A stretch of 64,000 nucleotides of DNA from assembly GCA_016125075.1 (NCBI GenBank), contig WGMO01000018.1:40162-104161 (forward strand), in the 5' to 3' direction. The translations under genes were made by a program, and so were the position numbers. Below the pieces are notes generated by a model. It did no database searches. It saw nothing but the letters and a program-made list of their open reading frames with translations, and was not told the origin of the DNA. The stretch is from Terrimonas sp. (GTDB lineage Bacteria; Bacteroidota; Bacteroidia; Chitinophagales; Chitinophagaceae). This document shows positions 1 to 64,000 of the stretch, piece by piece (within the stretch, counting starts at the first letter, position 1; every line of letters begins with the position of its first letter).

Positions 1-1147
1 GGCCCTCCCGGACCATCACTTCGGCTGGACGGTACCGTGAGTTATAATTGGAGGCCATTTCAAAACCATAGGCGCCGGCATTGTACAGTACCAGCAGGTC
101 GCCTTCGCGTATTTCCGGTAAGCTGCGGTCGGTGGCGAAATTATCGGTCTCGCAGATATACCCCGTTACGTTGTAACGTTTCAGCGGACCGCCGGGGTTG
201 GATATGTTCTCGATATAATGGAAAGCATCATACATCATGGGGCGGATCAGGTGGTTCAGCCCGCTGTTCACTCCGGCAAATACCTGGTCGCTATTATCCT
301 TGATCACGTTGACCTTTGTGATCAGGTAACCACATTCGCTCACCAGGAATTTTCCCGGTTCAAACCAGATCTGCAGGGACTTATTGCCAGCCAGTTGATG
401 ATCATCGAACGACTGTTTCACTTTCCGGGCCAGTACGCGGAGATCGATGGCTTTCTCCCCCGGGACATAGGGCACTTTGAAACCCCCACCCAGGTCGATC
501 ACCTCCAGTTCAGGGAATGAGGGAATCAGGTCAAACAACACTTCAAACCCTTTTACAAACACATCGGCATCACTGATATCACTGCCGGTATGGAGGTGGA
601 GGGTCCGGATAAAGATCCGGTGCTCCGCCACGATCTTTTTGATCGCTTCCAGCTGCTGGACCGGTATGCCGAACTTGCTTTTATCATGACCGGTCGAAAT
701 CTTGAGGTTGCCCCCTGCCATGATATTGGGCCGCAGGCGGATCCCTACCGGGTAGCCATGACCGTATTTCTTTCCGAATTTTTCCAGGTTCGGCAGGCTG
801 TCAATATTGATGTGCACGCCGTAGCCGGCGGCCGCTTCGATCTCGCTGAAGTCGATGCCATTGGAGGTATAAAGAATATTTTCCTTTGCCACACCGGCTT
901 CGAGGGCGATCCTGACCTCGTTGATGCTGCTGCAGTCGATGGAGCAACCGATCGAATCGATATACCTGACAATATTGATATTGGTGAGCGCCTTGCTGGC
1001 ATAGAAGAAACGGGTATTGCAACCTTCAAAAGCTGCCACCAGCTTTTCATATTGCTCTTTTATTTTTTCTGCATGATAGACATAGACCGGTGTTCCGAAT
1101 TCACCGGCAATACTGATCAGTTCCTGGTGGGAAAGACTATAGGCCAT
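1..1147 (-). CDS. lysA: Diaminopimelate decarboxylase, 3' end cut by window edge
   Basis: PLP-dependent decarboxylation of meso-diaminopimelate to lysine, the last step of lysine synthesis, in the cytosol. The gene reads leftward from ATG at 1147 and stays open to the first base, giving about 382 codons; only the extreme C-terminus is missing. The N-terminus reads MAYSLSHQELISIAGEFGTP. Next come the PLP-lysine segment FFYASKALTN, a glycine-rich VIDLGGGFKVPY stretch, and the CETDNFATDR substrate/PLP segment, all as in fold-III decarboxylases. Ornithine/arginine decarboxylases share the fold, but the length and CETDNF context fit LysA. scpB lies 73 bp upstream on the same strand. The plus-strand open frames over this interval are shadows. 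Confidence 0.93.
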   Translation of the reverse strand, partial: MAYSLSHQELISIAGEFGTPVYVYHAEKIKEQYEKLVAAFEGCNTRFFYASKALTNINIVRYIDSIGCSIDCSSINEVRIALEAGVAKENILYTSNGIDFSEIEAAAGYGVHINIDSLPNLEKFGKKYGHGYPVGIRLRPNIMAGGNLKISTGHDKSKFGIPVQQLEAIKKIVAEHRIFIRTLHLHTGSDISDADVFVKGFEVLFDLIPSFPELEVIDLGGGFKVPYVPGEKAIDLRVLARKVKQSFDDHQLAGNKSLQIWFEPGKFLVSECGYLITKVNVIKDNSDQVFAGVNSGLNHLIRPMMYDAFHYIENISNPGGPLKRYNVTGYICETDNFATDRSLPEIREGDLLVLYNAGAYGFEMASNYNSRYRPAEVMVREG

Positions 1148-1220
1148 ATCGCACGAATATACTTCAAATAAAAACCACCCCCTTTGGGGATGGTATCAAA
1201 ATTTTTATCCTGGAAAATGA

Positions 1221-1934
1221 TCAAGCTTCACTGTCGGTATCCGCCTCATCCGGTTCATCGGTACTGGTCACCAGTTCGCCCTGCTCACTGACCACAAAGC
1301 TGGCCTTATTGTCGATGGCTTGTTGTTCTTGATCGGCAATGCCTTCAGCTTCTTCCGACTGGATGCGCGTGGGTTCCACCAATTGTTCGGCCAGTACCTC
1401 GCGGATCTTGGGCAGGTCTTCTGCACTGTTGATACCGAAATAATCCATGAAATTCTTGGAAGTCTCATAGACCAACGGGTGACCGGGCATTTTTTCGTTA
1501 CGGCCGGAAATGATGATCAGTTCTTTTTCCAGCAGTTTCTGTACCGTATAATCGCTGTTCACACCACGGATGGCTTCAATCTCGCCCTTGGTGATGGGTT
1601 GCTTGTAGGCAATGATGGCCAGGGTTTCCATGGCGGCGCCCGATAATTTCTTCATGAACTTATCGCCATTGAGCTGGGCAACAGTTTTATGGTAATCGCG
1701 CTTGGTCAGGTACTGCCATCCTCCACCACTCATCCGCACTTCAAAGGGATAGAATTCTGCATTGTATTTTTCAACGATGCCTTCCAGCGCCGATTCCACC
1801 TGGTCGAGCGATGCTTTTTCATCCATGAAGGCAAGCGCATTATTCACGAGTTCGGTGAGTTCGAGTGTTGTCAGGGGTTTATCGCTGGCAAAGATCAATG
1901 CTTCAATATGCGGTATCAGATTATTAATTTCCAT
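1221..1934 (-). CDS. scpB: Segregation and condensation protein B
   Basis: ScpB is the winged-helix kite subunit of the SMC-ScpA-ScpB complex that compacts and segregates the chromosome. The 237-residue product begins MEINNLIPHIEALIFASDKP, the usual ScpB N-terminus. It contains the conserved ETLAIIAYKQPITKGEIEAI segment near residue 105 and the RGVNSDYTVQKLLEK and GHPLVYETSKNFMDYFGI motifs. The last 50 residues are an acidic, low-complexity tail, common in Bacteroidota. scpA is not in the window, which is not unusual in this phylum. It reads toward lysA with a 73 bp gap, so the two may be cotranscribed. Confidence 0.93.
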   Translation of the reverse strand: MEINNLIPHIEALIFASDKPLTTLELTELVNNALAFMDEKASLDQVESALEGIVEKYNAEFYPFEVRMSGGGWQYLTKRDYHKTVAQLNGDKFMKKLSGAAMETLAIIAYKQPITKGEIEAIRGVNSDYTVQKLLEKELIIISGRNEKMPGHPLVYETSKNFMDYFGINSAEDLPKIREVLAEQLVEPTRIQSEEAEGIADQEQQAIDNKASFVVSEQGELVTSTDEPDEADTDSEA

Positions 1935-2143
1935 AATTTCTTAAACCCGGCCGGGTAATTTATGTTTCTCAAATACTATTCCAGTTCATGCTTACAGCAA
2001 GTTAAATTGAAACTGCAGGAATACCTTTCTTTCATTCGTCTACAACGAAAATACAATTGCAGGACAAAAGCAGGTAATTGACTTATCAACATTCTGCGCA
2101 TCAAAACATGAACAAAATTCCTGAAACTTGCAGAATAGAATAA

Positions 2144-3025
2144 TTAACCGTTCAGGGCCGCTGCACCACTGACGATCTCTGTCAGTTCGGTGGTAATGGC
2201 TGCCTGACGTGCACGGTTATAGGAAATTTTCAGTGTGCGCAACATTTCATTGGCATTTTCACTGGCCTTATCCATAGCCGTCATCCGGGCTCCGTGTTCA
2301 GAAGCGTTGGAGTCGAGAACAGCTTTATATAATTGTGTGTTGAGGATCTTGGGCATCAGTTCCGCGATCAGCATTTCTTTTTCGGGATCAAAGATAAAAT
2401 CTGCTTTTGCAGCACCTGCCTTGCCCTCCACTTTAGGGATGGGGAGGAACTGTTCGGCGACAAAACGCTGGGTGGCCGCATTCTTGAATTCACTATAGAT
2501 GATCTCTGCGCGGTCAAATTCTTTGTCTTCAAAAGCTTTCACTGCTGCTTTTGCACAGGCCTGTACGCTTTCAAAACTGAGGTGCAGGAAGATATCCTTA
2601 TAACTGTCGTCGGTCTTGTACTTGTTCTTGACAAAATGCTCGTAACCTTTCTTTCCGATACTCCAGATCGTGACATTCCCTTTTTTATGCTGTTCGCTGT
2701 ATTTTTCTGCGATCGTGGCCTTGGCGAGTTTGATCAGGTTGGCATTAAAAGCCCCGCATAAACCGCGGTCGCTGGTGATCACGATCATCAGGACTTTCTC
2801 CACCGGGCGTTCTGCTGCCAGGCTGCTGCCGGCGCCCCGATCAGTATTGCTCACGATATTGCTCAGCAGTTCCTGGAGTTTCTTGGCATAAGGGCGCATT
2901 TGGATAATAGCATCCTGTGCCCGGCGCAATTTTGCTGCACTGACCATTTTCATCGCTTTGGTAATCTGCTGTGTACTCTGAACAGATTTGATGCGGTTTC
3001 TTACTTCTTTTAATTGTCCGGCCAT
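2144..3025 (-). CDS. atpG: ATP synthase F1 gamma subunit
   Basis: Gamma is the rotor shaft of the F1 sector, turning inside the alpha3-beta3 head and coupling proton flow to ATP synthesis. The 293-residue protein starts MAGQLKEVRNRIKSVQSTQQ and has the N-terminal helix with ITKAMKMVSAAKLRRAQ. The central Rossmann-like domain contains ITSDRGLCGAFNANL, and the C-terminal helix carries ASEHGARMTAMDKASENANE and YNRARQAAITTEL. The length is normal. It is not flanked by other ATP synthase genes: scpB lies downstream and an unrelated lipoprotein gene upstream, so it appears to be a single-gene unit with its own promoter near 3111-3118. Confidence 0.97.
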   Translation of the reverse strand: MAGQLKEVRNRIKSVQSTQQITKAMKMVSAAKLRRAQDAIIQMRPYAKKLQELLSNIVSNTDRGAGSSLAAERPVEKVLMIVITSDRGLCGAFNANLIKLAKATIAEKYSEQHKKGNVTIWSIGKKGYEHFVKNKYKTDDSYKDIFLHLSFESVQACAKAAVKAFEDKEFDRAEIIYSEFKNAATQRFVAEQFLPIPKVEGKAGAAKADFIFDPEKEMLIAELMPKILNTQLYKAVLDSNASEHGARMTAMDKASENANEMLRTLKISYNRARQAAITTELTEIVSGAAALNG

Positions 3026-3110
3026 GATAGATTTTTTTTATCCAGGGATGAAAATATGGTGAAGGGCTTCCACAAATATCGGCCCTGTCCTTCCATCCTT
3101 TTTCAGGGCG

Positions 3111-3118
3111 CAAAAGTA
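3111..3118 (-). promoter_or_regulatory. Putative -7 box for atpG
   Basis: On the minus strand this reads TACTTTTG, an exact match to the Bacteroidota -7 consensus TAnnTTTG. It lies about 85 bp before the atpG start. No clear -33 TTTG was seen at the expected distance, so this rests on one box. Confidence 0.5.
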
Positions 3119-3312
3119 AGGTGTAAAGGCTGAAATTCCATAATAATCAGGCGGAACCCCTGCTCCTGTTTAAAAGTATTTAATAAGTCCGGAAGAAAGG
3201 CCGGAACGGTATCGAATCAACGGTTAGATCTCTTATTTTTCCCCTGGAATTTGTGGGGTAAATTCCAGGCTAAAGGGTTTGAAACCATTGCAATATGGTA
3301 AAATGCCCGGGG

Positions 3313-4032
3313 CTATGTTCCGTTGGATGAACGCAGTTCAAATTCCCTTTTCAACCCGTATTTGATATTGAGGCTGCCCCCTTCAGGGCTGGGATTTTTG
3401 AGAGGCTGGTCGAATTCCTTAAAAAACTGCAGGTTGATGGGGCCGTCGGCGATATTTTCCAGCTTTTCCCGCGAAATGGTGAGCTGCCCGTTCCGCACAG
3501 TGTCCACTTCATTAATATCATCGCTGCTAAAAAGCGTATCGGATAACCAGATCCGTAAATAATCTTCTTTATCCAGCCCCCTGAAATGAAAAACAAGGTC
3601 ACCCCTTTCCAGCTGTTCCGGTACATCCGGGTCGAGTGTGAAGGGTGTAAAATCAAAGGCCTCTTTATATTCCTTACCATCCAGCCCGGTATAGACGATG
3701 GTATGCCGGCCGGCAAATCCCGCCAGCGGTGTGGTCACCTCATAATAGGCTCCGTCAAAACGGGTGCTGTCGACCGGTATTTCCATGTCATCAAAACTAA
3801 CCTTGCTGGGTTCATTCAGTACCAGGGTCGTGCCATTGGGCCCGCCCATCCGGTATTGCAGTTTGACCACGGCATTCTCCCTCCCTTCTTCCGACCACAC
3901 TTTATAATCAAAATACACGGCATCGGGGTTTACATCCCTGTTATTACCGATTTCACTGTCATTACAGGCGATTAAAAAAACAAGACTGCCTGATAAAGCC
4001 ATTAAAACGGGAAACAGATACTTCATACGCAT
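3313..4032 (-). CDS. Hypothetical lipoprotein
   Basis: A 239-residue protein that I do not recognise. It has a lipoprotein signal peptide: two basic residues, a hydrophobic core, then the lipobox LIAC with Cys at about residue 23, so it should be anchored to a membrane from the periplasmic side. The mature part is acidic and looks beta-rich, with short alternating strands such as VVKLQYRMGG and GRHTIVYTGLDGKEY suggesting one or two Ig-like or lipocalin-like folds. No catalytic motif is evident. It lies just after a secreted MORN-repeat gene on the same strand (96 bp gap), so the two may be cotranscribed. Upstream of the lipobox, MRM gives two possible starts one codon apart. Confidence 0.75.
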   Translation of the reverse strand: MRMKYLFPVLMALSGSLVFLIACNDSEIGNNRDVNPDAVYFDYKVWSEEGRENAVVKLQYRMGGPNGTTLVLNEPSKVSFDDMEIPVDSTRFDGAYYEVTTPLAGFAGRHTIVYTGLDGKEYKEAFDFTPFTLDPDVPEQLERGDLVFHFRGLDKEDYLRIWLSDTLFSSDDINEVDTVRNGQLTISREKLENIADGPINLQFFKEFDQPLKNPSPEGGSLNIKYGLKREFELRSSNGT

Positions 4033-4128
4033 TTTCTTTTTATACCATGGACAGTCTGAAAGGTAGTTAAGAAAATTTAAAAATAAATTCCAACAGCGCC
4101 TGAAGAATTTCGTCCTGGTTGGCCCTCG

Positions 4129-5784
4129 TTATTCAATCTGTTCACCAATGGAAAGGATTACGGAATAACTGCCACTTTCTTCATCCTTTACACAGGATAT
4201 CAATATTTTTAAATTGGTAAACTTTTCCATATCGGCAGGAAAAGTAAATACGGATACCGTTTTTTTATCCGACAGGTTCACCGTATTGACCTTGCCGGTC
4301 AATTTCAGGGTCCGTTTTGTTTTGGCATCGGAATAACTGAATGCCTGCAACAGTTTTGCCAGCTCGCTGTATTTTGCCGCAGCCTTATTGCCATCGGAAT
4401 GGATAGCAAAAATAGCCGAATAGCAATTCATGTCTCCATAATCGGTGATCACAGCATTATCTTCAATACTACCGGGGATCCTGATCAGGCTGTAGGAAAA
4501 TTCAAGGTTGCCTGCATCCCCGAATTGGAATTTGTTATATACATCCTCATCATCCATATAATCACCGAGGAGGTCAGTAAAAGTATTATCATAAGTACCG
4601 ATCACCGAAGCCAGGGCCTCGTTAAAAGTTTTTGGGTTTCCATAGATTTTTTGCCCGTCGGCTGTTATCAGCAGATCCAGTTTCGTAACCACACCGTCAT
4701 CGAAAGTGCCCGACACATATCGTCCCGTACTGGCGAGCCGGTACCCAACTCCGGTAAATTTCCCCTCCTTATAATAACCCGAGAACATGTTGCCGTAATT
4801 ATCAAAGTGCATGGCCTTACCGGTAAAAACGCCATTTACTGCCTGGCCATAATACACGGTTTTTTTTGTCAGGTCAATATCCAGTATCTGACCATCGAGA
4901 TGATCATCGGTATAATTGCCTTCGGAATAATAATGACCGGCAAAAAAATCATAACAATACCCATTGGCGCCCTTGTCATTGAGTGTGCCCAGGAAACGGG
5001 TACTGTCATTGACCAGGAGGCCATTGGTCAGTTTTCCATTGACGAAATAGCCAAAATATCTTTTTTTCTTTTGAACATCATAATAGAAGGCAGAATCCAT
5101 CAGGTAGTTGCTGGCATTAACACGGCCCATCAATACATGAGTGCTGGTACTTTCCCCGATAAAACCCGGTGCCGTCAGGAAACTTTTGAACCCGGCCGTA
5201 CCGGCCTGCTCCCATTTATCGTCTTTCCAGATGCCCTCAAATAACTTCTTTGACTCCGCCTCATACTGGTAACCGGGCCCGTTCCGTTCATTGTTATCAT
5301 AAATATTATCGCTGATGATCTTATAATCATTCCAGGAATTAATACAACGTCCCTTGAGGTTATCATTCACAAATCCGCCGGATACAAAACTGTTATCCGC
5401 ATAAAACATGACCCCCTTACCGTTCCGGTGGCCGTCTGCAAAATCGCCAATATACAAGACCCCCTTGTCGGTGAGGTTGGTGCCCTTTCCGTTCAGTTTG
5501 CCATTAGCCCAGGTGCCGCTTAAAAAAGCACCATCTTCGAATAACATGGTGCCTTTTCCCGAATACATACCATTCACGAAACTTCCCACATAACGGATAA
5601 CGTTTCCGCTGGAATAAGTGGCCACCCCCATGCCATTGGGTTTGCCGTTTTTTATTTCACCGGTATAGGTATAGGAGAGGTTCCAGGCATCTTTGATATT
5701 CTCAAGCCGGCCCGTATTGGTTATTTGGCCCAATACAGTATAGACTGTCAAAACAAGGCTTATTGCAATGATTATCTTTTTCAT
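4129..5784 (-). CDS. Secreted MORN-repeat protein
   Basis: A 551-residue protein with a Sec signal peptide (MKKIIIAISLVLTVYTVLGQ). About eight or more MORN-type repeats follow between residues 35 and 380, recognisable as Y.G....G...G.G and related strands: NGKPNGMGVATYSSGN, NGMYSGKGTMLFEDG, NGKLNGKGTNL, DGHRNGKGVMFYADN, and later KEGKFTGVGYRL. MORN repeats form elongated beta-hairpin ladders that bind partners or lipids; the substrate here is unknown. The last 150 residues lack repeats and include a PGSIEDNAVITDYGDMNC segment. No enzyme domain is visible. It is probably periplasmic or surface exposed. Confidence 0.85.
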   Translation of the reverse strand: MKKIIIAISLVLTVYTVLGQITNTGRLENIKDAWNLSYTYTGEIKNGKPNGMGVATYSSGNVIRYVGSFVNGMYSGKGTMLFEDGAFLSGTWANGKLNGKGTNLTDKGVLYIGDFADGHRNGKGVMFYADNSFVSGGFVNDNLKGRCINSWNDYKIISDNIYDNNERNGPGYQYEAESKKLFEGIWKDDKWEQAGTAGFKSFLTAPGFIGESTSTHVLMGRVNASNYLMDSAFYYDVQKKKRYFGYFVNGKLTNGLLVNDSTRFLGTLNDKGANGYCYDFFAGHYYSEGNYTDDHLDGQILDIDLTKKTVYYGQAVNGVFTGKAMHFDNYGNMFSGYYKEGKFTGVGYRLASTGRYVSGTFDDGVVTKLDLLITADGQKIYGNPKTFNEALASVIGTYDNTFTDLLGDYMDDEDVYNKFQFGDAGNLEFSYSLIRIPGSIEDNAVITDYGDMNCYSAIFAIHSDGNKAAAKYSELAKLLQAFSYSDAKTKRTLKLTGKVNTVNLSDKKTVSVFTFPADMEKFTNLKILISCVKDEESGSYSVILSIGEQIE

Positions 5785-5877
5785 ATTCTTTTAGTTATTA
5801 ATATTTATTGGTTCTGCTACTGCCCTTTTGCCATTGGCCTTTGTAAAGGGCTTAACACGGGCACGGTATAAAATAGT

Positions 5878-5885
5878 TACCTTTG
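5878..5885 (+). promoter_or_regulatory. Putative -7 box for secA
   Basis: TACCTTTG matches the Bacteroidota -7 consensus exactly. It implies a leader of about 100 nt before secA. That leader holds two small inverted repeats: CCGGAAA at 5890-5896 with TTTCCGG at 5927-5933, and GACCT at 5937-5941 with AGGTC at 5947-5951 followed by TTTT. Confidence 0.55.
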
Positions 5886-5991
5886 CATTCCGGAAAAACT
5901 GCCAAATTGACCCGTATTTCCGGTAGCATGGTTTTTGACCTCTTAAAGGTCTTTTAAAAAGTATCGATCAACAATACCCAATAACACGTAT

Positions 5992-8900
5992 ATGTTAGGA
6001 TTTATCGCAAAAGTTTTCGGCGGAAGTAAGTCTGAGAAGGATGTGAAGAATGTAACGCCCATTGTCACGAAAACCAACGAGTTTTTCAATGCCCTGCAAT
6101 CCTTATCCCATGATGAGCTCCGGGCCAAGACGCAGGAATTCAAGACCAGGATTGCCGACCACCTGAAAAATATTGACGCGGAAATAGCGGATATGAACAA
6201 AAAGGCCGAAGAACTTTCTTTTAATGACCTGATCGGCCGGGACAATATCTACCAGGAAGTGGACAAGCTGAAGAAGAAAAGGGACGAACAGATTGAAGAA
6301 GTGCTGAAAGAGATCCTGCCCGAAGCCTTTGCCGTGGTAAAAGAAACATCGCGGAGGTTTAAGGACAACGAGACCCTCATTTCCACGGCCACTCAACTTG
6401 ACAGGGACCTCAGCGTAAAAAAACAGTATATCAGGATCGAAGGTGACCAGGCTATCTATAATAATAACTGGGATGCTGCCGGTAATAAGATCACCTGGAA
6501 CATGGTGCACTATGATGTGCAGTTGATCGGGGGTATCGTATTGCATGAAGGCAAGATTGCCGAGATGGCGACGGGTGAAGGTAAGACCCTGGTATCGACC
6601 CTGCCTGCTTACCTGAATGCACTGGCCGGACAAGGCGTGCATATAGTAACTGTGAATGATTACCTGGCACGCCGTGACCAGGAATGGAACGGCCCCATCT
6701 TTGAATGGCTGGGTCTCACGGTTGACTGTATCGATAAACACCAGCCCAATACGGAAGAAAGAAGGAAGGCCTATCTCGCCGATATCACCTATGGCACCAA
6801 TAATGAATTCGGTTTTGATTACCTGCGTGATAATATGGTACACAGTCCCGAAGAGATGGTGCAGCGCAAACACCATTATGCGATGGTGGATGAGACCGAC
6901 AGTGTATTGATCGATGATGCCCGTACCCCGCTGATCATCTCCGGCCCCATTCCGAAAGGGGATGAACAACAGTACCATACCTTAAAACCGCGTGTACAGC
7001 AATTGGTGGAAGCACAGGAAAGGATTGCCCGGACCTGCCTGAACGAAGCGAAAAAACGTTTTGCCGAAGGAGATGATGATGCGAAGAGCGGTGGCTTATT
7101 ATTATTCAGGGCCCACCGGGGTTTGCCCAAATACGGACCCCTGATCAAGTTCCTGAGCGAACCCGGCATTCGCGTCAAGATGCAGAAAACAGAAAACTAT
7201 TACCTCGCCGACCAGCAAAAAGAAATGAAGGTCGTGGATGAGGAATTATTGTTTTATATCGATGAAAAAAATAATTCGGTCGACCTGACCGACAAAGGCA
7301 TCCAGATGCTGACCAAGGGCGGTGAAGACCCCGACTTCTTTATCATGCCCGATATCGGGATGAAACTGGCCGAGATCGAAAAAATGGAAGGCAGCCCCGA
7401 AGAAAAATTACACCTCAAGGAAGAAGCGATCAATGATTTCCGCCTCAAGGCCGACCGCATCCATACCGTACACCAGTTACTTAAGTCCTATACGCTTTTT
7501 GCAAAAGATGTGGAATACGTTGTTATCGACGGTCAGGTCAAGATCGTGGATGAACAAACCGGTCGTATCATGGAAGGCCGCCGTTACAGCGATGGCCTGC
7601 ACCAGGCCATTGAAGCCAAAGAAAATGTAAAGATCGAAGCGGCCACGCAGACCTATGCCACGATCACCCTCCAGAATTATTTCCGTATGTACCACAAGCT
7701 GGCCGGTATGACGGGTACGGCCGAAACCGAGGCCGGTGAGTTCTGGAGCATCTATAAACTGGATGTGGTGAGCATCCCGACCAATGTACCCCTGATCCGT
7801 GACGACCGCCAGGACCTGGTATATAAGACCAAACGCGAAAAATATAAAGCCGTTATCGATGAAGTGGAAGCCCTGCGTAATGCCGGCAGGCCGGTACTGG
7901 TGGGAACCACGTCGGTGGAAGTGAGTGAATTACTGAGCAAGATGCTGAGTGTGAAAAAGATCCCGCACAATGTACTGAACGCAAAACAACATGGAAGGGA
8001 AGCACAGGTAGTGGCTGAAGCCGGTCTGGCTGGCGCCATTACGATTGCCACCAACATGGCCGGCCGGGGTACGGATATTAAACTCGGGCCCGGTGTAAAA
8101 GAAGCAGGCGGTTTGGCCATCATCGGTACGGAAAGGCACGAAAGCCGGAGGGTGGACAGGCAGTTACGCGGTCGTGCCGGTCGGCAGGGTGACCCCGGTT
8201 CTTCGCAGTTCTATGTGGCCCTTGAAGACGACCTGATGCGGATGTTCGGAAGTGAAAGGATCGCTTCCATCATGGATAAACTGGGTTATAAGGAAGGCGA
8301 AGTGATTCAGCATAGCATGATCACCAAGAGTATCGAAAGGGCCCAGAAGAAAGTGGAAGAGAATAATTTTGGTATCCGGAAAAGGTTGCTGGAATATGAT
8401 GATGTGATGAACAAACAAAGGAATGTGATCTATGGCAGAAGACAGCATGCCCTGTTTGGGGAAAGGCTGGCCCTTGACCTCGATACCGCCTTCTCCGTAG
8501 TAGCAGAAGGCCTGGTGGCATCCTATAAGGAAATGGAAGACTATGAAGGTTTCAAACTGGATTGCATTGTGAATTTCGGGATCGATACCACGATCGAAAA
8601 AGAAGAGTTCCTGAAATCAGACCTCAATACCCTTACCGATAAACTATACAAGGAATCAACCGAACATTACCAGCAAAGAAAAGATGAGCTGAAGAAACAG
8701 GCGCTCCCGGTCTTCAAAAATATCCGGCTCATTCAGGGCAACCATATCGAAAACGTGGTGGTGCCCTTTACCGATGGCAACAAAGGCATCAATGCACTGA
8801 CCAATCTTAAAAAGACCCTCGAAACACAGGGTGAGGAAGTAAGCAATGCCCTGGAAAGGACGATCACCCTCGCTACTATTGACGATGCCTGGAAAGAACA

Positions 8901-9315
8901 CCTGCGGGCCATGGATGACCTGAAACAAAGTGTGCAGACCGCCTACCTGGAACAAAAGGATCCGCTGGTGATCTATAAGATGGAAGCCTTTAACCAGTTC
9001 AAGATGATGGATAGCGAGGTGAACCGGAATATTGTTTCTTTTCTTTCGCATGCCAGCCTGCCCGTGCAGGAAAATACCGAACTGAAAGAAGGCCGCCAGC
9101 AAAAAACGGATATGAGCAGGATGAGCGCCAATAAAGCGGCTGTGGAAGCGGCGGGAGAAGATTATGCCGCCAATGAAAAAGATTATTATGACCCTTCAGG
9201 CGGTCCCGCAGTAAAACAGGAACCCGTAAAAGTAGGCCCCAAGATCGGTCGTAACGATCCCTGTCCCTGCGGAAGCGGCAAGAAATATAAACATTGCCAC
9301 GGGAAAGAAGCATAG
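5992..9315 (+). CDS. secA: Preprotein translocase ATPase SecA
   Basis: SecA is the cytosolic ATPase motor that pushes unfolded preproteins through SecYEG. The 1107-residue protein has Walker A in MATGEGKT (residues 192-199), Walker B VDETD (299-303), the second helicase domain with NMAGRGTDIKLG, and the arginine-rich RQLRGRAGRQGD. It ends in a zinc-binding SEC-C tail (RNDPCPCGSGKKYKHCHG). It is about 200 residues longer than the E. coli protein, mainly from an insertion after the DEAD-like domain, typical for Bacteroidota. ATG at 5992 gives the normal amphipathic start MLGFIAKVFGG. The gene stands alone, with a leader that may fold and a strong terminator directly after it. Confidence 0.98.
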   Translation: MLGFIAKVFGGSKSEKDVKNVTPIVTKTNEFFNALQSLSHDELRAKTQEFKTRIADHLKNIDAEIADMNKKAEELSFNDLIGRDNIYQEVDKLKKKRDEQIEEVLKEILPEAFAVVKETSRRFKDNETLISTATQLDRDLSVKKQYIRIEGDQAIYNNNWDAAGNKITWNMVHYDVQLIGGIVLHEGKIAEMATGEGKTLVSTLPAYLNALAGQGVHIVTVNDYLARRDQEWNGPIFEWLGLTVDCIDKHQPNTEERRKAYLADITYGTNNEFGFDYLRDNMVHSPEEMVQRKHHYAMVDETDSVLIDDARTPLIISGPIPKGDEQQYHTLKPRVQQLVEAQERIARTCLNEAKKRFAEGDDDAKSGGLLLFRAHRGLPKYGPLIKFLSEPGIRVKMQKTENYYLADQQKEMKVVDEELLFYIDEKNNSVDLTDKGIQMLTKGGEDPDFFIMPDIGMKLAEIEKMEGSPEEKLHLKEEAINDFRLKADRIHTVHQLLKSYTLFAKDVEYVVIDGQVKIVDEQTGRIMEGRRYSDGLHQAIEAKENVKIEAATQTYATITLQNYFRMYHKLAGMTGTAETEAGEFWSIYKLDVVSIPTNVPLIRDDRQDLVYKTKREKYKAVIDEVEALRNAGRPVLVGTTSVEVSELLSKMLSVKKIPHNVLNAKQHGREAQVVAEAGLAGAITIATNMAGRGTDIKLGPGVKEAGGLAIIGTERHESRRVDRQLRGRAGRQGDPGSSQFYVALEDDLMRMFGSERIASIMDKLGYKEGEVIQHSMITKSIERAQKKVEENNFGIRKRLLEYDDVMNKQRNVIYGRRQHALFGERLALDLDTAFSVVAEGLVASYKEMEDYEGFKLDCIVNFGIDTTIEKEEFLKSDLNTLTDKLYKESTEHYQQRKDELKKQALPVFKNIRLIQGNHIENVVVPFTDGNKGINALTNLKKTLETQGEEVSNALERTITLATIDDAWKEHLRAMDDLKQSVQTAYLEQKDPLVIYKMEAFNQFKMMDSEVNRNIVSFLSHASLPVQENTELKEGRQQKTDMSRMSANKAAVEAAGEDYAANEKDYYDPSGGPAVKQEPVKVGPKIGRNDPCPCGSGKKYKHCHGKEA

Positions 9316-9336
9316 ACAACTTATTTTTCTAATAGC

Positions 9337-9363
9337 AGCACCCCGATGGGGTGCTTTTTTTTG
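9337..9363 (+). terminator. Intrinsic terminator after secA
   Basis: A perfect 8-bp stem AGCACCCC / GGGGTGCT with a GAT loop, followed by an uninterrupted T run. It lies 21 bp after the secA stop. Confidence 0.93.
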
Positions 9364-9501
9364 CACGCCAAATACACTGACCTTTAATCCAGACAGACCT
9401 GTCAGGAATGATATTTATGTTCGAACCCCGTTTTTCCGGGCCCGTGAAAGATTCAAACCCATCAATTGACCGATTTGAAAAGCAAATTCGTATTTTTAAA
9501 T

Positions 9502-11826
9502 ATGTCAAGACGGTTGCCTGTTTACCTCTTTGCCCTGCTTTTCGTCGTGGTTACCGGACTCCTGTCCTGTTTTACCCGTAGCGGTGATGGTGAAAAAGCA
9601 TTGCCCGAAACGGTGAGTTATAATTTCCATATCAGGCCCATCCTTTCTGACAAATGTTTTAAATGCCATGGCCCCGATGCCCGGCAACGCAAAGCCGGTC
9701 TTCGGCTGGATATTGCCGATAGTGCCTATGCCCCACTGACCGAGACTCCGGGTGCTTTTGCCCTGGTACCCGGTAAACCCGGGTCCTCCGAGCTTTTTAA
9801 AAGGATCTCCTCGCAGGATACAGCTTATATGATGCCCGAGCCGGAATCGCACCTGGGTGCCCTGAGCCGTTATGAAATCAAATTGTTCAAAAAATGGATA
9901 GAACAGGGTGCTGTCTATGAACCCCACTGGGCCTTTACGGCTCCTAAAAAACCGGCGTTGCCAAAAGTAGCCGACGCAAAATGGGCCCGGAATGAGCTGG
10001 ATTATTTTATCCTTGATAAGCTGCAGGAAAACGGGCTTGAACCCAATAAGGAAGCGGATAAGGAAAGACTGTTAAAAAGGATCTGCCTCGATATCACCGG
10101 CCTGCCGCCCACCCTTGAAATGATGGACCGGTTTCTTGCAGACCCCTCCGGTGATGCCTATGAAAAGATGGTGGACTGGTTGCTGAACACACCACAGTAT
10201 GGAGAAAAAATGGCCGTTCACTGGATGGATGTGTCCCGCTATGCCGATAGCTACGGTTTCCAGGATGACAATATCCGTACCCAATGGCCCTGGCGCGACT
10301 GGGTGATCCATGCTTTTAATACCAACCTGCCTTATGATCAGTTTCTCACCTGGCAGATAGCCGGCGATATGCTGCCCGATACCGACAAAGAGAAGATACT
10401 GGCTACCGGTTTTTTCAGAAACCATAAATACACCGAAGAAGGGGGTGTGATTGATGAAGAGTACCGCATCCAGTACCTGATCGATAAAACAAAAACGTAC
10501 AGCAAGGCCATCCTGGGTATCTCCATGGAATGTGCCCAATGCCATGATCATAAATTTGACCCCTTCTCCCAGCGGGATTACTATTCCCTACTCGCATTTT
10601 TCAATCATACAAAAGAAAAAGGTTTTGAAGGGGATGTCAACAGGTCCAGACCGGCCAAGACTCCTATTCTAACGATTACTGCTGAAGACAGGAAGCAGCT
10701 CCTCTCGTTTATCCAGGCAAAAGATACCAGCGAACTGGAAGTATCCGTAATGGGAGAGATCGATACCCTTCGTAAAACCTATGTATTGAACCGCGGCGCC
10801 TATGACCAACCTGGAGCAGAAGTCAGACCGGCGGCCATGCGGGCGGTATTGCCCTTTGATACCACAAAATTCAAAAGAGACCGGCTGGGACTCGCTGCCT
10901 GGACCGTTGATAAAAAAAACCCGCTAACCGCAAGGGTCTTTGTGAACCAGCTATGGCAGGAGATCTTTGGATCGGGGCTGGTGAAGACCTCGGGTGATTT
11001 TGGCATGCAGGGTTCCCTTCCCACCCATCCCGCCTTGCTGGACTGGATGGCGGTCGATTTTATGGAGCATGGATGGGATATCAAAAGGCTGGTGAAACAA
11101 ATCCTGTTATCAGCCACCTACCGGCAGTCTGCCAACGTTTCTGAAAAACAATTAAAACTGGACCCGGAAAATATCTATCTCTCACGGGCACCCCGTCAAA
11201 GGCTAGCCGCAGAATTTGTACGGGATCTTTACCTGGCCAGCAGCGGCTTGCTGGTGAAAACGATCGGTGGGCCCAGCGTAAAACCCTACCAGCCCAAAGG
11301 GCTTTGGGAGCAGGCCACATCGGGCCGTGGTGTACTCGCCGTTTACAAACAGGATCATAAAGAAAGCCTCTACCGCCGCGGACTGTATAATTTTATCAAA
11401 TTAACGGTACCCCCTCCGGCCATGGGGATGTTCGATGCCAGCAACAGGGATCAGTGTGAAGTAAAAAGGCTGCAGACCAATACGCCTTTACAGGCGCTGA
11501 TCATGATGAATGATCCCGCGGTACTGGAAGCCTCGAGAGTATTGGCGCAAAGACTGGTAAGGGACCCCATGCCCCTCCCGGAAAAAATAAACAATGCCTT
11601 CCGGCGCATCATTTGCAGAAAGCCAACACCGGAAGAAGAAATTTTGCTGAATAATTATTACCGGGAACAGTTTGAGTTGTTCCGGCAAAAAAAACTGGAT
11701 GCCCTTACCACCCTGCAAGTGGGAGAATATCCTTTGGATAAAGATGCAGATAGCCTGCAGTCGGCTGCGCTGATGAAAGTGGTCAATATTATTTATAACA
11801 TGGAAGAGGCCATCATGAAAACATAA
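9502..11826 (+). CDS. PSCyt1-DUF1549-DUF1553 lipoprotein (planctomycete-type cytochrome)
   Basis: A 774-residue exported protein of the planctomycete-type cytochrome family. After a lipoprotein signal (lipobox LLSC near residue 23) comes a PSCyt1 domain with the heme-type motif CFKCHGPD at residues 52-59. A DUF1549 domain follows (about 150-380), beginning WARNELDYFILDKLQENGLE and containing a second CxxCH, CAQCH, at 344-348. The DUF1553 domain (about 440-700) contains NPLTARVFVNQLWQEIFG and LPTHPALLDWMAVDFMEHGW. The family is abundant in Planctomycetes; its biochemical role is not firmly established. The next gene, DUF1501, is the usual partner and starts 5 bp downstream. I chose ATG 9502 over an upstream TTG at 9466 because it gives a proper signal peptide. 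Confidence 0.9.
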   Translation: MSRRLPVYLFALLFVVVTGLLSCFTRSGDGEKALPETVSYNFHIRPILSDKCFKCHGPDARQRKAGLRLDIADSAYAPLTETPGAFALVPGKPGSSELFKRISSQDTAYMMPEPESHLGALSRYEIKLFKKWIEQGAVYEPHWAFTAPKKPALPKVADAKWARNELDYFILDKLQENGLEPNKEADKERLLKRICLDITGLPPTLEMMDRFLADPSGDAYEKMVDWLLNTPQYGEKMAVHWMDVSRYADSYGFQDDNIRTQWPWRDWVIHAFNTNLPYDQFLTWQIAGDMLPDTDKEKILATGFFRNHKYTEEGGVIDEEYRIQYLIDKTKTYSKAILGISMECAQCHDHKFDPFSQRDYYSLLAFFNHTKEKGFEGDVNRSRPAKTPILTITAEDRKQLLSFIQAKDTSELEVSVMGEIDTLRKTYVLNRGAYDQPGAEVRPAAMRAVLPFDTTKFKRDRLGLAAWTVDKKNPLTARVFVNQLWQEIFGSGLVKTSGDFGMQGSLPTHPALLDWMAVDFMEHGWDIKRLVKQILLSATYRQSANVSEKQLKLDPENIYLSRAPRQRLAAEFVRDLYLASSGLLVKTIGGPSVKPYQPKGLWEQATSGRGVLAVYKQDHKESLYRRGLYNFIKLTVPPPAMGMFDASNRDQCEVKRLQTNTPLQALIMMNDPAVLEASRVLAQRLVRDPMPLPEKINNAFRRIICRKPTPEEEILLNNYYREQFELFRQKKLDALTTLQVGEYPLDKDADSLQSAALMKVVNIIYNMEEAIMKT

Positions 11827-11831
11827 CCGCC

Positions 11832-13277
11832 ATGGAAAAAGAAATTTTTGAAAACAGCCTGAACATGAACCGGCGCAAATTCCTGACCCGTATGGGTATG
11901 GGGATCGGTGGCGTGGCCCTGGGCTCCCTGCTGATACCCGACCTGTTCAGTGGAAACCCGGAAGATATCCTGCAGACGGGCTTACCGCATTTTGCACCAA
12001 AGGCAAAAAGGATCATCTACCTTTTCCAAAACGGAGCACCTTCACAACTGGAACTCTTCGATTATAAACCAATGCTGCAGCAGATGCATGGCCAGGAACT
12101 GCCCGCCTCCATCAGGATGGGGCAAAGACTGACGGGGATGACCGCCAACCAGCAAAATTTTCCATTGGCAGGAAGCGTATTCCAGTTCAACCAATATGGA
12201 AAAGCCGGAGCATGGATCAGTGAATTATTACCCTATACTTCCAAAATAGCGGATGATATCTGTATCATCAAAACCATATTCACCGAAGCTATCAACCACG
12301 ACCCTGCCCTGACCTTTTTCCAAACCGGTGCCCAGGTGGGCAACCGCCCCAGCATGGGCTCCTGGCTCAGCTATGGACTGGGCAGTGAGAACAAGAACCT
12401 TCCGGCTTTTTGCGTATTGCTTTCAAAAGGAAAAGGAAACGGACAGGGTGTGTATTCAAAATTATGGAGCAACGGTTTCCTCGATTCCATCCACCAGGGT
12501 GTGCAGTTCAGCAGCGGTGAAAACCCCGTGCTGTACCTGAACAATCCTGAAGGGATGGATAAAAAGGAAAGAAGGGATATGCTGGATAAACTGGCTGAAC
12601 TGAACGAAGGAGTATACCGCGAATTTGGCGACCCTGAAATAAAAACCAGGATACAACAATACGAAATGGCCTATCGCATGCAGACGGCCGTTCCGGATGT
12701 TACCGATCTCAGCAAAGAGCCGGAAGATATCATCAAATTATATGGCCCGGACTGCCTGACACCGGGCACTTATGCCGCCAACTGCCTGCTGGCACGGAAA
12801 CTCTCTGAAAACGGGGTTCGTTTTGTACAGCTTTATCACCAGGGCTGGGACAGCCATGGAAACCTGCCAAAGGAAATCCAGGGGCAATGCCTGGATGTGG
12901 ACCAGGCTTCTGCTGCCCTTATTACTGATTTAAAACAGCGGGGGCTGCTGGATGAAACCTTGGTGATCTGGGGCGGTGAATTCGGGCGCACGAATTATTG
13001 CCAGGGAAAACTGACCACCGAAAACTATGGGCGCGACCATCATCCCCGTTGCTTCAGCATCTGGATGGCGGGCGGAGGGGTCAAACCCGGTGTGTATGGC
13101 GAAACTGATGAGTTTGGATATAATATTCAAAAAGACCCGGTGCATGTGCATGACCTGCATGCGACTGTATTGCACCTGATGGGACTGAATCATGAACAAC
13201 TGACCTATAAACACCTGGGCAGGCGGTACCGGCTAACCGATGTTTCCGGCAACGTGATTGACGGGCTGATGGCTTAG
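11832..13277 (+). CDS. DUF1501 family protein
   Basis: A 481-residue member of DUF1501, which has an alkaline-phosphatase/sulfatase-like fold. The N-terminus carries a twin-arginine-like signal, NRRKFLTRMGMGIGGVALGS, predicting Tat export. Family landmarks include PKAKRIIYLFQNGAPSQLEL, FVQLYHQGWDSHGNLP, LVIWGGEFGRTNYCQGK, GRDHHPRCFSIWMAGGGVKPG and the HVHDLHATVLHLMGL end segment. The Asp/His residues in these segments look like a metal site. It lies 5 bp after the DUF1549/1553 gene, so the two are surely cotranscribed. The substrate is unknown; in Planctomycetes these pairs are suspected to act on complex polysaccharides, which is only an inference here. Confidence 0.92.
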   Translation: MEKEIFENSLNMNRRKFLTRMGMGIGGVALGSLLIPDLFSGNPEDILQTGLPHFAPKAKRIIYLFQNGAPSQLELFDYKPMLQQMHGQELPASIRMGQRLTGMTANQQNFPLAGSVFQFNQYGKAGAWISELLPYTSKIADDICIIKTIFTEAINHDPALTFFQTGAQVGNRPSMGSWLSYGLGSENKNLPAFCVLLSKGKGNGQGVYSKLWSNGFLDSIHQGVQFSSGENPVLYLNNPEGMDKKERRDMLDKLAELNEGVYREFGDPEIKTRIQQYEMAYRMQTAVPDVTDLSKEPEDIIKLYGPDCLTPGTYAANCLLARKLSENGVRFVQLYHQGWDSHGNLPKEIQGQCLDVDQASAALITDLKQRGLLDETLVIWGGEFGRTNYCQGKLTTENYGRDHHPRCFSIWMAGGGVKPGVYGETDEFGYNIQKDPVHVHDLHATVLHLMGLNHEQLTYKHLGRRYRLTDVSGNVIDGLMA

Positions 13278-13326
13278 CCGGCAGCAGCGTACCAGGGGGC
13301 CCGAATAAAAAACTAAAAAAACGCTT

Positions 13327-14358
13327 ATGGACCGCAGGTCATTTATTAAAAACAGTTCCCTCGCGGCCGGTACATTTTATGTACCCGGTCTGCAAAGAAG
13401 ATTAGGGCCCCGGGAACTCATCCTCGGGCATAACAACAAGCAGTACCGCATCGATACAAAATGGAGCAAGATCAACCAGGAACAATACCCGGTTAAAGAC
13501 TGTCATGAAATGGTGCAGGACCAACAGGGACGGATCCTCCTGCTGACGAATGAAACCAAAAACAATGTGATCATCTATGATAAGTCCGGCAAACTGATCG
13601 ACAGCTGGGGGCATGAATATCCAGGTGCCCATGGCCTGACCCTCTTTAACGAAAACGGGGAAGATATGCTGTTCCTCTGCGACAACAAACTTCACCAGGT
13701 CTTCAAGACTACCATCGACGGAAGGGTGCTGCTGACGATTGACTACCCGAAGGAAACCGGGCAATATGACAAGCCGGAGGAATATATCCCCACGGAAACC
13801 ATCATTGCACCGAACGGCGATATCTATGTGGCCGACGGGTATGGAAAAGACTTCATCATCCAATATGACAGCAAGGGTAAATATATCAGGCATTTTGGCG
13901 GAAGGGGTAACGGAGACCAATACCTGCTAAATGCCCATGGCATCTGTATTGATAACCGCCGGCCGCAGTCCCCTACCCTGATTGTCACGTCGCGCCGGGA
14001 AAACGCCTTTAAACGGTATACGATGGAAGGAGACTACCTGGAAACGATTTCCCTGCCGGGGGCCTGGGTCTGCCGTCCGGTGATCAGGGGTGATTATCTC
14101 TATGCCGCCGTGTTACAGACCAACAGCCGGCAGGGTGAAAAATCCGGGTTTGTGATCATCCTCGACAAAGAGAATAAAGTAATATCCAGCCTGGGTGGTA
14201 ACCTGCCCGCCTATACCGGGCCGCTGCCGGAAGAGATGCACCAGACCATCAATGTGTTTCAGTATCCCCATGATGTTTGTATCGATGATGAAGAGAACCT
14301 CTATATCGCCCAATGGAATTCCGGCCAGGTATACCCTTATAAACTGATGCCTGTATAA
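13327..14358 (+). CDS. Exported NHL/6-bladed beta-propeller protein
   Basis: A 343-residue protein with a Tat-like N-terminus (MDRRSFIKNSSLAAGTFYVP) and six-bladed propeller repeats of NHL type. Blade-like segments include HGLTLFNENGEDMLFLCDN, TIIAPNGDIYVADGYGKDF, LNAHGICIDNR and FQYPHDVCIDDEENLYIAQW. Similar proteins include peptidyl-glycine lyase-like and SMP-30-like propellers, but no catalytic residues could be assigned. It is 49 bp after the DUF1501 gene and 50 bp before the membrane cytochrome gene, inside one same-strand cluster, so it probably serves the same pathway. Confidence 0.85.
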   Translation: MDRRSFIKNSSLAAGTFYVPGLQRRLGPRELILGHNNKQYRIDTKWSKINQEQYPVKDCHEMVQDQQGRILLLTNETKNNVIIYDKSGKLIDSWGHEYPGAHGLTLFNENGEDMLFLCDNKLHQVFKTTIDGRVLLTIDYPKETGQYDKPEEYIPTETIIAPNGDIYVADGYGKDFIIQYDSKGKYIRHFGGRGNGDQYLLNAHGICIDNRRPQSPTLIVTSRRENAFKRYTMEGDYLETISLPGAWVCRPVIRGDYLYAAVLQTNSRQGEKSGFVIILDKENKVISSLGGNLPAYTGPLPEEMHQTINVFQYPHDVCIDDEENLYIAQWNSGQVYPYKLMPV

Positions 14359-14408
14359 AACAATGCCGGAGCCATAGCACCCACAAAAACTAAAAGATTA
14401 CAGAAAGA

Positions 14409-16556
14409 ATGCAACGCTGGAAAAATATTATCTTTAACCTAACGGTGGCGCTCAACTGCATGCTGTTGTTCCTTTTCCTGTTTGAAAGCCATTTATCCAT
14501 TCCTCCCTGGCTGCAGGTAGCCGGCAGGATGCATCCCCTGGTCCTGCATTTTCCCATCGTATTACTGGTGGGTTATGCCGTGATGGTGCTATTGGTCCCT
14601 GCCCGGCAAACCGGGGCCGGAGACTTTCAGCGTGTGGCGGGATGGCTGCTGCTCCTGACGGCTTTCCTCTCGGTGGTTACCGCTATAATGGGTCTGTTCC
14701 TGTCGAGGGAACCGGGTTATGATCCCGACACCCTGCAATGGCATCAATGGGGGGGTATCCTTATTTCCATTTATACCTTGCTATGGTATGTTTTCCATCA
14801 CCGGATCAATACCCGCAAACCCTTCACGGCATTTACCGCCATAATAGCATTCTTTATCATTGTCATCACCGGGCACCTTGGTGCGGGCATCACGCATGGT
14901 GATAATTTTTTATGGGCGCCGGTCACACCGGAAAAAAAGCAGCGGGTTGTTTCCCCGGAGGATGCGATTGTTTTTGCAGATATGGTCTACCCGATCCTGG
15001 AAACAAAATGCATGACCTGTCATAACAGTAAAAAGGCCAAAGGGGAACTGGTGATGGAAACCCGCGAATTATTATTGAAAGGTGGAAAGAACGGGAAACT
15101 ATGGGATAGCACGGAGGCCGACCTGGGTTTACTCTTAAGAAGGATCCATACTCCGCTGGAACAGAAAAAACATATGCCCCCGAAGGGGAAGACCCAGTTG
15201 ACCGCCGAAGAAATGGAAGTGATCTCGGCATGGATCAGGAGGGGCGCTGATTTCGATCTCAAAATTGCCAGTCTGCCTGCAGATGACAGCCTCCGGCTGC
15301 TGGCGGTAAAAATGCTCCGGGAGGCCGAGATCGCCGAATATGATTTTGAAGAACCGGATGCGGCCCTGGTGGAAAGCCTGAATACGGAAAACCGTGTAGT
15401 CAGCCTTGAAGCCCTGGGGTCCCCCGCACTGACGGTAAGTTTCTTTAATAGCCGGCTTTTTCAATCCAGCCAGTTGACCGAACTGGAAAAGGTCAAAAAG
15501 CAAATCGTCACCCTCGACCTTGCTAAAATGCCTTTACGGGAAGAAGATATCGAAGTGATCAGCCATTTTGAAAACCTGAGAAGGCTTAACCTCAGTTTTA
15601 CAGGCATCAGGGGTACCAACCTGCCAGCCCTGGGCCGTTTGAAATTCCTCAGAACAATTTCCCTGTCGGGCACAGGGGTCACGACCCCCGCATTGGAGGC
15701 CCTGAAAGAAATACAGGGATTAATAACCGTCTATGCCTGGCAGGTAGCTGCCAGCCCGGATGAGATTAAAGCTTTCAGCAGCCGGATACCCGGTATCCGT
15801 TTTGAAACCGGGTATAATGGTGATACTACGATTCTCAAACTGAATCCACCGGTGTTCCTGAACGAAGAAAAATTTTTTACAAAGGTCTTCCCCTTGCAAC
15901 TGAAACATTATATACAGGGCACTTCCATCCGTTATACCACCGATGGCAGTGAACCCGACAGCCTGCTATCAAAAACATTTGGGAAAAAAGACAGCATTCA
16001 CGAGGAAGTACTGGTCAGGGCAAGGGCATTCAAACCCGGCTGGATCAGCAGCGACCCGGTTGAAATGTATTTTTATAAGACCACGTATACACCGGATACG
16101 GTGATCTACCGTCAACCGGCAGACAGCAGCTTCCCGGATGAAAATAGCCAGTCACTGATTGACCGGATCGAAGGGGGTACGAATTACAAATCCGGGAGTT
16201 GGGTGGCCTTCCGAAAAAACCGGATGGAATGTGTACTGCATTTTGCTGAACCGGTACCGGCCAGTAGCGTCACCCTCAGCAGTATGGTCGATATCGGAAA
16301 ATATATCATGCCTGCCGAGAAGATCGAGATCTGGGGCGGCGAAGACCCCCAACAGCTCCGGATGCTGAGCCGTGTAAAACCGGAACAACCGGGCCAGTAC
16401 ATGCCGTTTTATTTAAAGGCCTTTACCTGTCATTTCAAAACCACGAAACTCAGCTATTTAAAGATCATCGTACTACCGGTACAGCGCCTGCCCAACTGGC
16501 ATAAGGGGAAAGGAGAAAAAGGCTGGTTCTTTATCGACGAGGTCCTTGTCAATTGA
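14409..16556 (+). CDS. Membrane c-type cytochrome with LRR and chitobiase-like C-terminal domain
   Basis: A 715-residue protein with four domains. Residues 1-165 hold four membrane helices in a DUF2231-like arrangement, starting after an uncleaved anchor and including RMHPLVLHFPIVLLVGYAV. A PSCyt1-type heme domain has CMTCHNSKKAKGELVMET with CxxCH at 201-205. Residues 300-470 hold leucine-rich strands such as LRRLNLSFTGIRG. The C-terminal region carries the chitobiase/hexosaminidase C-terminal signature IRYTTDGSEPDS and a discoidin-like end. The heme motif suggests electron transfer at the membrane; the CHB_HEX and discoidin-like parts suggest contact with carbohydrate. It ends the four-gene cluster and slightly overlaps the longest frame of the next gene. 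Confidence 0.85.
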   Translation: MQRWKNIIFNLTVALNCMLLFLFLFESHLSIPPWLQVAGRMHPLVLHFPIVLLVGYAVMVLLVPARQTGAGDFQRVAGWLLLLTAFLSVVTAIMGLFLSREPGYDPDTLQWHQWGGILISIYTLLWYVFHHRINTRKPFTAFTAIIAFFIIVITGHLGAGITHGDNFLWAPVTPEKKQRVVSPEDAIVFADMVYPILETKCMTCHNSKKAKGELVMETRELLLKGGKNGKLWDSTEADLGLLLRRIHTPLEQKKHMPPKGKTQLTAEEMEVISAWIRRGADFDLKIASLPADDSLRLLAVKMLREAEIAEYDFEEPDAALVESLNTENRVVSLEALGSPALTVSFFNSRLFQSSQLTELEKVKKQIVTLDLAKMPLREEDIEVISHFENLRRLNLSFTGIRGTNLPALGRLKFLRTISLSGTGVTTPALEALKEIQGLITVYAWQVAASPDEIKAFSSRIPGIRFETGYNGDTTILKLNPPVFLNEEKFFTKVFPLQLKHYIQGTSIRYTTDGSEPDSLLSKTFGKKDSIHEEVLVRARAFKPGWISSDPVEMYFYKTTYTPDTVIYRQPADSSFPDENSQSLIDRIEGGTNYKSGSWVAFRKNRMECVLHFAEPVPASSVTLSSMVDIGKYIMPAEKIEIWGGEDPQQLRMLSRVKPEQPGQYMPFYLKAFTCHFKTTKLSYLKIIVLPVQRLPNWHKGKGEKGWFFIDEVLVN

Positions 16557-16581
16557 TTTTAATATGCATAAAGCTTTTATC

Positions 16582-17433
16582 ATGATAAAAAAAAGGAAAC
16601 CTATATTTCGGTTTTTCCTGATGATCCTGTTATTGTTGTATACGCTGATCCAATGCCCCGCACAAGAGATCATTTTCAGAAAGCCGACGCCGTATACCTT
16701 ATCGTTTATCGGGAATGATTCGATCCGGTTTTCATCCATCAATTACAAATTGTTCAGGGTCTATTTTAAAGACAGCTCTTTTACGGCTGCTCATCTCCCA
16801 TCCATAAAACAATCGCTTGACCTTGCCATGGATAGGATCCTTTCTGTTTTACAGGTAGCTTCCTATACAAACGGGATCCAATTAATCGCTGTGGACAGCA
16901 AAGAGGAAATGCAAAGTTTAATGGGTTATAAAATAAAAGGAGGGGCAGCGAAAGGGGAAGACCTTGTCTTTTTTGTATACAATGCCAGCATTCGTCCACA
17001 ATTCAAACATGAGATCTTTCATTTGATTGCCTATGAAACCTGGGGCAATACCCCTTCACACCTGCTTGATGAAGTCGGAGCCACTTTTACGGATGATTTC
17101 TGTTTCTATGACAACCCTATGTATTCGATCAATGCCTATTATCTCCGGGAAAAACTATTATTTCCCTTCGATAGCCTGATTAACCATTTCAATGATATGG
17201 CTAAGAAAAATGATGTTATAGCTTATATCCAAAGCGCGGGTATCTTTAAGTATCTCTACGAAAAATACGGTGCCGCAAAGATGAAATTACTTTGGAAAGA
17301 AGGGTTTGAAAGTTTCCCTTCCATTTATGGGTACCCTGTAGAATTGCTGGAAACAGAATGGTTACATTTCATTCAAACGGTCCCCATACCGGAAAATTTT
17401 GATATCCGCTTACTCAAAGAAGGCTGTGGATAA
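16582..17433 (+). CDS. Exported HExxH metallopeptidase-like protein
   Basis: A 283-residue protein from ATG 16582, with a hydrophobic signal (FRFFLMILLLLYTLIQCPAQ). Zinc-peptidase residues are visible in FKHEIFHLIAYETWGNTP, giving HEIFH at 143-147, with DEVGATF about 15 residues later as a candidate third ligand, as in peptidase_MA-type gluzincins. Upstream in-frame ATGs at 16546 and 16564 overlap or touch the previous gene and would bury the signal peptide, so I prefer 16582. It follows the cytochrome cluster on the same strand and ends before a bidirectional terminator. The substrate is unknown. Confidence 0.75.
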   Translation: MIKKRKPIFRFFLMILLLLYTLIQCPAQEIIFRKPTPYTLSFIGNDSIRFSSINYKLFRVYFKDSSFTAAHLPSIKQSLDLAMDRILSVLQVASYTNGIQLIAVDSKEEMQSLMGYKIKGGAAKGEDLVFFVYNASIRPQFKHEIFHLIAYETWGNTPSHLLDEVGATFTDDFCFYDNPMYSINAYYLREKLLFPFDSLINHFNDMAKKNDVIAYIQSAGIFKYLYEKYGAAKMKLLWKEGFESFPSIYGYPVELLETEWLHFIQTVPIPENFDIRLLKEGCG

Positions 17434-17456
17434 AGGACGATCGCCGGACTGAATGT

Positions 17457-17496
17457 AAAAACAGTAAAACCGGCGATTGGCCGGTTTTACTGTTTC
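17457..17496. terminator. Bidirectional terminator between convergent genes
   Basis: A 15-bp perfect inverted repeat: AAACAGTAAAACCGG at 17459-17473 with CCGGTTTTACTGTTT at 17481-17495. It has A-rich and T-rich outer ends and a 7-nt loop. It sits between the stops of two converging genes. Confidence 0.85.
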
Positions 17497-17515
17497 AGGG
17501 TTTCAATCTATGCTA

Positions 17516-18832
17516 TCACTGAATACCATACTTATATTTATACCGCTCGTACAATTGCTTCTGCTTGTCATCCAGGCTGATCTTCCTGCCCTGGATAAAG
17601 GCATCAGTGATGATCTGTGAACGCATATCCAGTATATCGCCATCACAGACCACGATATTCGCATCCTTACCTTTTTCGATGGAACCGGTCATCTTATCGA
17701 TACCGAGGATCTTTGCTGCATTCAAGGTGATCGCTGAGAGGGCTTCTTCTTTCGAAAGCCCGTAAGCGGCGGCAGTCCCGGCATTAAAGGCCAGGTTCCG
17801 GCCGCGGAACTGGTCATCCTGGTCATTGATGGCAAACAGTACCCCGGCTTTTTGCAGAAGGGACGGCGTTTTATAAGGCTGGTCCACATCGTCATCCATC
17901 ATTGTGGGCAGGCTATGCATCTGGTTCAGGATCACCGGTATATTATTTTGTTTTAAGAGGTCGGCGATCATCCAGCTGTCGCTGCCACCCACGATCACCA
18001 CATCAAAACCAAACTCCTTTACAAAATCAACGGCAATCAGCATCTGCTTCACAATATCACAATGGATAAAGAGTTTTTGTTTCTTTTCAAAGAGGCCGCG
18101 CACCGCCTCAAATTTCAGGTTGGTGTTCTCATGCGGATGGTCGGTTTCTGCGAGATAAGCCTTTGCCTCCCGGAAGAAATCTTTTACTTCGTTGATCTGC
18201 GTCATGGCCCTTTCCACCGGATCGCCGGAAGCCTGTTGCCCAAACCTGCCAAAACCACCGCGTCCACCCCGCCGCGCCAGTAAGGAAGGCATGTCAAAAT
18301 GGATACCGTTATCCATTTTATAGGCGGCATCTTCCCAGTTCCAGGCATCCAGTTGCACGACGGTGGAGGAACCCGTGATGAGGCTGCCTCCCGGTACCAC
18401 ATTGGCCAGCAGGATACCGTTGTTCCGAAGCGTGTTGATCACTTTTGAATCTGTATTGTAGGCGACAATGGATCGCACATTGGGGTTGATGGTGCCGATC
18501 TCATTCACATCGCTGCTGGCCCTGACACTGCTCACTTCCACCAGGCCCAGCTCAACAGAAGACTGGATAAGACCGGGATAGACCTGCTTCCCTTTTACAT
18601 CCAGCACCTGCACATTACCGTTAGGAACCGGGAGGGCCGTTCCGACTTCCTCAATCTTTCCATTATTGATCCGGATGGTACCATCCTGGATGACCGTACC
18701 GTTTCCCACATGGATCGTGGCATGGGTGATGTAAAGTAATCCCTTTTGCTCCGGGGCGGGATAGACATTGGCCTGGGCGGATAATTTTATCACCGCGGCC
18801 ACAGATAAGAATAGGATGAATAACTTTTTCAT
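17516..18832 (-). CDS. Exported amidohydrolase-family protein lacking the HxH motif
   Basis: A 438-residue amidohydrolase-superfamily protein with a Sec signal (MKKLFILFLSVAAVIKLSAQ). The N-terminal composite beta-domain is present (ITHATIHVGNGTVIQDGTI), as is the C-terminal NAAKILGIDKMTGSIEKGKD segment. Where active members have GxxDxHxH, this one reads VYPGLIQSSVELGL, so the first metal ligands are absent. IHCDIVKQ retains one His. A glycine-rich RRGGRGGFGRFG loop lies near residue 190. It begins 18 bp after the stop of a larger paralog on the same strand, and the pair is clearly an operon. It may be a non-catalytic partner of the larger protein; the substrate is unknown. Confidence 0.85.
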   Translation of the reverse strand: MKKLFILFLSVAAVIKLSAQANVYPAPEQKGLLYITHATIHVGNGTVIQDGTIRINNGKIEEVGTALPVPNGNVQVLDVKGKQVYPGLIQSSVELGLVEVSSVRASSDVNEIGTINPNVRSIVAYNTDSKVINTLRNNGILLANVVPGGSLITGSSTVVQLDAWNWEDAAYKMDNGIHFDMPSLLARRGGRGGFGRFGQQASGDPVERAMTQINEVKDFFREAKAYLAETDHPHENTNLKFEAVRGLFEKKQKLFIHCDIVKQMLIAVDFVKEFGFDVVIVGGSDSWMIADLLKQNNIPVILNQMHSLPTMMDDDVDQPYKTPSLLQKAGVLFAINDQDDQFRGRNLAFNAGTAAAYGLSKEEALSAITLNAAKILGIDKMTGSIEKGKDANIVVCDGDILDMRSQIITDAFIQGRKISLDDKQKQLYERYKYKYGIQ

Positions 18833-18850
18833 GTATAAATGATTTTACTA

Positions 18851-21800
18851 TTATTGATTATCGCCTGTTTCCAATTCATCGTCGGCATTGATGATGAGCA
18901 GACCGTGGTCGTGTTCATGTTCGCTGCAGGTATGCATCACCTCGTAGCGCGGCCTGGCTCTTTGAAAACCGCCGGCTGCTGCACCGGGTGTCCTTTTTGC
19001 TGCTGCCATCTTTGCCACCAGCCTTGCCTTTTCTTCCTGGTCTTTTTTCCGGAGTTGTAAATCATGTTCCACGCTGTAATAGATGGTACCGTCAATGATC
19101 GTATACTGGGGCACCGCATAGATACTCAGGGGGTCATCGTTCCACAACACAACATCTGCATCCTTACCCACTTTAATACTGCCCACCCTGTCGTCCACAT
19201 GGAGCATCTTCGCGGGGTTCAGGGTCACCATCTTAAAGGCATCCTCTTCCCGCATACCGCCGTATTTCACACTCTTCGCTGCTTCCTGGTTGAGACGGCG
19301 CGCCATCTCAGCATCATCGGAATTGACAGCCACATTCAGCCCCACTTTACTCATCAGGGCCGCATTATAGGGAATGGCATCCACCACCTCCATCTTATAT
19401 TCCCACCAGTCGCTGAAGGTGGAGGCATTGGCGCCGTGCTTTTTCATCTTGTCGGCCACTTTATAGCCTTCGAGAATATGGGTGAAGGTATTGATCCGGA
19501 AACCAAATCTTTCGGCCACCCGCATGGTAGCCGTGATCTCGCTTTGCACATAGGAATGACAGGTGATAAACCTTTGCTTGTTCATGATCTCCACCAGCGC
19601 ATCGAGTTCAAGGTCACGGCGAACCACAACCGGGGTGGCGCCTTTCTTCTTATTGTTCGCTTCTGCCGCTTTCCACTGGTTCTGGTAATCTGTGGCCCGT
19701 TGAAAAGCATCGGTCAGCACCTGCTCCACGCCCATCCTTGTATCCGGAAACCTGGGGTTCCCCTGTGTGGACGCCGAGCGTTTTACATTTTCTCCCAGGG
19801 CGAACTTGATAAAGGGATCAGCCCCTTTGAACTTTAGGCCTTCTGCATCCGCGCCCCAGCGCAACTTGATCAGCTGTGTCTGTCCGCCGATCGTATTCGC
19901 GGAACCATGCAGGATATGCGAGGTGGTCACCCCGCCGCTCAACTGCCGGTAAATATTGATATCCTCAGGATTCAGGTTATCACCGATCCGTACCTCCGAG
20001 GTCACCGATTGTCCCCCTTCATTGATGGAAGCGGCTGCGATATGCGAGTGTTCATCAATGATACCCGGCGTTAAATGTTTGCCCGTACCATCGATGACCC
20101 TGGCACCCGCCTCCGGGAGGTTTTTGCCGATCGCCGCGATCTTCCCGTTTTTCAGGAATACGTCGGTATGCTCCATGATCCCTTCTTTTTCATTGGTCCA
20201 GACCGTGGCATTCCGGATCAGGATATTTTCCTGCTCCGGCATCTTTTCTTCCCCGTAAGCGAGAAAAGGATAAGTGACTTTTCCCAGTTCCTGGGGTTTT
20301 GGCGACCTGCTGCTGTCCGATTTCTCCTGCAGTGCTTTTTCGAATAAAGCGGTCCAGGTAAACAGATTACCACCGGGATCGGCACCGGTACCACTCCATT
20401 TTTCACCATTGGCCACCCCGCTCATCGTAGTTTCCATTGCCCGGGGTCCACGGCCTTCGGTAAAACTTAGCTTGACCAGTTTGCCGTCGTAAGTGTATTT
20501 CCCAGTAAGCGTATCTTTTGCAATAAAGGAGGCAACACCTCCATCTTTTAATTCCATCTGGAATGATTTATTTCCATTCCCCTGCATGGCAAATTGATAG
20601 GTGCCTTTTGCATCATACCAGTTGGCTGGTTTTACCGGGTACTGGTTGCCCTGCACCCAATTATAAAATATCGTTGTTTTAGTGTTGAAGATTGGCCCGC
20701 TGGTGATGACGAAATTGGCCAGCTTACCCGCTTCAAGGCTTCCTACCAGGTCATAGATTCCTAAGAGATTGGCCGGGTTTTTTGTCAGGGCATCCAGGGC
20801 TGCATTTTCAGAAAGCCCATTGTCAATCGCCTTGCGGAGATTGGCGGTGAATTCACTCATATTGGAAAGGTCGGCCGTGGTAAGGCAGAAATTGATCCCT
20901 GCCTTTTCCAATGCCCCGGGATTTGTTGGTGCCAGTTCCCAATGTTTCAGGTCATCCAGTCCGACAAAACGGACTTCATTCGGGTCATCCACATCCATGG
21001 CTGCCGGAAAATTCAGGGGAATGATATAGGAGGCACCGGTGGCTTTTATTTCCGGGATCCGCTGGTACTCATTACCACCGCCCTTGATGATATACTGTAC
21101 CCCAAACTCATCGCCTACCTTATCGGCCCGGAGATCATTCCATTTGTCATTCGCTTCAAATATCTGGGGCAGACCCTGCTGCTCGTTAAAATATTGGAGA
21201 GAAAGATTCACCCCTTCTGCCGCAGGATTGCTTTTATACCATTGTGCATCGAGGAAGGTCTGTCGCAACAGGGCAATGGATCCCATCAGGGAAGAAGGAT
21301 AAGACTGTGTGGAAGTCCCTTTGCTGAATGAGTAATGTGCCGATGCTTTTTCTTTTACCATGGTAAGGTTCTCTTTCTCCGATGATAGTGTGACCACGGC
21401 GCCGGTACCCCTGGCAATGCCATCCTGCTGATGGGTAAGCACGGTGCCAAAACCCAGGTCACGCATTTGTTTGGCCTTCCCTTCATCGGCCACAAAGATC
21501 CTCGCCGCTTCCACATCTGTTTTTAAAGCCTGATTCCATCCATAAGCACCCTTTTGGTTGGAATTCAGTTGAGAGGGGCCGAAGAAATTGAATCCGCCAC
21601 CCTGGCGCTGGGGAGTGGGAATGCCATAAGCGGTATAGATATCAATAAAGGATGGATAGATAAATTTCCCTTTACAATCGACCTGTACGGCATCTTTCGG
21701 AATGGCGATATCTTTTCCGATTGCAGTAATCTTTCCCTTCCTGATCACCATGGTGGCATCATCGAGGGTAGCCAGTGAAGACTGAACGATCCTGGCATGG

Positions 21801-21922
21801 ATAAAAGCATAACATCCGTCTTTCGGTTCGGCAACCCCATTGACAGGGAAAGTAACCTGGGCCTGTATCGTATGCGTGATGAGTAACATACAACAAAGCA
21901 CCCCTACCTTCAATTTTCTCAT
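18851..21922 (-). CDS. Exported tandem amidohydrolase-family protein
   Basis: A 1023-residue protein with two amidohydrolase units. It starts at ATG 21922 with a signal peptide (MRKLKVGVLCCMLLITHTIQ); a longer TTG frame to 22078 overlaps divergent deoC and is unlikely. The first unit (about 25-450) lacks HxH: the site reads IYPSFIDIYTAYG. A middle beta-rich stretch around 470-560 resembles a lipocalin/DUF insert (GTYQFAMQGNGNKSFQMELK). The second unit keeps the metal motif in LTPGIIDEHSHIA (His 625 and 627), a CHSYVQSE segment, NSDDAEMARRLN and the VGKDADVVLWNDDPL end. It is followed after 18 bp by the smaller paralog. It is probably a periplasmic hydrolase; peptide, hydantoin and imidazolone substrates are all possible. 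Confidence 0.88.
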   Translation of the reverse strand: MRKLKVGVLCCMLLITHTIQAQVTFPVNGVAEPKDGCYAFIHARIVQSSLATLDDATMVIRKGKITAIGKDIAIPKDAVQVDCKGKFIYPSFIDIYTAYGIPTPQRQGGGFNFFGPSQLNSNQKGAYGWNQALKTDVEAARIFVADEGKAKQMRDLGFGTVLTHQQDGIARGTGAVVTLSSEKENLTMVKEKASAHYSFSKGTSTQSYPSSLMGSIALLRQTFLDAQWYKSNPAAEGVNLSLQYFNEQQGLPQIFEANDKWNDLRADKVGDEFGVQYIIKGGGNEYQRIPEIKATGASYIIPLNFPAAMDVDDPNEVRFVGLDDLKHWELAPTNPGALEKAGINFCLTTADLSNMSEFTANLRKAIDNGLSENAALDALTKNPANLLGIYDLVGSLEAGKLANFVITSGPIFNTKTTIFYNWVQGNQYPVKPANWYDAKGTYQFAMQGNGNKSFQMELKDGGVASFIAKDTLTGKYTYDGKLVKLSFTEGRGPRAMETTMSGVANGEKWSGTGADPGGNLFTWTALFEKALQEKSDSSRSPKPQELGKVTYPFLAYGEEKMPEQENILIRNATVWTNEKEGIMEHTDVFLKNGKIAAIGKNLPEAGARVIDGTGKHLTPGIIDEHSHIAAASINEGGQSVTSEVRIGDNLNPEDINIYRQLSGGVTTSHILHGSANTIGGQTQLIKLRWGADAEGLKFKGADPFIKFALGENVKRSASTQGNPRFPDTRMGVEQVLTDAFQRATDYQNQWKAAEANNKKKGATPVVVRRDLELDALVEIMNKQRFITCHSYVQSEITATMRVAERFGFRINTFTHILEGYKVADKMKKHGANASTFSDWWEYKMEVVDAIPYNAALMSKVGLNVAVNSDDAEMARRLNQEAAKSVKYGGMREEDAFKMVTLNPAKMLHVDDRVGSIKVGKDADVVLWNDDPLSIYAVPQYTIIDGTIYYSVEHDLQLRKKDQEEKARLVAKMAAAKRTPGAAAGGFQRARPRYEVMHTCSEHEHDHGLLIINADDELETGDNQ

Positions 21923-22029
21923 AAACGATGGTTTTGTTTTAATTTTATTGTGATGAAAAATCTGATAACTGCGCTTAATAAACTGATAAAAGGCTAATTT
22001 AACCCCGAAATCAAAAAGAAAAAAAATAA

Positions 22030-22692
22030 ATGCCCATTGCCTCCTATATCGATCATACTTTATTGAAACCCACCGCAAACCTTGCTGCCATCGAAGCAGT
22101 ATGCCGGGAAGCGGCTCAATTCATGTTTGCTGCGGTATGCATTCCCCCTCCCTATGTAAAAAGAGTCAGCACCATATTAGCCCCCACCGATATCAAAGTT
22201 GCGACCGTTATCGGCTTCCCCTTCGGGTATTCCGCCATCGAGGCCAAGGTAGCTGAATCCGTGCTGGCCATTGTAGATGGTGCCGATGAACTGGACATGG
22301 TCATCAACCTGATCGCCCTGAAGAACGGGGATTGGTTATATCTTGAAAAAGAAGTGAACCTGGTCTTACAGGTGATAAGAAACCATGGAAAAATTTTAAA
22401 AGTGATCATTGAATCCGGCGTATTAACCGACGATGAGATCATCAGGTGCTGCGATCTGTATGGAAATGCAGGGATCGATTACCTGAAAACATCCACTGGA
22501 TATGCAGAAAAAGGGGCCACCATTGAGGCCGTGCAACTGATGCGTCGTCATTTACCGTCTTCTGTCAGGATTAAAGCCTCTGGTGGCATCCGCACCTATG
22601 CATTTGCCAAACAACTGGTGGATGCAGGTGCCGACAGGCTGGGTTGCAGCAGCAGTGTAGCGATTGTCGCAGAAGAACCCGCGGTATCATAA
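22030..22692 (+). CDS. deoC: Deoxyribose-phosphate aldolase
   Basis: Class I aldolase that cleaves 2-deoxyribose-5-phosphate to glyceraldehyde-3-phosphate and acetaldehyde in deoxynucleoside salvage; cytosolic. The 220-residue protein starts MPIASYIDHTLLKPTANLAA. It carries VIGFPFGYSAIEAKVAE, the DELDMVINLIALKNGDW segment with the catalytic Asp, and the Schiff-base lysine in DYLKTSTGY (Lys 153). A second conserved lysine is in VRIKASGGIRTY. The gene is divergent from the tandem amidohydrolase with about 107 bp between starts, so the two share a promoter region. The length is normal for the short bacterial form. Confidence 0.97.
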   Translation: MPIASYIDHTLLKPTANLAAIEAVCREAAQFMFAAVCIPPPYVKRVSTILAPTDIKVATVIGFPFGYSAIEAKVAESVLAIVDGADELDMVINLIALKNGDWLYLEKEVNLVLQVIRNHGKILKVIIESGVLTDDEIIRCCDLYGNAGIDYLKTSTGYAEKGATIEAVQLMRRHLPSSVRIKASGGIRTYAFAKQLVDAGADRLGCSSSVAIVAEEPAVS

Positions 22693-22720
22693 ATTTTATT
22701 AACATTTTTATATCAGGAAC

Positions 22721-22728
22721 TATTTTTG
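22721..22728 (+). promoter_or_regulatory. Putative -7 box for the SPOR gene
   Basis: TATTTTTG matches TAnnTTTG exactly. Transcription would start near 22735, which fits a translation start at 22752 rather than the longer upstream frame. Confidence 0.55.
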
Positions 22729-22751
22729 CATCGTCAATGGCAATTAACATC

Positions 22752-23207
22752 ATGAAGTATTTATTTCTTTTCTTTTCCCTCGCTGCCGCTAAAGCTTTAA
22801 CCGCACAGGAAAATCCTGTTCCGGCAATGCCTGATTCCGGCTCCGTGGTAGTCCATAAGGACCCGAGACTGGACATGCTGATTAAGAAACAGGTGCAGAT
22901 TAATGAAGAGACCACGCGGAATGCCCGTCGGAACGTAAAAGGCTACCGCTTACTGGTGGTGATCACCAATAACAGGGATGAAGCCCTGGCTGCCAAATCG
23001 AAACTGTATAACTATTTTCCCGAACTGAAATCCTACCTGGTCTGGTCATCCCCTAATTTTCAGATCAGGGCCGGTAACTTTAAAGAAAGAGAGGATGCTG
23101 ATGAATACCGAAAAAAAATGAATGCTTATTTTCCGAAAGGCGTTTTCATCATGAAAGACCTGATTGAAGTGAAACTGGATATCCCCTCCGAGGATTCCGA
23201 ACAATAA
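22752..23207 (+). CDS. Exported SPOR-domain-like protein
   Basis: A 151-residue protein with a signal peptide (MKYLFLFFSLAAAKALTAQ). The C-terminal half resembles a SPOR domain, which usually binds denuded glycan strands of peptidoglycan: YRLLVVITNNRDEALAAKSK, then YLVWSSPNFQIRAGNFKERE and a DADEYRKKMNAYFPKGVFIM end. The start at 22752 is chosen from the promoter position and the signal peptide; the frame is open further upstream into deoC, but that part would not be exported. It probably sits in the periplasm, with a role in cell envelope or division inferred only from the domain. Confidence 0.8.
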   Translation: MKYLFLFFSLAAAKALTAQENPVPAMPDSGSVVVHKDPRLDMLIKKQVQINEETTRNARRNVKGYRLLVVITNNRDEALAAKSKLYNYFPELKSYLVWSSPNFQIRAGNFKEREDADEYRKKMNAYFPKGVFIMKDLIEVKLDIPSEDSEQ

Positions 23208-23259
23208 ATTCTTTTAAGATGAGTTTTGAAGGTCCATTCCATTCCCGGGATGGATTCTT

Positions 23260-23267
23260 TATTTTTG
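23260..23267 (+). promoter_or_regulatory. Putative -7 box for the M20 amidohydrolase
   Basis: TATTTTTG matches the Bacteroidota -7 consensus and lies 20 bp before the ATG, giving a very short leader. Confidence 0.5.
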
Positions 23268-23286
23268 CCCAATAAGCCCGGATATT

Positions 23287-24471
23287 ATGATCTTGAAAGA
23301 AGCCATCAAAACCCTTGCCGCCCGTCATGCCCCGGATTTCATCAAAATAAGGCAGCATATCCATGCACACCCTGAACTGAGTTACCAGGAATTTGAAACT
23401 TCCCGGTATATCCAGCAGCATTTATCGGGGATGGGTATCCCCTTCCAGATCATGGCGACAACGGGTATCGTGGCTCAGATCAAAGGGAGAAACCCCGAAA
23501 AAAGGGTTGTAGCCCTTAGGGGCGATATGGATGCCTTACCGATAAAAGAAGAAAATGATATTCCATATAAATCGAGACACGAAGGTCTTATGCATGCCTG
23601 TGGGCATGATGTGCATACCACTTGTTTACTGGGGGCCGCCAAAATCCTCGACGAAACAAAGGACCAATGGGAAGGTACCGTGAAACTGATCTTCCAGCCC
23701 GGTGAAGAAAAAAATCCCGGCGGTGCCAGCCTGATGATCAAAGAGGGTGTCCTGGAAAATCCCCGGCCACAGGCCATCTTTGCCCTCCATGTGCACCCCG
23801 GTCTTGAAGTGGGGAAATTAAGTTTCCGGGGTGGTAAGATCATGGCCAGTGCCGATGAGATCTATATGACGATCCGTGCAAAAGGCGGGCATGCCGCTTC
23901 GCCCCATCTCACGGCCGACCCGATCCTGGTTGCCTCGCAGATGATCATTGCCCTGCAACAGGTGATCAGCAGGAACCGTAACCCCTTTATCCCCTCGGTA
24001 TTGTCCATCACTTCCATACAAGGGGGCCATACCACGAATGTGATACCCAGCGAGGTAAAACTGATGGGTACCTTCCGTTCAATGGATGAAACATGGCGCT
24101 ATGAAGCCCATGAACTGATCAGGAAGACCGCCACCGGGATCGTGGAGGGCATGGGTGCAACACTGGATCTTGTATTTGATATTGGTTATCCCTGTGTATA
24201 TAACAACGAGGCCCTGAATGAAAAGACAAAAATGCTGGGAGAAGCCTATATGGGCAAAGAAAATGTAGAAGAAACGGAATTACGCATGGGGGCGGAAGAT
24301 TTCGGATATTATTCCCAGCAGATCCCCGGCTGTTTCTTCCGGTTAGGGGCCGGAAACGCAAAAAAAGGAATCACCTCCGGTGTGCATACACCCACTTTCA
24401 ATATTGATGAATCAGCGATTGAGATTGGTATGGGGATGATGGCAATGATCGCCACCAATATCGAATTGTAA
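23287..24471 (+). CDS. M20-family metallo-amidohydrolase (N-acyl amino acid type)
   Basis: A 394-residue cytosolic zinc hydrolase of peptidase family M20D. Related enzymes remove acyl groups from amino acids (hippurate hydrolase, N-acyl-L-amino acid amidohydrolase, IAA-amino acid hydrolase). Visible motifs are IRQHIHAHPELSYQEFETS, the metal-binding GDMDALPI and MHACGHDVHT (residues 102-111), FQPGEEKNPGGA with the catalytic Glu, and the dimerisation-domain segment SADEIYMTIRAKGGHAASPH. The C-terminus has RMGAEDFGYYSQQIPGCFF. There is no signal peptide. The exact substrate cannot be read from the sequence. The next gene converges on it. Confidence 0.93.
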   Translation: MILKEAIKTLAARHAPDFIKIRQHIHAHPELSYQEFETSRYIQQHLSGMGIPFQIMATTGIVAQIKGRNPEKRVVALRGDMDALPIKEENDIPYKSRHEGLMHACGHDVHTTCLLGAAKILDETKDQWEGTVKLIFQPGEEKNPGGASLMIKEGVLENPRPQAIFALHVHPGLEVGKLSFRGGKIMASADEIYMTIRAKGGHAASPHLTADPILVASQMIIALQQVISRNRNPFIPSVLSITSIQGGHTTNVIPSEVKLMGTFRSMDETWRYEAHELIRKTATGIVEGMGATLDLVFDIGYPCVYNNEALNEKTKMLGEAYMGKENVEETELRMGAEDFGYYSQQIPGCFFRLGAGNAKKGITSGVHTPTFNIDESAIEIGMGMMAMIATNIEL

Positions 24472-24495
24472 TACCCTTCTATTCCTATCCTTCCC

Positions 24496-25269
24496 TTAAC
24501 CTCTTTCCTTTCTGTATTTCATATCCAGGAATGCTGCGATGGTCACCACGACAAAAATGATGATCGAATGGAGCTCATGCGGCAAGAGTACCTGACCATT
24601 TTTCGGGCTTGCCTTCATAAAGGTCAGGATCGGGTAGGCATAGGGCACCCAGTCGATATGCTCCCATTGGAGCAAGATGAGGGAGGTGATAAGCAACCCC
24701 AATCCGATACCAATCGGAGCGATGAAATTCTTAAACCTAAGACTAAGCCAGTACTGGATCGCCATGATAGCAAGAATGGATATATAGGTTTTTACACTGA
24801 GCTTCATAATAGCTACAATATTGAAAGGCTTATGCAGGAAATGATACTTGCTGTTGATCAGGCTGACCGCCACTGCACAAATGACCATAAAGACATTAAA
24901 AAGGATAATGCAGAAAATGATCATACCGTGTATGGACAGGTATTTTGAAAAGAAAATATTGCCCAGCGGCTGTGGTGAGGCAAATACCTGCTTCCATCCA
25001 TTGTTCTTGTATTCGATCTGTACCACCAGGCTGCAGGTGAGAATGGCAAACATGGGCAGCAGGAAGGAGGAAAGGGATTGCCAACCCCTCATAAAATGCT
25101 TCTGCCAGGGCATATCGGCCATGTCTTTGCTAAAGACATCGGCCTTGAACGTATACATCAGGAAAAAAATTACAGGAATGAAAAGGGCCCCAATCACACT
25201 GAGCCAGAAGGAAGAACTCCTTTTCGTCTTGATAAACTCCGATTGCAAAGAATGGATAAAACTGCTCAT
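24496..25269 (-). CDS. ABC-2 type transporter permease
   Basis: A 257-residue integral membrane protein with six predicted helices, starting MSSFIHSLQSEFIKTKRSSS, the typical opening of ABC2_membrane_4 permeases (bacitracin/lantibiotic immunity type). Helix-rich segments include SFWLSVIGALFIPVIFFLMY and IIFCIILFNVFMVICAVAVS. Its start codon overlaps the stop of the upstream ATPase gene by 4 nt (ATGA), so translation is coupled and the two proteins form one exporter. The substrate is unknown; self-protection against antimicrobial peptides is possible by family analogy. Confidence 0.9.
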   Translation of the reverse strand: MSSFIHSLQSEFIKTKRSSSFWLSVIGALFIPVIFFLMYTFKADVFSKDMADMPWQKHFMRGWQSLSSFLLPMFAILTCSLVVQIEYKNNGWKQVFASPQPLGNIFFSKYLSIHGMIIFCIILFNVFMVICAVAVSLINSKYHFLHKPFNIVAIMKLSVKTYISILAIMAIQYWLSLRFKNFIAPIGIGLGLLITSLILLQWEHIDWVPYAYPILTFMKASPKNGQVLLPHELHSIIIFVVVTIAAFLDMKYRKERG

Positions 25270-26177
25270 TTATTTTCAGATGTGATGTCAAGAAATAATT
25301 GTTCCAGGTTACTGTGCTGCGGGTGTAAAGCGTAAACATCGATCCCGTTCTGCACCAGGATCCGGTTGGCCTGGGCGCTTTCTTCCCGGTTGTTCAAAGG
25401 AAGGAGGATCCGCCCTTCCACTTCCTGCACAGCGAAGGCTTGTTGCAGCAGGGCCAGGGCTTTTGCATTATCGCTGGTCTCGATTTCAAGGTTGGCATTG
25501 CTTTTCTTCATGAGCTGCAGTTCTGCCATCGTGCCCTGGAACAACAATTTACCATGATGGATGATACCCACATGCGTGGCCATCTTTTCCACTTCGCTCA
25601 GGATATGGCTGGAAACCAGGATCGTGGTATGCTGTTCGCGGTTGAGTTTTTTGATCAGTTCACGCACTTCGATGATCCCGTTGGGGTCGAGCCCGTTGGT
25701 GGGCTCATCCAGCAAGAGGAGCTCGGGCTCATGCACCAATGCTACGGCAATGGATAGCCGTTGTTTCATCCCCAGGGAAAATTGCCGGGCTTTTTTCCTG
25801 CCCGTATTTTCCAGCCCGACGATTTGCAACACTTCGTCTATCCTGCTTTTGGCACATTGGTGAATGACGCGATAGATCTCCAGGTTTTCCCTGGCGGTGA
25901 GATGACCATACAAAGAGGGCTGTTCGATCAGGGATCCCAGTTTTTTCAGGATCATGATCCTGTTCCGGGAAAAATCCTGTCCAAACAATTCAATGGTACC
26001 GTGCTGGTTTCTCAGGAGACCCAATAAAAGCCGTAAGGTGGTCGTTTTACCGGCACCATTGGGTCCCAGGAAACCATAAATGGCACCTTCGGGAACCGAA
26101 AGGCTGACCTGGTCAAGGGTCTTGACACCGGGCTGGAATGCAAAATCCAGGTTTTCCGTTTTAATGATGGCTGACAT
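25266..26177 (-). CDS. ABC transporter ATP-binding protein
   Basis: A 303-residue ATPase partner of the permease encoded directly downstream. Walker A is GPNGAGKTT, the signature is FSLGMKQR, Walker B is LLLLDEPTNGLDP, and the switch His lies in TTILVSSHILSEVEK. The C-terminal 80 residues carry a DUF4162-like regulatory tail (ETSDNAKALALLQQAFAVQE). It is a BcrA/CcmA-like drug or lantibiotic export family member. On the minus strand TATCTTCG at 26182-26189, one base off the -7 consensus, lies 5 bp before the start and suggests a very short leader. Confidence 0.93.
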   Translation of the reverse strand: MSAIIKTENLDFAFQPGVKTLDQVSLSVPEGAIYGFLGPNGAGKTTTLRLLLGLLRNQHGTIELFGQDFSRNRIMILKKLGSLIEQPSLYGHLTARENLEIYRVIHQCAKSRIDEVLQIVGLENTGRKKARQFSLGMKQRLSIAVALVHEPELLLLDEPTNGLDPNGIIEVRELIKKLNREQHTTILVSSHILSEVEKMATHVGIIHHGKLLFQGTMAELQLMKKSNANLEIETSDNAKALALLQQAFAVQEVEGRILLPLNNREESAQANRILVQNGIDVYALHPQHSNLEQLFLDITSENK

Positions 26178-26297
26178 CCTACGAAGATAACAGAACCCCG
26201 CCTATGGAAAAGCAAAAAATGACGGGTGGCTTAATTTCGTAACTTGCGAGCCTGCGAAAGCATACTTTTCTTATACCGATTGCTACAAATTACCATT

Positions 26298-28640
26298 ATG
26301 CAGAACGAACTCAGAAAACAACAGGCACTGGAATATCATGCGAAAGGACGGCCCGGAAAGATTGAAGTGATTCCCACCAAAGAAGCAAAAACCCAACGCG
26401 ACCTTTCACTGGCTTATTCCCCGGGTGTAGCCGTGCCCTGTATGGAAATTGCCAATAATGTTGAAGATGTATATAAATACACCGCCAAAGGGAACCTTGT
26501 TGCCGTTATCAGCAACGGAACGGCCGTATTGGGTCTCGGCGATATCGGACCCGAAGCGGGCAAACCGGTGATGGAAGGCAAAGGGGTACTGTTCAAGATA
26601 TTTGCCGACATCGACGTATTTGATATTGAGATCAATGAAAAAGATCCCGAAAAATTTGTACAGATCGTAAAGGCACTGGAGCCCACCTTCGGCGGCATCA
26701 ACCTGGAAGACATTAAGGCCCCGGAATGTTTTTATATCGAAAAACATTTAAAGGAATTGCTGAAGATACCCGTTATGCATGACGACCAGCATGGTACTGC
26801 CATCATCAGTGCCGCTGCCCTGCTCAATGCCCTGGAAATTCAGAAAAAAAAGATAGAAAAAGTGAGGTTTGTCGTCAATGGCGCCGGTGCGGCCGCTATC
26901 GCCTGCACCAAGCTCTACGAATCGCTGGGGGCCAAACATGAAAACTTCATGGTATTCGACAGCAAAGGGTTGATCCATGAAAGCAGGACCGACCTCGACG
27001 AATTGAAAAAGGCTTTCATTTCAAAAGGCAAAAACCTGAGCCTGCAGGAAGCCCTGAAAGATTGTGATGTTTTTATCGGTCTCAGCAAAGGAAATGTGAT
27101 TTCAAAGGAGATGGTAAAGAGCATGGCCAAAAACCCCATTGTGTTTGCCATGGCCAATCCTGATCCTGAAATTAGCTGGGATGATGCCACCGAAGTAAGA
27201 AAGGATATCATCATGGCCACCGGCAGGAGCGATTACCCCAACCAGGTCAATAATGTACTGGGCTTCCCCTATATATTCCGCGGAGCCCTCGATGTAAGGG
27301 CCACCGCCATCAATGAAGCGATGAAACTCGCTGCCGTCAAAGCACTGGCCGAACTGACAAAAACACCGGTTCCCGACATCGTGAATATGGCCTATAACGA
27401 AAATAATATTGCCTTTGGCCCGAATTATATCATCCCCAAACCCCTGGATCCGCGCTTACTCTCTACCGTGGCCCCAGCGGTGGCGAAAGCTGCAATCGAA
27501 AGCGGTGTGGCCAAACATACCATCACCGACTGGGCAGCCTATACGGACGAACTCAATAAGCGGCTGGGTCTTGACAACCAGGTTTTAAGGGTATTGGGGA
27601 ATAAAGCCAGGAAGGACCCGAAACGCATCGTGTTTGCAGAGGCCGACAATGTGAAGATACTGAAAGCAGCCCAGATCGTATTTGATGAAGGTATCGGTTA
27701 CCCCATCCTGTTGGGTGATGAAGGAAAGATCAGGACAATCGCCACCGAAAACAGCGTCGATATCGAAGGTATCCCCATCTTTGACCCGCGTAGTGAGGAA
27801 ACCGAGGAAAAAAGAAACCTCTATGCAGAAATATTTTTCAGGAAAAGGGGCCGGAAGGGATTTAATTTTTATGAAGCCAAAAAAGTCATGCGCGACCGGA
27901 ATTATTATGGTTGTATGATGGTGGAATGCGGTGATGCTGATGCGATGATATCGGGACTGACCAAAAATTACCCCGATACGATCCGGCCGGCCCTGCAGGC
28001 CATCGGTACAGAAGAAGGCACCCAAAAAATTGCCGGGATGTACCTGATGCTCACCAGTAAGGGGCCCTTGTTCTTTGCTGATACCACGGTCAACTTTAAC
28101 CCGACCGCCGAGGAACTGGCCGAGATCACGCTGATGGTAGGCCGCGAAATCAAGAATTTCAACATCACCCCCCGGATCGCCATGCTGAGTTATTCGAATT
28201 TCGGCAGCAGCAATTCGCCTGAAGCGAGGCTGGTGGCGAAAGCCCGGCAAATCGTGAAGCAAAAAATGCCTTCCCTGATCGTGGATGGCGAGATGCAGGC
28301 CAGTGTGGCGTTTAATAACGAGATCATCAAGGACAATTACCCTTTTTCCGAACTGGTCGATAAAGATGTGAACACTCTTATCTTTCCCAACCTGGCCGCC
28401 GGCAACGTAGCCTATAACCTTTTAAAGGAACTGGGGGCAGCCGATGCCATCGGGCCCATCTTACTGGGATTGAATAAACCTGTTCATGTATTGCAGTTAG
28501 GCAGTTCCGTAAGAAGCATTTCAAATATGGCCATCATTGCCGTTGTAGATGCCCAGCAAAAAAGCAAGGCTCCCACCCAGGAAATCGTAAAAAAATCAAA
28601 ATGGTGGAAAAGGTTCAGCAATAAGAGTTATGACATATAA
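26298..28640 (+). CDS. maeB: NADP-dependent malic enzyme with phosphotransacetylase-like domain
   Basis: Oxidative decarboxylation of malate to pyruvate, yielding NADPH. The 780-residue protein has the malic enzyme part at 1-430: [40 protein letters not shown], and the NADP fold [15 protein letters not shown] phosphate acetyltransferase-like part lies at about 440-765 ([34 protein letters not shown]). This C-terminal domain in MaeB is regulatory, sensing acetyl-CoA, rather than a working Pta. ATG 26298 ([20 protein letters not shown]) matches the family start; the open frame extends 18 codons upstream without support. It stands alone on the plus strand. Confidence 0.96.
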
Positions 28641-28720
28641 CTAAATTTGAATACCATCGCAGCGACCCGAATAATTCCCTCAGTTTGTACCCCTGATTTC
28701 CTGCTTATCACGGGCTTGAT

Positions 28721-28728
28721 TATCTTTG
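28721..28728 (+). promoter_or_regulatory. Putative -7 box for the mlaE-like gene
   Basis: TATCTTTG is an exact TAnnTTTG match, 10 bp before ATG 28738. A TTG at 28726 would lie inside this box, which argues for the ATG. The mRNA would be nearly leaderless. Confidence 0.5.
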
Positions 28729-28737
28729 AAACCAGTT

Positions 28738-29475
28738 ATGACAATATTTAGCGATATCGGCCGGTACCTCCTGATGATAAAAGGTATGTTTTCCCGCCCT
28801 GAAAACGGGAAGATGTACTGGAAAGAATTCATGCACCAGTGTTCGGATATTGGTATCGGTTCGCTCGGTATCGTCGTCATCATCTCGATCTTCATGGGTG
28901 CCGTATCAACCGTACAGACCGCTTACCAGCTAATCAGCCCACTGATTCCCAAATCCACCATTGCACAAATCGTAAGGGATACGGTGATCCTCGAATTTGC
29001 CCCTACCCTTGTCTGTATTGTGCTGGCCGGTGTGGTGGGGAGCAAAATCGCCAGTGAACTGGGGAATATGCGTGTAAGCGAGCAGATCGACGCCCTCGAG
29101 ATCATGGGTATCAATACAAAAACTTATCTCATCCTTCCCAAAGTGATCGCCGCCCTGGTGGTGATCCCGGTTTTGGTGGTCATTGCCGCCGTTTTGGGAA
29201 TCTGGGGCGGAAGGCTGGCCGGAAGCATGGCCAATATCCTGGCCAACAGTACCTACGACAAAGGATTGCTGGAAGGGTTCATGCCTTTCAATGTGATATT
29301 TGCCATGGCCAAAGCCTATACGTTTGCCTTTATCATATCAACGATACCGGCTTATTTCGGGTTTTATGTAAAAGGTGGTGCCCTCGAAATCGGCAGGGCC
29401 AGTACCCGGGCCGTCGTAATCAGTTGTATCCTGATATTATTTGCCGACTATGTACTGGCGGCCTTACTATTATAA
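28738..29475 (+). CDS. MlaE-family ABC transporter permease
   Basis: A 245-residue inner-membrane permease of the MlaE/YrbE family, which moves phospholipids between the inner and outer membranes with an MlaF ATPase and an MCE-domain protein. It shows IGIGSLGIVVIISIFMGAVS, ISPLIPKSTIAQIVRD, the conserved LAGVVGSKIASELGNMRVSE and QIDALEIMGINTKTYL segments, then four further helices. The ATPase gene follows after 3 bp. No MCE (MlaD) gene follows: the next gene is DUF4198. ATG 28738 is preferred over TTG 28726. Confidence 0.93.
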   Translation: MTIFSDIGRYLLMIKGMFSRPENGKMYWKEFMHQCSDIGIGSLGIVVIISIFMGAVSTVQTAYQLISPLIPKSTIAQIVRDTVILEFAPTLVCIVLAGVVGSKIASELGNMRVSEQIDALEIMGINTKTYLILPKVIAALVVIPVLVVIAAVLGIWGGRLAGSMANILANSTYDKGLLEGFMPFNVIFAMAKAYTFAFIISTIPAYFGFYVKGGALEIGRASTRAVVISCILILFADYVLAALLL

Positions 29476-29478
29476 AAA

Positions 29479-30288
29479 ATGATCGAACTCAGAAACATAC
29501 GAAAAAGCTTTGACGGCAAAACAGTGATCGAAGACGTGAGTGCCACGATGAAAACGGGGCAATGCAACCTGATCATCGGTACCAGCGGCAGCGGCAAAAC
29601 CGTCCTGATGAAATGCATGGTGGGCCTGTTTGAGCCCGACAGCGGAGAGATCATCTATCACGGCCAGGATTTCATCAAGATGAGCCGGGCAGAAAAAACA
29701 GAAATAAGAAAAGAGATCGGTATGCTGTTCCAGGGCTCTGCCTTATTTGACAGCCTGACCGTGGAAGAAAACGTGATGTTTCCCCTGAGCATGTTCACCA
29801 AAGATTCCCATGCCAAAAAACTGGAACGGGTGAATGAGGTGCTTGACAGGGTGAACCTCAAAGACACCAATAAGAAATTCCCCGCCGAACTCAGTGGAGG
29901 TATGAAGAAAAGGGTCGGTATCGCCCGGGCGATCGTGCTCAACCCCAAATATCTTTTCTGTGATGAACCCAATTCAGGGCTTGATCCCCAAACTGCCATG
30001 GTGATCGACAAACTCATCCAGGAGATCACCAAAGAATTCAATATCACAACGGTCGTCAATACCCACGACATGAACAGTGTTATGGAAACGGGCGACTATA
30101 TCTTGTATATGTACCAGGGCAAAAAAGAATGGGAAGGCAGCAAAAAGGAAATTATCTTCAGCAAGAACGAAAGACTGAACAGTTTTATCTTTGCTTCAGA
30201 ATTCCTGCAGGATACCAAAGAAATGCGGATGATGGAAGAAAGAGGAAAGATCCCCAATGACCGAAACATTGATGACCTGCTGAAATAA
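29479..30288 (+). CDS. MlaF-like ABC transporter ATP-binding protein
   Basis: A 269-residue ATPase, partner of the MlaE-like permease. Walker A is GTSGSGKT, the Q-loop segment is IGMLFQGSALFDSLTVEENV, the signature is LSGGMKKR, Walker B is YLFCDEPNSGLDP, and the switch is NTHDMNSVME. The LFDSLTVEENVMFPL segment is typical of MlaF/Ttg2A. It probably drives phospholipid transport for outer-membrane asymmetry. It starts 3 bp after the permease stop and is followed after 8 bp by the DUF4198 gene. Confidence 0.94.
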   Translation: MIELRNIRKSFDGKTVIEDVSATMKTGQCNLIIGTSGSGKTVLMKCMVGLFEPDSGEIIYHGQDFIKMSRAEKTEIRKEIGMLFQGSALFDSLTVEENVMFPLSMFTKDSHAKKLERVNEVLDRVNLKDTNKKFPAELSGGMKKRVGIARAIVLNPKYLFCDEPNSGLDPQTAMVIDKLIQEITKEFNITTVVNTHDMNSVMETGDYILYMYQGKKEWEGSKKEIIFSKNERLNSFIFASEFLQDTKEMRMMEERGKIPNDRNIDDLLK

Positions 30289-30296
30289 TTTGCAAT

Positions 30297-31094
30297 ATGC
30301 GCAGCATTGCTTTATTCCCCCTGCTTACGCTTTTATACCTGCTTCTTTCCTCGCATGAATTCTGGTTACAGCCTGATAAGTTCATCTACCAGCGGGGCGA
30401 CGATATCACGATCCGTTTCTATGTGGGTGAAAATTTTAAAGGAGAAAACTGGAAAGGAAACAACAGTAAGGTGAGCAGCCTGAAACTGTATTATAGCGGG
30501 GTCAGCGATAACCTCGCGCCACAGGTCAGCGTTCAGGAAGGTGATTCCATCCAGTTCAGGATATATGATGAAGGGAATGCTTTGATCGCTTATAACAGCA
30601 CCAATTCTTTTATCGAACTTCCGGCTGCTGAATTTAATAATTATCTCGAAGAGGATGGACTTTCGGAAGCCCTTGCCTACCGCCAGGCAGAGGGGGAAAC
30701 AGACCGTGCGGGAAGAGAATGGTACCAGCGCTGTTCCAAAACCCTGTTACAGATCGGTGGCATCAATAATAGCAGTTACCGCACACCAACACAGTTGCCC
30801 CTTGATATTATCCCCCTGCAAAACCCGTATACGATAAAAGAAAACGATTCCCTGAAAATAAAAATCCTGTTCCGGAAAGCCCCGCTTGCCAATACGAAGG
30901 TCCATATCTGGAACCGGAAAGATGGATCGACCCAAAAAACCGCAATGATGACCGATGATAAGGGAGAACTGGCCTTCCCGGTTACGTTGAACGGCGCCTG
31001 GATGGTCAGTACTGTAAAAATGATACACCTGCAGGACGATCCGCAGGCAGATTGGCAGAGCTTCTGGGGCAGTTTTACCTGGGGATATGAATGA
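30297..31094 (+). CDS. DUF4198 exported protein
   Basis: A 265-residue protein with a signal peptide (MRSIALFPLLTLLYLLLSS) and the DUF4198 opening HEFWLQPDKF, where a His next to the mature N-terminus is conserved. A carboxypeptidase-regulatory-like beta-sandwich appears in LRVHIWNRKDG-type segments near residues 190-215 (NTKVHIWNRKDGSTQKTAMM) and the GELAFPVTLNGAWMVSTVKM end, a pattern seen in NikM-like periplasmic metal-uptake proteins. It is only 8 bp after the MlaF-like gene, so probably cotranscribed; a functional link to lipid transport is uncertain. Confidence 0.83.
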   Translation: MRSIALFPLLTLLYLLLSSHEFWLQPDKFIYQRGDDITIRFYVGENFKGENWKGNNSKVSSLKLYYSGVSDNLAPQVSVQEGDSIQFRIYDEGNALIAYNSTNSFIELPAAEFNNYLEEDGLSEALAYRQAEGETDRAGREWYQRCSKTLLQIGGINNSSYRTPTQLPLDIIPLQNPYTIKENDSLKIKILFRKAPLANTKVHIWNRKDGSTQKTAMMTDDKGELAFPVTLNGAWMVSTVKMIHLQDDPQADWQSFWGSFTWGYE

Positions 31095-31176
31095 CCCATC
31101 CCGCTTCTCAGGCTCCTTTCTGATCTGAATAGCAGATTTCAATTCATCAACCTGTCGGGTTTTCCTCACAATACAT

Positions 31177-31184
31177 TACTTTTG
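31177..31184 (+). promoter_or_regulatory. Putative -7 box for sucD
   Basis: TACTTTTG matches TAnnTTTG exactly, 22 bp before the sucD ATG. Confidence 0.6.
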
Positions 31185-31206
31185 CGGCAACTTATTTTTT
31201 CCGGGT

Positions 31207-32079
31207 ATGAGTATTCTAGTTAATAAAGATTCAAAAATATTGGTGCAGGGATTTACAGGATCCGAAGGCAGTTTTCATGCCAGCCAGATGATTGAATACG
31301 GCACCAATGTAGTGGGCGGCGTTACACCTGGCAAAGGAGGCGCGAAACATCTTGACCGTCCTGTTTTCAATACGGTAGCGGAATGTGTTAAAAATACCGG
31401 TGCGGACGTCAGTATCATTTTTGTCCCCCCCGCTTTTGCAGGGGATGCGATCATGGAGTCAGCCGAATCGGGGATCCGGCTTGTGGTTTGTATCACGGAA
31501 GGCATTCCTACCCAGGATATGGTAAAAGTGAAAAACTATTTACTGGGAAAAAACACCCGCCTGGTGGGGCCCAATTGCCCGGGTGTAATCACGGCCGGTG
31601 AAGCAAAAGTGGGTATTATGCCTGGTTTTGTATTTAAAGCCGGCAGAATCGGTATCGTATCTAAATCAGGAACCCTAACCTATGAAGCGGCCGACCAGGT
31701 GGCGAAAGCTGGCCTGGGCATCTCTACGGCCGTGGGTATTGGTGGCGATCCGATCATAGGAACCACCACGCGCGAAGCCGTTGAATTATTCATGCAGGAT
31801 GAAAACACCGATGCCATCGTGATGATTGGTGAGATCGGTGGGGGCATGGAAGCCGAAGCCGCCAACTGGATAAAGAATAATGGAAATAAAAAACCGGTGG
31901 TAGGATTTATTGCCGGGCAAACAGCACCTCCCGGTCGCCGTATGGGACACGCGGGTGCGATCATCGGTGGTGCCGATGATACTGCTGCTGCCAAAATGAA
32001 AATCATGACGGAGTGCGGCATCCATGTCGTACAAAGTCCCGCAGATATTGGAAAAACCATGGCCACTGTAATGAAATAG
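31207..32079 (+). CDS. sucD: Succinyl-CoA synthetase alpha subunit
   Basis: TCA-cycle enzyme that converts succinyl-CoA to succinate with formation of ATP or GTP. The 290-residue alpha subunit binds CoA and carries the phospho-histidine: [15 protein letters not shown], with His 248. It starts [20 protein letters not shown] and has the CoA-binding [29 protein letters not shown] and [14 protein letters not shown] segments. The beta subunit gene (sucC) is not next to it; neighbours are DUF4198 and a convergent DUF4476 gene. It has its own -7 box and a terminator 26 bp after the stop. Confidence 0.97.
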
Positions 32080-32104
32080 ATTAAACCCCTTTTGAAAAAA
32101 ACAG

Positions 32105-32133
32105 AAAGCCCCCCGTATGGAGGGCTTTTTTTT
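32105..32133 (+). terminator. Intrinsic terminator after sucD
   Basis: A 10-bp stem with one mismatch (AAAGCCCCCC / GGAGGGCTTT), a 4-nt loop and a run of T. It sits between converging sucD and the DUF4476 gene; the A-rich left side could serve the opposite strand as well. Confidence 0.85.
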
Positions 32134-32143
32134 GTAAGCGATA

Positions 32144-32989
32144 TTAATGAACCCTTCTGATATAGTTGTCCAGTTCTTTTTTACTGCTGTTAAAACTAAA
32201 AACATCATTCATGATATAATAGTTCTGTTTGTCAACCGTATTGGCGTAGGCAAATTTTGCCAGTGCCAGTTTATTGTTTTCAAAACTGAATAACTGCACC
32301 ACCTGTTTTACCTGGCTGCTACTCATCCTGTTTGTGCTGATGATATCTTCTGCTTTTTTTAGTTTGTCGGCTTCAAACCATTCACGGCCGATGGTTTGTA
32401 TTGCCTGGCTAAACGCATAGTCATTCATGGGCCGGTAAAAGGAAGCATCTTCATGGCCATAGGCTCCCCCCCTGCCGGAGCCATCATAAACATCATCATA
32501 CCATTCATTATCATCCATATTGCCCATCCTGCCATCACGGTCAAAATCGTACTCGTGATTACGAACATCGCGGTCCTTGCTATCATCATAACGGCCCTTT
32601 GATGCACCCTTACCTTTGAACCTTTGATCCTGGTAGACCTTTCTTACTTCCACCCTGGAACGGTTAAACCTGTCAAGGGTGATCAGGGTATGCGTGCCGG
32701 GACGCACGATGATGCTGCTGTTGTACACCAGATCGTAATGTGGATGGCCAAACAATTTGAATAAGCGGTCTTTTTGCTTGAACACCTTTACCTGGTGCTG
32801 ACCGGGCCGCAGGTTTTCCAGCATCATGGTATTGAAACGGGGATCAAAGCGTTTTCCATCGATCATCACCTTGATATCATCGTGATCGGATGATTGGATG
32901 GTGAGTGTAGTCATTACAGGACGGGTGTCTGCTGCAAAAACAGCGGCCCCGAAAAATAATGTGAGTAATAAAATGTAGATTTTTTTCAT
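32144..32989 (-). CDS. DUF4476 exported protein
   Basis: A 281-residue protein with a signal peptide (MKKIYILLLTLFFGAAVFAA), an N-terminal PEGA-like beta-domain (MLENLRPGQHQVKVFKQKDR), and a charged Asp/Arg/Gly-rich linker at about 130-180. The C-terminal DUF4476 domain spans about 185-281: FSQAIQTIGREWFEADKLKK, SQVKQVVQLFSFENNKLALA and NYYIMNDVFSFNSSKKELDN. DUF4476 is common in Bacteroidota; the function is unknown. It lies alone on the minus strand and converges with sucD. Confidence 0.88.
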   Translation of the reverse strand: MKKIYILLLTLFFGAAVFAADTRPVMTTLTIQSSDHDDIKVMIDGKRFDPRFNTMMLENLRPGQHQVKVFKQKDRLFKLFGHPHYDLVYNSSIIVRPGTHTLITLDRFNRSRVEVRKVYQDQRFKGKGASKGRYDDSKDRDVRNHEYDFDRDGRMGNMDDNEWYDDVYDGSGRGGAYGHEDASFYRPMNDYAFSQAIQTIGREWFEADKLKKAEDIISTNRMSSSQVKQVVQLFSFENNKLALAKFAYANTVDKQNYYIMNDVFSFNSSKKELDNYIRRVH

Positions 32990-33260
32990 GATCTTTACTT
33001 TTAAGATGAAATAAAATTGTTCTCACAGGGATAAATCCAAAGGACATGCCAGTGTGCCAAAACAGGCTGCAAGAAAATGTTAAACGAAAAAAGCAGGAAA
33101 GTAAATGCTGCTGAAATTCGCTGAAACCCTGAGCAGTAAAGGGTTTTGCAAAATCATTCCCCCATGGTTAATTTTCGTTAAAGCATCCGGGGTTATGAAA
33201 AAACAAATGCTTTTGCATCATCAGGGAAAGTTTAATTGTTAACTTGTAAAAAAATATGTC

Positions 33261-36200
33261 ATGCGGATGCAACCTTCTGTGAAATTCTTCATCTTAGCCC
33301 TTTTTTTTTCATTACTGACCCATACACCTAAAGCACAACAGCCCCTGAAAACATACAACAAAGAATGGGAAAAAGTGGATGAACTGCTGGTGAAAAAAAA
33401 TCTTCCACAGTCGGCTCTCAACGCCGTTAAAAAGATCTACGCCCAGGCCAAAAAAGAAAAGCAGGAAGCACAGGTGATCAAAGCGCTGGTATATATGGCC
33501 GGTCTCCAGCAGGAAACACGCGAGCAGCCTAAAATCGCTTCCATCCTGGACATAGAAAAAGAGATCGCCACAGCCCGGCAGCCTTCGAAATCCATCCTGC
33601 AGAGTTTACTGGCGGAATATTATCGCAGCTATTACGAACAACAACGCTGGCAATTATACAACCGGACTGAAACAAAGCAATTTAAAAAAGAAGATATCGC
33701 AACCTGGTCGGCAGGCGATTTCCATAAAAAAATGGCCGGCCTGTTCCTGGCATCGATCAGCCAGGAAGCATTGCTGAAAAATACAAAGCTGGAAAAATAT
33801 GATGCCATTATCCTGAAGGGAAATGTCCGTCATTTACGCCCCACCCTTTTTGATCTGCTGGCTAACCGGGCTTTGGAATATTTTAAAGATGATGAACAGG
33901 ATATAACCCGGCCCTCCTATGCCTTTGAGATCAGTACCGCAGCTGCATTTGACCCTGCAGCAGATTTTATACACCGGAAATTTGAAACACCCGACCCGGC
34001 ATCTTTACATCAAAAAGCCTTGTTATTGTACCAGGGCCTGCTTGAATTTCATATGGCCGATAAAAATCCAGATGCCCTGATCGATGTGGATATCAGCCGA
34101 CTGCTTTTTGTAAAAGAGAATTCCACGCATCCCGACAAGGAATCCCTTTACCGTTTAGCCTTAACCCATCTTATCAATCAATATAAAAATATCCCGGCAG
34201 CGGCACAGGCCGAATACCTGCTGGCAAAAGCTTATAACGAAGATGCCGATGGTTACCAGCCCCTGGGAGATACCTCCCACCGGTTTGACCGGTTACGGGC
34301 TAAAGCCATTTGTGAAAAAGTATTGGCAGCTAAAGACAGTTCGGAGGGCTGGGTGAACTGTTACAACCTCTTACAGTCTATCACCAAAAAAGAACTTTCA
34401 TTTCAACTGGAAAAAGTGAACCTGCCCGGGCAGGCATTCCGGGTTTTGACCCGGTACAGGAATTTATCTTCTCTCTACCTGCGATTGGTAAGGGCGGATC
34501 AACAACTGATCGATAGTGTTGGTAATTATCTGAATGAAAAAAGCTGGGAATATATTTTGCAGGCCCCTGTTTATAAAACCTGGCAACAAATTCTTCCCGA
34601 TACAAAAGATTACCAGTTGCATAGTACGGAGATCCCCGTGGAAGGATTGGGGAACGGCGTATATTTCCTGATCGCCTCTTCATCGGATGATTTCACAGCC
34701 GGTAACGCTGTAGTGGGAGCCCGGCTTTTCTATGTTTCCAGGATCAGCTACGTGAACCAGGGCAAGGATTATTTTGTGCTGGACCGGGAAACAGGCCACC
34801 CGCTTACCCAGGCAGCTGTTCAGACATGGCAGCAGGTTTACGACTACAGGAAATCTGCCTATACCACGGAAAAAGGAAAGCGGTACAGCACCGACAATAA
34901 CGGGTTCTTCCGGCTGGCTGACTTCGAAAAAGATAATAATGCCAGGCGGAGGGAGAACTACAGGCTGGAGATCACTTACGGGGATGACCAGCTTTTTATG
35001 GATGACTGGGCCTATGATTACTACTGGTATCGAAACAATACCGAACAGCCGCAACCGGATATACTGGCCAACAGGAGGACCTTCTTTTTTACCGACAGGA
35101 GTATTTACCGGCCGGGCCAGACCGTTTTTTTTAAGGCGATCAGTATCATCCCGGACCCCGAAAAAACAAACCGGGCCCTTACGGATTTCATAACGACTAT
35201 TTACCTGCGGGATGCCAATTACCAACTGATCGATTCGCTGGTACTCACCACCAATGATTATGGTTCTGTATCCGGCAAGTTCCAGTTACCCGCTTCCGGT
35301 CTGAACGGCCAGTTTTCCATCAGCGAAAAAGAAAACAAAGGGAATGTATTCTTTTCTGTGGAAGAATATAAAAGACCCAGGTTTTTTGTGGACTATGAAA
35401 AAATCAGGGACACCTACGGGATCAACGATACCATCACCCTCACGGGTATGGCAAAAGCCTATGCAGGCAATATGATCGATGGGGCGACGGTTCAGTACCG
35501 CGTTGTGCGGGAACCCCGGTACCTGTACCCCTGGTTATACAGTCGCTGGTGGCAACCACCCAGCCCTTCAGTAGAAATCGCCCATGGAACCCTCAGCACG
35601 GATGGAGCAGGAAAATTCATTATTCGTTTTGCTGCAATCCCCGATAAAACAATCGATAAAAAACTGGAACCGGTTTTTGATTATACCATTTATGCCGATG
35701 TTACAGATATCAACGGCGAAACAAGGAGTGGGGAAACCCGGGTCACCGTAGGCTATCATTCCCTTTTATTCAATAATAGTATCCCTGACCGGTGTCCGGT
35801 AGACAGCATGGTCCGTTTCGATATCCGGACGGAAAATATGAACGGCGAATTTCAACCCTCCCTGGTCACAGTCACGGTTTCTCTCTTACAAGAAGAAAAA
35901 AGACTGATCCGTCAGCGGTATTGGGATCAACCCGACCAGCATGTTATGACAAAGGAGGAATACCTGCGTCTTTTCCCGCATGATGAATATGCCGATGAAT
36001 CATCCGTTGCATCCTGGGAAAAAATGGAAGCAGTGTATAGCCTGACTGATTCAATAAAAGCAATAGGGTCCTGGAACCTGGATACAAAAAAATTAGCGCC
36101 CGGTTTTTACAAGGTTGAAATTTCAACACTGGACAAAAATGGCGAACGCATCAAAGACATTCACTCATTCGAGATCTATGATGAAAGCGGTAAGGGGCTC

Positions 36201-39200
36201 AACCATCCGGCTTATTTATGGACAAGCCCTTCAGCATCCATCGAACCGGGAGAGAAAACAACGATTGGGCTAGGTTCAAGTGCAGCGCAGCTCTTTGTGA
36301 TTGAACAAACCGATCAACCCTCCCGCCGCCCGGATGCAACAGATATGCAGTACCAGACCAGCACCCTCAGTAATGAAATAAAAAGATTTCCGTTTACAGC
36401 TGAAGCCGCCGACCGCGGTGGATACGGGGTCACTTATTTTTTCATCAAAGACAACCGTTTCTTCCAGTTTACTGATATCATCCGGGTCCCCTGGTCCAAC
36501 AAGGACCTGCATGTTGAATTTGCCAGTTTCCGGGACAAGACCCTGCCGGGCAGTACAGAAAAATGGAAACTGAAGATCACCGGGAATAAAAATGAAAAGG
36601 TGGCGGCAGAAGTACTGGCCAGTATGTATGATGCTTCCCTCGACCAGTTCAAACCCCATCAATGGTATAAACCTTCTTTATGGCCCAGTTATTATAACCG
36701 GGTATCCTGGAACAGTGAGGATAATTTTTCAGAAATCAGTTCAGTAGAAAAATGGAGGGAGGAAGAGGATAAATATTTTGAAAAGGAATACGATCAACTT
36801 CAAACATCCATTACAAATTTTAGTCTTCAATATGATGTGATACAGATTAGAAAATACACAAATGCTAAGCTTAAAATGAAAGCCGTAAATTCTGTCCCGG
36901 ATGCTGATGGATTAAATGAAGTGGTCGTTACAAAAGCATTATCAGGAAGAGCCAAAGGCTTTGCTGTTGAATTTTCAACAGATTCAATAGCCTTCGGTTT
37001 TTCTACCCAGTATAAACCGGTTCAAACTGAAACAGATAACACACCCGTCCAGGTTAGAAAAAACTTCAACGAAACTGCCTTCTTTTTTCCGGACCTCTAT
37101 ACCGACAGCAGTGGTATGATTGAATTTTCTTTTACGGCCCCCGAAGCATTGACCAAATGGAAACTGCAAACGATTGCCCATACCAGGGGCCTTGCTTTTG
37201 GGCTTGCCACAAAAGAACTGATCACACAGAAAGAACTGATGGTGCAACCCAATGCCCCGCGCTTCCTGCGGGAAGGCGACAAAATGGAATTCAGCACCAA
37301 AGTAGTGAACCTGTCGGACCAGGAAATTACCGGCCAGGCACAGTTGCTTTTGTTTGATGCCGCCACCCACCAACCCGTGGATGGATGGTTCCAGAATATG
37401 TTCCCCAACCAGTACTTTACCGTTGCTGCCGGGCAAAGTGAAGCCGTGAAATTTCCCATAGAAGTCCCTTACCTTTTTAACAAGGCGCTTACCTGGAGAA
37501 TTGTAGCTAGAGCCGGCGACAAAAGCGATGGTGAAGAAGCTTCACTACCGGTACTGACCAACCGGATGCTGGTGACGGAGTCCTTACCCCTGAATATGAA
37601 AGGGCCGGGCACAAAGGCCTTTAGGTTTGAAAAACTGCTCCGGTCCGGCGAAAGTGAAACCCTGAAACAGCATGCCCTAACGGTTGAATATAGCGGCAAC
37701 CCGGCCTGGTATGCCGTGCAGGCCCTGCCCTACCTGATGGAATATCCCTACGAATGTGCTGAACAGACCTGGAACCGGTATTATGCCAATAGCCTGGCAT
37801 CGATGATGGTGAACAGCTCACCGAAAATCAAACAGGTATTTGAAAAATGGAAAAACACTGATACCGCCGCGCTGATCAGCAATTTGCAGAAGAATGAAGA
37901 ATTAAAGTCGGTTTTACTGGAAGAAACCCCCTGGGTACTGGAGGCTAAGAATGAAACAGAACAGAAAAAAAATATCGCCTTATTATTTGACCTGGTGCGG
38001 ATGCAGGAGCAATTGAACAATGCAATAGAAAAACTCCAGGCCCTTCAAAGTCCCAATGGCGGATTTGTCTGGTTCAGGGGCGGCCCCGACGACCGTTATA
38101 TCACCCATTATATCATAACCGGTATCGGGCACCTGTTCAAACTGAAAGCCGTCGATAATGGACAAAAAGAAAAACTGGAAGCGATCGTCAATAAGGCCCT
38201 CCCCTATCTTGATAAAAAGATCAGGGAGGATTTTGAAAACCTGAAAAAAAGCAAGGCCAATATCAACCTGCAACAGGTTGGGTACACACAGATACAATAC
38301 CTGTACATGCGTAGCTTCTTCAAAAGCATTGTTATCCCGGCGGCATCACAATCAGCTTATCAATATTACTTTGGCCAGGCCTGCCGCTTCTGGATGAAAC
38401 AAAACAAATATGCCCAGGGAATGATCGCCCTGTTTGCAGCCAGGGCAAAAGACAGCAAAACGGCCGGCACCATCCTGAAATCCCTGCAAGAAACCTCCAT
38501 CCTGCAGGAAGAATTGGGCAGGTACTGGAACAACCAGGGGCAGGGATGGCGATGGTACCAGGCCCCGGTGGAAACACAGGCTTTATTGATTGAAGCATTC
38601 AGTGAAATTGCCGGAGATACAAAAACCGTCAATGAACTGAAGACCTGGTTACTAAGGAATAAACAGACCAATAACTGGAAAACGACAAAAGCGACTGCAG
38701 AAGCCTGTTATGCCCTGCTGCTGCAGGGGGGACAATGGCTGTCCTCAGCGCCAGCCATTGCCATCAGCCTGGGCGATGCCGTGATCGACAATACCGACCA
38801 GGAAGAAGGGACCGGGTATTTCAAAAAAAGGATTGATGGTAGTTTTGTTTCCCCTTCCATGGGAAATATTACCGTCACCATAACCCCTTCCGCAAAAGAA
38901 GAGAACAACCAGGTACCCTCCTGGGGATCTGTGTACTGGCAATATTTCGAGGACCTGGATAAGATAACACCGGCCACTACTCCGCTAAGCCTGGTCAAGA
39001 AATTATTTGTCGAAACCAATACCGACAAAGGCCCGGTACTGACCCCGGTAAATGAAGGCGACTACCTGAAAGTCGGGGATAAGATAAAAGTGAGGATAGC
39101 ACTACGGGCCGACCGGGATATGGAATATGTACACATGAAAGATATGCGTGCCAGTTGCATGGAACCGGTGAACGTATTGAGCGGGTATCGTTGGCAGGGC

Positions 39201-39401
39201 GGGCTGGGATATTATGAAACCACCCGTGACGCCGGTACCCATTTCTTTTTTGATAACCTGCGCAAAGGCACTTATGTTTTTGAATACACTTTATTTGTTA
39301 CGCATAAGGGGGATTTCAGTAATGGTATAACAAGCATCCAGTGTATGTATGCACCCGAATTCAGCGCGCACAGCGAGGGAATCAGGGTGAATGTTGAATA
39401 A
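33261..39401 (+). CDS. Bacterial alpha-2-macroglobulin family protein
   Basis: A 2046-residue exported protein of the alpha-2-macroglobulin superfamily, which traps proteases or takes part in envelope defence. After a signal peptide (SLLTHTPKAQQP) comes a long helical N-terminal region (30-460). Macroglobulin domains follow, with the typical FFFTDRSIYRPGQTVFFKA near 605, then the complement-like AFFFPDLYTDSSGMIEFSFT near 1273. The thioester motif is CAEQ in YPYECAEQTWNRYY, Cys at residue 1499, followed by an alpha/alpha-toroid and a C-terminal receptor-like domain. Residues 1215-1230 (DGLNEVVVTKALSGRAKG) resemble the TonB plug start of SusC proteins and lie in an AT-richer patch. No penicillin-binding partner gene (pbpC) is adjacent. 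Confidence 0.92.
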   Translation: MRMQPSVKFFILALFFSLLTHTPKAQQPLKTYNKEWEKVDELLVKKNLPQSALNAVKKIYAQAKKEKQEAQVIKALVYMAGLQQETREQPKIASILDIEKEIATARQPSKSILQSLLAEYYRSYYEQQRWQLYNRTETKQFKKEDIATWSAGDFHKKMAGLFLASISQEALLKNTKLEKYDAIILKGNVRHLRPTLFDLLANRALEYFKDDEQDITRPSYAFEISTAAAFDPAADFIHRKFETPDPASLHQKALLLYQGLLEFHMADKNPDALIDVDISRLLFVKENSTHPDKESLYRLALTHLINQYKNIPAAAQAEYLLAKAYNEDADGYQPLGDTSHRFDRLRAKAICEKVLAAKDSSEGWVNCYNLLQSITKKELSFQLEKVNLPGQAFRVLTRYRNLSSLYLRLVRADQQLIDSVGNYLNEKSWEYILQAPVYKTWQQILPDTKDYQLHSTEIPVEGLGNGVYFLIASSSDDFTAGNAVVGARLFYVSRISYVNQGKDYFVLDRETGHPLTQAAVQTWQQVYDYRKSAYTTEKGKRYSTDNNGFFRLADFEKDNNARRRENYRLEITYGDDQLFMDDWAYDYYWYRNNTEQPQPDILANRRTFFFTDRSIYRPGQTVFFKAISIIPDPEKTNRALTDFITTIYLRDANYQLIDSLVLTTNDYGSVSGKFQLPASGLNGQFSISEKENKGNVFFSVEEYKRPRFFVDYEKIRDTYGINDTITLTGMAKAYAGNMIDGATVQYRVVREPRYLYPWLYSRWWQPPSPSVEIAHGTLSTDGAGKFIIRFAAIPDKTIDKKLEPVFDYTIYADVTDINGETRSGETRVTVGYHSLLFNNSIPDRCPVDSMVRFDIRTENMNGEFQPSLVTVTVSLLQEEKRLIRQRYWDQPDQHVMTKEEYLRLFPHDEYADESSVASWEKMEAVYSLTDSIKAIGSWNLDTKKLAPGFYKVEISTLDKNGERIKDIHSFEIYDESGKGLNHPAYLWTSPSASIEPGEKTTIGLGSSAAQLFVIEQTDQPSRRPDATDMQYQTSTLSNEIKRFPFTAEAADRGGYGVTYFFIKDNRFFQFTDIIRVPWSNKDLHVEFASFRDKTLPGSTEKWKLKITGNKNEKVAAEVLASMYDASLDQFKPHQWYKPSLWPSYYNRVSWNSEDNFSEISSVEKWREEEDKYFEKEYDQLQTSITNFSLQYDVIQIRKYTNAKLKMKAVNSVPDADGLNEVVVTKALSGRAKGFAVEFSTDSIAFGFSTQYKPVQTETDNTPVQVRKNFNETAFFFPDLYTDSSGMIEFSFTAPEALTKWKLQTIAHTRGLAFGLATKELITQKELMVQPNAPRFLREGDKMEFSTKVVNLSDQEITGQAQLLLFDAATHQPVDGWFQNMFPNQYFTVAAGQSEAVKFPIEVPYLFNKALTWRIVARAGDKSDGEEASLPVLTNRMLVTESLPLNMKGPGTKAFRFEKLLRSGESETLKQHALTVEYSGNPAWYAVQALPYLMEYPYECAEQTWNRYYANSLASMMVNSSPKIKQVFEKWKNTDTAALISNLQKNEELKSVLLEETPWVLEAKNETEQKKNIALLFDLVRMQEQLNNAIEKLQALQSPNGGFVWFRGGPDDRYITHYIITGIGHLFKLKAVDNGQKEKLEAIVNKALPYLDKKIREDFENLKKSKANINLQQVGYTQIQYLYMRSFFKSIVIPAASQSAYQYYFGQACRFWMKQNKYAQGMIALFAARAKDSKTAGTILKSLQETSILQEELGRYWNNQGQGWRWYQAPVETQALLIEAFSEIAGDTKTVNELKTWLLRNKQTNNWKTTKATAEACYALLLQGGQWLSSAPAIAISLGDAVIDNTDQEEGTGYFKKRIDGSFVSPSMGNITVTITPSAKEENNQVPSWGSVYWQYFEDLDKITPATTPLSLVKKLFVETNTDKGPVLTPVNEGDYLKVGDKIKVRIALRADRDMEYVHMKDMRASCMEPVNVLSGYRWQGGLGYYETTRDAGTHFFFDNLRKGTYVFEYTLFVTHKGDFSNGITSIQCMYAPEFSAHSEGIRVNVE

Positions 39402-39541
39402 AGCTTGAATTTCCAACCGGGAGGGCCCGTATATGAGAATCATATGCACCAGCGGCCGGCGACAAAAAGTTTCGCAGGCCGCAACCCTTTCTGCAGGGAA
39501 AAGAAGCGATTAAGTCTTTTGTTTTGCTCTATTTTTACAGC

Positions 39542-40600
39542 ATGAGGGTTGATTTTTTACTGATCGGCCAGGGTATTGCAGGCACCTGGCTTTCTTATTA
39601 TTTATCCAAAAAAGGTGCATCCATTATTGTGATCGATGATGCCGCCCAAAATGCTGCATCGCGGGTGGCCGCAGGCATCATCAACCCCGTTACCGGCAGA
39701 AGGGTGGTAAGGACCTGGATGATCGAAGAACTCCTGCCCTTTGCTGCATCGGCTTATGAACAGATGGGAAAGGAGCTGGGTATCACGGCCCTGCTGCAAA
39801 AAGATATCATTGATTTCTTTTCCGCCCCCGACATTAAACTTGCCTTTGAAAAAAGGCTGCAGGAGGGTGAGGGTTACCTGAAAAAATGGGACTCCCCCCT
39901 GCTCAATGATTTTTTTCATGTTGATTTTGGCTGGGGCATGATCAGCCCTGTTTATATGGCACAACTGGAAGATATCTTACCGGCCTGGCGCCTGCATCTT
40001 ACAGCCAACCAACAACTGGCCGAAGAGAAATTTGATCCTGCCCAACTTTTTCTGCATGACGGCCATATCAGTTACCGGGATATCATCGCCCAAAAGATCA
40101 TTTTTTGTGACGGGGTGGCTGCAGCCAATAATCCCTGGTTTTCAAAACTCCCCTTTGCCCTGCACAAAGGCGAGGCCCTGATCCTGGAGATCCCGGACCT
40201 GCCCCGGGAAAATATTTATAAGAAAGGGTTAACCCTGGTACCCCTGAAAGAAAAAAATTATTTCTGGCTGGGATCAAATTATCTGTGGGAATATAAAAAT
40301 GACCTGCCGACGGAAAAATTCCAAAACGAGGCCCGCCAGAAATTAAACTACTGGCTGAAGCTGCCCTTCAGGATCATGGACCATAAAGCCGCCCTGCGCC
40401 CCGCCAATGTAGAACGCCGGCCTTTTGTGGGGATTCACCCCCTTCATCCATCCATCGGTATCTTCAATGGCATGGGCACCAAGGGTTGTTCACTCGCACC
40501 TTATTTTGCAAAACAGTTTGCAGAATTTCTTCTTTCCGGGGAAGCCATACTACCCGAAGCGGATATCAACCGATTCCAAAAAATACTGTCGCGTACCTGA
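39542..40600 (+). CDS. FAD-dependent oxidoreductase (DAO family)
   Basis: A 352-residue flavoprotein. The N-terminus MRVDFLLIGQGIAGTWLSYY holds the dinucleotide-binding GxGxxG, followed by AASRVAAGIINPVTGRRVVR, typical of the DadA/ThiO-like D-amino-acid oxidase family. The C-terminus GIFNGMGTKGCSLAPYFAKQ matches the second FAD-binding segment. The substrate is unknown: amine or amino-acid oxidation is expected. ATG 39542 is chosen because the upstream in-frame TTG at 39524 lies in promoter-like sequence. A small membrane-protein gene follows after 47 bp. Confidence 0.9.
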   Translation: MRVDFLLIGQGIAGTWLSYYLSKKGASIIVIDDAAQNAASRVAAGIINPVTGRRVVRTWMIEELLPFAASAYEQMGKELGITALLQKDIIDFFSAPDIKLAFEKRLQEGEGYLKKWDSPLLNDFFHVDFGWGMISPVYMAQLEDILPAWRLHLTANQQLAEEKFDPAQLFLHDGHISYRDIIAQKIIFCDGVAAANNPWFSKLPFALHKGEALILEIPDLPRENIYKKGLTLVPLKEKNYFWLGSNYLWEYKNDLPTEKFQNEARQKLNYWLKLPFRIMDHKAALRPANVERRPFVGIHPLHPSIGIFNGMGTKGCSLAPYFAKQFAEFLLSGEAILPEADINRFQKILSRT

Positions 40601-40647
40601 AAGGTCAACCGGCAAATACTTATTTTTATCCTTATTAAAGTAACATC

Positions 40648-41058
40648 ATGAAAGGACAGCAAGAAGCACTTTATGCCATACCGGCAAAATACCGCCGGCT
40701 CGAAAACCTGCACATTGTTTTCTGGCTGGTGAAAGATATCAGCTGGTGCATGATCTGGAAACCGCTGGGCCTGGTCATGATCGTACCCACCCTGTCGGTG
40801 GCCATCTTTATCGCCTGGCGCACAAAGGAGATGAAATCAGAACTGGCCCATAACCTGGCTATTGCCTTCTGGATCACCGCCAACAGTTATTGGATGATCA
40901 GTGAATTTTTCGGGTTTGATACGATGGCTGTCTGGAACCAGTTTGAAGGCAAACACCTTGCCCTGGTACCCTTCCTGATCGGTGCCGGCATCCTGGCATA
41001 TTATTATATTATTGTCCGGCCAAAGGAAGTGGAAGAACACCATGTGATAACGATGTGA
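40648..41058 (+). CDS. Hypothetical inner-membrane protein
   Basis: A 136-residue protein that I cannot assign to a named family. Three or four membrane helices are visible: WCMIWKPLGLVMIVPTLSVA, then LAIAFWITANSYWMISEFFG, and LVPFLIGAGILAYYYIIVRP. The N-terminus is soluble and the tail charged (PKEVEEHHVITM). It lies 47 bp after the FAD oxidoreductase on the same strand and may be cotranscribed. The stop precedes a 160-bp gap to a convergent gene in which I see no terminator. Confidence 0.75.
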   Translation: MKGQQEALYAIPAKYRRLENLHIVFWLVKDISWCMIWKPLGLVMIVPTLSVAIFIAWRTKEMKSELAHNLAIAFWITANSYWMISEFFGFDTMAVWNQFEGKHLALVPFLIGAGILAYYYIIVRPKEVEEHHVITM

Positions 41059-41218
41059 TATACTCCATCCTTCCCAATCAGACCCCGGTAACATCTAAGA
41101 ATAATTAAATGGAAAAACTGCCCAGCAGGGGGAACCTGAATTGTATTGGGGTAGTCTTTTTCAGGACATGTTTCCTGAACAGGTAAATCATGGTAAGCGT
41201 TAGCATAGATCCGGATTT

Positions 41219-41998
41219 TTAATGAATGATTTTATTCGGGGATATCGGGTCCTGGTTCAATACCTTGCACAAGGCCTCATACAATTGGGGCATGTTCATC
41301 TTTAACCCTTCGGGGCTTTCAAAAAATGCTTCCACACTCACCGCCCAGAACTCATGTATATTGCTGTACGCATAACTGCGCAGGTAACTCCTTCGCCGCG
41401 TGATCACATCCGCCAGGATGGGACCCGTGGTTGTAGAGAAGCGTTCATAATTCAGCCTGAATTCCTTATCGTTTCCGTATTGTGCAAAGAAATTATTGTG
41501 CAGTAATGCATGGCTCATTTCGTGCAGGGCCACGTTGATATTATCGTTGCTAACGGCATAACCGTATAAAAAATGTTTCCAGGAAAGATAGATGCCTTCG
41601 GGGGCCACATGCCCGATATACAACTCTTTGTCAGAATCCATATGGTAGGCATCTGCCAGGATATGGATATCCTTAAAATTCTCCATCATGTAATTCTCCA
41701 GTCCAAAGGTCACTTGTACCGCCGAAGCGCTCACCAGGATCGGGATCTCTTCCTTTTCTTCAAGACCTACATAATGAAAAGTCTTTGACATCCTGTAATG
41801 ATGGACCCGGTCGACAAACCTGCGCTTATGCTCAGCATCAAGTTCATTGAAGTAATTGATATAGCCACTGATGACAAAGGAGTAATTGTTATAGACAAAT
41901 TCCGAAACCAGTTCCTGGGGTACAGGAGTAGCTGCCGGGGGCATCTCATCAACAGCGGATGAGAATAACTTATTCAGTTTTCTAAGTACAGTTTTCAT
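41219..41998 (-). CDS. MtfA-like (M90) zinc metallopeptidase, copy 1
   Basis: A 259-residue protein resembling the MtfA/M90 peptidases, which in E. coli titrate the Mlc repressor and have aminopeptidase activity. HExxH is HEMSH at residues 159-163 in NVALHEMSHALLHNNFF, preceded by the family segment ELYIGHVAPEGIYLSWKHFL. The C-terminus reads [20 protein letters not shown], where HEFWA probably supplies the third zinc ligand and SVEAFFE is conserved. No signal peptide or clear membrane segment, so probably cytosolic. It follows a paralog by 72 bp on the same strand; the two share the same layout throughout. Confidence 0.88.
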   Translation of the reverse strand: MKTVLRKLNKLFSSAVDEMPPAATPVPQELVSEFVYNNYSFVISGYINYFNELDAEHKRRFVDRVHHYRMSKTFHYVGLEEKEEIPILVSASAVQVTFGLENYMMENFKDIHILADAYHMDSDKELYIGHVAPEGIYLSWKHFLYGYAVSNDNINVALHEMSHALLHNNFFAQYGNDKEFRLNYERFSTTTGPILADVITRRRSYLRSYAYSNIHEFWAVSVEAFFESPEGLKMNMPQLYEALCKVLNQDPISPNKIIH

Positions 41999-42070
41999 GT
42001 TAAAGGGTTCGGAACTTTAAAAGTAGATAATGGACCCTTTTTTTGCAAGTTTTACGCAGTATTATTTCTA

Positions 42071-42865
42071 TTAAGGTTTTTCGTCGCTGGTTGACAGCAC
42101 TTTAGGCGAGCGTAGTGGATCCTGGTTCAGTACCTCCGATAGTATTTTATGCAGTTTGGGTAAATTGTCTTTCATGCCCTGCGGGTCTTCAAAGAAGGCT
42201 TCCACGCTCACGGCCCAGAACTCAAAAAAATTGGTAAAAGCATATCCGCGGAGGTAGCTTTTATGTTCTTTGATGGAAGCCGACAGTACGGGTCCAAAAA
42301 TATGCGGCAGGCGGGCAAAATCTTCCCTGAAATCCCAGTCAATACCAGTTTCTTCAATAAAATTTTCATGGTGTATGGCATGCGCCAGTTCATGATAGGC
42401 TACAGTGACTCCGTCATTCGGAATGGCAAATCCTTCCTGGAAATGCCGCCAGGAGATATAGATCCCTTTGGGTGAAACATGCCCGATATATAATTCACCC
42501 GCCCCTTTCAGGTGATAAGCATCGGGCATGATAAATATATCCCTGAAGTAAGGCAGCATAAACTTTTTAAGGCCAAAACTGATCTGTATGGTCACAGCAC
42601 TGACCAGCACAGTCGGTCCCCGGCTGGCTTCCATCCCGATAAAATGAAATTGCCTGGTGTCCATTAATGAGTTGAGCCGCCGTACAAACAGGTCTTTTTC
42701 CACCGCGGTGAGCTCCCGGTAATAGGGCAGGGATGGCATCAAAATCGAATCATAGTCGTTGAAGATAACCGGTGAAATATGTGCCGCTACCGGATCTGCC
42801 GTGGTCCGGTTTCCCGGCGCGTGCCGCATTTTCCTGATAAAACGGTATAAGGAGCCTAAAAGCAT
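42071..42865 (-). CDS. MtfA-like (M90) zinc metallopeptidase, copy 2
   Basis: A 264-residue paralog of the downstream gene, aligning along its whole length: [25 protein letters not shown] at 158-162 in [14 protein letters not shown], then [20 protein letters not shown] and [13 protein letters not shown]. Copy 1 has HEFWA where this copy has FEFWA. No signal peptide. A minus-strand -7 box at 42873-42880 lies directly upstream and would drive both copies. The genes diverge from aspS. The role in this organism is unknown. Confidence 0.88.
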
Positions 42866-42872
42866 GCGATTT

Positions 42873-42880
42873 CAAATATA
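42873..42880 (-). promoter_or_regulatory. Putative -7 box for the M90 peptidase pair
   Basis: The minus strand reads TATATTTG, an exact match to TAnnTTTG, just upstream of the start at 42865. A divergent box for aspS lies 40 bp away. Confidence 0.5.
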
Positions 42881-42920
42881 ATACGCCGGGGGGGCTTTCA
42901 AACCAAGCTCATTTTGTTCC

Positions 42921-42928
42921 TATCTTTG
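42921..42928 (+). promoter_or_regulatory. Putative -7 box for aspS
   Basis: TATCTTTG matches TAnnTTTG and lies 24 bp before ATG 42953. It falls inside the longer open frame beginning at 42914, which argues against that upstream start. Confidence 0.6.
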
Positions 42929-42952
42929 CGCCTCTTATCAACAGAAATTAAT

Positions 42953-44782
42953 ATGTACAGAACGCATACCTGTGGTGAATTAAGGTTGGCCGATATGGCA
43001 AAAGCGGTAACACTGGCCGGGTGGGTGCAAACCATCAGGAAATTTGGCGCGATCACATTTGTAGACCTGCGCGACCGGTATGGCATCACGCAGCTTTTGT
43101 TCGGGGAAGAACTGACCCGGCAACTTGATGAACAACCCCTGGGCCGTGAGTTTGTGATCCAGGTGACGGGGAAAGTGAATGAAAGAAGCAATAAGAACCC
43201 CAACCTGGCAACCGGTGATGTGGAAATCATCGTTTCCGATTTTTCCATATTGAACCGGTCTGCAGTCCCTCCCTTTACCATCCAGGATGATACAGATGGC
43301 GGGGATGACCTCCGGATGAAATACCGCTTTCTCGATCTTCGCCGGAATGCCGTTAAAAAAAATCTTGAATTACGCTATGCCGTAAACCGGGCAGCCAGGA
43401 ATTACCTGCACCAGCAGGGGTTCATGGATATTGAAACCCCTTTTCTGATCAAATCCACCCCCGAAGGGGCCAGGGATTTTGTTGTGCCTTCCCGGATGAA
43501 CCCCGGTCAGTTTTATGCATTACCCCAATCACCACAAACTTTCAAACAACTGCTGATGGTGAGTGGCTATGACCGTTATTACCAGATCGTAAAATGTTTC
43601 CGCGATGAGGATCTCCGGGCCGACCGGCAGCCGGAGTTCACGCAGATCGATTGTGAAATGGCTTTCGTGGAGCAGGAAGATATCCTGGAGATGTTTGAGG
43701 GCATGATCAAATCGATCTTTAAAGAAGTAAAAGGTATCGATTACCAGGAAAAACTGGAAAGGATGACCTGGGAAGATGCGATGTGGACCTATGGCAACGA
43801 CAAACCGGATATCCGTTTTGGGATGCAGCTTTGCAACCTCAAATTTCCTGCACATAGTTTCCGCACCCGGAAATCAATTTCAGACCTCATAACAGGTGCA
43901 GGTTTCCAGGTGTTTGACGGGGCAGAGACTGTGATCGCCATCAGTGTGCCGGGTGGCAGCGAGTACAGCCGTAAACAAACCGATGAGATCACAGAATGGG
44001 TCAAGCGTCCCCAGATCGGTATGAAAGGGATGGTCTATATAAAATGTAATACGGACGGATCCTTTAAAAGCAGTGTCGATAAATTTTATCCAGAAGAAAG
44101 ATTGAAAGCAATTGCCGCGGCAGCCGGTGCCAAACCGGGAGACCTGGTGCTGATCCTGGCCGGCGCGGAAGAAAGAACCCGGAAAGCCAGCAGTGAATTA
44201 AGGCTGGAGATGGCTACCCGGCTGGGACTGCGAAAAGAAGATGAATTCAAACTGCTATGGGTGATCGATTTCCCGCTTTTTGAATATGCGGAAGATGAGA
44301 ACCGCTGGGTGGCCCGTCATCATCCTTTTACGTCCCCCAAGCCTTCGGATATCGAAACGATGATCAGTAATGATCCCGAAATAAAAGATGCCGCAAAATA
44401 CCTCGAGCATCCCTATGCGCAAATCAAGGCCAATGCCTACGACATGGTGATGAACGGGAATGAGATCGGCGGAGGTTCTATCCGAATCCACCAGCGTGAA
44501 TTACAGGAAAAAATGTTTGCCGCCTTAGGGATGGATGCCGAAGAGCAACAACACAAGTTCGGTTTTCTGTTAGGGGCATTTGAATACGGGGCGCCCCCCC
44601 ACGGTGGTATCGCGTATGGATTCGACCGGTTATGTGCCATCCTGGGCGGGAGTGAAGTGATCCGCGACTTTATTGCATTCCCGAAAAATAACAGTGGCCG
44701 TGACGTGATGCTCGATGCACCCTCATCCATAGACGAAAAACAACTGGTCGAATTACAGATCAAACTGAACCTGAACAAGTGA
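42953..44782 (+). CDS. aspS: Aspartyl-tRNA synthetase
   Basis: Charges tRNA-Asp with aspartate; class II synthetase, cytosolic. The 609-residue protein begins [20 protein letters not shown], followed by the OB-fold anticodon-binding domain ([20 protein letters not shown]). Motif 2 is [18 protein letters not shown] from residue 216, the bacterial-type GAD insert occupies roughly 290-410, and motif 3 is [16 protein letters not shown]. The length fits bacterial AspRS. The start at 42953 is favoured by the homologous N-terminus and by the promoter box that overlaps the longer frame. Confidence 0.97.
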
Positions 44783-44823
44783 TTTTAAACCCTTGTTAAC
44801 GCGATGTTTTATAATTTAGGGAC

Positions 44824-45687
44824 ATGAACAGGAAACTGCACCCACTCCTCATTTTCCCTTTTTGTTTTCTTTTGTTCCTGTCCTGCCGGAAGAACAACCC
44901 GGATACCGGTGCCGGTAATAATACCTCCCTTACCCTGCTGAACGTTCCCTACGGAACCGATCCACAACAGCAGATGGATATTTACCTGCCCGCAGGGAGA
45001 GACAGTACTACCAGGATCATGATCCTTATTCATGGCGGTGGATGGAACAGCGGTGACAAAACCGATTTCAATGCCTATGTCGATTCCCTGAAAAGAAGGG
45101 AGCCCAGCTATGCCATTTTCAATCTCAATTACCGGCTGGCCACCGGCACCGCCTATTTTTTCCCTACACAGGAAAATGATGTTAAAGCCGCGGTAGATTT
45201 CATCCTTGCTAAATCGGCCGATTATCAGGTTTCCAAAAAGCTTGTATTGGTGGGTGCCAGTGCCGGAGCACATCTCGCCCTGTTACAGGCTTATAAATAC
45301 AATACAAACAGCCCTGTCAGGGCCGTGGTGGATTTTTTTGGTCCCACCGAACTGGCGGATATGTATGCGAACCCGCCAAACCCCCTGGTGCCCTTATTGC
45401 TCGCCTCCGTTACCGGTGGCAGCCCGGCCTCCAACCCGGACATCTATTTTTCATCCAGTCCTGTACATTTCATATCGGCAACATCCTGCCCGACCCTTAT
45501 TTTCCACGGCGGGGCCGATATTGTTGTTTCACCCACGCAATCCGTTATGCTGAGCGACCAGTTGCAGGCTGCCGCTGTTCCCCACGAATATTTTTTTTAC
45601 CCCTCAGAAGGCCATGGCTGGGAAGGCAGCAATCTTTCCGATTCCTTTGATAAAATAGCGGCTTTTTTGTCCTTACATGTACATTAA
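44824..45687 (+). CDS. Alpha/beta-hydrolase lipoprotein (esterase-like)
   Basis: A 287-residue exported hydrolase of the BD-FAE/esterase lipase group. The N-terminus is a lipoprotein signal with lipobox LFLSC (Cys near residue 21). The core has the oxyanion-hole HGGGW in LIHGGGWNSGD, the nucleophile motif GASAG in LVLVGASAGAHLALL, and a C-terminal FHGGADIVVSPTQS and EGHGWEG containing the likely Asp and His. The substrate is unknown; carbohydrate or peptide esters are possible. It begins 41 bp after aspS but may have its own promoter. Confidence 0.88.
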   Translation: MNRKLHPLLIFPFCFLLFLSCRKNNPDTGAGNNTSLTLLNVPYGTDPQQQMDIYLPAGRDSTTRIMILIHGGGWNSGDKTDFNAYVDSLKRREPSYAIFNLNYRLATGTAYFFPTQENDVKAAVDFILAKSADYQVSKKLVLVGASAGAHLALLQAYKYNTNSPVRAVVDFFGPTELADMYANPPNPLVPLLLASVTGGSPASNPDIYFSSSPVHFISATSCPTLIFHGGADIVVSPTQSVMLSDQLQAAAVPHEYFFYPSEGHGWEGSNLSDSFDKIAAFLSLHVH

Positions 45688-45744
45688 AAACGGTATTTTC
45701 TGATTTCAGAAATAGTTTCGAAACGATTTCAGTAATTTGAAAGG

Positions 45745-47007
45745 GTGATAAGCAATATACCCTTAGCGGAACGAATCAGGCCGGAAACACTGGATGAACT
45801 GGTAGGTCAGGAACACCTAACCGGGAAAGGCAGTATCTTAAAGATATCCATTGCCAATAACAAGGTTCCCTCGATGATTCTCTGGGGTCCCCCGGGAACC
45901 GGGAAAACCACCATCGCCAATATCATTGCCCATGCGCTTCAGGTACCTTTTTATACATTGAGTGCTATTTCCTCCGGTGTGAAAGAAGTGCGGGAAGTGA
46001 TTGATAAAGCAAGGTCACAACCGGGAGCAGTATTATTCATCGATGAGATCCACCGTTTCAACAAAAGCCAGCAGGATGCACTGCTGGGGGCCGTGGAAAA
46101 AGGGATCATCACACTTGTTGGCGCCACGACGGAAAATCCATCTTTTGAAGTGAACGCTGCGGTATTGAGCCGTTGCCAGGTCTATATCCTGAAACCCCTG
46201 GAAGAAAAACATCTTTCACAACTGATCGCTTCCGCCCAACAAAAGGATGAATGGCTGAAAAGCAGGAAGATGAAACTACAGGAAACCGAAGCCCTTTTCA
46301 CCTTGTCGGGGGGCGATGCCCGGAAACTCCTGAACCTGCTGGAACTCTGTGCGGCAACCCTGCCGCCGGGTAGCGAACTGACCAATGATCTGGTGGTGAA
46401 GATCGCACAACAGCGGATTGCCCTCTATGATAAAAAAGGCGAACAGCATTACGATATCATCTCCGCCTTTATTAAATCCATCCGGGGGAGTGATCCCAAT
46501 GCCGCAGTATACTGGCTGGCAAGGATGATTGAAGGAGGTGAGGATGTAAAATTCATTGCCCGGAGAATGGTTATCCTTGCCAGTGAAGATATCGGCAATG
46601 CCAACCCTACGGCCCTGGTACTCGCCAATGCCTGTTTTGATGCCGTTAATAAGATCGGTTATCCCGAATCATCGCTTATCTTATCGCAATGTGCCATCTA
46701 TCTCGCGGCCAGCGCAAAAAGCAATGCGGCTACGGTGGCGATCGGCGAAGCCCTTCGCGCCGTAAAAGAAAAAGGTGATCTCTCCGTTCCGCTGCATATC
46801 CGAAATGCCCCCACCAGCCTGATGAAAAGCATGGGCTATGGAAAAGAATACCAGTATTCCCATAACTATGATGAAAATTTTTCGGTACAGGAATACCTGC
46901 CGCAGGAATTGTCGGGGAAAAAATTTTATGACCCCGGAAAAAATCCCCGGGAAGAGGAATTAAGAAACCATTTGAAAAAACTTTGGAAAGACAAATATGG
47001 ATATTGA
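45745..47007 (+). CDS. rarA: Replication-associated recombination protein A
   Basis: RarA (MgsA) is a clamp-loader-like AAA+ ATPase acting at stalled replication forks. The 420-residue protein begins at GTG 45745: [20 protein letters not shown] with the family [12 protein letters not shown] segment. Walker A is GPPGTGKTT (48-56), Walker [20 protein letters not shown], sensor 1 [18 protein letters not shown], and the C-terminal tetramerisation part contains [20 protein letters not shown] and [14 protein letters not shown]. The last 11 nt overlap the hemoglobin gene in another frame, suggesting cotranscription. Confidence 0.96.
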
Positions 47008-47374
47008 AACCCGGAAGGATATCGAAACACTGATCAATTCATTTTATGATAAGGTAAAGAAGGATGCTACCATCGGTTTCATCTTTACCGATATTGTGGC
47101 CGTGAACTGGGAACAACACCTTCCCCTGATGTATGATTTTTGGGAAACCATCCTGCTGGATGCCGGCACCTACCAAAATAATGCCATGGCGGTCCATTAT
47201 GCCATCAACCGGAAACAACCATTGAGCTCCGTTCATTTCGATCAATGGCTGTATCTCTTCAATCAATCGGTGGATGCATTATTTTCCGGGGAAAAAGCCG
47301 AACTGGCCAAGAAAAGGGCCCTTTCAATTGCACAGGTCATGCAATTCAAAATGCAACAGGAAAATACACTTTGA
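46997..47374 (+). CDS. Group III truncated hemoglobin
   Basis: A 125-residue heme protein of the truncated (2-on-2) globin family, class III. It starts [20 protein letters not shown]. The conserved MYDFWETILLDAGTYQNNAM and AVHYAINRKQPLSSVHFDQW segments are present, with His 67 as the likely proximal ligand. Such globins bind O2 or NO and can act in peroxide or NO detoxification. Its start overlaps the end of rarA by 11 nt. No dedicated reductase is adjacent. Confidence 0.93.
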   Translation: MDIETRKDIETLINSFYDKVKKDATIGFIFTDIVAVNWEQHLPLMYDFWETILLDAGTYQNNAMAVHYAINRKQPLSSVHFDQWLYLFNQSVDALFSGEKAELAKKRALSIAQVMQFKMQQENTL

Positions 47375-47399
47375 AAGAACAGGGTTTGTCTCTTACCCT

Positions 47400-47407
47400 T
47401 ACTTTTG
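47400..47407 (+). promoter_or_regulatory. Putative -7 box for the M28 peptidase
   Basis: TACTTTTG is an exact TAnnTTTG match, 24 bp before ATG 47431. Confidence 0.5.
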
Positions 47408-47430
47408 CTGAACATATCAAAGTATAGCAC

Positions 47431-48789
47431 ATGAAATATAAACTGATCACGGCTGTCGTTTTTTTGCTGCTTGTAACGAGTCAGCTCACAGCACAGACCA
47501 TCATCAATAAAGATCCGGAGATTGAAAAAATGGTGTCCGGGGTATCTGCCGATTCCCTGCAATCCTATATCCACACCCTGGTAGGTTTTGGCACCCGGAA
47601 TACCCTGAGCACCCAGACCGACCCCCATCGCGGCATCGGCGCTGCGAGGCTTTGGGTGTTGTCAAAATTTAAGGCTTTTGCCAAAAATGCCGGGGGCAGG
47701 ATGACGGCTCTGATCGATACCACTACCATTCAACCGGATGGCAGAAGGATAGATGTGCCGATCGTGCTGGGTAATGTAGTGGCCACCCTGAAAGGAACCG
47801 ACCCCAACGACAAAAGGATCTTTATCATCAGCGGACACATGGATAATATGCGCAGCAATGTCATGGACAGGACGGGTGATGCACCCGGGGCCAATGATGA
47901 TGGCAGCGGAACGGCCAATGTGCTGGAATGTGCAAGGATCATGAGTAGCCATTCATTTCCCGCCACCATTATTTTCGTGGCGTTCAGCGGGGAAGAACAG
48001 GGGCTGCTGGGTGCCCAGTTCATGGCGGAGAAAGCAAAAAAAGAAAACTGGAATATCGAAGCGATCCTGAACAATGATATTATGGGGAGCAATAACAGCA
48101 ATGAGACCAATATCATTGATAACACGAAGGTCCGGATCTTCAGTGAAGGTCTGCCCGCTTTTGAAACGGAAAAGAACGCCGCCTATATCAGGAGTATGGG
48201 TTTGGAGAATGATGGTGCTTCGCGGCAGCTGGCACGATATATAAAAGAAGTGGGTGAACGATATGTTGAGCACCTCGAAATCGTTTTGATTTACAGGAAT
48301 GACCGTTTTTTACGGGGAGGCGACCACACAATGTTCGTACAGAGAGGTTTTACGGCTGTCCGTATATGTGAAATGAATGAGAACTACTATCACCAGCACC
48401 AGGATGTTCGGATGGAAAATGGTATCCAATATGGCGACCTGCCGGAATTCATGGATTTTGAATACCTGAGAAAGAATACCGGGATGAACCTGTCCGCTTT
48501 GGCCAACCTGGCCAAGGCACCAGCCCGCCCGGAGGAAGTGAAGGTTGAAGTCAGCAGGCTCACCAATTATACCGTACTCAACTGGAAAGCTCCCGCCACC
48601 GGGGCCACCAAAGGATATTACGTGCTGGTCCGGGAAACCAGCAGCCCGGTATGGCAGAAAAAGATTTTCACCGATGCGACCAGCATCCGGCTGCCCTATT
48701 CCAAGGATAACTATTTTTTTGCCGTACAGGCGGTGAATGGCATTGGGAATGAAAGCCTGCCGGTCATTCCCGGTATTACAAGAAGGTAA
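47431..48789 (+). CDS. Exported M28 zinc aminopeptidase
   Basis: A 452-residue exported peptidase of family M28. It has a signal peptide (FLLLVTSQLTAQ). The catalytic domain has metal ligands in IFIISGHMDNMRSN (His, Asp), GANDDGSGTANVLECARIM and VAFSGEEQGLLGAQFMAEKA, with the catalytic Glu in GEEQ. The later ILNNDIMGSNN and GGDHTMFVQRGFTAVRICEM complete the site. The C-terminal 90 residues form a fibronectin type III-like domain (TNYTVLNWKAPATGATKGYY). It probably processes peptides in the periplasm or outside the cell. A GNAT gene follows after 2 bp. Confidence 0.92.
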   Translation: MKYKLITAVVFLLLVTSQLTAQTIINKDPEIEKMVSGVSADSLQSYIHTLVGFGTRNTLSTQTDPHRGIGAARLWVLSKFKAFAKNAGGRMTALIDTTTIQPDGRRIDVPIVLGNVVATLKGTDPNDKRIFIISGHMDNMRSNVMDRTGDAPGANDDGSGTANVLECARIMSSHSFPATIIFVAFSGEEQGLLGAQFMAEKAKKENWNIEAILNNDIMGSNNSNETNIIDNTKVRIFSEGLPAFETEKNAAYIRSMGLENDGASRQLARYIKEVGERYVEHLEIVLIYRNDRFLRGGDHTMFVQRGFTAVRICEMNENYYHQHQDVRMENGIQYGDLPEFMDFEYLRKNTGMNLSALANLAKAPARPEEVKVEVSRLTNYTVLNWKAPATGATKGYYVLVRETSSPVWQKKIFTDATSIRLPYSKDNYFFAVQAVNGIGNESLPVIPGITRR

Positions 48790-48791
48790 AT

Positions 48792-49247
48792 ATGGAATGG
48801 GTATTAAAAAAATTTGAGGAACTCCTGCCGGCAGAACTCTATGCCATCCTGCAACTCAGGAATGAAGTTTTCGTGGTGGAGCAAAACTGTGTTTTCCAGG
48901 ATGCTGACAATAAGGATGCCGGCAGCCATCACCTGATGGGCTGGCTGGATGGGCGGCTCATCGCATATACCAGGCTGTTACCCCCCGGTCTTGCCTATGC
49001 CTGTTGCCCCTCTATCGGCAGGGTGGTAACGGCTGCCAGCGCCAGGGGCACCGGAACCGGCAAATTACTGATGGAGCAATCCATTGCAGCAACAGAAAAA
49101 CTCTATGGGCCGGTGGCTATCAGGATCGGTGCCCAGTTATATCTCCGTCATTTTTATGCTTCCCTGGGATTCGAGCCCAGCGGCGACACCTATCTCGAAG
49201 ACGGGATCCCTCATATAGAAATGACCCGGCCAGGGCTTACTAAGTAG
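48792..49247 (+). CDS. ElaA-type GNAT N-acetyltransferase
   Basis: A 151-residue acetyltransferase of the GNAT family, ElaA type. Typical stretches are LQLRNEVFVVEQNCVFQDAD and HHLMGWLDGRLIAYTRLLPP, then the acetyl-CoA loop GRVVTAASARGTGTGKLLME and RIGAQLYLRHFYASLGFEPS near the C-terminus. The acceptor is unknown. It starts 2 bp after the M28 peptidase stop, so it is cotranscribed. Confidence 0.92.
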   Translation: MEWVLKKFEELLPAELYAILQLRNEVFVVEQNCVFQDADNKDAGSHHLMGWLDGRLIAYTRLLPPGLAYACCPSIGRVVTAASARGTGTGKLLMEQSIAATEKLYGPVAIRIGAQLYLRHFYASLGFEPSGDTYLEDGIPHIEMTRPGLTK

Positions 49248-49376
49248 ATTTACCAAGGGGAAAAACCAATGTATTGCGGGCAATAATATTGACCTTTGTT
49301 CGTAATTAGAGGGCAGCATTCAATGTCTGCTTTAGTCAACAGAATCCAATATTTGAGAAACGAAATCTGATCTCTT

Positions 49377-50354
49377 ATGAAAACAATTGTACCAATTGTT
49401 CGTACAGCTGCGTTAGCATTTGTATTTGCATTTTTATCTTACACCACTTCTGCACAGGCACTCACCCTGCGGAACGGTAAAGTTGAAATCGGGCTGGGCC
49501 TGGGGCCATCCTTCTTCCTCGGTGACCTTGGTGGACAAAGGGGAATCGGGCAGCCTTTCATTAAGGATATTAATATCCCGCTTACCAAACTATCAAAGGG
49601 ACTTTATGTGAACCTCTACCCTGCCGAATGGATTGGTTTCCGCGTATCTGCCAACCATACGGTACTGGAAGGCGATGATGCTGAAATCGACAACAAGGGC
49701 GGACGTGAAGTTTCCCGGCTGAGAAGGAATCTTTATTTTAAATCTTCTGTCATTGAAGGATATGCGGCATTTGAAATTTACCCGACGGTACCCTTTGAAA
49801 GATACGATGGGCTCCGGGGCAAATTCAGGCCCTATGGCGTGATCGGTGCCGGTGTTTTTCATTTCAATCCCAAAGGCTATTATTACGGCCCCAATGGCGC
49901 CAAGAGCCTGGTTGAACTACAGCCTTTACACCTCGAAGGACAGGGTTTCCCGGAATATCCCGAACGCAAAAACTATTCACTGACCCAACTGGAGATACCC
50001 ATGGGCTTTGGCTTCAAATACTATATCAAAGAAAACATGTACGTGGGTATGGAAGTTTTGCACCGTAAATTATTCACCGACTACGTAGATGATGTGAGTA
50101 CTACTTATATAGATCCCATCTATTTCGACCAGCACCTGACACCCGAACAGGCCACCATGGCCCGGCAGCTGTACAACAGGACACCGCTGATTCAGCCGAC
50201 CTATCGTACAGATGTAACCGGATTACAAAGGGGCGACCCCAAGGATAATGACGCTTTCTTTTCAACCGTATTACGTTTTGGATGGCGGCTGAATGGAAAT
50301 AATACCCCGAGTGGCCGTGCCCGTATGCAGTTACGTTGCCCTAAGTATTTCTAG
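49377..50354 (+). CDS. Outer-membrane beta-barrel protein (DUF6089-like)
   Basis: A 325-residue protein with a signal peptide (LAFVFAFLSYTTSAQ), then alternating amphipathic beta-strands typical of eight-stranded barrels. Examples are EIGLGLGPSFFLGDLGG near the N-terminus, YGVIGAGVFHFNP and PMGFGFKYYIKENMYVGMEV. It resembles the DUF6089/PorG-like family of Bacteroidota outer-membrane proteins. The C-terminus ends in basic ARMQLRCPKYF rather than a canonical aromatic final strand. A T9SS-tail-like gene follows after 23 bp. I cannot say whether it serves secretion. Confidence 0.78.
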   Translation: MKTIVPIVRTAALAFVFAFLSYTTSAQALTLRNGKVEIGLGLGPSFFLGDLGGQRGIGQPFIKDINIPLTKLSKGLYVNLYPAEWIGFRVSANHTVLEGDDAEIDNKGGREVSRLRRNLYFKSSVIEGYAAFEIYPTVPFERYDGLRGKFRPYGVIGAGVFHFNPKGYYYGPNGAKSLVELQPLHLEGQGFPEYPERKNYSLTQLEIPMGFGFKYYIKENMYVGMEVLHRKLFTDYVDDVSTTYIDPIYFDQHLTPEQATMARQLYNRTPLIQPTYRTDVTGLQRGDPKDNDAFFSTVLRFGWRLNGNNTPSGRARMQLRCPKYF

Positions 50355-50377
50355 TAAGCCGTAAATCCCGAACCCTG

Positions 50378-50788
50378 ATGAAACATAAAAAACGCTTACC
50401 CGGAATGGTAACAGGCATGCTCACCAGTGCCGTACTGGTCAACGCCTTTGCGATTTCTTCTTTTTCTTCCGGAAAAACAAACCCGGTGACCAGGAAAGAA
50501 GATCCGGCAGAAAAGAAAAAAACGGAAAAGAAACGGTCAGTAAAGAAAAGCAAGGCGGTCAAGATCTATCCCGATCTTGTAAAAAGGACCATGCATGTCA
50601 TTTCAAAAGATATCAACGACGGCAGCATCGATTTTTTTGTCTTTGGGCTGGATGGGACCCTGCTGGTCAACCACCGGCTGAACCCCGGCGATCATATCAA
50701 GATCACAGACCTGGAAAGAGGGACCTATGTTTACCAGGTCTTTGACGGGGATGAAATGACGGAAAATGGAAAACTCGAAATAAAATAA
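50378..50788 (+). CDS. Small exported protein with T9SS tail-like domain
   Basis: A 136-residue protein with three parts. First a signal peptide (MLTSAVLVNAFAISSFSSG), then a lysine/glutamate-rich linker (residues 38-65). The rest is a compact beta-domain resembling the type IX secretion C-terminal sorting domain: KIYPDLVKRTMHVISK, FFVFGLDGTLLVNHRL, DLERGTYVYQVFDGDEMTEN and GKLEIK. In T9SS cargo that domain directs surface export and is attached to a large passenger; here there is almost no passenger. It is 23 bp after the barrel gene and may be its partner. It could also be an unrelated small beta-sandwich. Confidence 0.7.
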   Translation: MKHKKRLPGMVTGMLTSAVLVNAFAISSFSSGKTNPVTRKEDPAEKKKTEKKRSVKKSKAVKIYPDLVKRTMHVISKDINDGSIDFFVFGLDGTLLVNHRLNPGDHIKITDLERGTYVYQVFDGDEMTENGKLEIK

Positions 50789-50814
50789 TTATTCATCATA
50801 AAAATATACAACGC

Positions 50815-50974
50815 ATTTCCAATAAGGCCAGAGAGCTTAATATAATCCAATACCCTGGTTGACTAAAACCTGATCCGTTCTCTATTGGTACTCTTAAAAG
50901 TAGAAGATTTTATTAAACACTCTCTGACTCCCTTATTGGAATTTATTGGGCAGGCCGAAAGCCTGCCTTTTTTT
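50815..50974 (+). ncRNA. Structured RNA resembling 6S RNA
   Basis: No credible gene occupies this gap, but it folds into a long rod. An 11-bp closing stem pairs 50817-50827 with 50931-50941. A 7-bp stem pairs 50829-50835 with 50920-50926, and a 6-bp stem pairs 50837-50842 with 50911-50916. A bubble has a 4-bp hairpin on its 3' side (50889-50892 with 50899-50902), then a 6-bp stem pairs 50847-50852 with 50883-50888 around an apical loop. A strong terminator ends the transcript at 50974. A rod, central bubble, 3'-side mini-hairpin and about 160 nt fit 6S RNA (ssrS). Alternatives are a structured 3' UTR of the preceding gene or another ncRNA. Confidence 0.45.
50948..50974 (+). terminator. Intrinsic terminator
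   Basis: GGCAGGC / GCCTGCC, 7 bp, with a CGAAA loop and seven Ts. It ends the structured RNA and/or the 50378 gene transcript. Confidence 0.9.
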
Positions 50975-51098
50975 GTTCCCACCTACTGAAAATCCCCTTT
51001 TTTCACCTTAAAAGAGGGAGAATCCTACAATGTGAATTTCTTAATCTTGAATTTCATGGCTGTTTTGTTACATTTAATACTAAAAAAAACCAACCACC

Positions 51099-51518
51099 AT
51101 GGAACAATTAAATTTTCACAAACAGAAGTTGTATTCCCTGATTGCTGCTGTCATAGCTTTTATTGCCCTATTACTACCCTGGACAACCATCAATTTTATG
51201 GGTATGTCCTCTAATTCGGGTAACGGGCTCAGGAGCTGGGGTATCGTATCCCTGCTGGGTGTGGCCGCTGTGGCCATCGCTTCCCTGCTCAATGATAAAA
51301 CGCAGGACTATGATGCCAATATGAAAAAACTGGTAACCGGTGGCTTTGCAGCGATTGCTGTCGGGGCTTTATTATATTTCATCCGCATCAAATCGGGCAG
51401 CGGCAACCCTTTCGGCGGCGACCTGGTAAAAAGCGGTGCCGGTTTATGGGTTTGCCTGGTTACAGGAATAGCCGGGGTCCTTTACCATATGGGCATCATC
51501 AAGATTCCACAGAAATAA
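51099..51518 (+). CDS. Hypothetical four-helix membrane protein
   Basis: A 139-residue inner-membrane protein that I do not recognise. Helices are visible at about 12-30 (YSLIAAVIAFIALLLPWTTI), 50-66 (WGIVSLLGVAAVAIASLL), 80-97 (VTGGFAAIAVGALLYFI) and 117-135. The glycine/serine-rich loops have no catalytic motif. Such short proteins are often annotated as DUF or conserved membrane proteins in Bacteroidota. The start MEQLNFHKQKLYS is supported by a short spacer after an A-rich leader. It converges on uvrA. Confidence 0.75.
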   Translation: MEQLNFHKQKLYSLIAAVIAFIALLLPWTTINFMGMSSNSGNGLRSWGIVSLLGVAAVAIASLLNDKTQDYDANMKKLVTGGFAAIAVGALLYFIRIKSGSGNPFGGDLVKSGAGLWVCLVTGIAGVLYHMGIIKIPQK

Positions 51519-51535
51519 AATTTTCCCCGGGTTCT

Positions 51536-54400
51536 TTATTGTAATTCCTGTTTAAGAAATTGAGCAGTAAAACTCTTTTTGCTTTTCACCAGGTCTTCCG
51601 GAACACCTTCAAACAATATTTCACCCCCTCCATCCCCTCCTTCCGGTCCCAGGTCAATGATATGGTCGGCGACCTTGATGACATCCATATTATGCTCGAT
51701 CACCAATACGGTATTACCCCGGTTGACCAGTTTATTCAATACATCGAGCAAATGTTCAATATCCCTGAAATGCAGCCCTGTTGTGGGTTCATCCAGGATA
51801 TAAAAAGTTTTTCCCGTATCCCTTTTTGATAATTCGGTGGCGAGTTTCACCCTTTGCGCTTCACCCCCGCTGAGGGTTACCGCAGACTGCCCTAAAGTGA
51901 TATATCCCAAACCCACTTCATCCAGCACTTTTATTTTCCGGTAGATATAGGGCACCGGCTGAAAAAATTCGACCGCTTCCTCCACCGTCATTTCCAGAAC
52001 ATCGGCGATAGACTTGCCCTTATACCGTATTTCCAGGGTCTCCCGGTTATACCTTTTGCCGTTGCATTTTTCACAATGCACATATACATCCGGGAGGAAG
52101 TTCATTTCAATCACCCGCATGCCACCGCCTTCACAAACATCACAACGCCCGCTTTTGACATTGAAGGAAAAACGGCCTGCTGTATATCCCCTGATCTTGG
52201 CCTCGGGTATGGAGGCGAAAAGGGTCCTGATATCCGTAAAAAATCCGCAATAGGTAGCGGGGTTGCTCCGGGGTGTCCTGCCAATCGGCGACTGATCGAT
52301 CTCTATTACCTTATCGATATGTTCCAGCCCTTTTACCGATTGGTATTCGAGCGGGGTGACCCTGGAATTATAAGCATGTTTGGAAAGGATCGGGTAAAGC
52401 GTTTCATTGATCAGGGTAGATTTACCGCTGCCGCTGACACCGGTCACCACGATGAATTTACCCAGCGGAAACCTGACCTGCACGTTTTTAAGGTTATTGC
52501 CCTTCACCCCTTTCATCTCGATAAAATTTCCGTTGCCGGTCCTTCTTTCTTTCGGTACCGCAATACCCAGCTTACCATTCAGGTAGCCGGCTGTTAGCGT
52601 GTCCAGTTTTACAATATCAGCAGGTTTTCCATGGGCCACGATCTTTCCGCCATGATAGCCCGCACGGGGCCCGATATCGATCAGGTAATCGGCTGCCAGC
52701 ATGATATCCTTATCATGCTCCACTACCAGCACATTATTACCGATATCCCTTAAATTTTTTAAGGCCTGGATCAGCCTGTGGTTATCCCGCTGGTGCAATC
52801 CAATAGAGGGCTCGTCCAGGATATAGGTGATGCCCTGTAATTGTGATCCGATCTGTGTGGCCAGCCGGATACGCTGCGATTCCCCGCCACTCAGGGTTTT
52901 GGAAGGCCGGTTGATGGTCAGGTAATTCAGCCCTACATCCAGCATGAACTGTAATCTTTCCCGGATCTCCTTCAGGATATCCTTTCCTATCACCTTTTGT
53001 TTGGCATCCAGTCTTTTCTCAATATCGCTAAACCAAGTCCCCAGTTTATCCAGGTTCATATTGCTGAGCTCAGCGATATTCTTTTCATCCACCTTGAACC
53101 AGAGGCTTTCTTTCCTAAGCCTTGTTCCCTGGCAGGTGTCGCAGGGTAATAATTCCATAAATCCCTCGGCCCATTCGCGCAGGTTTTCACTGTACCCGTT
53201 ATTAAACCATCTTTTTAACATGTTAACGATCCCTTCGTATGGGGCGGTGGGGTCGAATTTCATATTATCATAATCCAGTTCTTCTTCAATGGCCTCTTCA
53301 TTACCATAGAGCAGCAGGTTCAGTGACCGGGGATTGAGGTCCTTTAATGGTTTGGTCAATGATATCTTTTGTTTCCTGGCAATCTCCTGGACCTGTCGGA
53401 AAACATGTGCCTCCCTTTCCCCACCTAATGGTGCAATACCGCCCTCATTGATACTCAGCTTTTCGTCGGGGATCACCCTATCCATATTGACCCGGAACAT
53501 GGTACCCAGCCCTCTGCAGGAAGGACAGGCACCATAAGGAGAATTAAATGAAAAAGAATTGGGGGAGGGCTCTTCATAACTGATGCCCGTTTCTTCACAC
53601 ATCAGTTGTTTCGAATACTGCACAATTTTATTTTCATCATTGACCAGCAAAAACATCAGGTCCTTACCCGTCTTTAATGTTTGCTGTACACTCTGGCTCA
53701 AGCGGGATTTCAGTTCAGGGGTAACCTGCATCCTGTCTACCACCAGTTCAATATCATGGATCTTATACCGGTCCACCTGCATCTTGGGAACAATATCTTT
53801 CACTTCACCGTCCACCCTCACTTTGAGAAAGCCCTTTTTCCGGGCATCCTCAAAAAGTTCGCGGTAATGTCCCTTCCGGCCCCTGACCAGGGGGGCCAGC
53901 AAGCTGATCTTTGATCCTTTATATTTTTTGAAAATATTATTGACGATCTCCTCTTCGCTCCATTTCACCATTTTTTTACCCGTATTGTAGGAATAGGCCT
54001 CTCCGACCCTTGCAAAAAGTAATCGCATAAAATCATAGATCTCGGTAACCGTACCCACCGTGGAGCGGGGGTTCTTATTGGTGGTTTTCTGTTCAATGGA
54101 AATAACCGGCGACAACCCGGTGATCTTATCCACATCGGGTCGCTCCATATCACCCATAAACTGCCGGGCATAGGCGCCAAAGGTCTCCATATACCGCCGC
54201 TGGCCCTCTGCATAAATAGTATCAAAGGCCAGGGAGGATTTCCCGCTCCCGCTGATACCGGTAATGACTACCATCTGGTTTTTGGGAATAGCAATATCGA
54301 TATTCTGCAGGTTGTGCACACGGGCACCCAACACTTCAATTACATCTTTATCCATCTTGTTGCTGCCGGCGGATCTATTATGAGAGGCTGATTTTTTCAT
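51536..54400 (-). CDS. uvrA: Excinuclease ABC subunit A
   Basis: UvrA is the DNA damage sensor of nucleotide-excision repair. The 954-residue protein has two ABC ATPase units: Walker A GISGSGKSS and GVSGSGKST, signatures LSGGESQRIRLATQIGSQ and LSGGEAQRVKLATELSKRD, and Walker B YILDEPSIGLH and YILDEPTTGLH. The second zinc finger is complete (CDVCEGGG / CEKCNGKR). The first keeps CPSC, but its N-terminal CxxC is reduced to CEET (LMCEETGISYEEP), so one ligand is absent. The first 15 residues are low complexity; an inner Met at about 54355 (MDKDVIEVLGARVHNL) matches family N-termini and would leave a normal leader after the -7-like site at 54411-54418, so it may be the true start. Confidence 0.95.
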   Translation of the reverse strand: MKKSASHNRSAGSNKMDKDVIEVLGARVHNLQNIDIAIPKNQMVVITGISGSGKSSLAFDTIYAEGQRRYMETFGAYARQFMGDMERPDVDKITGLSPVISIEQKTTNKNPRSTVGTVTEIYDFMRLLFARVGEAYSYNTGKKMVKWSEEEIVNNIFKKYKGSKISLLAPLVRGRKGHYRELFEDARKKGFLKVRVDGEVKDIVPKMQVDRYKIHDIELVVDRMQVTPELKSRLSQSVQQTLKTGKDLMFLLVNDENKIVQYSKQLMCEETGISYEEPSPNSFSFNSPYGACPSCRGLGTMFRVNMDRVIPDEKLSINEGGIAPLGGEREAHVFRQVQEIARKQKISLTKPLKDLNPRSLNLLLYGNEEAIEEELDYDNMKFDPTAPYEGIVNMLKRWFNNGYSENLREWAEGFMELLPCDTCQGTRLRKESLWFKVDEKNIAELSNMNLDKLGTWFSDIEKRLDAKQKVIGKDILKEIRERLQFMLDVGLNYLTINRPSKTLSGGESQRIRLATQIGSQLQGITYILDEPSIGLHQRDNHRLIQALKNLRDIGNNVLVVEHDKDIMLAADYLIDIGPRAGYHGGKIVAHGKPADIVKLDTLTAGYLNGKLGIAVPKERRTGNGNFIEMKGVKGNNLKNVQVRFPLGKFIVVTGVSGSGKSTLINETLYPILSKHAYNSRVTPLEYQSVKGLEHIDKVIEIDQSPIGRTPRSNPATYCGFFTDIRTLFASIPEAKIRGYTAGRFSFNVKSGRCDVCEGGGMRVIEMNFLPDVYVHCEKCNGKRYNRETLEIRYKGKSIADVLEMTVEEAVEFFQPVPYIYRKIKVLDEVGLGYITLGQSAVTLSGGEAQRVKLATELSKRDTGKTFYILDEPTTGLHFRDIEHLLDVLNKLVNRGNTVLVIEHNMDVIKVADHIIDLGPEGGDGGGEILFEGVPEDLVKSKKSFTAQFLKQELQ

Positions 54401-54570
54401 GTTAGGGGGACGAAGATAGGAACAAGTAAAAGATAAATTGGTTTGGAGCCTGTTGATAACAGCTGTTTTAAACAGGATTTCTACTAGTTATCCCCAATTA
54501 AAAACATTGGCACAATATTTTAAAGTAAGATGAGGAAACACCCATATTAAAAAATATAAAAAGTTAACTT

Positions 54571-55149
54571 ATGAAAAAAAATCATTTTTTCGCCGGGCTT
54601 GCACTGCTATTCTGCGGAATGGCAGCAACTGCACAGCAAACGGAGCCGGCTACACCCACCAGTACCAACCCCACCGTAGAAGCCATCAATTCAAAATATC
54701 ACAGTGTGGAAATGCCTGAAGCCAGGCCGATTGAAAAAGTGTTCCCGGTTCTGGGCGTATACCAATCGGGGAGCAACAATACGGTGGTCAAGATATCGCT
54801 GGATGAAGAAAGCAAGAGCATCATCTGGATCGAAGGCCTGCCACAGGGGGTGGTAAAAGCCATCCTGCTAAAATCACCGGCTTCGTATAAGATTCCGGCA
54901 CAAAAAACAGCGACCGGCAACGAAGTTCCCGAAGGCACGCTTATGTATAATAAGGAGGACAATACGCTTCATATCTGCATCGGAAAGAAATTTGACTTCC
55001 TGAATCCCGGTTCCGTCTTTGAAGGCAATGCCGAAACCGAACAAGTGGTGAAGTCTGCAAAAGGCAGTAAGGCGGCCCAATCAACCCTTTGGGTATTCAC
55101 CGGGAAAAAACAGGAAGTGGCAGCCACGGCCATCAATACCCCCCAGTAA
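54571..55149 (+). CDS. Hypothetical exported protein
   Basis: A 192-residue protein that I do not recognise. It has a signal peptide (FFAGLALLFCGMAATAQ), then a Thr/Pro-rich stretch (QTEPATPTSTNPTVE) and a beta-rich body: FPVLGVYQSGSNNTVVKISL, SIIWIEGLPQGVVKAILL. The tail reads STLWVFTGKKQEVAATAIN. It has no catalytic motif and no lipobox. It stands between uvrA (divergent) and the metX leader and is followed by a terminator. Confidence 0.7.
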   Translation: MKKNHFFAGLALLFCGMAATAQQTEPATPTSTNPTVEAINSKYHSVEMPEARPIEKVFPVLGVYQSGSNNTVVKISLDEESKSIIWIEGLPQGVVKAILLKSPASYKIPAQKTATGNEVPEGTLMYNKEDNTLHICIGKKFDFLNPGSVFEGNAETEQVVKSAKGSKAAQSTLWVFTGKKQEVAATAINTPQ

Positions 55150-55193
55150 TACTATCCCAGCATATATCAGTAAGGTATCCGGAAGGGCCAGGA

Positions 55194-55223
55194 AAAGGGA
55201 GATTGTCAAACGATCTCCCTTTG
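55194..55223 (+). terminator. Intrinsic terminator after the 54571 gene
   Basis: A 10-bp perfect stem AAAGGGAGAT / ATCTCCCTTT with a 9-nt loop and a short T run. It isolates the following riboswitch leader from upstream transcription. Confidence 0.7.
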
Positions 55224-55267
55224 TAGTTGGCTGAACAAACAACCGTTCATGAAGACCAAATTTTGAT

Positions 55268-55299
55268 TTTGTAAAATCATCTTCCTGTATTTATCTTTG
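55268..55299 (+). promoter_or_regulatory. Promoter of the metX leader
   Basis: TTTG at 55268-55271 and TATCTTTG at 55292-55299, separated by 20 bp: a full match to the Bacteroidota -33/-7 pair. Transcription would start near 55306, just before the riboswitch. Confidence 0.75.
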
Positions 55300-55333
55300 C
55301 GGCAGTTCTTTACAGCCGGTCAATACCGGTATT

Positions 55334-55450
55334 GCTTATCAAGAAAGGCTGAGGGAAATGGCCCATTGAAGCCTTGACAACCTACCCCGACCCACAAGGA
55401 CGGGATAAGGTGCCAACTCCATCCCGTTGGAAAAATCGGGACAGATAAGT
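55334..55450 (+). promoter_or_regulatory. SAM-I (S-box) riboswitch
   Basis: The leader matches the S-box architecture: P1 is CTTATC (55335-55340) with GATAAG (55444-55449). GAGGGAAATGGCCC and the GAAGCCTTGACAACC core follow, P3 holds CCACAAGG and AAGGTGCCAACTCC, and P4 pairs TCCCG with CGGGA. This aptamer binds S-adenosylmethionine. It precedes metX and hom, so expression of the homoserine branch is expected to fall when SAM is plentiful. Confidence 0.93.
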
Positions 55451-55476
55451 CAGATTAAAAGTTTGATTCCATCACT

Positions 55477-55522
55477 TTCACCTATCATTCGCTCATCTGG
55501 CTTTCAGGTGGGTTTTTTTTTG
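55477..55522 (+). terminator. Riboswitch expression-platform terminator
   Basis: CACCT at 55479-55483 pairs with AGGTG at 55506-55510, extended by G-T pairs, and a run of nine Ts follows. It sits between the SAM aptamer and metX, where a regulatory terminator is expected. Confidence 0.65.
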
Positions 55523-55579
55523 CCCGATTGCTTCCTGGTAAGTATCATTAACAGTATTAAATGAATAGTGGCTTATTCA

Positions 55580-56647
55580 ATGTCGACACGTATTTTTAAA
55601 TATCATGATTCCTTTCAGTTGGAAAGCGGTACCCGCATTCCGGGATACCAGCTGGCCTATACCACTTACGGGAAAATGAACAGTGACCGGTCAAATGTGG
55701 TATGGATATTCCATGCGCTCACCGCCAATAGCGATCCTGCCGAATGGTGGCCGGGATTGGTGGGAGACCATAAATGCTTTGACCCCTCCCGGTATTTTAT
55801 CATCTGCGTCAATATGCCGGGAAGTTGCTATGGCAGTACCGGCCCGCTTGAAATAAACAGCCAGACCGGAACGCCCTGGTGGCATGATTTCCCCTTTTTC
55901 ACAACCCGCGATATGATCCGGGCCTATCAACCATTGAAAACATCATTGGGAATTGATAAAATATTCATAGGCATCGGGGGCAGTATGGGAGGACAGCAGT
56001 TACTGGAATGGGCCATCGAAGAACCCGGGGTTTTTGAACACATCATACCCATCGCCACCAATGCACAACATTCTCCCTGGGGCATCGCCTTCAATGCCTC
56101 CCAGCGGATGTGTATTGAAACCGACCCTACCTGGAAAGAAAACCGGAAAGATGCAGGCCTCGAAGGGATGAAAGTGGCCAGGAGTGTTGCCCTGCTCAGT
56201 TACAGGCATTATAACACGTACGAATCAACGCAATCAAGGGATAAAAAAGGACCCTGGCCCCTTCGTCATCCTTATGGAGGAGATGCCGCTGAAAGCTACC
56301 AGCGATACCAGGGAGAAAAACTCGGGAAAAGATTTAATGCTTTCAGCTATTATTTCCTGACCCAGGGGATGGATGCTCATGATGTAGGCAGGAACCGGGG
56401 AACGGTGGCCGCAGCCCTCGGCAGGATAACCGCCAGGACCTTATCCATCGGCATCAGCAGCGATTTACTTTTTCCCCCCCGGGAACAGGAACTGATCGCT
56501 TCACGCATCCCCGGTGCGGCCTATGCCTGTATCGATTCGCTATATGGCCATGACGGGTTCCTGCTGGAATTTGAAAAAACAGAGCAGCTCATCCGTTCAT
56601 TCCTTGATGAAAAACCCCGGCAGCATTTAAAAACAGTAAATGAATAG
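55580..56647 (+). CDS. metX: Homoserine O-acetyltransferase
   Basis: Transfers acetyl from acetyl-CoA to homoserine in the committed step of transsulfuration-type or direct-sulfhydrylation methionine synthesis. The alpha/beta-hydrolase fold shows the nucleophile in GIGGSMGGQQLLEW, preceded by VWIFHALTANSDPAEWWPGL. The catalytic Asp lies in SSDLLFPPREQE and the His in YGHDGFLLEFE. About 355 residues from ATG 55580; a GTG at 55568 is possible. The SAM-I riboswitch and promoter precede it. The last codons overlap the start of hom by 8 nt, so the two are coupled. Confidence 0.95.
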   Translation: MSTRIFKYHDSFQLESGTRIPGYQLAYTTYGKMNSDRSNVVWIFHALTANSDPAEWWPGLVGDHKCFDPSRYFIICVNMPGSCYGSTGPLEINSQTGTPWWHDFPFFTTRDMIRAYQPLKTSLGIDKIFIGIGGSMGGQQLLEWAIEEPGVFEHIIPIATNAQHSPWGIAFNASQRMCIETDPTWKENRKDAGLEGMKVARSVALLSYRHYNTYESTQSRDKKGPWPLRHPYGGDAAESYQRYQGEKLGKRFNAFSYYFLTQGMDAHDVGRNRGTVAAALGRITARTLSIGISSDLLFPPREQELIASRIPGAAYACIDSLYGHDGFLLEFEKTEQLIRSFLDEKPRQHLKTVNE

Positions 56648-57902
56648 TATGGAAACGCATAAAAAATTAACGATCGGTCTTTTTGGTTTTGGTGTGGTGG
56701 GAGAAGGTTTGTACCGGGTGCTGCAGCAAACCCCGTCCCTGTCGGCCCGGATCAAAAAGATCTGTATCAAGGACCCTTCAAAGAAAAGAAATGCACCCGA
56801 CATTCTTTTTACCACGGATAAAGAAGAGATCCTGGGTGACCCTGAGATCAATGTTATTGTGGAAGTGATCAATGAAACGGCAGCGGCATACCAGATCGTA
56901 ACCACGGCTTTAAAAAACGGTAAAGATGTGGTGAGTGCCAGCAAAAAGATGATCGCAGAAAACCTGCCGGCCCTGCTCCGCTTACAACAAGAAACGGGCC
57001 GTTCGCTGTTATACGAGGCAGCTGCCTGTGCTTCCATTCCCGTTATCCGGAACCTGGAAGAATATTATGACAATGACCTCCTTCATGGGATAAAAGCCAT
57101 TGTAAATGGCTCAACGAATTTTATCCTGACGAAGATATTGGATGACCGGCTTGAATTTCAACAGGCACTGGTACTGGCCCAGCAGCTGGGCTTTGCCGAA
57201 GCGGATCCGCAACTGGATGTGGACGGATATGATGCCCTGAATAAATGGATCATCCTGCTGAACCATGCCTATGGCATCATCGAAAAACCCGAAAACATTG
57301 TTTTCACCGGTATACAGCATATCCAGTTAAGTGACGCGGCTGTTGCCAAAGAAAAGATGTTCGAGATCAAACTGGTGGCACAGGCACAAAAACTGCAAAA
57401 CGGCAAGGTAGCGGCATTTGTATTGCCACAGTTTGTAAAAGCCGAAGACCAGTTGTCTTTTGTAAAAAATGAATATAACGGTGTGGTGATTGAAAGTGGT
57501 TTTGCAGATAAACAGTTCTTTTATGGTAAAGGGGCAGGGAGTTTTCCCACCGCTTCTGCTGTGTTAAGCGATATTTCCGCGCTCCGTTACGATTATCATT
57601 ACGAATACAAGAAGCTGTATCACCAACCCAATACCCTCACCGATGATTTTTACCTGCGGGTATTCCTGAGCTTTGAAGATATCGCCCATATACTCAAAGA
57701 AAAATTCGAATGTATCGAAGAGTGGCATGCCCAGGAAAAAAGAAAATACCTTGTCGGCATCCTGCCTTTTACAGCCCTGAAAAATGAGACCTGGTGGAAG
57801 GACAACAATACTTCCCTGATCCTGATGCCGGAACCGGTCATAGAAGATATCGATACCCGCAGGCTGAAGAAGAAAAGCCTGGAACTCGCGGGCATTTTCT
57901 GA
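56640..57902 (+). CDS. hom: Homoserine dehydrogenase
   Basis: Reduces aspartate semialdehyde to homoserine, feeding threonine and methionine. The 420-residue protein has the NAD(P) fold GLFGFGVVGEGLYRV, ASKKMIAENLPALL, then LLYEAAACASIPVIRNLEEY. The catalytic domain reads IKAIVNGSTNFILTKIL and EADPQLDVDGYDALNKWIIL, with the substrate-site Asp and Lys. The C-terminal 90 residues resemble an ACT-type regulatory domain. Start choices are ATG 56640 (overlapping metX by 8 nt) or the third-codon ATG 56649. It shares the SAM-regulated leader with metX. Confidence 0.95.
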   Translation: MNSMETHKKLTIGLFGFGVVGEGLYRVLQQTPSLSARIKKICIKDPSKKRNAPDILFTTDKEEILGDPEINVIVEVINETAAAYQIVTTALKNGKDVVSASKKMIAENLPALLRLQQETGRSLLYEAAACASIPVIRNLEEYYDNDLLHGIKAIVNGSTNFILTKILDDRLEFQQALVLAQQLGFAEADPQLDVDGYDALNKWIILLNHAYGIIEKPENIVFTGIQHIQLSDAAVAKEKMFEIKLVAQAQKLQNGKVAAFVLPQFVKAEDQLSFVKNEYNGVVIESGFADKQFFYGKGAGSFPTASAVLSDISALRYDYHYEYKKLYHQPNTLTDDFYLRVFLSFEDIAHILKEKFECIEEWHAQEKRKYLVGILPFTALKNETWWKDNNTSLILMPEPVIEDIDTRRLKKKSLELAGIF

Positions 57903-57954
57903 TCGTAGCATGGCAATCCCTGCACCCGGGTTCCTTTTACTTTTAGAGAAACTG

Positions 57955-57962
57955 TACCTTTG
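57955..57962 (+). promoter_or_regulatory. Putative -7 box for the GT2 gene
   Basis: TACCTTTG matches TAnnTTTG and lies 14 bp before ATG 57976, inside the longer open frame from 57910, so the inner ATG is favoured. Confidence 0.55.
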
Positions 57963-57975
57963 CAAAAAATCAACG

Positions 57976-58944
57976 ATGAGAGAATTATCGGTCGTCATCA
58001 CGGTCATGAATGAAGAGGATAATATCAAGCCTTTGCAGGATGCCCTAAAGGCTGCACTGGCCGGCATTGACTATGAAGTGATTTATGTGGATGACGGGTC
58101 TACCGACAAAACCAGATCGGCCATTCTTTCGCATGCTGACGACAGGACCGTATTGGTGGAACTGCGAAAAAATTACGGACAGAGTACCGCCATGACGGCC
58201 GGTATCGATCATTCAAAAGGCGCCTATATTGCACTGATTGACGGAGACCTGCAGAATGACCCCACTGATATTCCTTTTATGCTGGAACTGCTGAAAAAGG
58301 AGGATTGGGATGTGGTGGCCGGTAACCGGAAAAACAGGAAGGACGGCATGTTTCTCCGCAAGATCCCGAGTAAGATCGCCAATGCCATGATCCGACGGAT
58401 GACCGGTGTATATATCAAGGATTACGGATGTACCCTCAAAATATTTAAGCGGGAGATCGCAGAAGACCTCGGCCTCTATGGGGAACTGCATCGTTTTATC
58501 CCGGTATTGGCCAAACTGCAGGGAGCCCGTATCACACAGGTGGATGTAAAACACCATGCCCGGCAATTTGGAAAAAGCAAATACGGCATCAACCGCACTT
58601 TTAAGGTAATGAGCGACCTGATCCTGATGGTTTTCTTCCGGAAATATATCCAGAAACCCATGCACCTGTTCGGCACCATTGGTTTTATCAGTTTCGGTAT
58701 CGGCATCCTGATCAATATCTACCTGCTGGTCCTGAAAATCATGGGTGAAAATATCGGTGGTAAGCCCCTGTTGATCCTGGGCCTGATCCTGCTGCTCGGC
58801 GGTATCCAGCTGATCACGATCGGTATACTGGCAGAAATAAATGTGCGCACTTATTTTGAATCACAGGATAAGAAAACCTATACGGTCAGAAAGGTGCACC
58901 TGGGTAAGGAACCCGTCAGGCCATCACTTGAAATCACGGTATGA
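57976..58944 (+). CDS. Glycosyltransferase family 2 (GtrB/DPM1-like)
   Basis: A 322-residue membrane-bound glycosyltransferase. It begins MRELSVVITVMNEEDNIKPL, followed by nucleotide-sugar motifs YVDDGSTDKT and ALIDGDLQNDPTDI, then RKIPSKIANAMIRRMTGVYI. The C-terminus has two helices, LFGTIGFISFGIGILINIYL and LLILGLILLLGGIQLITIGI. This layout matches GtrB and polyprenyl-phosphate sugar transferases; the donor is unknown. Its TGA stop abuts the stop of the convergent epimerase gene. Confidence 0.92.
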   Translation: MRELSVVITVMNEEDNIKPLQDALKAALAGIDYEVIYVDDGSTDKTRSAILSHADDRTVLVELRKNYGQSTAMTAGIDHSKGAYIALIDGDLQNDPTDIPFMLELLKKEDWDVVAGNRKNRKDGMFLRKIPSKIANAMIRRMTGVYIKDYGCTLKIFKREIAEDLGLYGELHRFIPVLAKLQGARITQVDVKHHARQFGKSKYGINRTFKVMSDLILMVFFRKYIQKPMHLFGTIGFISFGIGILINIYLLVLKIMGENIGGKPLLILGLILLLGGIQLITIGILAEINVRTYFESQDKKTYTVRKVHLGKEPVRPSLEITV

Positions 58945-59916
58945 TCAGGGTGCCAAAATGGTATGATGTTGATTAAACCATTCATAAAAAGATTGCAACC
59001 CTTCTTCCAGGCTGGTTTCAGGTTGATAGCCCAGCAGCCGCTTTGCTTTTGAGATATTGGCAAAGGTTTTCGGCACATCCCCGGGCTGATCCGGGTATTG
59101 CTCAATGATTGCTTTCTTTCCGGTGACCGTTTCGATTGCCTGTATCAGGTCTTTTAATGAAATACTGTAGTTGTTACCAATATTGATGATCTCGAAATCG
59201 GCCCCTTCAAATTTAGCCGCAGCAATGATCCCTTTTACGATATCATCCACATAAGTATAGTCGCGGCTGGTACTGCCATCCCCATACATCGTGATGGGTT
59301 TCCCCTTTGCGATAGCCTTAGTGAACTTATGGATAGCAAGGTCAGGCCGCTGACCGGGACCAAATACGGTAAAGAAGCGAAGGGCGATAAAACGGATGCC
59401 AAACAGCCTGCTATAAACATGGCCCAGCATTTCACCCGCCAGTTTGGTCATGGCATAGGGGCTGATGGGCATCAGTTGCTCATCCTCTTTCCAGGGAAAA
59501 TGATTGTTAATGCCATAGACGCTGCTGGAAGAAGCAAAAACAAATTGTTTGGTATGGCTTTCTTTGCAGAAGTCAAGCATATTCTGCAGCCCGATCACAT
59601 TGGCCTGCTGGTAGGCCAGGGGGTTTTCGATACTGGGCCTCACCCCTGCCTTGGCCGCCAGGTGTATGATCACATCCACCGGTTCCGGGATCAGCCCGGC
59701 GAGTTCAGCCGCGGTTGTTTTGCCCAGGTCATTACTGATCAGCCTGAAACCCTGATGGTCTTTAAAATCCCTGATGTTCATCTGTTTGATAGCAGGCGAA
59801 TAAAAAGGATCGAAATCATCAATACAGGTGACCCTGCAATCTTCGGTGGCCAGTAATTTCCTGATCAGGTTACTGCCGATAAAACCTGCCCCGCCGGTGA
59901 CCAAGTAGTGTTTCAT
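58945..59916 (-). CDS. NAD-dependent sugar epimerase (UDP-glucuronate 4-epimerase-like)
   Basis: A 323-residue extended SDR. It starts MKHYLVTGGAGFIGSNLIRK with the NAD motif GGAGFIG. Then come ASSSSVYGINNHFPWKEDEQ, the catalytic YAMTK in ISPYAMTKLAGEML, RFFTVFGPGQRPDLAIHKFT and MYGDGSTSRDYTYVDDIVKG. FFTVFGPGQRPD favours a UDP-GlcA/UDP-Glc 4-epimerase-type product. It is beside a GT2 gene on the opposite strand and probably supplies sugar for glycans. No other polysaccharide genes are in reach. Confidence 0.9.
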   Translation of the reverse strand: MKHYLVTGGAGFIGSNLIRKLLATEDCRVTCIDDFDPFYSPAIKQMNIRDFKDHQGFRLISNDLGKTTAAELAGLIPEPVDVIIHLAAKAGVRPSIENPLAYQQANVIGLQNMLDFCKESHTKQFVFASSSSVYGINNHFPWKEDEQLMPISPYAMTKLAGEMLGHVYSRLFGIRFIALRFFTVFGPGQRPDLAIHKFTKAIAKGKPITMYGDGSTSRDYTYVDDIVKGIIAAAKFEGADFEIINIGNNYSISLKDLIQAIETVTGKKAIIEQYPDQPGDVPKTFANISKAKRLLGYQPETSLEEGLQSFYEWFNQHHTILAP

Positions 59917-59977
59917 AATTATCGTTCATTAAAGACCCCGACATGTTAAATTTGCCATGTCCTTATTTTGAATCAGC

Positions 59978-60613
59978 ATGCAAAATAAACCAAATAATTA
60001 TTTCAGGGCGGCCCTCTTTCTATCAGCGGTATTGGCGCTCATCATGGCTGTATTGCTGTTATGGAAAGGCAAAACGGATTCTTTTCTGTTCATCAACAGT
60101 CATCATAACGCGTATGCTGATATTTTCTTCCGGTTTTATACATATGCCGGTGACGGCATGATATGGGTACCTTTTGGCCTCTATATCCTAATTGCCAGGC
60201 GGGAATATTGGGTACTCTTGATTGCTGGTATTATCATTTCCACCCTGCTGACCCATTTTCTGAAGCGGGTTGTTTTTGCTGATGATCTGCGGCCGCTTGC
60301 TTATTTCCCTGAAAATATCATTCACCTGGTAAAAGGGGTAAAGATGAACCGCATGCATAGTTTCCCTTCCGGTCATACAGCACAGGCCTTTACCATGGCC
60401 TTGCTGATCGCTTATATCAGCAACAAACGGTATATCGCGCTGCTTTTTTGTTTTCTGGCCCTGCTGCTGGGGTATTCAAGGGTTTACCTGGCCCAGCATT
60501 TTGTAACCGATGTACTGGCAGGCACCCTAACAGGCATCGTAGCGGCATGGCTGTCAGTGGTCTTGTATCAATGGCTCGATACAAAAAAGCGAAAAAAAAT
60601 TATCCCCGGGTAA
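59978..60613 (+). CDS. PAP2-family membrane phosphatase
   Basis: A 211-residue PAP2 superfamily protein with about six helices. The three phosphatase motifs are present: LKRVVFADDLRP (KX6RP), HSFPSGHTAQAF (PSGH) and GYSRVYLAQHFVTDVL (SRX5HX3D). The likely substrate is undecaprenyl or phosphatidyl pyrophosphate or phosphate; exact activity cannot be read. It diverges from the epimerase gene. The last 10 residues are basic (DTKKRKKIIPG). The 735 bp after it hold no convincing gene. Confidence 0.9.
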   Translation: MQNKPNNYFRAALFLSAVLALIMAVLLLWKGKTDSFLFINSHHNAYADIFFRFYTYAGDGMIWVPFGLYILIARREYWVLLIAGIIISTLLTHFLKRVVFADDLRPLAYFPENIIHLVKGVKMNRMHSFPSGHTAQAFTMALLIAYISNKRYIALLFCFLALLLGYSRVYLAQHFVTDVLAGTLTGIVAAWLSVVLYQWLDTKKRKKIIPG

Positions 60614-61347
60614 TATTGGGCCCTTACCGGTCATTTTAAAATAATGCCTTCGTTTATCAACGCAAAAAATGATAGTATAGAAAAAGGCCAGACAGGCCTC
60701 TTCCTTTACACAATCATGATGAACGGGTTACCGAATCCATGTTGTATAATTGATTCCACCCCCAAATGCGGATTGTAAATATTTTACATTAAAAACCAGT
60801 ACCTGATTTTGTCAAGAGATGTATAAAAAGTATAACTCCCTGTTTATCAAAAGGTCAATAGTTAATTTCCGAACTTGCATTCACCCCTCTAGGAGAATAC
60901 ACTTATTTAGAGCTGTGTTTTTATAAAAATATAGCCCGCCATTATGAAATCGAATCATTATTCTCATTAAATTTATTTGCCATCAATCTCATCCTATCCC
61001 CTTCCACAAAAAGGCCCCCGGGATAAGATCAATGGACAATAGCTGATCAGCACAGGTCTCCCATGTGACTGAGGGGCACGAAGTGCGCAAGCAACGGTCC
61101 TGAATTTAAATTGCAATATTCCTTAATTTTCCTTCCCCATTTTCAGAGGCAGGAAAGGCATTTGAAGACCCGGCATCAGAAAAAAATGAAGCTGAAACAA
61201 TAAAAGAAAAGTTGACAATTTTTTTTGCGAAGCGTAAAATTGAAAAATCGGATTGGTACAATAACAATACAAAAAGCGAATACTAAATCTTTGATTATCA
61301 ATATCCCAATTTTTAAAACAACAGCAGCTTATATCATAAATATAATC
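60614..61347. other. AT-rich gap without a credible gene, upstream of the cassette array
   Basis: About 735 bp. A weak hairpin (AGGCC / GGCCT at 60685-60699) may end the PAP2 transcript. The only open frame, 61123-61386 on the minus strand, is 87 residues of low complexity without a recognisable motif and I do not call it. There is no integrase signature (no tyrosine-recombinase RxxR...Y segment was noticed in the short frames). The sequence is more AT-rich than the flanking chromosome. Confidence 0.6.
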
Positions 61348-61356
61348 GTTATGGGC
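61348..61356 (+). other. Left core site (GTTATGGGC) of cassette 1
   Basis: This core is the exact complement of the R'' box at 62203-62211 of the same cassette. No palindrome precedes it, unlike the other three cores, and the ataatc before G differs from the AAC-type spacer in the attC sites. It may be an attI-like site or a secondary insertion site. Confidence 0.6.
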
Positions 61357-61402
61357 AAGCATGGACACCGACAATGTAAACAACAATTAAATAAATAAAC
61401 AA

Positions 61403-61822
61403 ATGGTTTGGGCAATCGTAATCGCAATCGTTGGAATAATATTATTCCGTTTCTTTTCAGCTTTAAGTAAGGACAATGACGACTTACAGGGCAGAACATT
61501 AGATGACAAGTTTAATGTTATAGTCAATATGATAAATGACGCAGCCTTTAACGGCAATGGTTCAGTAACGACTCTTGATAAAAGAGAGTTTAATCTCTAT
61601 GAGGATGGACAAAATCAAATCATCAAATTTCAATACAGCACGGGACACTTGACAATCACTTGGAAATACAAGTATTTTCAAAAGGAAGTCGTTCACGAGA
61701 GACAATTTAATGATGTTAGAAATTTAAGTTTGTTTGAACAGCAAAAAATTGGAGAGCAGATGATTAAAGAAATGGCTATTGTCGTTGAAAGACACAAAAA
61801 CAATGTAATAGGAGGAATTTAA
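61403..61822 (+). CDS. Cassette 1 hypothetical protein A
   Basis: A 139-residue unknown protein. An N-terminal helix (MVWAIVIAIVGIILFRFF) anchors it, followed by a soluble domain: GRTLDDKFNVIVNMINDAAF, KREFNLYEDGQNQIIKFQYS, TWKYKYFQKEVVHERQFNDV, and an end IGEQMIKEMAIVVERH. No known domain is recognised. It is followed after 12 bp by a second small membrane protein in the same cassette, so they may work together. Low GC distinguishes both from the chromosomal genes. Confidence 0.75.
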   Translation: MVWAIVIAIVGIILFRFFSALSKDNDDLQGRTLDDKFNVIVNMINDAAFNGNGSVTTLDKREFNLYEDGQNQIIKFQYSTGHLTITWKYKYFQKEVVHERQFNDVRNLSLFEQQKIGEQMIKEMAIVVERHKNNVIGGI

Positions 61823-61834
61823 ATAACAAAGCAT

Positions 61835-62191
61835 ATGGCGACTTTTTTCTTAATTGTTTCAGCAATTTTGTTCATTGCAACTTTTGGTATTCACATGACA
61901 ATAAACAGTGGCGACCAATTTGACAAACCAATGTATACAAGAAACCCAATAATGTCCGCAATACCTTGGGTTAGTGGTTTCATTCTTCCTGTAATTCCAT
62001 TTACAATTGTATTTGAATACCACTGGCTTGCAATTTTCTTCATTAACCTTGCAGTTGTGTATATATTAGGACCTATGCTGACAAAAGGACTTTTAGTGAG
62101 ATTTGCAAGCGGAAAAGGTTTGGGACACGACATGCTATATTCATTCATAGGCGGTATCGTTACATTAATTATTGGACTAATAGCAAGATGA
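61835..62191 (+). CDS. Cassette 1 hypothetical membrane protein B
   Basis: A 118-residue protein with three or four helices: MATFFLIVSAILFIATFGIH, then AIPWVSGFILPVIPFTIVF, FFINLAVVYILGPMLTKGLL, and MLYSFIGGIVTLIIGLIAR. No motif is recognised. The stop at 62191 is 12 bp before the R'' box of attC1, the usual spacing for a cassette-borne gene. Confidence 0.75.
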   Translation: MATFFLIVSAILFIATFGIHMTINSGDQFDKPMYTRNPIMSAIPWVSGFILPVIPFTIVFEYHWLAIFFINLAVVYILGPMLTKGLLVRFASGKGLGHDMLYSFIGGIVTLIIGLIAR

Positions 62192-62202
62192 CAAAAATGC
62201 CA

Positions 62203-62338
62203 GCCCATAACATCGTATTGGCAATAGGCGGGCTGAACAGCTTCGTATCAGCGGAAGTGCAAAATTCAACTTCTGTTCTTCGTATCAAGTTCAGTACTAA
62301 AAATCCCGCCCATCGCCAATACGTAAACCGTTATGCGC
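62203..62338 (+). other. attC1 recombination site
   Basis: R'' is GCCCATAAC (62203-62211). The arms are CGTATTGGCAATAGGCGGG (62214-62232) and its partner CCCGCCCATCGCCAATACG (62305-62323), 17 of 19 positions complementary. Both mismatches are A-C on this strand, so they are G-T wobbles on the bottom strand, the strand integrases use. An inner CTGAAC/GTTCAG pair (62233-62238, 62289-62294) extends the hairpin. R' G is 62330. Confidence 0.85.
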
Positions 62339-62418
62339 AGTAGGTTTTGCTCACATTCTTAGCCCGGGGGATTACAGTCTACGACAATAGGCGGCCTGTG
62401 ACGGCTTTCCGACAATTC

Positions 62419-62649
62419 TTAAACGGAATTTTCCTGAATAGGCCGGACAATTATCAGGTTTTTCATAGCTGTTACCTGGACACGTTGGTCTTGGCAAAAT
62501 CCTAATTTCTCTAACCAGTGGCCACATAATCGAATTTCAGCGACCTTGACGTAGTTGTATTTGTTTTTTCTAAAATGTGGCTGAATTTTTAAGTTTCTTA
62601 CTTCAGGGCGACGGTTGGTGGCATTCTTCACGGTTTTCTTGACTCGCAT
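62419..62649 (-). CDS. SymE-like toxin, antisense in cassette 2
   Basis: A 76-residue protein from ATG 62649 with a SymE-toxin-type core: YVKVAEIRLCGHWLEKLGF followed by RVQVTAMKNLIIVRP, comparable to the E. coli SymE segment AITLKGQWLEAAGF. SymE of E. coli is an SOS-induced RNA-targeting toxin repressed by an antisense RNA, symR; no antisense RNA is provable here. The strand is opposite to the cassette direction, as is common for toxin-antitoxin cassettes with their own promoter. A longer frame to 62703 adds MLQGSKSWLAAPPGYFQV, which is less likely. Confidence 0.78.
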   Translation of the reverse strand: MRVKKTVKNATNRRPEVRNLKIQPHFRKNKYNYVKVAEIRLCGHWLEKLGFCQDQRVQVTAMKNLIIVRPIQENSV

Positions 62650-62845
62650 AACTTGAAAATAGCCTGGCGGTGCTGCGAGCCAAGATTTGGAACCTTGTAG
62701 CACGGGACTTTCACCCGCCCTCCGCCAGGTAGTTTGACAATAGATTATCAGGCTCCATATGACTCACATGTGCAAATTAGATAGTAGGTGTAAAGAGACA
62801 ATGGTAAAAACAACGGTTTTCAGTAGTGTTTTTCTTCAGAAATTT

Positions 62846-62984
62846 GCGCATAACAAGCGGCTTTGCGTCATGGCGGCTGAGGAACAAATTCTGAGCGATA
62901 GTAATTCTATTCAACTATAAACCAAGGGCCAAGCGGACGGAATTCTAATGCCGCCACGAACGCAAAGCCCCGAACGTTGTGCGT
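62846..62984 (+). other. attC2 recombination site
   Basis: R'' is GCGCATAAC (62846-62854). The arm GGCTTTGCGT (62859-62868) pairs with ACGCAAAGCC (62960-62969), and GGCGGC (62872-62877) with GCCGCC (62950-62955). R' G is 62976. Its R'' complements the cassette-2 start core GTTATGCGC at 62330-62338. Confidence 0.85.
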
Positions 62985-63007
62985 CACTTTAGACAGACCT
63001 CAAAATC

Positions 63008-63649
63008 ATGAAAACATTCTTTAGCGATATATTTCCTAAACTTCAAAGGTTCAGTCAAAAGCTTGACAATTTGACTTTGTTGACAAACCAGCATTGGGTT
63101 TCGATAGACAATATCATTGCTAACAAGACAGTTTACATTTTTCGCAGTAACAATGAATTGTTGGTTTCGACAAATGGCAAAGTAGAGAAAGCTAAATGGG
63201 AATATCTGGGAAACAAGTCTCTACTAATTGACAAAGCAGAAGAAAGTTACCTATTCAAGCACGGTTTTTTTGACGAAAATATTTTAGCGCTTAAAGTTGA
63301 CAGTTCTGAGGAGTATGCCGTTTTCGTAAATGAAAATAATTATGGCGGCGACTTAAACAGCATTCAAAAGGTGTTCGATTTTTTAAAAGAAAAATACCTT
63401 GAACCAAGTTTAAAGTCCCACGTGGAAACTGCTACAGGACAAAGATTTGAAAACACTTACTCACCGAAAAAATCCAAATTTGTTCAACATCAAACTGACA
63501 AGGGAATTGTTGAAATCGAACCTTGCATTAATATGAAAGGACAAAAGGCTTTTATGAATGGACAGCCAGCACCAGACGGACGATATAAATTTGGTTTTTT
63601 GTGGTATGTTGAAATTAGAAATGGAGTTGTTATAAAAAGTAGTGTCTAA
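63008..63649 (+). CDS. Cassette 3 hypothetical protein
   Basis: A 213-residue protein that I cannot assign to a family. It has an N-terminal amphipathic start (MKTFFSDIFPKLQRFSQK) and no signal peptide. The middle is beta-rich: HWVSIDNIIANKTVYIFRSN, KWEYLGNKSLLIDKAEESYL, KHGFFDENILALKVDSSEEY. The C-terminal part has KGIVEIEPCINMKGQKAFMN and YKFGFLWYVEIRNGVVIK. Hypotheticals of this layout seem to occur in other Bacteroidota, but I cannot confirm it. The stop is 22 bp before the R'' box of attC3. Confidence 0.75.
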   Translation: MKTFFSDIFPKLQRFSQKLDNLTLLTNQHWVSIDNIIANKTVYIFRSNNELLVSTNGKVEKAKWEYLGNKSLLIDKAEESYLFKHGFFDENILALKVDSSEEYAVFVNENNYGGDLNSIQKVFDFLKEKYLEPSLKSHVETATGQRFENTYSPKKSKFVQHQTDKGIVEIEPCINMKGQKAFMNGQPAPDGRYKFGFLWYVEIRNGVVIKSSV

Positions 63650-63671
63650 GAATTGAAAGACAACAAAGCGA

Positions 63672-63871
63672 ACGCACAACAAATGCATTTGCAATAGCAT
63701 GGCTGGACGTTGGAGCAATCGGCTGCAAATCATTTTTCAGCTTTAGTTTCGGCAGACAGCATGCTGTTGAGCATTAGTTCATATCTTCAACTTCAGTTTT
63801 TCAATTTGGCATTTGTTCCGGCTGACAGTTCGCTATTGCCATGCCATCGCAAATGCTTCAACGTTGAACCA
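63672..63871 (+). other. attC3 recombination site
   Basis: R'' is ACGCACAAC (63672-63680), complementary to GTTGTGCGT at the cassette-3 start (62976-62984). The arms GCATTTGCAATAGCATGGC (63685-63703) and GCCATGCCATCGCAAATGC (63838-63856) match at 17 of 19; the mismatches are again A-C on this strand and G-T on the other. R' G is 63863. It is unusually long for an attC, at about 200 bp. Confidence 0.82.
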
Positions 63872-63872
63872 A

Positions 63873-63901
63873 CATCGCCTATTCAGGCGATGAGTTTTTT
63901 T
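63873..63901 (+). terminator. Intrinsic terminator at the start of cassette 4
   Basis: CATCGCC (63873-63879) with GGCGATG (63886-63892), a 6-nt loop and seven Ts starting at 63895. It lies within 10 bp of the cassette boundary. Confidence 0.8.
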
Positions 63902-63950
63902 AGATTCTTCTATCTTGTAGTTATTTTTTAATCTTTAAAACTTTAAGATC

Positions 63951-64000
63951 ATGGAAAAAAAACATTAAGTCCTCAGGCTATTGCTGCATTGGAAAAAACC
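63951..64000 (+). other. Possible gene start cut by the window edge, frame broken in a poly-A run
   Basis: ATG at 63951 is followed by G and eight As, then CATTAAG, so the frame stops after five codons (MEKKH). If the run were nine As the frame would continue as MEKKTLSPQAIAALEKT to the window end. This could be a true frameshift, slippage, or a base-calling error in the homopolymer. Beyond 64000 nothing can be said. Confidence 0.35.

What the first reader, a model, noticed from the sequence alone, without database searches (positions are those of the whole stretch)
61348..64000. Integron cassette array (CALIN) in a Bacteroidota chromosome
Each of the first three units is closed by a palindrome that starts with AAC and ends with GTT, and its R'' box equals the reverse complement of the core at the same unit's 5' boundary (three of three, 9 nt each). 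That pairing is a specific consequence of cassette circularisation at G^TT and is hard to get by chance. Genes run into the attC sites, except one antisense toxin. Integron cassettes are established mainly in Proteobacteria; an array in this phylum is unusual and could carry a distinct integrase and attC set.
Basis: partly seen in the sequence, partly recalled or inferred. Interest (0 to 1): 0.93.

Follow-up and report, generated by a model that had tools for sequence, protein, structure and literature searches.

The report
Integron run by a non-IntI integrase
A bacterial chromosome of the Bacteroidota carries a row of swappable-looking genes with the join sites of an integron, and in relatives the same sites lie right behind a recombinase that lacks the part held to be necessary for capturing such genes, so it likely captures them in a different way.

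Summary
The window has three AAC...GTT hairpins, and each matches its unit's 5' boundary over 9 of 9 nt. The array begins at an attI-like site (61209-61350). On contig C25 a 93% identical copy of that site starts at the stop codon of a tyrosine recombinase gene, with the crossover 137 nt behind the gene. This recombinase is not IntI: it lacks the IntI-specific insert and falls below the integron-integrase cut-off.

In 20 same-family loci, 91 of 92 such attC lie 3' of the recombinase, all 92 in its direction; 66 of 70 neighbouring pairs obey the boundary rule, control pairs 10%. The attI crossover predicted from attC alone falls 91-239 bp behind the gene in 29 of 35 loci, on a conserved core. 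Two related genomes are 99% alike left of G^TT and at random identity right of it. The attC set differs from that beside classical IntI in the same phylum.

I read it as an integron-like cassette system with a distinct integrase, attI and attC. Recombination itself is inferred. 'CALIN' is not the best name.

The parts
61067..61087 (+). 21-nt motif GACTGAGG[T/G]GCACGAAGTGCG, left end of the attI platform
   Evidence: 4 places in the genome at up to 2 mismatches, each 5' of one of the four attI copies, 189-281 nt before GTT in three and 1403 nt in C25 where the recombinase gene lies between; also 179 nt before GTT in two arrays of the same-genus genome G021
61209..61350 (+). attI-like site; crossover at G^TT 61348
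   Evidence: 93% identical to C25:138-279, which follows the recombinase gene; 77-78% copies over a shorter part on C22 and C5; core C[AG]TA[AT]ATTTAnGnGTT conserved in 33 sites
61349..62330 (+). cassette 1 (TT...gene(s)...attC...G)
   Evidence: 5' boundary GTTATGGGC equals reverse complement of its R'' box
61403..61822 (+). 139-aa gene of cassette 1, no Pfam match
61835..62191 (+). 118-aa gene of cassette 1, no Pfam match
62203..62338 (+). attC 1 with both R boxes (124 nt from AAC to GTT)
62331..62976 (+). cassette 2
62419..62703 (-). 94-aa SymE-like toxin gene, antisense to the array
   Evidence: PF08845 39.9 bits, cut-off 29
62846..62984 (+). attC 2 with both R boxes (127 nt)
62977..63863 (+). 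cassette 3
63008..63649 (+). 213-aa gene of cassette 3, no Pfam match
63672..63871 (+). attC 3 with both R boxes (188 nt)
63864..64000 (+). start of a fourth cassette, cut by the contig end; the same sequence follows attI on C25 and on C22
   Evidence: From GTT 63863 on, identical to C25 to the window's end and to C22 over its last 131 nt, with different letters before GTT in C22

Best explanation
This is a row of integron-type gene cassettes behind its own attI site, and it is likely filled and shuffled by a tyrosine recombinase that is encoded on another contig and lacks the IntI-specific domain. Shown: hairpin attC sites with compensatory changes, the boundary rule, an attI core placed by prediction, one linked recombinase family, cassettes duplicated with their hairpin, and divergence of two genomes at G^TT. 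Inferred: the recombinase binds the folded bottom strand of attC and exchanges it with double-stranded attI at G^TT. Inferred: strand choice rests on conserved G.T wobble pairs (A.C mismatches on the top strand) and unequal spacers rather than on the extrahelical bases that IntI reads with its I2 helix. Inferred: the single gene serves in trans three further attI platforms in this genome, the window's among them.
For: Site structure: 48 attC aligned on the bottom strand give 20 pairs, 11 with compensatory changes; G.T pairs at columns 10/247 and 29/231 in 48 of 48. With the arms alone the bottom strand is the more stable in 38 of 48; with full sites in 29 of 48. Linkage: in 20 same-family loci 91 of 92 model hits lie 3' of the recombinase and 92 of 92 share its orientation. 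In 80 named loci: 133 downstream in the same direction, 0 downstream opposite, 3 upstream; 29 of the 133 lie in 5 loci that repeat the first set. Boundary rule: 66 of 70 adjacent pairs (20 loci, window and C5) and 78 of 86 (named loci) at 8 or 9 of 9; control pairs 10.1 and 10.8%. attI: the crossover predicted from the first R'' box is found behind the gene in 33 of 35 loci, 29 of them at 91-239 bp (24 of these 9 of 9, 5 at 8 of 9); C-13 in 32 of 33 and G-2 in 29 of 33. Mobility: two within-array duplicate cassettes run from GTT through an identical hairpin while the 60 nt to the left are 67 and 57% alike. Two related genomes share 87 identical nt up to GTT, 99% left and 60% right over 180 nt, random pairs 59%. 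Own genome: the same fourth cassette follows attC 3 here and attI on C25 and on C22. Association: attC in 58 of 60 recombinase-bearing genomes against 48 of 87 without (my count from the lists).
Against: No recombination was seen; no circle or strand exchange can be tested here. The I2 domain is reported as necessary for cassette capture by IntI (PMC7790495 passage). R1 was built from sites in the window, C5 and 13 of the 20 loci, so their counts are partly by construction; a few of the 92 hits match only part of the model. 13 of 43 named loci with at least 2.5 kb behind the gene have no R1 hit; 2 of these are labelled Ferruginibacter or Chitinophagaceae, most others are Flavobacteriia, Cytophagales and the like. 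One long same-family locus (L075) has none, nor has a Rufibacter plasmid with a distant relative. 48 of 87 genomes without a recombinase match have attC sites, among them the same-genus genome G021, whose best hit to the recombinase profile is only 1.7e-41. One cassette shared between two genomes (84%) does not share its hairpin (61%, background 57). In 4 of the 33 loci the predicted crossover lies 533-1000 bp behind the gene. In the own genome attI of the window and the recombinase are on different contigs.
Confidence: 0.86

Rival explanations
1. The array is an ordinary CALIN: cassettes left behind by, or captured through, a classical IntI integron.
For: Classical IntI exists in the phylum (105 of 395 genomes over cut-off); no recombinase lies beside the array in the window.
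Against: No IntI over cut-off in the own genome (best piece 90.8 bits against 265); of the 105 IntI genomes one is in the same order and none is closer. Of 16 fetched IntI loci the detector finds attC in 6, of other sequence, and R1 has 0 hits in all 16.
Confidence: 0.06
2. Each gene is a small transposon-like unit whose inverted 9-nt ends (GTT...AAC) are what moves, and the hairpins are separate fixed elements.
For: The 9-nt boxes do flank each gene as inverted repeats; one cassette shared between genomes stops exactly at AAC with a different hairpin behind it.
Against: The two within-array duplicates carry an identical hairpin with the gene; two genomes diverge at GTT behind attI; the longest reading frame runs with the array in 81 of 82 cassettes of 14 loci.
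Confidence: 0.04
3. The host's XerC/XerD move the cassettes and the linked recombinase is an unrelated passenger.
For: A XerD over its cut-off and a XerC-like protein are present, and Xer has no IntI insert either.
Against: attI lies behind this recombinase in 29 of 35 loci at a short distance. R1 has no hit in the two own loci of about 19 kb around these two genes.
Confidence: 0.03

Closest known systems
Classical integron with IntI (sedentary chromosomal or class 1)
   Same: Cassettes in one direction, folded attC with AAC...GTT core, attI at the head, G^TT boundary rule, very mixed gene content
   Different: Recombinase lacks the IntI insert (K-motif to HxLRH distance 64-69 against 106); attC clustering near 124, 158 and 189 nt, with invariant G.T wobbles and a bulged base at column 28 in 14 of 48 only; other attC sequence family
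Treponema integrons with intI transcribed toward attI
   Same: Order recombinase > attI > cassettes, all in one direction (PMC3607928 passage)
   Different: Those have an intI gene; here the recombinase is of another group
CALIN (cluster of attC lacking integrase)
   Same: No recombinase beside the attC cluster in the window
   Different: attI present; matching recombinase in the genome beside a 93% attI copy
XerA/XerC/XerD-type tyrosine recombinases
   Same: Overall fold and no insert; best solved relatives are XerA-type proteins and IntI4
   Different: An extra N-terminal stretch of about 80-120 residues, a C-terminal SPLDDL tail (SP invariant in 21 rows; IntI4 has SPL), and linkage to attC arrays

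Membership tests
Classical IntI integron | Tandem cassettes each ending in a folded attC with AAC/GTT core | tested here: met
Classical IntI integron | Seven-nt R boxes RYYYAAC / GTTRRRY (recalled consensus) | tested here: not met
   The four commonest R'' boxes of 70, GCAGCCAAC, ACCGCTAAC, ACGCACAAC and GCCGCTAAC, break the recalled consensus outside AAC
Classical IntI integron | Recombinase with the IntI-specific insert (I2 / patch III region) | tested here: not met
   Distance KGxKxR to HxLRH 64-69 in 59 rows, 106 in 13 of 13 IntI, 69-72 in 3 Xer rows; unmatched block in IntI4; 171 bits against cut-off 265
Classical IntI integron | attI next to the recombinase gene | tested here: met
Classical IntI integron | Cassette exchange at G^TT | tested here: met
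   Sequence footprints only:
Classical IntI integron | Extrahelical bases in the attC stem | tested here: inconclusive
   A bulged base at column 28 in 14 of 48; other unpaired bases, as in the spacers, were not scored
Classical IntI integron | Recombination of single-stranded attC shown by experiment | not testable with these tools
   needs an assay
CALIN | At least two attC and no integrase nearby | tested here: inconclusive
   No recombinase beside the array in the window, but the contig ends inside the array and attI is present
Rfam families | Match over gathering score | tested here: not met
   The one match in the window is a SAM riboswitch elsewhere

The most novel reading that the evidence does not exclude
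A second lineage of integrons: a large family of I2-less tyrosine recombinases across Bacteroidota captures folded single-stranded attC cassettes, choosing the strand by invariant G.T wobbles instead of extrahelical bases. In this genus one enzyme feeds several integrase-free attI platforms spread over the chromosome. It would be either the missing intermediate from which IntI arose or an independent invention.
Probability: 0.5. Interest if true: 0.95.

Novelty: new variant of a known kind. Interest (0 to 1): 0.86.

Why it matters
Work on integron origins reports the I2 helix as necessary for cassette capture, and the same paper names the lack of intermediates as an obstacle to retracing how IntI arose (PMC7790495 passages). 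A natural recombinase without that insert, linked to attI and attC, would make the question directly testable. Tools that look for the integrase with an IntI profile would likely miss this one, in a phylum common in soil and water.

Tried and rejected
IntegronFinder could not be run; a model of the sites themselves (R1) was built instead. Rfam gave nothing for the sites. XerD, the XerC-like protein and the other tyrosine recombinases of the genome (9 matches in all) were set aside: only the C25 gene lies at a copy of attI. The 21-nt motif was looked for from 900 nt before to 60 nt after the start of the recombinase match in 20 relatives of other genera: 0 of 20 at up to 5 mismatches, so it is not a general part. 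In G021 only the fetched stretches were scanned for it; one of the three copies (L215) has no attI that I could recognise near it. The protein of the flanking gene finds only a 44% relative in G021, too distant for an empty-site test. The tree does not settle whether IntI branches beside or within the new group: the new group is one side of a branch at 72 in the quick tree and in 68% of bootstrap trees in the careful one, with long Xer branches. The AlphaFold model is of middling quality (pLDDT 78.5, pTM 0.48), and its fold search adds only XerA and IntI4 as nearest. Rows dropped before counts: one partial protein (L111) from the distances; 6 of 76 rows before the first tree and 17 of 76 before the second; of 52 detector sites 4 before alignment A1 (one cut by a contig end, two with a doubtful GTT, one near copy); 2 of 82 short frames left out of A4; 19 of the 38 named loci with attC were used, chosen for a short gap to the first attC, and the limit of 260 bp was set after seeing the distances. 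In a first measurement of the two-genome junction one GTT was misplaced; one search is the corrected one.
Full report
Observation. The window's last 2.7 kb hold three hairpins that start with AAC and end with GTT. Each hairpin's R'' box is the exact reverse complement, 9 of 9 nt, of the GTT box at the 5' boundary of its own unit. A detector of arm complementarity, written after seeing them, finds these three sites and no others in 64 kb, and none at their score in 50 simulated windows. The array begins at G^TT 61348. The window is G000:C2:40162-104161 and the contig ends at the window's end.

attI and the recombinase. The 142 nt up to the first GTT (61209-61350) recur at 93% identity on contig C25, and at 77-78% over a shorter part on C22 and C5. 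On C25 this stretch starts at the stop codon of a 407-aa tyrosine recombinase gene (L020:278-1501, minus strand), and 137 nt lie between gene and GTT. So recombinase, attI and cassettes run in one direction. It is the only match to this recombinase at E 1e-30 or better in the genome. After attI on C25 and on C22 comes the sequence that follows attC 3 in the window, identical from GTT on (140 and 131 nt). One cassette start thus has three different left neighbours with the junction at GTT. A 21-nt motif occurs four times in the 3.92-Mb genome, 189-281 nt before GTT at three attI copies and 1403 nt before it on C25, where the recombinase gene lies between. In the same-genus genome G021 the motif lies 179 nt before the predicted crossover of two arrays, too short for a recombinase gene.

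The recombinase is not IntI. The integron-integrase model TIGR02249 gives 171 bits against a cut-off of 265, in two pieces around an unmatched block, and phmmer against IntI4 leaves the same block unmatched. The distance from KGxKxR to HxLRH is 106 in 13 of 13 IntI, 69-72 in three Xer proteins and 64-69 in 59 rows of this group. Arg254, Lys281, His346, Arg349, His372 and Tyr381 are invariant in 21 aligned relatives (their catalytic role is taken from knowledge of the fold). The IntI rows form one well supported clade apart from this group (99 in the quick tree, 100/100 in the careful one), with three Xer rows as root. Whether IntI branches beside or within the group is open.

The sites in relatives. 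The recombinase was found in 60 of 147 same-family genomes. The family is Chitinophagaceae, to judge from loci identical to named ones. Around 20 of the matches I fetched up to 20 kb each. The detector found arrays there, and 48 of 52 sites, the window's and C5's included, were aligned on the bottom strand. The consensus has 20 pairs, 11 with changes on both sides. Two pairs are G.T in 48 of 48; on the top strand these are A.C mismatches. A covariance model R1 was built. In the 20 loci it gives 92 hits at E 1e-4 or better, a few of them partial, all in the recombinase's direction and 91 of them behind it; 16 of 20 loci have such hits, and three of the other four end within 550 bp of the gene. 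Of 70 adjacent pairs (window and C5 included) 66 match at 8 or 9 of 9 nt, against 10.1% of 4830 control pairs. 13 of these 20 loci helped to build R1, so the named loci matter more. In 80 loci from named genomes there are 133 hits downstream in the same direction, none downstream opposite and 3 upstream. 30 of 43 loci with at least 2.5 kb behind the gene have hits, and 78 of 86 pairs match against 10.8%. Five of the 80 loci repeat the first set and hold 29 of the 133 hits. Named hosts with hits include Niabella, Ilyomonas limi, Sediminibacterium, Terrimonas, Dyadobacter and Flavobacterium enshiense.

attI placed by prediction. If these are cassettes, the first attC's R'' box must match a GTT box at the end of attI. 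I looked for it behind the recombinase in 35 loci, 16 of the first set and 19 of the named ones. It was found in 33 (in the two others no R'' box was read), at 91-239 bp in 29 and at 533-1000 bp in four; 24 of the 29 match 9 of 9 and five 8 of 9. Aligned at that GTT, the 29 sites and the four of this genome share C[AG]TA[AT]ATTTAnGnGTT (C-13 in 32 of 33, A-8 in 31, T-7 in 30, G-2 in 29). The core was not used to find the 29 sites.

Movement. Of 138 cassettes with both boundaries, four pairs share their gene part. Two are duplicates within one array that begin at GTT and include an identical hairpin, with 67 and 57% identity in the 60 nt left of GTT. One is shared between two genomes at 84% with a different hairpin, and one is a weak match at 65%. 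Two related genomes, G066 and the named assembly behind L178, are 90% alike over 11.3 kb; they share 87 identical nt up to GTT behind the recombinase and five letters from GTT on, then diverge: 99% left and 60% right over 180 nt, where random pairs give 59%. The longest reading frame runs with the array in 81 of 82 cassettes of 14 loci. 85 cassette proteins hit 43 Pfam families, each of the 25 listed in one member only.

Controls. R1 has no hit in 22 loci (315 kb): 16 with classical IntI, a class 1 integrase, own XerD and XerC-like loci, and also the Rufibacter plasmid with a distant relative of the recombinase. The detector finds attC that fit the boundary rule beside IntI in 6 of the 16, of 52-138 nt and other sequence. 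Classical IntI is over cut-off in 105 of 395 same-phylum genomes, one of them in the same order and none closer. R1 has a match in 106 of 147 family genomes (E 0.001) and 99 of 395 phylum genomes (E 1e-5). By my count from the lists, genomes with the recombinase have attC in 58 of 60, those without in 48 of 87. So arrays without a detected recombinase are common, through loss, broken assembly or relatives below my threshold.

Literature (passages read, not whole papers). Integrons are already reported from Bacteroidota: intI in the Bacteroidetes/Chlorobi group (PMC2426708) and the phylum in lists (PMC8618304; PMC9668308). IntegronFinder 2.0 reports only In0 in Bacteroidetes earlier and one complete integron, in Salinibacter, later (PMC9024848). 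The text of a survey with taxon-specific attC models does not hold the phylum's name (PMC8352920). The archaeal paper treats the additional domain as defining for IntI (PMC9668308). The I2 domain is said to accommodate extrahelical bases and not to be known elsewhere (PMC4792948), to be necessary for capture, and intermediates are said to be lacking (PMC7790495). Ten searches of this open-access library listed no paper that by title or start of abstract describes this system; subscription papers and preprints are not held.

Reading. It works like an integron and fails a defining test of the IntI family, so I file it as a variant. That the recombinase acts on folded bottom strands, and that G.T wobbles set the strand, is inferred: with arms alone the bottom strand folds better in 38 of 48 sites, with full sites in 29 of 48.

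Noticed in passing
window 61067-61087; C22:378033; C5:2875; C25:1543; L214, L215, L219: A 21-nt motif marks the left end of attI platforms in this genome and in same-genus G021; three of the four platforms here have no recombinase gene. How the platforms multiplied is unexplained.
   Followed up: partly
window 63873-63900: The fourth cassette begins with a GC-rich hairpin (63873-63892) followed by a run of T, like an intrinsic terminator (read by eye).
   Followed up: no
attC of L128-L207: attC lengths cluster at about 124, 158 and 189 nt, steps near 31-34 nt, about three helical turns.
   Followed up: no
G004 single contig: 43 attC, one array behind the recombinase and many lone sites; by eye their strand follows the two halves of the chromosome, as replication-linked insertion would give. 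Not tested.
   Followed up: no
L209 (Rufibacter tibetensis plasmid 1): A distant relative of the recombinase on a mobilizable plasmid is followed by a run of small genes with short GTT-ended hairpins; one boundary pair read by eye fits the rule. R1 does not hit it.
   Followed up: partly
L073:14394 and L137:11937 (oriented coordinates): The same cassette gene (84%) in two genomes ends exactly at AAC with different hairpins, as if the hairpin had been replaced.
   Followed up: partly
window 55333-55451: SAM riboswitch (76.5 bits) before an ATG at 55580.
   Followed up: no
L226, L235-L238, L241: Classical IntI arrays elsewhere in the phylum, with attC of a different sequence family.
   Followed up: yes
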